Below are positions 1 through 20,030 of a DNA stretch of 20,030 nucleotides, in pieces (within the stretch, counting starts at the first letter, position 1; the number at the start of each line of letters is the position of its first letter). Below the pieces are notes generated by a model. It saw only the letters and a list, made by a program, of their open reading frames with translations, searched no databases and was not told the DNA's origin. The translations under genes were made by a program, and so were the position numbers. The stretch is from a virus, in IMG/VR virus record IMGVR_UViG_3300020396_000050, positions 1 through 20,030 of that record, one strand, 5' to 3'.

Positions 1-17
1 TATGCGGGGAAGTAATT

Positions 18-470
18 ATGGGTTACAAATTAGGAAAGAGAAGCCTGTCAAGGCTCGAAGGAGTCAACGACGATCTGGTAACTGTCGTGAAATACGCCAT
101 AGGGGTTACCAAGCAGGACTTCAGCGTGATATGCGGCATGAGGACATTTTCAGAGCAACAAGAGTTGGTCAGAAAAGGGGCCTCGCAAACCATGAAATCA
201 AAACATCTTGACGGCAACGCCGTTGACCTAATGGCTTACTGCGACGGTGGGCGTTGGGAACTCAACCTATACGATGAGATTGCTGATGCCATGAAAGAAG
301 GCGCAGAGGCTGCGGGTATTAAGCTCCGTTGGGGCGCGGCATGGACGATAGATGATCTTGGTGCGTGGGAAGGAACTGCAGAGAATGCAATGAACAGCTA
401 CATTGACACTCGCAGATCACAGGGCCGCAGACCATTTATTGATGCTCCACACTTTGAAGTTGTGTTCTAA
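18..470 (+). CDS. M15-family peptidoglycan peptidase (endolysin)
   Basis: A 150-residue zinc peptidase of the M15 (D-Ala-D-Ala carboxypeptidase / L-alanyl-D-glutamate endopeptidase) family, the likely endolysin cutting the peptide part of the cell wall at lysis. The zinc signature SxHxxGxAxD is complete at residues 61-70 (His63, Asp70), and the third ligand lies in the C-terminal HFE (His145, Glu147). Arg42 in the GMRTFSEQQ stretch and the RWG at 104-106 also fit the family. Length matches single-domain phage enzymes; there is no cell-wall-binding domain and no signal peptide, so a holin would be needed. The ATG at 18 is preferred because the family begins with a short basic GKRSLSRLEGV-type stretch and a GGGGAAG stretch precedes it; the frame is open to the window edge, so a longer start cannot be fully excluded. 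Its stop overlaps the next gene. Confidence 0.88.
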   Translation: MGYKLGKRSLSRLEGVNDDLVTVVKYAIGVTKQDFSVICGMRTFSEQQELVRKGASQTMKSKHLDGNAVDLMAYCDGGRWELNLYDEIADAMKEGAEAAGIKLRWGAAWTIDDLGAWEGTAENAMNSYIDTRRSQGRRPFIDAPHFEVVF

Positions 471-682
471 TGCACGTATTCGTCCTCATGTTGTATTTAG
501 GGTATGGGGACGAGCGTAAATTAGTCGTAGATGATCTGTATTTCTACCAATTAAACGTTTGCAACCGCGTTGCTAAAGCTTTGGTGGAGCGTTATAGCAC
601 TCATGGCATTACAACTTCTGACAGAGCGGTTTCGTATTGCCTGCCCGTAAAAATTACGGACGACTCGTTGCACGTTTACTAA
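470..682 (+). CDS. small hypothetical protein, coupled to the endolysin
   Basis: A 70-residue protein of unknown function. Its ATG shares one base with the endolysin stop (TAATG), so translation is probably coupled. The first dozen residues (MHVFVLMLYLGYG) are hydrophobic but short, followed by a charged stretch; two cysteines occur at about 31 and 57. It could be a weak signal/anchor sequence followed by a small extracytoplasmic domain, and the position next to an endolysin raises the possibility of a lysis accessory role, but there is no convincing holin-type transmembrane helix. I do not recognise a named family. Confidence 0.6.
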   Translation: MHVFVLMLYLGYGDERKLVVDDLYFYQLNVCNRVAKALVERYSTHGITTSDRAVSYCLPVKITDDSLHVY

Positions 683-728
683 AAACCAAGTAGGTTTCCC
701 GTATAAGATTAAATGGGAGAATCTGGGA

Positions 729-926
729 ATGGATGAGATACGCGTTGCAGAAGCAGTTTTTCGCGTTATAAGGGAAAGAAGACAGGGCGTTGTCGATCTA
801 ATGCAGTACGGCAACGTTAAATCACTAGAGCAATATCGTGAGCTTATGGGTAACTTAGAGGCCCTAAATCATGTGGAACAGGAACTAAAAGACCTGCTAG
901 ATAAACAGGAGCGTAGTGTTGATTAA
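729..926 (+). CDS. small helical hypothetical protein
   Basis: A 65-residue, highly charged protein predicted by eye to be almost wholly alpha-helical (two helices around a YGNVKSLEQYRELMGNLEAL centre). A GGGAGA ribosome-binding site lies 8 bases before the ATG. From memory, similar short helical proteins sit beside structural genes in marine phages, but I can assign no function. Its 3' end overlaps the GroES-like gene by 11 bases, so the two are probably translated together. Confidence 0.6.
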   Translation: MDEIRVAEAVFRVIRERRQGVVDLMQYGNVKSLEQYRELMGNLEALNHVEQELKDLLDKQERSVD

Positions 927-1371
927 AGCACATGCCATCGACTTAGATGCGGCTAAAGAGGGCGTAGCCAACCTCGAAGATGCTTATAAAGAGAAAGTAC
1001 AGAGAACTTTAGACCCTTCTGCTTTGGGTCAATCTCTTTTAGAAAAAATGCCGAGTCCTACAGGATGGCGTCTGTTGATTCTCCCATATAAGGGAAAGGG
1101 TCAGACAGAGGGCGGCATATATCTACCGGATAAAGTAGTTGAGGAACAATCTGTGTCTACACAGGTTGGTTATGTCTTAAAGGTCGGGGAACTGGCGTAT
1201 CAGGACGGCGACAAGTTTCCAGATGGTCCGTGGTGCGCGAAGGGTGATTGGGTAATGTTTGCCCGTTACGCTGGTTCGCGGTTTAAGATCGACGGTGGCG
1301 AGGTTCGTATCCTTAACGACGACGAGATTTTAGCTAAAATCTCTAATCCCGAAGATATTTTGCATTTCTAG
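916..1371 (+). CDS. GroES-like co-chaperonin (Cpn10)
   Basis: A 151-residue protein with a GroES-like core from about residue 48: a PTGWRLLILP strand, a loop with GGIYL at 66-70 matching the GroEL-binding mobile-loop tripeptide region (GGIVL in bacterial GroES), a VGYVLKVG strand, and a C-terminal KGDWVMFARYAGSRFKI / DDEILAKI part that mirrors the family's GD-V-F-YGG and D-ILA ending. It probably replaces or modifies host GroES when the capsid protein is folded, as T4 gp31 does; it lies in the head gene cluster and no GroEL is present. The first 47 residues form a helical extension absent from bacterial GroES (about 97 residues). Start is ambiguous: AGGAG at 907-911 is 4 bases from GTG 916 and 7 from TTG 919, a difference of one residue. 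Confidence 0.82.
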   Translation: MLIKAHAIDLDAAKEGVANLEDAYKEKVQRTLDPSALGQSLLEKMPSPTGWRLLILPYKGKGQTEGGIYLPDKVVEEQSVSTQVGYVLKVGELAYQDGDKFPDGPWCAKGDWVMFARYAGSRFKIDGGEVRILNDDEILAKISNPEDILHF

Positions 1372-1380
1372 GAGAAAAAG

Positions 1381-2229
1381 ATGGCAGAAAATGATCAAAT
1401 TGAGCTAGAACTAGAGGGTTCCGGCGACACGGAGGTTTCTGTTGAGCCAAACGTTGAAGAGGGTTCAGAGGACCAGTTTGAACAGGCGGAAAATGCGACA
1501 CAATCGCGGATAAACCGTCTTACTAAGAAGATGCGTGAGGCGGAGCGGCGTGAAAACGAGGCTTTGAACTACGCAAAGCAGGTTCAAGCGGAAGCTAACT
1601 CTTTAAAGCAGCGTATGTCCAGTTTGGATACCAGCTACGTCAACGAATACACAACGCGTGTAGAGACACAGCTTGCTCAGACCGAGAAGGAAATGGCTCG
1701 GGCTATGGAGCTTGGCGACACGCAAGCTGCGGTAGAGGCTCAACGTAAGCTAACGTCGTTATCTATTGAGAACGACAGGGCTTCTCAGGCTAAGATGCAG
1801 CAAGAGCGTCAAAAAGAGTCTGCGTCTCAACAGCCGCAGCAACAACCACAGGCTCAACCACAACAACAGCAACAGATGCGCCGTCCTGACCGAAAGGCCG
1901 AGGATTGGGCAGAAAAGAACGATTGGTTTGGTCAAGACGAGGCAATGACTTTTGCGGCTTTTGGAATCCACAAGAAGTTGGTGGAGGAAGAAGGATTTGA
2001 CCCGCAGAGCGATGACTACTATAGTGAACTAGATCAGCGCATTTCTGAAAAGTTCAGAACGCCTGCAAATAACACCAGTAGACGGCCCGCACAGACGGTT
2101 GCTGGAGTTTCAAGAAGTACCTCTGGGCGCAGCACTGGAAGAAAGGTTAGACTCACTCCTAGCCAAGTCGCAATAGCGAAGAAATTGGGTGTGCCGCTAA
2201 GTGAATACGCGAAATACGTGAAGGATTAA
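1381..2229 (+). CDS. capsid scaffolding protein
   Basis: A 282-residue protein with the composition of a phage scaffolding protein: a very acidic N-terminus (residues 1-40), long charged helices likely to form coiled coils (about 40-145), a disordered Gln-rich stretch (148-166), a second helical part (171-226), a Ser/Arg-rich linker, and a basic C-terminal helix-turn-helix (about 254-282, RKVRLTPSQVAIAKKLGVP) of the type that binds coat protein. An AGGAG site precedes the ATG. It sits two genes upstream of the capsid protein, where scaffolds usually are. There is no Ser-His-Asp protease signature, so the scaffold is probably released or degraded by another route. Function is inferred from composition, C-terminal motif and position. 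Confidence 0.8.
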   Translation: MAENDQIELELEGSGDTEVSVEPNVEEGSEDQFEQAENATQSRINRLTKKMREAERRENEALNYAKQVQAEANSLKQRMSSLDTSYVNEYTTRVETQLAQTEKEMARAMELGDTQAAVEAQRKLTSLSIENDRASQAKMQQERQKESASQQPQQQPQAQPQQQQQMRRPDRKAEDWAEKNDWFGQDEAMTFAAFGIHKKLVEEEGFDPQSDDYYSELDQRISEKFRTPANNTSRRPAQTVAGVSRSTSGRSTGRKVRLTPSQVAIAKKLGVPLSEYAKYVKD

Positions 2230-2233
2230 GAAT

Positions 2234-2689
2234 ATGACAGACAGAACTCCTCGCGCTAACAAAACTAGGGAAAAGACGGCTGCGCGTAAGCCGTGGGCTC
2301 CCCCGTCTATGCTAGACGCACCGCCTGCACCGGAAGGTTACAAGCATCGTTGGATTCGTGCGGAAACGCAAGGCTTTGACGATAGGAAGAACATCAGCGC
2401 AAAAATGCGTGAAGGTTGGGAACTTGTTCGTCAAGACGAATACCCTAACTTTGAGTCTCCGGTAGTTGAAACAGGTAAATATTCGGGTGTGTTTGGGGTT
2501 GGCGGATTGATGCTTGCCCGCATTCCTATTGAGACGATTGCTGAACGGACGGAGTATTTCGCGAACCGAAATAAAGACCAGATGGAAGCAGTTGACCAAG
2601 ATATGATGCGGGAGAATGCACACTCAACCATGACGATCAACAAACCTGATCGTCAGTCCCGTATAACCTTTGGCGGTCCTATAAAGTAA
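2234..2689 (+). CDS. conserved hypothetical head-region protein
   Basis: A 151-residue protein between scaffold and capsid genes. The N-terminal 35 residues are basic and Pro-rich (probably disordered), followed by a compact part with GYKHRWIRAETQGFDDRKN and KMREGWELVRQDEYP motifs, and a C-terminal helix with a basic tail ending GGPIK. The pattern of a Pro-Pro-x-Gly-Tyr entry and a WELVR strand is one I associate with unnamed virion proteins of marine podoviruses. No catalytic motif is visible. Its start lies 4 bases after the scaffold stop, with AAGGA inside the end of the scaffold gene serving as ribosome-binding site, so expression with the head genes is likely. Confidence 0.62.
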   Translation: MTDRTPRANKTREKTAARKPWAPPSMLDAPPAPEGYKHRWIRAETQGFDDRKNISAKMREGWELVRQDEYPNFESPVVETGKYSGVFGVGGLMLARIPIETIAERTEYFANRNKDQMEAVDQDMMRENAHSTMTINKPDRQSRITFGGPIK

Positions 2690-2714
2690 CCCGCCTTACT
2701 AGGAGAAATATCAA

Positions 2715-3365
2715 ATGGCAAATCAAGAAACTGCCTATGGTCTTCGTCCTGTCGGTCTAGTGGGAAGCGCAACTAATTCAACTGGGGTAACTCAGTATGA
2801 AATCGCTTCCAACAACACTAACCCTATTTTTCAATATGGTATCGTAGTCCCTTTGGCTGCGGGCGTTATTGACCATGCGGGTGCCACTAACGGTGGCACT
2901 ACGCAAGCGTTAGGTGTACTGATGGGCGTAGAATACATGGATGCAACACAGAAAAAGCCTGTGTTCATTAGCTACTGGCCCGGATCAGGTGCTGTGTCTG
3001 TAGACACAAACCACCCTGTAAAGGCTTTTGTCGCAGACAATCCGATGCAAATATTTAAGGTCGCGTCTGACGCTTCTTTGACTAATCGGGCTACTGCACA
3101 AGCCACTGTATTCGCTAACGCGTCTCTAGGAACTTCTGCACGGACAGGTTCTACCGCAACAGGTAGCTCGAACTCTGCGCTTGGAGTTGGCACCATTAAT
3201 ACCACTGCAACGCTGCCACTTCGCATTGTAGGTATTTCTGACGACGAAGCTAACAGTGACTTCGCTTCCGCGGGTATTCCGATGCTAGTACGCATCAATG
3301 CTCACTTCAATTCACCCACCAGCCGTTTCGATTCGCAGACTACCGCGACCTCGACAGGCGTTTAA
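2715..3365 (+). CDS. probable capsid decoration / structural protein
   Basis: A 216-residue protein directly before the major capsid gene, with a strong AGGAG site. It is rich in Ala, Thr, Gly and Ser, low in charge, with alternating short beta segments (YGIVVPLAAGVI, KPVFISYWPG, LPLRIVGISDDE), and an N-terminus ANQETAYGLRPVG that I recall from uncultured marine phage structural genes. Composition and position fit a capsid-stabilising or decoration protein, expressed at high level alongside the coat. I see no enzyme motif. The role is inferred; a minor capsid protein is the main alternative. Confidence 0.6.
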   Translation: MANQETAYGLRPVGLVGSATNSTGVTQYEIASNNTNPIFQYGIVVPLAAGVIDHAGATNGGTTQALGVLMGVEYMDATQKKPVFISYWPGSGAVSVDTNHPVKAFVADNPMQIFKVASDASLTNRATAQATVFANASLGTSARTGSTATGSSNSALGVGTINTTATLPLRIVGISDDEANSDFASAGIPMLVRINAHFNSPTSRFDSQTTATSTGV

Positions 3366-3380
3366 GAAGGGGGCTAATAA

Positions 3381-4292
3381 ATGGCTATTTCTCGCGCACA
3401 ACTAGCGAAAGAGCTAGAACCCGGACTTAACGCGCTGTTTGGTTTGGAATATGGTCGTTATGAAAACGAACATAGTGAAATCTTCGATGAAGAAAGCTCG
3501 GATCGGGCGTTCGAAGAAGAAGTTATGCTCGGAGGCTTCTCAACAGCACCGTCAAAAGGCGAGGGCACTGCCATCTCGTTTGACGAGGCACGGGAAACCT
3601 ACACGGCTCGTTACACACACGAAACCATTGCGCTTGCGTTTTCGATTACCGAGGAAGCTATTGAGGACAATCTGTATGATCGTCTTGCTTCGCGGTACAC
3701 GAAAGCTCTGGCACGTTCGATGGCTCAAACCAAGCAAATCAAAGCCGCAGCTATCCTGAACAATGCGTTCTTGGCTGGTGCGAATGCGATTGGCGACGGT
3801 GTGGCCTTGTGTTCAAACGCACACCCTTCACTGTCGGGTAACCAGACTAACCTTCTGGCTACAGCAGCGGACCTCAACGAAACTTCGTTGGAGCAAATGC
3901 TGATTGACATTGCGGGTCTTACCGATGAGCGTGGTCTGAAGATTGCGGTTCGCGGAACGAAGCTGATCATTCCAAAAGAACTTCAGTTTATTGCGGAACG
4001 TGTGTTGAACTCTAATCTGCGTAGCGGAACAGCGGACAACGACAACAACGCGATGAAGAACATGGGTATGTTGCCCGAGGGCGCGGTTGTAAACCACTTC
4101 CTCACAGATACCGACGCGTACTTCATAAAGACTGACGCTCCAAACGGTTTCAAGTATTTCAACCGTGCGGCTATTAAAACCGCAATGGAAGGTGACTTTG
4201 ACACTGGAAACATGCGCTTTAAAGCGCGTGAGCGTTATTCGTTTGGTGTTTCAGATTGGCGTTCAGTGTTTGCTACTCCGGGCGCAGCGTAA
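3381..4292 (+). CDS. major capsid protein
   Basis: A 303-residue coat protein expected to adopt the HK97 fold. Visible elements are an acidic N-terminal arm (about 20-50), the extended E-loop-like segment (60-80, GTAISFDEARETYTARYTHE), a long spine helix region (about 85-130, with EEAIEDNLYDRLASRYTKALARSMAQTKQIKAAAILNNAF), a P-domain-like stretch with RGTKLIIPKELQF, and a C-terminal beta part ending RERYSFGVSDWRSVFATPGA. This arrangement resembles the Mu gpT-like / podoviral coat families in general layout. No protease target is obvious. The gene has a purine-rich GAAGGGGG site and is followed by a strong terminator, as expected for the most abundant virion protein. Scaffold and co-chaperonin lie just upstream. 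Confidence 0.85.
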   Translation: MAISRAQLAKELEPGLNALFGLEYGRYENEHSEIFDEESSDRAFEEEVMLGGFSTAPSKGEGTAISFDEARETYTARYTHETIALAFSITEEAIEDNLYDRLASRYTKALARSMAQTKQIKAAAILNNAFLAGANAIGDGVALCSNAHPSLSGNQTNLLATAADLNETSLEQMLIDIAGLTDERGLKIAVRGTKLIIPKELQFIAERVLNSNLRSGTADNDNNAMKNMGMLPEGAVVNHFLTDTDAYFIKTDAPNGFKYFNRAAIKTAMEGDFDTGNMRFKARERYSFGVSDWRSVFATPGAA

Positions 4293-4348
4293 AAACGGCT
4301 AATGACGGGGGCTAGTGGATTCTAAGCCGAACGTCAGTGTCAGTTTGG

Positions 4349-4380
4349 AAGGGGCCTGTTCAAAGGGCCCCTTTCTTTTT
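4349..4380 (+). terminator. rho-independent terminator after the capsid gene
   Basis: An 8-bp perfect GC-rich stem (AAGGGGCC at 4349-4356 pairing with GGCCCCTT at 4366-4373) closes a 9-base loop and is followed by a T-rich run (TTCTTTTT to 4380). It lies 57 bases after the capsid stop in the longest non-coding gap of the window (4293-4457). It should end or reduce transcription after the head genes and so set a high capsid-to-downstream ratio. The gap after it (4381-4457) holds only a weak TGTTATACG -10-like element and the ribosome-binding site of the next gene. Confidence 0.8.
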
Positions 4381-4457
4381 GGTTAATTTGTGTTATACGT
4401 TGTTTATTCCCTGACAAGCGCACCCTGTGCTTGACTAAACCCAGACAGGAGATTGAC

Positions 4458-4913
4458 ATGGGTACGACTACTTTTTCAGGCCCTATTAAGGCCGGAACCA
4501 TTAAAAACACTACCGGAACGACTGTTGGTTCGGACATGAAGAACACAGGCTTTGTTGCAATGTCTCAGACAGCAGCAATTGACCAGACTGCCACAACCAC
4601 AACTACAAACATTATAATTCCAGCCAACAGCCAGTTAATATCTATTGATATTACTGTGACCACGGCTTGGAGCGGTGGGGCTACAACTCTTGGGTTAGGC
4701 GGCGTAGGTGCAGCCACTTCTTTGACAGCGGCGGGCGCGATCCAAGGCAATGCTGTAGGTATTGTCGCGGCTAGTCCCGGTACTGATGCAACCCGCACAG
4801 CAAAGTGGCTAAACACGGGCACGGGCGATCACCGTCTGATTGTGACCACAGCTAATACTGGCAACGGTGTCGGCGCTGTAACGGTTGTGTATGCTCAGAG
4901 CAACAACGTTTAG
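4458..4913 (+). CDS. small beta-rich virion structural protein
   Basis: A 151-residue Thr/Ala/Gly-rich protein. The ATG at 4458 is chosen over an in-frame TTG at 4431 because AGGAG lies 9 bases upstream and the MGTTTFSGPIKAGTI beginning matches what I recall of phage capsid-associated proteins. After a short leader region there is one compact beta domain (about 45-151) with IIIPANSQLISIDITVTTAW and a C-terminal VTVVYAQSNN strand, compatible with a surface or fibre-like virion protein. No enzymatic motif. It is the first gene after the capsid terminator; its exact place in the particle cannot be told from sequence. Confidence 0.6.
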   Translation: MGTTTFSGPIKAGTIKNTTGTTVGSDMKNTGFVAMSQTAAIDQTATTTTTNIIIPANSQLISIDITVTTAWSGGATTLGLGGVGAATSLTAAGAIQGNAVGIVAASPGTDATRTAKWLNTGTGDHRLIVTTANTGNGVGAVTVVYAQSNNV

Positions 4914-4923
4914 GGGTAACTAG

Positions 4924-5196
4924 ATGGCAGGCTCTGATGTACGCTCTAAGCGTTTAACTGCAACGGGTTCGGCGGGTCTAGGGCCCGCCCGAATACGGCA
5001 AGTTCAAGTCAAAACTACGACAGGCACCCCGAGGTTTACGGTTACGGACGGAAACGGCGGCGTCGTAGTTTTAGACATGGATTTAGATGCTTCTTCCACA
5101 CATTCTGTTAACATTCCTGACGACGGCATTCGTGTAAGTGACATATTTATTTCTACGTTTACAGCGTGTACTTCGGTGACCATTTTCCACAGTTAA
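4924..5196 (+). CDS. small beta protein, first of a tandem paralogue pair
   Basis: A 90-residue protein that aligns end to end with the next gene product: shared SDV near the N-terminus, LTAxG, AR near residue 22, a central IPDxG and a C-terminal VTxF. By eye roughly a third of positions are identical. The pattern is a single small beta sandwich, and I recall this family (beginning MAxSDVxSKRLTATG) as short unnamed virion proteins of marine phages. It starts 10 bases after the previous stop with AGGGG as ribosome-binding site. A decoration or surface role is plausible but unproven. Confidence 0.62.
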   Translation: MAGSDVRSKRLTATGSAGLGPARIRQVQVKTTTGTPRFTVTDGNGGVVVLDMDLDASSTHSVNIPDDGIRVSDIFISTFTACTSVTIFHS

Positions 5197-5208
5197 AAGG
5201 CTAAAACA

Positions 5209-5478
5209 ATGGCTTCAGATGTAAAAGCAACCAACTTAACTGCTTCGGGCACTATTTTTGCGGGCAGGGCCAGAGTAAAAGCCATTCACTATAAATGTGG
5301 ATCAAATCCGTCGTTAGTTTTGAGGAACAAAGACGTAAACGGGGCAGTGCAGCTAACGCTTGCGTTTGCTAACGACACGGATGACAACGTGTACATTCCT
5401 GATGAGGGGATGTTGTTTGTTGACGGTTGTTTTGCTGTTCTAACTAACGTTTCCGACGTAACTGTTTTCTTTAACTGA
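5209..5478 (+). CDS. small beta protein, second of a tandem paralogue pair
   Basis: An 89-residue protein, paralogue of the preceding gene (both with SDV at the N-terminus, LTAxG, IPDxG and VTxF at the C-terminus; same length within one residue). It differs in having Cys31 (YKCGS) and Cys75 (DGCF) where the first copy lacks equivalents at these places. The two genes are 12 bases apart with an AAAAGG site between them, so they are co-expressed. They may form hetero-oligomers or occupy different sites on the virion; nothing in the sequence decides this. Confidence 0.62.
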   Translation: MASDVKATNLTASGTIFAGRARVKAIHYKCGSNPSLVLRNKDVNGAVQLTLAFANDTDDNVYIPDEGMLFVDGCFAVLTNVSDVTVFFN

Positions 5479-5485
5479 GGTTTTT

Positions 5486-5773
5486 ATGTCTGGCGATAAA
5501 CCAATATCGAAAACAACGGGCAAGGGCGGAAACTACCGCAACACTAAAGATGGCGCGGGAATGAGTGCCAAAGGTTTAGAGGCGCACAGGAAAGCCAATC
5601 CGGGGTCTAAGATAAAAAAGGCTGTGACAGGTAAGGTTAAAGCGGGCAGTAAAGATGCCAAACGGCGCAAGTCTTTTTGTGCGCGGTCCGCGGGTCAAAT
5701 GAAGAAGTTTCCAAAGGCGGCTAAAGACCCTAACAGTCGTTTACGCCAAGCTAGAAAAAGGTGGAAATGTTAA
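5486..5773 (+). CDS. small very basic protein, DUF6321-like
   Basis: A 95-residue Lys/Arg/Gly-rich protein. The first half (GKGGNYRNTKDGAGMSAKGL and following) looks disordered; the second half has a conserved-looking block RRKSFCARSAGQMKKF ending in RLRQARKRWKC, which resembles the family I know as DUF6321 in marine phages. Cys64 and Cys95 are the only cysteines. The strong positive charge suggests nucleic-acid contact or packaging inside the head, but this is inference. GAGG at 5477-5480 acts as ribosome-binding site, and its stop overlaps the start of the next mini-gene by one base. Confidence 0.65.
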   Translation: MSGDKPISKTTGKGGNYRNTKDGAGMSAKGLEAHRKANPGSKIKKAVTGKVKAGSKDAKRRKSFCARSAGQMKKFPKAAKDPNSRLRQARKRWKC

Positions 5774-5892
5774 TGGTTACTAAAAGCAATAAGAGAAAAA
5801 TTACAAAAGTTGTTAAGGGCTTAAAAAAAGCTTCTAAGCTTCACGCAAGTCAAGCCAAGGTCCTTAAACGCATTGTTACTAAAAGGGCGTAA
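5773..5892 (+). CDS. 39-residue basic mini-protein
   Basis: A 39-residue open frame starting at an ATG that shares one base with the preceding stop (TAATG) and ending 5 bases before the next start. It has no acidic residue and about a third Lys/Arg (MVTKSNKRKITKVVK... LKRIVTKRA), with a central KGLKKASKLHASQAKVL segment able to form an amphipathic helix. It fills the otherwise empty gap exactly and shares composition with its neighbours, which supports it as a real gene despite its size. Function unknown; nucleic-acid binding is possible. Confidence 0.55.
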   Translation: MVTKSNKRKITKVVKGLKKASKLHASQAKVLKRIVTKRA

Positions 5893-5897
5893 TACGG

Positions 5898-6092
5898 ATG
5901 GCATACTCGCGCAAATCCAAGGGAGCCTCTAAGAAATCCAAGGGCAGTAAAATTTGTCCTGCGGGAAAAGCTTGGGCACAGCGAACGTTTGACACATACC
6001 CCTCGGCATATGCCAATATGGCTGCATCCAAGTATTGCAAAGACCCCAACTATGCTAAAGGCGCAAAGGGCAAGAAAAAGGCTTCAGCATAA
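5898..6092 (+). CDS. small basic protein with CPAGKAWA / SKYCKDPNYAK motifs
   Basis: A 64-residue protein with a Lys/Ser-rich N-terminus (residues 1-18), a short conserved-looking core containing KICPAGKAWAQRTFDTYPSA and MAASKYCKDPNYAK, and a Lys-rich tail. From memory this core recurs in marine cyanophage and pelagiphage genomes as an unnamed protein. Two cysteines (Cys20, Cys47) are spaced as in a small fold that could hold a metal or disulphide. No clear ribosome-binding site; the stop overlaps the next start (TAATG), so the basic-protein genes form a coupled chain. Confidence 0.62.
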   Translation: MAYSRKSKGASKKSKGSKICPAGKAWAQRTFDTYPSAYANMAASKYCKDPNYAKGAKGKKKASA

Positions 6093-6466
6093 TGGGCGAG
6101 TTAAAAGATTGGGTAGACCAAGATTGGGTTAGGATTGGAACCGATGGAAAGATTAAAGGTAAGTGCGGCACTTCTAAAGATAAGAAGAACCCTGACCGAT
6201 GCTTGCCTCGGTCTAAAGCGGCTTCTCTTTCCCAATCTCAAAGAGCTTCAACAGCTCAGAAGAAAAAACGAGAAGGCTCTAAAGGTAAAACAAACGTTAA
6301 AAACACTAAAGCCGCTGAAGTTAAATTTGCGTACCTTGGAGGCGAAATCAAAGCTACCCAAGCCAAAAGAAAGCCGCCGCCGCCCAACAAAAACGGGGTA
6401 GTCCCTCGGGGCTGCGGTATTGTTATGAACAACCGTAGAAAACGAGCAAAAGGATCAGTAACATGA
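6092..6466 (+). CDS. basic protein, DUF5872-like N-terminus
   Basis: A 124-residue protein with two recognisable parts. Residues 1-60 (KDWVDQDWVRI, then KCGTSKDKKNPDRCLPRSKA) resemble the small W/Cys-containing domain I know as DUF5872, found in phages and large algal viruses. Residues 60-100 are Lys-rich linker, and the C-terminus PRGCGIVMNNRRKRAKGSV is a short motif I associate with marine phage virion-region proteins. The three cysteines (about 25, 37 and 109) may be structural. It overlaps the next gene by ATGA. DNA binding is possible from charge alone; no function is established from sequence. Confidence 0.62.
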   Translation: MGELKDWVDQDWVRIGTDGKIKGKCGTSKDKKNPDRCLPRSKAASLSQSQRASTAQKKKREGSKGKTNVKNTKAAEVKFAYLGGEIKATQAKRKPPPPNKNGVVPRGCGIVMNNRRKRAKGSVT

Positions 6467-6669
6467 AAAAGATGAAGAAAAAAGGTTATGCTAAGGGCGG
6501 CGCTGCAAAGAAGATGAAAGTTGGCGGTGCAGTCAAAAAGATGAAGTCTGGCGGCGCGGTAAAACGCAAAATGGGCGGCGCTATGATGAAGAAAAAAGGT
6601 TACGCTAAAGGCGGTGCCGCAATGAAGAAAAAAGGTTACGCTAAAGGCGGCGCGGTTAAAAGAAAATAA
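6463..6669 (+). CDS. Lys/Gly repeat mini-protein (KGGA repeats)
   Basis: A 68-residue low-complexity protein built of repeats of the type MKKKGYAKGGA and VKKMKSGGA, with no acidic residue at all and about 40 percent Lys/Arg. It begins within the preceding gene (ATGA overlap). Such a polycation could bind DNA, lipid or the acidic capsid interior; it is unlikely to form a fixed fold. Similar MKKGG-repeat genes occur, from memory, in many marine phages. A non-coding explanation is less likely because the frame is intact, coupled to its neighbour and varied mostly at third codon positions between repeat units. Confidence 0.6.
   Translation: MKKMKKKGYAKGGAAKKMKVGGAVKKMKSGGAVKRKMGGAMMKKKGYAKGGAAMKKKGYAKGGAVKRK
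6472..6657 (+). repeat. 36-bp repeat units inside the KGGA mini-gene
   Basis: Three copies of a 12-codon unit encode MKKKGYAKGGAA or MKKKGYAKGGAV at 6472-6507, 6586-6621 and 6622-6657. The last two are tandem and identical over their first 29 bases; the first copy differs at two third-codon positions over that stretch. The array probably expands and contracts by slippage or recombination while staying in frame. Confidence 0.75.
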
Positions 6670-6674
6670 CCTGA

Positions 6675-7349
6675 ATGCCTTTTTTGCAGAGTAACATCCC
6701 ACACTTTAAGTGCTGGGTTCGCCGCGAGTATACAGTAAACCATGAACGTTATCATGGTGAATTTTTACACGCTATGGCAATAGCCGTAACTACCATGCCA
6801 AACCGTTGTTTAAGCTTTCAGCTTATTTTCACGGGTTGCGAGGTAGACGAGGAGGGGGGAGAGAATGTGCATGGCGGAGCTATGTGGGCCAGAATGCCCA
6901 TAACAGCTTTAGTCGCAGACGAACCGTTAGAAGATTGGCCTAAACCGATGGCAGTACACGAAGCACAACCTTGGGACTGTCCCTCACATACTCACGCGGC
7001 GTATGTGTTGGAAAGGGCGTCCCCTTGCCCGTGGTTAGCAAAGATTGACGGCACGTTCTTTCCAGCAAAGTACATGTTCACCGTAGATTACACCGATACG
7101 GACGTTGCAGACGATCCGGCTCAACATAAGCAGGCCCATATCTTACAGCTTTTAAACGCGGGGGAATGGACGGGAAATATCGTGGCTTTGCCCAACAACA
7201 GGGTCCGTGTGACGCACCCCGCGTGGTTTGAGACGGGAGAGGGCGCTCCAGACTTCAAACCTTCTCAGCATGTACATTATTCTAAATCTGACTTAGACTA
7301 CACTCTAGACGTTAATAAAATATTCGACAATCTGTATAACGAGGAATGA
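6675..7349 (+). CDS. conserved hypothetical tail/connector-region protein
   Basis: A 224-residue protein whose N-terminus (MPFLQSNIPHFKCWVRREY, then YHGEFLHAMAIAV) matches a family I recall from marine cyanophages and other marine podoviruses, always near connector genes and without known function. Visible features: many His and Trp residues, a central MPITALVADEP strand, a LQLLNAGEWTGNIVALPNNRVRVTHPAW segment, and an acidic C-terminus. There is no recognisable enzyme motif. Its family-typical LQPNNRV-like block points to a folded, conserved protein. It has only a weak ribosome-binding site and starts 5 bases after the KGGA gene. Confidence 0.65.
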   Translation: MPFLQSNIPHFKCWVRREYTVNHERYHGEFLHAMAIAVTTMPNRCLSFQLIFTGCEVDEEGGENVHGGAMWARMPITALVADEPLEDWPKPMAVHEAQPWDCPSHTHAAYVLERASPCPWLAKIDGTFFPAKYMFTVDYTDTDVADDPAQHKQAHILQLLNAGEWTGNIVALPNNRVRVTHPAWFETGEGAPDFKPSQHVHYSKSDLDYTLDVNKIFDNLYNEE

Positions 7350-7350
7350 T

Positions 7351-8019
7351 ATGACCGTATCTGACAGCGTAGATTTTGAGCTAGATGTAGCTGAATACAT
7401 TGAGGAAGCCTTTGAACGCTGTGGTTTGGAGGTTAGAACAGGTTACGACCTAAAGACAGCCAAGCGATCCTTGAATTTAATGCTGGCTGAGTGGGCTAAC
7501 CGCGGTTTGAATCAATGGACGATTGCTCAAAGGACCGTGACTCTAACGCAGGGAACGGGAGAGTACGCCTTATTGCCGGACGTTATTGATATTTTGTCGG
7601 CAGTAATTCGTAGAGATAACATCGACTATTCTTTGTTAAGACTTAGCCGCGAGGAATACCAAACAGTACCCGACAAAACCTCTCAGGGCAGACCAAACCA
7701 GTTTTTCTTAGACAGGCAGGTAACGCCCAGTTTAAAACTGTGGCCCGCGCCGGAAAACGCTACTGACGTGGTTTACTACAACGCTCTTACGCGCATGGAT
7801 GACGCCGACACATATACAAACACTATGGACATGCCCTTTAGGTTTTATCCGTGTTTAGCCGCGGGTTTAGCGTATTATATTGCGGTTAAACGGGCCCCGC
7901 AGCGCGTACAACTGTTAAAAGCCATGTATGAAGAAGAGTTTGAACGCGCTATGACCGAAGATCGTGACAGGGCTTCGTTTAACGTGGTGCCCCAGTATCA
8001 ATATTTTAGGACGGGCTAA
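7351..8019 (+). CDS. P22 gp4-like head-tail adaptor (DNA stabilisation) protein
   Basis: A 222-residue protein matching the P22 gp4 / tail accessory factor type: an N-terminal helical region (about 8-30), the family's helix with AKRSLNLMLAEWANRGLNQWTI (37-58), then a strand with TLTQGTGEYALLPDVID, a middle beta part (LSREEYQTVPDKTSQGRP, LKLWPAPENA), and C-terminal helices (about 148-205). Proteins of this family bind the underside of the portal after packaging, keep the DNA in and provide the platform for the tail. GAGGA precedes the ATG at the right distance, and its stop overlaps the next start (TAATG). A T7 gp11-type adaptor is a related alternative name for the same job. Confidence 0.75.
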   Translation: MTVSDSVDFELDVAEYIEEAFERCGLEVRTGYDLKTAKRSLNLMLAEWANRGLNQWTIAQRTVTLTQGTGEYALLPDVIDILSAVIRRDNIDYSLLRLSREEYQTVPDKTSQGRPNQFFLDRQVTPSLKLWPAPENATDVVYYNALTRMDDADTYTNTMDMPFRFYPCLAAGLAYYIAVKRAPQRVQLLKAMYEEEFERAMTEDRDRASFNVVPQYQYFRTG

Positions 8020-8585
8020 TGGGAAGCTTTGCTAGCGGAAAAAACGCGTATGCAATATCAGATCGTTCTGGTTTTCGGTATCGCTACAAGGATATGCGAA
8101 AGGAGTGGAACGGTCTTTTAGTTGGCAAGGACGAGTTTGAATCTAAGCAGCCACAACTGGGTCCGTTTAGGACTGTTTCTGATCCGCAAGCTCTTCAAGA
8201 CGCCCGACCTCAAACACCGGATAGAACTAATACTTTTCAAGTGGTGACCACAAATGGGATTGTTTATCTTGGAAACGGAAACTGGTCTACTAGCGGGAAA
8301 ACGCAATTACCTACTCTTATTGAAACAACGCCTCTTTTAACCACTGGTTTGGGCGCGGTAACCGTCACCACCTCGGGCGAAACAGGTGTTTCGGTCAACG
8401 TTTCAGGAGTGTCGGGTTCAAGTAATGTGGGTACGGTAACCATTGTAGAGGAAGGTATTGCCGTTTCAGGTATAGCAGGGTCTAGTGCCGTAGGTACAGT
8501 TAGCGTAATTGCAGGGTCTGCACCAAGATTTGACAGTACGTCGGTTACGCTAGATTCAACAACAGATACTTTTGACGAGGGTTAA
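8019..8585 (+). CDS. tail/neck protein with C-terminal VSG repeats
   Basis: A 188-residue two-part protein. Residues 1-65 (GSFASGKNAYAISDRSGFRY, KEWNGLLV, QPQLGPF, DARPQ) form an N-terminal module I recall from many marine phage neck or tail proteins. Residues 108-166 contain the same 22-residue repeat found in the gene at 10848: two clear copies, VSGVSGSSNVGTVTI and VSGIAGSSAVGTVSV, at about 128-142 and 149-163, plus a degenerate one before them. The end is Thr/Ser/Asp-rich. The gene is coupled to the gp4-like gene by a one-base overlap, suggesting the products meet at the connector. The repeat end probably faces outward; this is inferred. Confidence 0.68.
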   Translation: MGSFASGKNAYAISDRSGFRYRYKDMRKEWNGLLVGKDEFESKQPQLGPFRTVSDPQALQDARPQTPDRTNTFQVVTTNGIVYLGNGNWSTSGKTQLPTLIETTPLLTTGLGAVTVTTSGETGVSVNVSGVSGSSNVGTVTIVEEGIAVSGIAGSSAVGTVSVIAGSAPRFDSTSVTLDSTTDTFDEG

Positions 8586-8588
8586 GCC

Positions 8589-9239
8589 ATGACTAAACAA
8601 ACAGTAGGTATAGGAAGTAGCGCAAACGATGGCAATGGAGATACTCTTCGTTCTGGTGCCACCAAAATAAATGCAAACTTCACTGAGATATATGCTGCGG
8701 TTGGTAATGGCTCTACACTCACCGATATAATAGACAGTAACGGTCTTATTAACGTAAGTTCTGGAGCAAATAAGATTGTTTTTTATTACGCTAATTTAAG
8801 CGACTTACCTAGTGCGGGAACATATCATGGCGCAGTGGCGCACGTTCACGCGACAGGAGGGTTGTACTTCGCTCACGCTGCCGCGTGGGTTAGATTAAAT
8901 GATGAGACAACTGGACCTGTGACTAAATACACGGCGGGTGTAAACGGATCGACTGCTTATACATTTACTGGCCCCGGAGCCACATCTGGAAACAACCCAA
9001 ACTTTACTTTCTACAAAGGCCACACGTACCTTTTAAATAACGCGGCTAATGTAAGTGCCCATCCTTTAAAGATACGAGTATCGGCAGGCGGGTCTAATTT
9101 TACAACAGGGGTTACTGAGAACTATAATTCCACTACAGGGTTAACACAGTTCATTGTTCCGCATGAGCCCTCTGACTCTTCCTTAGTATATCAATGCACC
9201 AACCACAGTGGTATGGTCGGAAACATAACAATAGTGTGA
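8589..9239 (+). CDS. virion protein with C-terminal cupredoxin-like domain
   Basis: A 216-residue protein of three parts. Residues 6-38 (GIGSSANDGNGDTLRSGATK, INANFTEIYAAV) are a short helical motif seen at the start of many phage tail-fibre-like proteins and thought to oligomerise. Residues 62-103 (FYYANLSDLPSAGTYHGAVA, then FAHAAAWVRL) are a beta module I recall from marine phage structural proteins. Residues about 112-216 read as a cupredoxin: YTFTGPG, then FYKGHTYLLNN, His158 in SAHPLKI, and a C-terminal YQCTNHSGMVGNITI giving Cys203, His206 and Met209. The C-x2-H-x2-M loop equals that of amicyanin. Copper binding is inferred from the complete ligand set; an electron-transfer partner is not visible. 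A structural, metal-stabilised tip is the more likely role. Confidence 0.7.
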   Translation: MTKQTVGIGSSANDGNGDTLRSGATKINANFTEIYAAVGNGSTLTDIIDSNGLINVSSGANKIVFYYANLSDLPSAGTYHGAVAHVHATGGLYFAHAAAWVRLNDETTGPVTKYTAGVNGSTAYTFTGPGATSGNNPNFTFYKGHTYLLNNAANVSAHPLKIRVSAGGSNFTTGVTENYNSTTGLTQFIVPHEPSDSSLVYQCTNHSGMVGNITIV

Positions 9240-9255
9240 CACCATAGGTGAACAA

Positions 9256-10110
9256 ATGAGCTATACATACACAACGCTAAAAACCGCGATAAAAGATTAT
9301 ACCGAGAATGACGAGCCTACGTTTGTCCGAAACCTACCCGTGTTTATAAAAAACTCAGAAGAACGCATCTTAAAAAACGTGCAGCTTAGTCTTTTTAGAA
9401 AAAATGCAACGGGAGTTATGTCAGACACAAGCAAGTATTTAGCCGTTCCATCTGATTTTCTAGCGCCGTTTTCCTTGTCATACACTTCAAGTAACGAAGA
9501 AATATTTGTTGATTTTAAAGACCCTGATTTTGTTCAATCATTTAACCCAAACCCTGCAACAAAAGGGTTGCCTAGATTTTATGCACAATTTGATGTAGAA
9601 AATTTTATTTTAGGGCCTAGTCCTAGCGGCGACTTTCCAGCGGAATTACATTATTTTTACCGTCCAGCTAGTATAACATCTAGCATTTTTGTTATAACTC
9701 TCTCCAACGTCAACGGAACGTTCACAACTTCGGATAATGTTACAGGTTCAACCAGCTTGCAGTCTTCAAAAGTCACTTCTATTACAAACGCTAGTACCTT
9801 GAGTGTCGTGATCCCCGCAGGAGATTTTGTGGTGGGAGAAACGTTAACAGGAAGCTCTAGTGGGGCTACTGGTACATTGACAACAATAGGTTCAGACGCC
9901 ACTGAGACTTGGCTTAGTGAAAATGCTGAAGTCGCGTTGTTGTACGGTAGTTTGATGGAAGCGTATATATTTATGAAGGGTGAACCCGACTTGCAGCAAA
10001 TATATGAAAAACGTTTTGGGGAAGCTATAATGGGCTTGAAATCTTTGGGCGAGTCAAAAGAAGTTACAGATGAATATCGTACTGGGATGATTATAAGAGG
10101 GAAACAGTGA
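9256..10110 (+). CDS. phage adaptor protein with inserted beta module
   Basis: A 284-residue protein of the podoviral adaptor type: N-terminal helices (TLKTAIKDYTEN, then PVFIKNSEERILKNVQLSLFRK), a beta domain with YLAVPSDFLAPFSL and GLPRFYAQFDVENFILGPSP, and C-terminal helices starting TWLSENAEVALLYGSLMEAY and MKGEPDLQQIYEKRF. In family members I recall, the YFYRPASIT strand runs on within a few residues to the WLSENAP helix; here residues 142-214 interrupt them with a Thr/Ser/Gly-rich module. That module contains two related halves (GTFTTSDNVTGSTS and GDFVVGETLTGSSS). It probably forms an exposed beta insert. The likely role is joining portal or gp4-like ring to the nozzle. AGGTG lies 5 bases before the ATG. 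Confidence 0.72.
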   Translation: MSYTYTTLKTAIKDYTENDEPTFVRNLPVFIKNSEERILKNVQLSLFRKNATGVMSDTSKYLAVPSDFLAPFSLSYTSSNEEIFVDFKDPDFVQSFNPNPATKGLPRFYAQFDVENFILGPSPSGDFPAELHYFYRPASITSSIFVITLSNVNGTFTTSDNVTGSTSLQSSKVTSITNASTLSVVIPAGDFVVGETLTGSSSGATGTLTTIGSDATETWLSENAEVALLYGSLMEAYIFMKGEPDLQQIYEKRFGEAIMGLKSLGESKEVTDEYRTGMIIRGKQ

Positions 10111-10397
10111 TGAACATGCCATTTGAAATGTCTGTTGGTAGTGTTGGGGTTAAGACTACTAATAACCGAGGCTTCACCCCTGAAGAAGTTGCGGAATTGT
10201 GCGTTGATAGGTTAATGATCGTATCAAATGACGCGCCGCCAGCTATAAGAGATCAAGCCTTGGCTCACAAGGAACGTATGAAGGCTGTAATTGCAGTCTA
10301 CATGAAACAGGCTATCCAAAGCGATAGAACTACTGTATATAATGCAATCAGTGATGCTGGTCATAAAAAACTAGCCGAATATATAAGGAAAATGTAA
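10110..10397 (+). CDS. small helical conserved phage protein
   Basis: A 95-residue helical protein. The ATG at 10110 overlaps the adaptor stop (TGATG); a GTG at 10107 would add one residue. After a short leader, residues 14-95 carry the pattern GFTPEEVAELCVDRLM, APPAIRDQALAHKERM, YMKQAIQSDRTTVYNAISDA and a C-terminal LAEYIRKM. I recall this family as one of the commonest small genes among marine phages, adjacent to connector genes, with no assigned function. The lack of motifs for DNA binding or catalysis leaves a structural or assembly-factor role as the simplest inference. Confidence 0.68.
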   Translation: MNMPFEMSVGSVGVKTTNNRGFTPEEVAELCVDRLMIVSNDAPPAIRDQALAHKERMKAVIAVYMKQAIQSDRTTVYNAISDAGHKKLAEYIRKM

Positions 10398-10832
10398 ATG
10401 GCATTCTCAGGAAACTTTATGTGTACCTCTTTCAAAGTTGAAGTTTTGAAGGGTGTCCACAATTTTACCGCTGCATCTAACATCTTTAAGCTGGCGATGT
10501 ACACCAACAGCGCAAGTTTTAATGCGGCTACCACCGCGTATACCTCTGGAAATGAGGTTAGTGGTACAAACTACACCGCTAAAGGCAATGCGGTAACTAC
10601 GGTTACTCCTGTTGCATCTGGAACAACTGCTCTCGTAGACATGAACAACGTTGTATTTAGCAACGTGACTATTTCTGCTGTGCGAGGCGCTTTAATCTTC
10701 AACGAGGCAGCTTCGGGTGATCCAACCGTATGTGTGCTTGATTTTGGTGGAGATAAAGCCGCAAGTTCTGGTGACTTTACAGTAGTGATGCCAACCGCAG
10801 ACGCAAGTAACGCTATTATCCGTATCGCCTAA
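10398..10832 (+). CDS. tail-associated beta structural protein
   Basis: A 144-residue protein beginning directly after the previous stop with AGGAAAA as ribosome-binding site. After an N-terminal MAFSGNFMCTSFKVEVLKGV, it is a beta-rich domain with KLAMYTNSASFNAATTAYTS, GTNYTAKGN, and FSNVTISAVRGALIFNE. The layout (a short fold, Ala/Thr/Ser-rich, few charges) matches small virion surface or tail proteins that I recall from marine phages. It stands between the adaptor and the repeat-protein gene, so a tail-attached role is likely. No enzyme motif. Confidence 0.62.
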   Translation: MAFSGNFMCTSFKVEVLKGVHNFTAASNIFKLAMYTNSASFNAATTAYTSGNEVSGTNYTAKGNAVTTVTPVASGTTALVDMNNVVFSNVTISAVRGALIFNEAASGDPTVCVLDFGGDKAASSGDFTVVMPTADASNAIIRIA

Positions 10833-10847
10833 TTGAGGGGATAACCC

Positions 10848-12008
10848 ATGCCACTACCTTTTTCTGGCTGGGGCCGTGGCGGTTGGAGTTCTGGCTCTTG
10901 GAATAGTCTACAAGTAGGAGTATCTGTTACAGGCGTAGCAGGTACTGGGGCTGTTGGTAGTATAAGCACTACCAGCGGGGTTACTCAACCTGTTACGGGT
11001 ATAGCTGGCACAGGATCAGTAGGTTCTGTAACAACTATTGGCGCTGCCAAAATAACGGCTGTAGGTCTGACGGGCACGGGATCAGTAGGTTCTGCAACGG
11101 TTATTGGAGTCGCAAACCTAACTGCTACAGGTATAACAGGCACAGGGTCAGTAGGGTCAGTGACCACTACGGGCGCAGCTAACATAGCAGTTACAGGGGT
11201 TAGCGGCACATCTGCGCTCAACACTGTTGTAACTGAGTCTGATGGCAATCTTGCGGTACTTGGTCTTAATTCCATTGGATCAGTCGGTGCAACCTCTGTA
11301 TCGTCAAACTCAGCAATCCCTGTAACGGGTGTTTCTGGGACAGGTTCAGTAGGCGCTGCCGTAACAAGAATAGGTATTAACGCCAATATCACAAGTGGTG
11401 TTGTAGGTACAGGCTCGACAGGTAGCGTTACAATAGACCTAACGGCTAACATACCCGCAACAGGGATCACAGGTACAGGCGCAGTAGGCAGTATAACTCA
11501 AACAAGTTCTGTAAACCAATCAGCAACAGGGGTTGTTGGCACTGGGGCAATAGGTACGACAAGTAACACCAGCGGCGTAAGTCAAACTGTAAATGGTGTA
11601 TCGGGTACAGGTGTTTCTGGTTCTGCGGCGGTAAGCGGTAAAGCTAACTCAAATGCAACTGGGGTTTCAGGAACAGGTGCAGTTGGCAGCATAACACAGA
11701 CAAGCTCTGCCAATATATCTGTTACAGGTGTGTATGGTACGGGCGGCGTTGGCTCTGTCACTGTTCAAGGTAAAGCTAATCATACTGTTACGGGGGTAGC
11801 GGGAACGGGGTCTTCTGGCGCGGCTACTGTTTCTTTTGGATACTATGCCACAGGCGTATCTGGAACAGGCGCAGTAGGTACTGTTAGTGTGAACCAAGAG
11901 TTTTCTGTAACGGGCGTATCGGCTGTAGGAGAGGTGGGTAATAACGCGTTTGTTTGGAACGAGATTATCCCTGATAACACCACAAATTGGATACCCGTAG
12001 TCGCGTAA
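10848..12008 (+). CDS. tandem-repeat virion protein (about 16 VTGVSGTGxVGSVT repeats)
   Basis: A 386-residue protein. Residues 7-18 are a Trp motif GWGRGGWSSGSW; residues about 25-368 are some 16 tandem repeats of about 22 residues, consensus VTGVSGTGAVGSVTxxGxAN; residues 369-386 form a short tail with two Trp (VWNEIIPDNTTNW). The repeats lack Cys, aromatic and most charged residues, so they would make a long, flexible or beta-solenoid-like stalk. Repeat units conserved in protein differ at many synonymous positions, for example units 9 and 12, which encode the same 12 residues with six base changes. A tail-spike-like, adhesive or surface-display role is likely but unproven. GAGGGG precedes the ATG. 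Related repeats end the genes at 8019 and 16821. Confidence 0.75.
   Translation: MPLPFSGWGRGGWSSGSWNSLQVGVSVTGVAGTGAVGSISTTSGVTQPVTGIAGTGSVGSVTTIGAAKITAVGLTGTGSVGSATVIGVANLTATGITGTGSVGSVTTTGAANIAVTGVSGTSALNTVVTESDGNLAVLGLNSIGSVGATSVSSNSAIPVTGVSGTGSVGAAVTRIGINANITSGVVGTGSTGSVTIDLTANIPATGITGTGAVGSITQTSSVNQSATGVVGTGAIGTTSNTSGVSQTVNGVSGTGVSGSAAVSGKANSNATGVSGTGAVGSITQTSSANISVTGVYGTGGVGSVTVQGKANHTVTGVAGTGSSGAATVSFGYYATGVSGTGAVGTVSVNQEFSVTGVSAVGEVGNNAFVWNEIIPDNTTNWIPVVA
10920..11951 (+). repeat. about 16 tandem 22-codon repeats
   Basis: By hand I count 16 units with a GT-G-VGS-T core; two units are degenerate (residue spans near GTSALNTVVTESDG and NSIGSVGATS), and one unit is about two residues longer. 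Copies are alike in protein but variable in DNA, so the array is old or under selection to keep its DNA non-identical, which would limit loss by recombination. Confidence 0.85.
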
Positions 12009-12019
12009 TCTGAAAAACA

Positions 12020-12048
12020 TTGCGTCTTAACGATAGGCGCGGTATAAA
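12020..12048 (+). promoter_or_regulatory. sigma70-type promoter before the tail fibre
   Basis: TTGCGT at 12020-12025 and TATAAA at 12043-12048 are separated by exactly 17 bases, a near-consensus -10 with a weaker -35. They sit in one of the few real gaps (12009-12078, 70 bases) just before the tail fibre, whose AGGAAA ribosome-binding site is at 12068-12073. Predicted start of transcription is near 12055. The match is by eye and the phage might use its own polymerase. Confidence 0.45.
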
Positions 12049-12078
12049 CTAAACAACTTATCTGCTTAGGAAACTCAC

Positions 12079-14247
12079 ATGGCTAGTACATATGGAAACG
12101 ATCTTCGGCTAGAAGAGATTGGCGATGGCGAACAATCTGGTACATGGGGCGCTACAACTAATACAAACCTTGAATTAATTGCAGAGGCTCTTAGTTTTGG
12201 CACCGAAGCCATTACTACCAACGCCGATACGCACACCACTACGATTGCAGATGGAGCTACCGATCCGGGTCGCTCTCTGTATTTGAAGTATACAGGAACG
12301 CTGGACAGCACCTGCACTATTACAATTGCGCCCAACTCTATTAGCAAAACATGGTACATTGAAAACGGCACAAGCGGCTCTCAAAGTATTATTATCTCGC
12401 AAGGCTCTGGGGCCAACGTAACAATTCCAACAGGGCAAACTAAGATTGTTTACTCAGACGGCGCAGGGTCTGGCGCAGCTATGGCAGAGATTGGCACGTT
12501 AGGCGTTACTAATCTAGCTGTAACTACCAACGCAACTGTTGGGGGCACTCTTGGCGTTACGGGAGTTTTAACAGGTACGTCATTAGATATTAGTGGTAAC
12601 GTAGATATTGATGGAACTCTTGAAACGGACGCGCTTTCTATTAACGGTACAGCCGTTACGTCCACTGCGGCTGAATTAAATATTCTTGACGGCGTTACAG
12701 CTACAACCGCAGAACTCAACATTATGGACGGCGTTACAGCTACAACCGCAGAACTCAACATTATGGATGGAGTTACGTCTACCACTGCTGAGTTAAATAT
12801 TCTTGATGGCGTTACATCTACCGCTACTGAATTAAACCAACTGGATGCCATTACTCGCGGCAGTATCCTGTACGGCAATGCTTCTGGCGCAACGGCTAGA
12901 TTAGCCAAAGGTGCCGCTGATACTGTTCTGACTTCGGACGGTACAGATTTAAGTTGGGCCGCTGCTGGTGGCGCTTTTATGGGAAGCGTTGTAACAGTTA
13001 GTAGCAGTGGAGTGACCACTCTTTCGGCTGCTCAGTCTGGTTCTTTAGTCTATATTACAAATTCAGCGGCTATTCTTAAATTACCTACAGCAGCGGCGGG
13101 ACTGTTTTTTGGTTTGAGAAACACCACAGACTCAGATGTAATAGTAAGGGCCGCATCTGGCACTGTGTATATGAACTCTAGAATAATGCCGTCAAAGATA
13201 GTGGAAGCAGATGGTCTTGGTATTATTGTAGGCGTTGATAGCACTCATTGGGTGGCAGATTTTGATATGCCATCGGCGGCAATAATAAATCGTTTTCATA
13301 ATTCCGGCAATAATTCGAACTATTCAGAGACACGAACAATAAGCGCAGGAACTACGTCTATTGGCATATTCATGCAAGGTGGACAAGCTGTAGTAAGCTA
13401 TGGACAAGTTAGCGGAAGTTCCGTGTATTTCTCTGCTGGTTGTGGTGGAAGCTCTTATTCTGAAAAGTTAATTACATCTTCTTTGCCTTCGTCATTGACC
13501 ATTTCTGGAAATTATATAGTGCAGGATCAATCAAATGTTGGCAATCCAAATAGCGCTTCTAGACTACGTGTAAACGGCACAGGGGTTGATATGTACGCAG
13601 GATACCCGCAAGGTGGATTGTCTTACAACCCTGTTTCATTCAACGCTAATGGTGGAGTAGCCAGTGGTGGCGATTTCAACGCTAATGGTGGTCAGGGCAG
13701 AGGGAGCTCTGGAACTTACTACAGCAACGCTAATCTTGTCCTTTCTGGAGGGGCTGGAAGCGGTTCACCAGCGGGTGTTGGTGGAAGATGCTACAGTGGC
13801 ACTTCAAATTCTGGGACAGGCAAAAGATATGACGGTACTACTTGGGTATCAAGCCGAAACAGTAGTCAAAACATGAGACACGGTGGCGGTTTAGGGGGCA
13901 ACGATGGCACTGCAACTGCTGGTGGAGCAGGGGGTAGCAAGGATAGTAATGCTGTTGCTTGGACAAATTATGTAGGAAAAGAGTTCTACCTACCTTCTGG
14001 TGGGACTAACGTACAACCCACTTCGGAAGGATATGATTCTGGTACATATTATGGGCATTACGACTTTGAAACGGGTGCAGATGGAGCGACTTTTGGAATA
14101 ACTCCATCAGACTTAGTTTTGTTGTTCGGGCCAACCTCTGCTCCATTGTTTACTAGAGAACCAAAATCCTACGGAGCAAACAGTTTTGGCACAGCGGGAA
14201 AAGGTTTTCAGGTGGGACAAGCTGTCATAATAGAGTTTAAAGGATAA
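12079..14247 (+). CDS. tail fibre with repeat stalk and glycine-rich receptor-binding tip
   Basis: A 722-residue host-recognition protein. Residues 1-45 (MASTYGNDLRLEEIGDGEQS, GTWGATTNTN) are the virion-attachment end I recall from marine tail fibres. Residues 60-190 are beta-rich linkers. Residues 194-258 hold five 13-residue repeats (TAAELNILDGVT type), the well-known phage fibre repeat that builds a trimeric stalk. Residues 300-400 are another beta region (LVYITNSAAILKLPTAAAGL). From about 425 to the end the chain becomes very rich in Gly, Ser, Asn and Tyr, with GG and GGAGG runs between 525 and 620, recalling the polyglycine-helix adhesins of T2/S16-type gp38, and ends with FQVGQAVIIEFKG. 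It has no chaperone domain; the next gene probably provides it. This is the most host-specific gene of the window. Confidence 0.8.
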   Translation: MASTYGNDLRLEEIGDGEQSGTWGATTNTNLELIAEALSFGTEAITTNADTHTTTIADGATDPGRSLYLKYTGTLDSTCTITIAPNSISKTWYIENGTSGSQSIIISQGSGANVTIPTGQTKIVYSDGAGSGAAMAEIGTLGVTNLAVTTNATVGGTLGVTGVLTGTSLDISGNVDIDGTLETDALSINGTAVTSTAAELNILDGVTATTAELNIMDGVTATTAELNIMDGVTSTTAELNILDGVTSTATELNQLDAITRGSILYGNASGATARLAKGAADTVLTSDGTDLSWAAAGGAFMGSVVTVSSSGVTTLSAAQSGSLVYITNSAAILKLPTAAAGLFFGLRNTTDSDVIVRAASGTVYMNSRIMPSKIVEADGLGIIVGVDSTHWVADFDMPSAAIINRFHNSGNNSNYSETRTISAGTTSIGIFMQGGQAVVSYGQVSGSSVYFSAGCGGSSYSEKLITSSLPSSLTISGNYIVQDQSNVGNPNSASRLRVNGTGVDMYAGYPQGGLSYNPVSFNANGGVASGGDFNANGGQGRGSSGTYYSNANLVLSGGAGSGSPAGVGGRCYSGTSNSGTGKRYDGTTWVSSRNSSQNMRHGGGLGGNDGTATAGGAGGSKDSNAVAWTNYVGKEFYLPSGGTNVQPTSEGYDSGTYYGHYDFETGADGATFGITPSDLVLLFGPTSAPLFTREPKSYGANSFGTAGKGFQVGQAVIIEFKG
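12658..12843 (+). repeat. 39-bp tail-fibre repeats
   Basis: Five 13-codon units encode TSTAAELNILDGV and its variants. Units at 12688-12726 and 12727-12765 are identical over all 39 bases; the other units differ at several positions. The perfect pair indicates recent duplication or gene conversion within the stalk, changing fibre length by fixed steps. Confidence 0.85.
13639..13691 (+). repeat. 17-bp direct repeat in the fibre tip
   Basis: A 17-base sequence encoding FNANGG occurs at 13639-13655 and again at 13675-13691, 36 bases apart, inside the glycine-rich tip. It keeps the reading frame (12 codons), so deletion or duplication between copies would change a surface loop without breaking the protein. 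Confidence 0.7.
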
Positions 14248-14251
14248 AGCA

Positions 14252-14491
14252 ATGTATGATGAAGCAGTGTTAAACTTGTATAGCAAGCATTGGCCTAACT
14301 CTATGACCAGTGAAGTTACAATGTCCGTTGTAAAGCAATTACTTGAAGCAACAGATTGGATGGGTCTTTCGGACACTCCCACCATGACAACTGCTTGGGT
14401 AACGTACCGTGCCACTTTAAGAAATCTTGAAAACTCTTCAAATTGGCCCTTGCTTAATCTTGAAGAGTGGCCTCAAAAGGTGGTTGAATGA
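14252..14491 (+). CDS. probable tail fibre assembly chaperone
   Basis: A 79-residue protein starting 4 bases after the fibre stop with AAGGA before its ATG. The second half (ATDWMGLSDTPTMTTAWVTY, RATLRNLENSSNW, then EEWPQKVV) follows the pattern of small tail-fibre assembly proteins: an acidic/aromatic D-W lead, W-x2-YR-x2-LR helix, and a final WP. Such proteins help fold and trimerise fibre tips, and the position directly behind a fibre gene is typical. The N-terminal third (MYDEAVLNLYSKHWP) is not recognised. Assignment is by pattern and position, so moderate. Confidence 0.55.
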   Translation: MYDEAVLNLYSKHWPNSMTSEVTMSVVKQLLEATDWMGLSDTPTMTTAWVTYRATLRNLENSSNWPLLNLEEWPQKVVE

Positions 14492-14673
14492 AACTTATCC
14501 CCCCAGAATTGATGTACAAAATTAAAGTCGTGCATGATGAAATGAAAGACGCAAGAGAAAAAGTTATGCAATCAGCATTTTGCCACCCAGACTTTACAAA
14601 GGCAAGCAAAGACATTGTTGACGTAACAGCTTGGGTTAAGCAAGTTTATTTTGACAATGCCAGACATAAATGA
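14488..14673 (+). CDS. small helical hypothetical protein
   Basis: A 61-residue protein overlapping the preceding stop by ATGA, so it is translationally coupled. It is helical and Lys/Asp-rich (YKIKVVHDEMKDAREKVM, then TKASKDIVDVTAWVKQVYF) with a single Cys32 in SAFCHPDF. I do not recognise it. Being coupled to the likely fibre chaperone suggests a role in fibre assembly or attachment, but nothing in the sequence shows it. Confidence 0.55.
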   Translation: MKLIPPELMYKIKVVHDEMKDAREKVMQSAFCHPDFTKASKDIVDVTAWVKQVYFDNARHK

Positions 14674-14706
14674 GCGCGTCTCGGCGTATCTTTTTAAAGG
14701 TGATAT

Positions 14707-16821
14707 ATGCCGCTAACAAAGCTACAGTTTAAGCCCGGAATAAACCGAGAAACCACTTCGTATAGTAACGAAGGCGGTTGGTTTGATAGCGACAAGGTTC
14801 GTTTTCGTATGGGGTTCCCTGAAAAAATAGGCGGTTGGGTACGTCAGTCTGTATATAACTTCTTGGGTACTTGCCGTGCGTTGCATCCTTGGGTGGCTTT
14901 GTCTGGAGAAAAGTTTATTGGTGTAGGTACGTCACTTAAATACTATATTAATGAAGGAGGTGCCTATCAGGACATAACGCCTATACGCGTGGCTTCTTCC
15001 GCGGTCACTTTTGGTGCAGGGGCCAATACGTTAGATGGCAATATTAACGCTTCAATACAATCTATTGTTTTAAATAGCGCCGCAGGTTTTCCAACAGGCG
15101 GCGGTCTTATTCTAATAGGTACAGAACAAATACGGTATGTAGGTATTACCAGCGCAACGTTAACAAGCTGCACTCGCGGTGTTAACGGCACTATCGCTGC
15201 ATCACACTCAAACAATGATCCGGTTACTTGCGCCACACTGACTGTTACAGACGCGGATGGGCACGGCGCAGTGAAAGATGATTTTGTTACTTTCTCGGGC
15301 GCGGCATCTCTTGGCGGGGTTATTATTCCCGCAGTTCTTAACCAAGAGTATCCGATCACAAAAATTGTTTCTTCCACTGTTTTTCAAATTGAAGCCAGAA
15401 CCGCGTCTGCCATTTCAGATATAACTACTTCTTCGGGTTTAAACCCCACTCTGGTGTTTGCTAACACTAGCGACAGCAACAACGGCGGCGGTTCTGCCGT
15501 AGGTGCGTACCAAATTAACACTGGATTAGACACTACCATTCAGGGAACGGGGTGGGGAGCGGGTACGTGGAGCCGTGGTACGTGGGGGTCAGCTTCAGAC
15601 TTAACAGTCTCTGGCGCTACTTTAAGAATTTGGAGCCACGACAACTTTGGTGAAGACTTATTAATAAATGTTAGAGATGGTGGTATATACTATTGGAAAA
15701 AATCCAATGGATTGAACAACCGTGCGGTTTTACTTTCTGGTTTATTAAACGCAAACAAAACTCCGACCGTAGCCAAACAAATACTTGTTTCGGACAAAGA
15801 CAGGCATATTATAGCGTTTGGTTGTGACCCTGAAACAGATATTGGCAAACAAGACCCCCTACTTATTAGGTTTGGCAGTCAAGAAAGTCTAACTGATTGG
15901 GCCTCTACCGTTACTAACACTGCGGGTGATTTAAGAATTGGCGCGGGTTCCGAAATCATAACCGCAGTAGAGACTAGGCAGCAAGTCTTGGTGTTTACAG
16001 ACGTTTCCTTACACGCCATGCAGTTTCTTGGACCGCCGTTTACATTTGGTATTAACACCGTTTCTGAAAACATTACTACCGCAAGCCCCTTATGCGCAGT
16101 AGCTGTTAATGACAGCGTTTTTTGGATGGGAAGAAAAGAATTTTATGTCTACGCAGGCGCGGTAAAACGACTTCCGTGTACTGTCCGAGATTATGTTTTT
16201 TCTGACTTTAATGAAAGCCAGATAGAAAAAGTTTCGGCGGCAACTAACACTGCCTTTTCAGAGATTTGGTGGTTTTACCCTTCTAAGAACAGCGAAGAAA
16301 ATGACCGTTATGTTGTGTTCAACTATGAACAACAAGTATGGTATTATGGCAATCTAAGCCGCACTTGCTGGGTAGATCGTGGTGTTGATGAGCTACCTAT
16401 AGCCGCAAGCTCTGACCACTATCTTTATGAGCATGAAAGCGGCTTTGATGATGGCAGCACTGCACCAGCAACAGCTTTATTAGCTCACATAGAAAGTAGC
16501 CAGATAGATTTAGGTGATGGAGACCAGTTCGCGTTTTTGTCCAGAATTATTCCTGACATAACTTTCCGAGATTCTACAACAACTAATCCCGCAGTTACCT
16601 TTACACTAGGGGTTCGAAACTTTCCGGGTGGCAATTACTTGCATACCGATGCTAACTCCGTAAGCAAAACTTCTTCAATTCCTGTAGAACAGTTTACAAA
16701 AGAAATCAGAACCCGCCTGCGCGGAAGATCGTTTAATTTAAAAATAGAAAACACTGGAACCGAAACCGCTTGGCGGTTAGGCACACCCCGAGTTGAAGTT
16801 AGACCGGACGGTAGGCGTTAA
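14707..16821 (+). CDS. tail nozzle / tail-tube-B-like protein
   Basis: A 704-residue protein, the largest connector-type gene product besides the fibre. N-terminal residues 1-60 (MPLTKLQFKPGINRETTSYS, EGGWFDSDKVRFR, PEKIGGW, RALHPW) are the characteristic beginning of the beta-propeller nozzle proteins of marine podoviruses, functionally like P22 gp10 or T7 gp12. Two inserted beta modules follow: about 105-172 (FPTGGGLILIGTEQIRYVG, then CTRGVNGT) and about 176-232 (AVKDDFVTFSGAASLGGV, LNQEYPITKI). Residues 282-293 hold a GWGAGTWSRGTW motif, then a propeller-like body with repeated aromatic blades (FGEDLLINVRDGGIYYW, FWMGRKEFYVYAGAVKRLP, WWFYPSKNSEENDRYVVFNY). It would form the exit channel below the adaptors. 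Ribosome-binding site AAAGGTG. Confidence 0.7.
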   Translation: MPLTKLQFKPGINRETTSYSNEGGWFDSDKVRFRMGFPEKIGGWVRQSVYNFLGTCRALHPWVALSGEKFIGVGTSLKYYINEGGAYQDITPIRVASSAVTFGAGANTLDGNINASIQSIVLNSAAGFPTGGGLILIGTEQIRYVGITSATLTSCTRGVNGTIAASHSNNDPVTCATLTVTDADGHGAVKDDFVTFSGAASLGGVIIPAVLNQEYPITKIVSSTVFQIEARTASAISDITTSSGLNPTLVFANTSDSNNGGGSAVGAYQINTGLDTTIQGTGWGAGTWSRGTWGSASDLTVSGATLRIWSHDNFGEDLLINVRDGGIYYWKKSNGLNNRAVLLSGLLNANKTPTVAKQILVSDKDRHIIAFGCDPETDIGKQDPLLIRFGSQESLTDWASTVTNTAGDLRIGAGSEIITAVETRQQVLVFTDVSLHAMQFLGPPFTFGINTVSENITTASPLCAVAVNDSVFWMGRKEFYVYAGAVKRLPCTVRDYVFSDFNESQIEKVSAATNTAFSEIWWFYPSKNSEENDRYVVFNYEQQVWYYGNLSRTCWVDRGVDELPIAASSDHYLYEHESGFDDGSTAPATALLAHIESSQIDLGDGDQFAFLSRIIPDITFRDSTTTNPAVTFTLGVRNFPGGNYLHTDANSVSKTSSIPVEQFTKEIRTRLRGRSFNLKIENTGTETAWRLGTPRVEVRPDGRR

Positions 16822-17114
16822 TGTCTAGGAATCTAGTTCGCCCGTTTTTCCCGATTCCTCCGCAGGGATACGAACAGTCGTACTTTAATGAAATTATTCG
16901 GTCTTTTGCTGTATATTTAGACCAAATGCAAAACCCCGGAGAAGGTAGACACACTACTTTAGTTCTAACCGAATTGCCAAGCAATGATTCGGGTTTAGAA
17001 GAAGGTTCTATTTTTGTTGTTGACGGTGTTTTAAGAATACCATTACCTTTTAAACCGTTTCCCGCGGGTGTTTTAGGAAGTGGTTTGGTCGGCACCGTGA
17101 CGGTGACCACATGA
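16821..17114 (+). CDS. small tail protein ending in one VTG-type repeat
   Basis: A 97-residue protein overlapping the nozzle stop by one base. Residues 1-73 (NLVRPFFPIPPQGYEQSYFN, EIIRSFAVYLDQMQNPGEGR, EEGSIFVVDGVLRI) form a module I recall from marine phage tails: a Pro-rich lead, one helix and a beta hairpin. The C-terminus PAGVLGSGLVGTVTVTT contains a single copy (83-95) of the repeat that fills the protein at 10848. Coupling with the nozzle gene suggests assembly on the nozzle tip. No enzymatic motif. Confidence 0.65.
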   Translation: MSRNLVRPFFPIPPQGYEQSYFNEIIRSFAVYLDQMQNPGEGRHTTLVLTELPSNDSGLEEGSIFVVDGVLRIPLPFKPFPAGVLGSGLVGTVTVTT

Positions 17115-17173
17115 TAAATACATGGAAAAGTTTTAATCGGTCTGATACAGTCCAGATCAAAGGGGCGATGTGA
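17111..17173 (+). CDS. possible 20-residue coupling micro-ORF
   Basis: An ATG inside the end of the preceding gene (ATGA overlap at 17111-17114) opens a 20-codon frame that closes exactly at the next gene's start (TGATG at 17171-17175). The peptide has a single Trp and moderate charge and matches nothing I know. Double overlap suggests a translational relay between the tail protein and the ejection-type protein rather than a functional peptide. AAGGGG for the downstream gene lies within it. It could also be chance in a 58-base spacer. Confidence 0.3.
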   Translation: MINTWKSFNRSDTVQIKGAM

Positions 17174-18540
17174 TGCAAGAACAGATGTATTTTCCCGAGG
17201 GCGGGGTGGGGTCTTTCTTAACCTCTAACATGGATGAAATGCCTGACAACGTACTTGCGTTTGGTCAACCTCGCGGCATTAACTCTATGGGCGACGTAGC
17301 AAACCGCATGGCTCAGATGGGCCGTAACGGTGATACGGAACTGGCTCACGTTAATCGTGACGAGATTATCATAGACCGGAACATGGCCCGCGATCCGCGG
17401 ATCAGGAACGCTATGGCGGAGGTTTTTAGTGACAATGACATGGACATGTCGCGTTACACGGTTGGCAACGCGGCTAACTCTGTAAACCCTTATACGGGTA
17501 ACAAAGAGTTTTTTCTGAAGAAGATTATTAGCGGCGTTAAGAAGATCGTTAAGATGGCTGCGCCTATTGTTATTCCGTTGGCAGCAAACGCTTTATTCCC
17601 CGGAATGGGTGCAATAGCTTCAGGGTTTTTGGGCTCTGGCATTAGTTCTCTTGCTATGGGCAACAACTTTAAGGACAGCCTAAAGGCGGGCATTATGGGC
17701 GGCTTGGTTGGTGGCGTTAGTCAGGGCTTTAGGAACATGAACGCAAACAAAGGGTTCTTTTCTGGTGAGGGGCAGTTTGGTCGCGAAGGTTTTGGGTTCT
17801 TTGATCGTAGCAGCAACCCTGTGGACACCTTCTTAGGTAAGGAACCTATAAACGCTAACGCTACAGCAGATAAACTGCTTAATCCAACTGATGGAATACC
17901 CGCGGGCTCTTCCACTAGCGGAAGTTTCTTTACAAATCCTGACGTTAAGGGTGTTAGCGTAGACGAAGCTTTTTTAAAGCTTAAAGCTGACCCTAAGTTT
18001 GCGGGTGTAGACGACAGCGTTCTTTCGGGCCTTGCTAAAAACATGTCTAAAGAAGCCGTCAAAGGCGGTTTAAAGCTCCTACCAACAATCGGGGCTGGAC
18101 TTGGTGTAACAGCGTTAGCTGGTGGCTTTGATCAAATACCCGCGGAAGAGATTGAAGACCCCTACGACAGCACTTCGCCCGCCGAGGACCGCTTGGCAGC
18201 GAACCCCGAGATGTATACAACCGGAGTACCCGGAGCCCCGTCTTACCGCTCTTTGTATGACGTAATGGTGCCCACGGTCCGCCAGCCGATTTACCAGCAA
18301 TTTGTTGAGCCTGTCCAAACAGCCGCTGCGGGCGGCGAAATGCAGAATTTCCCACGCAAGACGGGTTACATAGGTGGCCCCGGAACCGAGACTTCCGACA
18401 GCATTCCAGCCATGCTTTCTGACGGGGAGTTTGTAATGAACGCCAAGGCCGTCCGCGGAGCGGGTAACGGTAGCAGAGAGCGCGGCGTTAGAAAGATGTA
18501 CGATATGATGAGAGCCTTTGAAGGGGGTGCAGTAGCATGA
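17173..18540 (+). CDS. ejection / internal virion protein with hydrophobic core
   Basis: A 455-residue protein. The ATG at 17173 is preferred over GTG 17170 because of spacing from AAGGGG. Residues 1-105 form a charged head with GDTELAHVNRDEIIIDRNMA (53-72), residues about 128-185 a long Ala/Gly-rich hydrophobic stretch (KMAAPIVIPLAANALFPGMG, then GSGISSLAMGN) able to enter membrane, then a disordered middle, and a C-terminal block PGTETSDSIPAMLSDGEFVM and AKAVRGAGNG. That DGEFVM block recurs in phage tape-measure and internal proteins. Position after the nozzle and amphiphilic make-up suggest it is released with the DNA to form a path through the cell envelope. The final bases overlap the next gene by ATGA. 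Confidence 0.58.
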   Translation: MQEQMYFPEGGVGSFLTSNMDEMPDNVLAFGQPRGINSMGDVANRMAQMGRNGDTELAHVNRDEIIIDRNMARDPRIRNAMAEVFSDNDMDMSRYTVGNAANSVNPYTGNKEFFLKKIISGVKKIVKMAAPIVIPLAANALFPGMGAIASGFLGSGISSLAMGNNFKDSLKAGIMGGLVGGVSQGFRNMNANKGFFSGEGQFGREGFGFFDRSSNPVDTFLGKEPINANATADKLLNPTDGIPAGSSTSGSFFTNPDVKGVSVDEAFLKLKADPKFAGVDDSVLSGLAKNMSKEAVKGGLKLLPTIGAGLGVTALAGGFDQIPAEEIEDPYDSTSPAEDRLAANPEMYTTGVPGAPSYRSLYDVMVPTVRQPIYQQFVEPVQTAAAGGEMQNFPRKTGYIGGPGTETSDSIPAMLSDGEFVMNAKAVRGAGNGSRERGVRKMYDMMRAFEGGAVA

Positions 18541-19577
18541 GCGAAACAACCCAATATGTAGTCAATCGCCAAGACCCCGCGATTGAGGCTTACCGTCTGG
18601 GATTACTGGGCGATGTGCAGAAATACATCAAAGGTCAGATTGAACGCGGCGATGCACCGCCTGACTATCAGGTAGCGGGGCTTAGTCCCAGCGAACAGGC
18701 TTCTATTGCCGCGGCACAAACAGGCGTGGGTGCATATCAGCCCTTTCTGACGCAGGGTTCGTCAACGATTGACCAAGCTGCGGGCCTAACGGGAACAGAT
18801 GCTGCCGGATACATGGGTGACGCTTCGACGGCGTTGCAAAGCGGTATTGGTGCTTTGGCTGGTACTGGGGCTATGTATGACCCTAACAGTTACCAAAACT
18901 TTATGAACCCTTACGAAGATCAGGTCATCGACAACACTCTGGCGGACATTCGTCGTCAGGGTGACATAGCGCAACAGGGCGTCAGGGCTCAAGCGGTTGG
19001 CGCAGGGGCCTTCGGTGGTTCTCGCGGTCAGATTGCACAGTCTGAGCTAGACCGAAACGTTATGAAGCAACAGGCCGACACTGCGGCGCAAATGCGGGCG
19101 GCTGGTTTCCAGAACGCGCAGCAAGCTGCAATGGGTGCGTTTGAGTCTGGTATGGGTAGACAGCAACAGTTGGGCCAGCTTACCGGACAGATAGGCGCGG
19201 GCCTCGGTTCTTTGGGCGCACAAACAGGTCAGTTGGGTCAACAGCTAGGCGGTCTTGGCATTCAGCAAGCGGGTCTGGGCGAAATGGGCACAAACCTAAA
19301 TACTCAGGACATACAGAACCTAATGACGACAGGTGCGACAGAGCGCGGCATTACTCAAGCTGGTTTGGATGCAACGCGCCTGACCAACTTGCAGCGTTAT
19401 ACACAGCCTTATCAACAGTATGGCTTCTTGTCGGATATTTACTCTGGCACACCAACAGGGTCTTCAACGCTTACGGCGGCTTCGGCTCCGCAAGTTTCAC
19501 CCTTCCAAACTGCAATGGGTTTGGGTATAAGTGGACTAGCCGCCGCATCAGGCGCACAACGGGCGGGGTTATTTTAA
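18537..19577 (+). CDS. second ejection / internal virion protein
   Basis: A 346-residue Ala/Gln/Gly-rich helical protein, coupled to the previous gene (ATGA). A conserved-looking core lies at about 115-175 (SYQNFMNPYEDQVIDNTLAD, IRRQGDIAQQGVRAQAVGAG, FGGSRGQIAQSELDRN), which I recall from marine phage virion proteins. Residues 176-250 contain Gln/Gly heptad-like runs (GQLTGQIGAGLGSLGAQTGQ and following) that suggest a long oligomeric helical bundle, as in podoviral ejection proteins. There are no cysteines and no membrane helix apart from a weak C-terminal GLGISGLAAASGAQ stretch. Likely part of the internal core or ejected channel. Confidence 0.58.
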   Translation: MSETTQYVVNRQDPAIEAYRLGLLGDVQKYIKGQIERGDAPPDYQVAGLSPSEQASIAAAQTGVGAYQPFLTQGSSTIDQAAGLTGTDAAGYMGDASTALQSGIGALAGTGAMYDPNSYQNFMNPYEDQVIDNTLADIRRQGDIAQQGVRAQAVGAGAFGGSRGQIAQSELDRNVMKQQADTAAQMRAAGFQNAQQAAMGAFESGMGRQQQLGQLTGQIGAGLGSLGAQTGQLGQQLGGLGIQQAGLGEMGTNLNTQDIQNLMTTGATERGITQAGLDATRLTNLQRYTQPYQQYGFLSDIYSGTPTGSSTLTAASAPQVSPFQTAMGLGISGLAAASGAQRAGLF

Positions 19578-20030
19578 ATGATGAATCGTAGCGTAATGAA
19601 GCGTCAGATGTTTAGCCAAGGCGGAGCGGCTTCGTTCCCTGATTTGGACGGTAGCGGAGACGTTAGTCGAAAAGATATTTTAATAGGCCGAGGCGTACAA
19701 GGCTTGGCACTGGGCGGTCCACCTATGATGGACCCCAACATGATGCCGCCAGCCGGACCACCGATGGCTCCCCCTATGATGCCGCCCGCGGCACCCCCTA
19801 TGGGACCAGAGCAAGCTCTAGCTGGCGCAGAAGCGCAGGGCCAAGAGATGGGCATGATGGCCGCGGAAGGCGTTATGCAAAACATCGACGGGGCGCAGGA
19901 TTACCAAAGCCTAATCGACGGAATACGCGGCAACGAACAGCCCCTTGAAGCGCGGTACGCGGAACTTGGAAGTATTGTAGGTGAGCAAGACGCGAGGCAA
20001 ACGCCGGAGTCTGTTTTGGCGCTAACTCAG
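19578..20030 (+). CDS. partial virion protein with EF-hand-like loop (runs off the window)
   Basis: At least 151 codons open to the window end with no stop; start at ATG 19578 directly after the previous stop, or ATG 19581. Residues 7-16 (MKRQMFSQGG) form a basic Met/Gln lead. Residues 22-33 give a 12-residue calcium-loop pattern with Asp22, Asp24, Ser26, Asp28, Ser30 and Asp33. Residues about 47-76 are Met/Pro-rich (repeats of MMPP and APPM), probably unstructured. The remainder is acidic and helical (EQALAGAEAQGQEMGMMAAE). I recall DLN-x-DG-type loops beside a MFxxGG lead in marine phage virion proteins. A structural or ejection role is inferred from position. Confidence 0.6.
   Translation, partial: MMNRSVMKRQMFSQGGAASFPDLDGSGDVSRKDILIGRGVQGLALGGPPMMDPNMMPPAGPPMAPPMMPPAAPPMGPEQALAGAEAQGQEMGMMAAEGVMQNIDGAQDYQSLIDGIRGNEQPLEARYAELGSIVGEQDARQTPESVLALTQ

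Follow-up and report, generated by a model that had tools for sequence, protein, structure and literature searches.

Amicyanin (PDB 1aac and its relatives) is a described counterpart of the C-terminal domain encoded by gene T, which occupies 8589..9239 (+ strand) of the window analysed here, the 20,030-base virus record IMGVR_UViG_3300020396_000050. The two domains have in common the predicted fold, the order of the ligands and the C-x2-H-x2-M loop, whereas the first ligand lies in an H-P-L/F motif in the T domain and in P-H-N in amicyanin, and the T loop is devoid of amicyanin's Pro-Phe. Moreover, T carries no signal peptide and its domain forms part of a virion protein. The best structural match of the T domain is the N-terminal domain of three-domain copper nitrite reductases (2dv6, 6tfd, 6tfo), which differs in being the module of an enzyme and shares 19–20% identity with the T domain.

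Among phage proteins, PHROG 677 and the cyanophage gp9 proteins share with T both the C-terminal domain and a start resembling T4 gp9/gp10, although T has only about half the length of cyanophage gp9 and is an optional gene of a P22/LUZ24-like short-tailed phage. Marine lipoproteins of SAR86, SAR92, OM182 and marine group II archaea possess the full H-C-H-M set as T does, but they are cellular, bear a lipoprotein signal and fall in another branch of the tree. Metal-binding HxH sites were proposed earlier for the tail fibres of marine phages (PMC11705849). These sites, together with the Ferrojan Horse idea, resemble T in that the tail protein of a marine phage would carry a metal; the HxH systems would hold iron through histidines in trimeric fibres, whereas T presents a putative type-1 copper site plus a possible HxH site.

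Architecture of T and fold of its C-terminal domain

The open reading frame of T starts with ATG a few bases 3' of the stop codon of the upstream gene b, and homologues of its product were found in at least 80 IMG/VR loci with 85–98% identity. From the ORF, PF07880 and PHROG 677, the 216-residue product is predicted to be a gp9-like virion adaptor with a C-terminal cupredoxin domain. Residues 3–60 (8595..8768, + strand) constitute a region resembling the N-terminus of T4 gp9/gp10, associated with virion attachment and trimerisation, which meets the cut-off of PF07880 (25.9 bits against 25), and the C-terminal end of PHROG 677, annotated as 'baseplate wedge tail fiber connector', corresponds to residues 106–216 (E 4.8e-45). 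T also lies between two SU10-adaptor-like genes, which flank the b–T pair. An earlier note on this DNA had called the product a virion protein, and these three lines of evidence support that assignment at the level of sequence, while its location at the tip of the tail is unproven.

The same note had placed the domain boundary at about residues 112–216 (8922..9236, + strand), which agrees with AlphaFold2 modelling of the full protein from 73 sequences, where residues 111–216 obtained pLDDT values of 83–95 and nearly all the rest, with low confidence for the region of residues 3–60, remained below 50. Modelled alone, the domain gave a mean pLDDT of 88.3 and a pTM of 0.81. All of its top structural matches were copper proteins with cupredoxin folds, led by the N-terminal domain of the Hyphomicrobium three-domain nitrite reductase (2dv6; Z 10.7, rmsd 2.3 over 94 residues), with small laccases and rusticyanin also among the best. 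By this modelling, the C-terminal domain of T is predicted to fold as a cupredoxin.

Sequence comparison of the single domain was less informative. A phmmer search of the PDB with the T domain returned only a chance antibody match, so profiles were needed. When the PDB was searched with a profile built from 52 diverse relatives, the top ranks went to copper nitrite reductases, plastocyanins and amicyanins (amicyanin 3e-5, plastocyanin 3e-5), and the His, Cys, His and Met of the profile aligned with His53, Cys92, His95 and Met98 of amicyanin, which we take to be its copper ligands, and likewise with the ligand columns of plastocyanin. Structure prediction, which the note had put forward as a check of its proposal, thus yielded a cupredoxin fold with the ligands on the amicyanin columns, as judged by profile and without side-chain distances. 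Neither the Pfam nor the NCBIfam models matched the T domain of the window. For Copper-bind (PF00127), the T domain gave no match above the gathering score and one of 13 relatives matched at 9e-4; for the amicyanin model TIGR02657, the T domain gave no match and six of 13 relatives matched weakly (best 0.0059). Membership of the amicyanin family in the narrow sense was rejected, given that TIGR02657 does not match the T domain. As a separate observation, 'Beta-sandwich' proteins of Marseillevirus- and Pithovirus-like genomes in BFVD match the T model at 1e-6 to 7e-5.

Joint conservation of the predicted copper ligands

The four predicted copper ligands are His158 (9060..9062, + strand), located in the HP-L/F motif of SAHPLKI, and Cys203, His206 and Met209 of the C-x2-H-x2-M loop CTNHSGM (9195..9215, + strand), whose residues and amicyanin spacing are exactly as the note had described. 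Apart from the start Met, T contains a single Met, and it has a single Cys. Shuffling of the T residues reproduced the pattern H...C-x2-H-x2-M in 26 of 200,000 trials, and the ligand set is conserved across relatives; chance was therefore ruled out as the origin of the motif.

In an alignment of 73 sequences (249 columns, mean column identity 31%), the columns of H158, C203, H206 and M209 are the only invariant ones, while the remainder of the domain drifts to about 25–45% identity. This contrast bears on the view that the domain is a non-metal, Ig-like or merely cupredoxin-folded structural unit whose conserved residues are relics of folding, in line with the Ig-like label that some deposited records give to such proteins (P-HM1, with the note 'contains PF07686', and MED4-213); since only the four ligands stay fixed and losses strike Cys and His together, that view is very unlikely, and the Ig domain label was rejected.

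Among 47 domains with mutual identities below 70%, His-Cys-His is present in all 47 and Met in 45 (about 96%), the two non-standard cases being one HCHQ with Gln and one with the loop shifted by one residue. The ligand columns were then masked in the search profile so as to avoid circularity. The masked profile collected 342 full-length domains, of which 339 hold an intact set with Met, Gln or Leu as the axial residue. In each of the three others, Cys and the second His are lost together, and in two of them Met as well; all three are middle copies of tandem arrays (ORF 812 of L183, ORF 523 of L195 and ORF 805 of L216) that contain intact cupredoxin copies beside the incomplete one. An apparent loss of Met in 13 masked-profile matches proved to be an artefact of matches that ended too early, before 'HPGM'. 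Some search patterns held ligand residues, and the possible bias is lessened, not abolished, by the masked profile and by the tandem copies, which are independent of the patterns. Because some contigs are recorded twice (L013/L255, L049/L233 and L075/L276), the counts refer to loci and not to independent events.

Hence the four ligands are kept whole or lost whole and do not vary independently, which is the joint conservation that the note had proposed to look for in homologues. Its argument that the retention of all four ligands points to metal binding gains support from the fold and from this conservation, and the T domain can be inferred with good support to be a type-1 copper site; copper itself, the band near 600 nm, redox activity and the trigonal geometry of the side chains remain inferences.

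A candidate second metal site

Upstream of the cupredoxin domain, T contains a second set of histidines, H80, H85, H87 and H96 (8826..8876, + strand; YHGAVAHVHATGGLYFAH), arranged as YHG-x3-AHVH-x8-H (YHGxxxAHVHxTGxxYFAH) and including an HxH motif. Among relatives the set is mostly either present as a whole or missing as a whole: 95 matches read HHHH, others lack it entirely (EFDN, DYSS, VYAN, TYNS or DYAN), and a partial set, DKTH, occurs in two cases. Cyanophage gp9 proteins without the four histidines still keep the copper ligands. Similar HxH sites, for iron, have been discussed in marine tail fibres (PMC11705849), and the set may form a second metal site of the iron or zinc type, a possibility read from the residue pattern.

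Linkage of T to gene b

Gene b (8019..8585, + strand), the virion gene immediately upstream, ends in 18 residues (8529..8582, + strand; FDSTSVTLDSTTDTFDEG) of the type FD-T-[ST]..LDS....FDEG. Comparison of loci covering 40 gene b clusters showed that this tail is present in 86 of 86 loci with T and in none of the 27 without it, and the linkage holds even inside clusters of near-identical gene b. The tail occurs as 45 DNA variants that encode only 20 protein variants, giving a pN/pS of 0.10; the corresponding values are 0.09 in the copper domain and 0.13 in the N-terminal half of T. These ratios are rough, with synonymous sites near saturation, and within that limit they place the tail under constraint at the protein level. 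A possible ribosome-binding GAGG for T lies in the end of the tail; this overlap may account for its last residues, not for the remainder. Read most simply, the tail is probably the docking peptide of T, and the two move together as a cassette.

In other phages, a cupredoxin domain with all four ligands is part of the gene b product, at its end or within it (L282, L290, L308–L311, L313 and L330). L308–L311, L313 and L330 come from marine MAGs of several phyla; their gene b makes them look like phage contigs, and they are probably binning contamination or prophages. In the domain tree, in which many deep forks are unresolved and the row L255_fib denotes a T protein, the b-fused cupredoxins belong to a supported branch of 57 sequences that includes the cellular lipoproteins (100/99), while the T domain groups with gp9 of three cyanophages or marine phages (100/94). 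The b-fused and T domains thus lie on different branches, indicating that a cupredoxin was added to gene b at least twice, and the fusions, taken with the tail linkage, speak for a joint action of b and T. It is inferred with moderate support that T sits on b near the tail, the contact resting on linkage and fusion in the absence of a complex.

Phage type and the optional position of T

The window encodes a P22-gp10/LUZ24-like stabilisation (nozzle) protein at 14707..16821 (+ strand; phrog_3287), which ties the phage to HTVC023P, HTVC027P, CRP-901/902 and DSL-LC04. By gene content the phage is assigned to the P22/LUZ24-like short-tailed type; no near DNA match to the window was found among the phage records. 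The neighbourhood of T, with its SU10-like adaptors and the stabilisation protein, is that of a short-tailed phage, and no baseplate position of the contractile-tail kind is shown for T.

To sample relatives independently of the copper ligands, the stabilisation protein alone was used. Of 40 such relatives with enough upstream sequence, seven carry T, two carry another cupredoxin and the rest carry none. In relatives without T, gene b is followed directly by gene c, the SU10-adaptor-like gene that in the window lies at 9256..10110 (+ strand; PF24175), which makes T a clean optional insertion; being missing from most close relatives, it is therefore not essential. Some further features of the virion genes were observed. 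Several virion ORFs of the window, at 8019–8585, 10848–12008 and 16821–17114, share repeats of the type 'GTGxVGxVTVTT' or VGxVTVTT ends, and gene b of phages without T also ends in VGxVTVTT. Certain gene b copies (e.g., L281 833–1150) contain zinc-ribbon-like CxxC pairs (CDRCG...CPECF), which do not occur in b of the window.

Spread of the domain in phages and cells

The note had regarded a virion protein with a copper site as unusual, an impression that the survey of phage records does not bear out. In tblastn with the domain alone, 321 of 50,697 phage records matched, every one of them a cyanophage or marine by name; the full T query, which also catches the gp9/gp10-like start, matched 1,664 records, with many Escherichia phages among them. 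Pelagiphages, Methylophilales phages and cyanophages have a second branch of the domain in their tail fibres or virion proteins. Cultured phages with the domain include the cyanophages S-TIM5 and P-HM1 and the pelagiphage HTVC028P. The domain occupies N-terminal, internal, C-terminal and tandem positions in many different virion proteins. By these matches it is a common but unannotated constituent of marine phage virion proteins, and a search of open-access full texts, subscription papers not being covered, found no description of a blue-copper or cupredoxin domain in phage virions. As the ligand set is whole or absent in hundreds of related domains, many sea phages probably display copper on their virions, the binding of copper being inferred.

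In cells, intact H-C-H-M domains were found in predicted lipoproteins of SAR86, SAR92, OM182/Pseudomonadales and marine group II archaea, and their occurrence in both phage virions and cell lipoproteins suggests a module for surface display on both sides of infection. The lipoprotein loci include L328, L332 and L335 (SAR86, SAR92) and L323–L326 (marine group II archaea); in the archaeal proteins the domain stands behind collagen-like repeats.

Proposed function and competing explanations

In our judgement T is probably an accessory gp9-like adaptor that displays a type-1 copper domain, is docked on b and serves most likely in host attachment. In the proposed mechanism, T would serve a short-tailed marine phage as an accessory adaptor of the virion, with an N-terminal part like that of T4 gp9/gp10, and its cupredoxin domain would hold a mononuclear type-1 copper through H158, C203 and H206 with M209 as axial ligand. 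T would be displayed on the particle by docking onto the gene b product, most likely via the 18-residue C-terminal tail, and would provide a reversible, metal-stabilised contact with the host surface in the manner of an adhesin. The fold, the all-or-none conservation of the ligands, the optional cassette, the linkage to the b tail and the b fusions from another branch are computed results from which copper in the virion, the b–T contact and the role were inferred. Free copper is scarce in the cytoplasm, in which virions assemble, so the site may be loaded with copper only after lysis, or may hold another metal.

Inferred functions were ranked with adhesion-like contact first, followed by metal-locked stability, by piggy-backing on copper receptors or scavenging, and by electron transfer. 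Adhesion was placed first because the gene is optional, the domain occurs in tail fibres as well as adaptors, and tandem copies exist. No evidence directly favours attachment over stability; the ranking leans on optionality and on the occurrence in tail fibres and adaptors.

A purely structural metal, copper or zinc that locks a short beta-sandwich in a virion protein exposed to proteases and sunlight without any redox or binding role, is somewhat unlikely but remains a serious alternative. The varied placement and tandem copies in many virion proteins are what a general-purpose module would show, and HxH metal sites have already been proposed in marine phage tail fibres (PMC11705849). However, a plain zinc site needs no axial Met, which is nevertheless kept in nearly all diverse members, and the sole axial replacement among them is the Gln found in one. 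Axial Gln is known from stellacyanin-like type-1 sites. The optional nature of the gene in close relatives also speaks against a structural metal.

Copper capture, in which a copper-uptake receptor of the host recognises the loaded virion in analogy to the Ferrojan Horse for iron, or toxic copper is scavenged, appears unlikely. Related cupredoxins do occur on lipoproteins predicted at the surface of SAR86, SAR92, OM182 and marine group II archaea, yet no copper receptor has been linked to any of these phages and the copies on a virion are too few to detoxify a cell. Electron transfer with redox proteins of the host surface or periplasm, for instance to trigger the action of the tail or to mimic a host cupredoxin, seems less likely still: although the full ligand set with its exposed His is that of electron-transfer cupredoxins, no partner is known, and none is obvious for a domain carried by phages of cyanobacteria, SAR11, Methylophilales and others. 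Besides, the loop around the exposed His consists of small, varying residues (S/G/A/N), in contrast to the hydrophobic patch through which amicyanin makes contact. Mimicry of the plastocyanin of cyanobacterial hosts was rejected, given that SAR11 and Methylophilales phages also carry the domain.

Returning to the accessory copper-displaying adaptor, what is new here is the optional T cassette, its linked b tail and the fusion of b to a cupredoxin of the other branch. A broader generalisation, which we hold only tentatively, is that type-1 copper domains are a widespread and overlooked virion module of ocean phages, carried as exchangeable cassettes on tail and adaptor proteins, serving copper-dependent attachment or function, and gained repeatedly from different branches of a family that is also found on marine cell surfaces. 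The b-tail/T pair offers a small system for direct tests of docking and copper dependence. Should copper be bound, the particles of a large share of ocean phages would bear a redox metal, a domain at present listed under baseplate connector, tail fibre or hypothetical protein would acquire a function, and infection would be tied to the trace-metal chemistry of seawater, a connection so far proposed only for iron.
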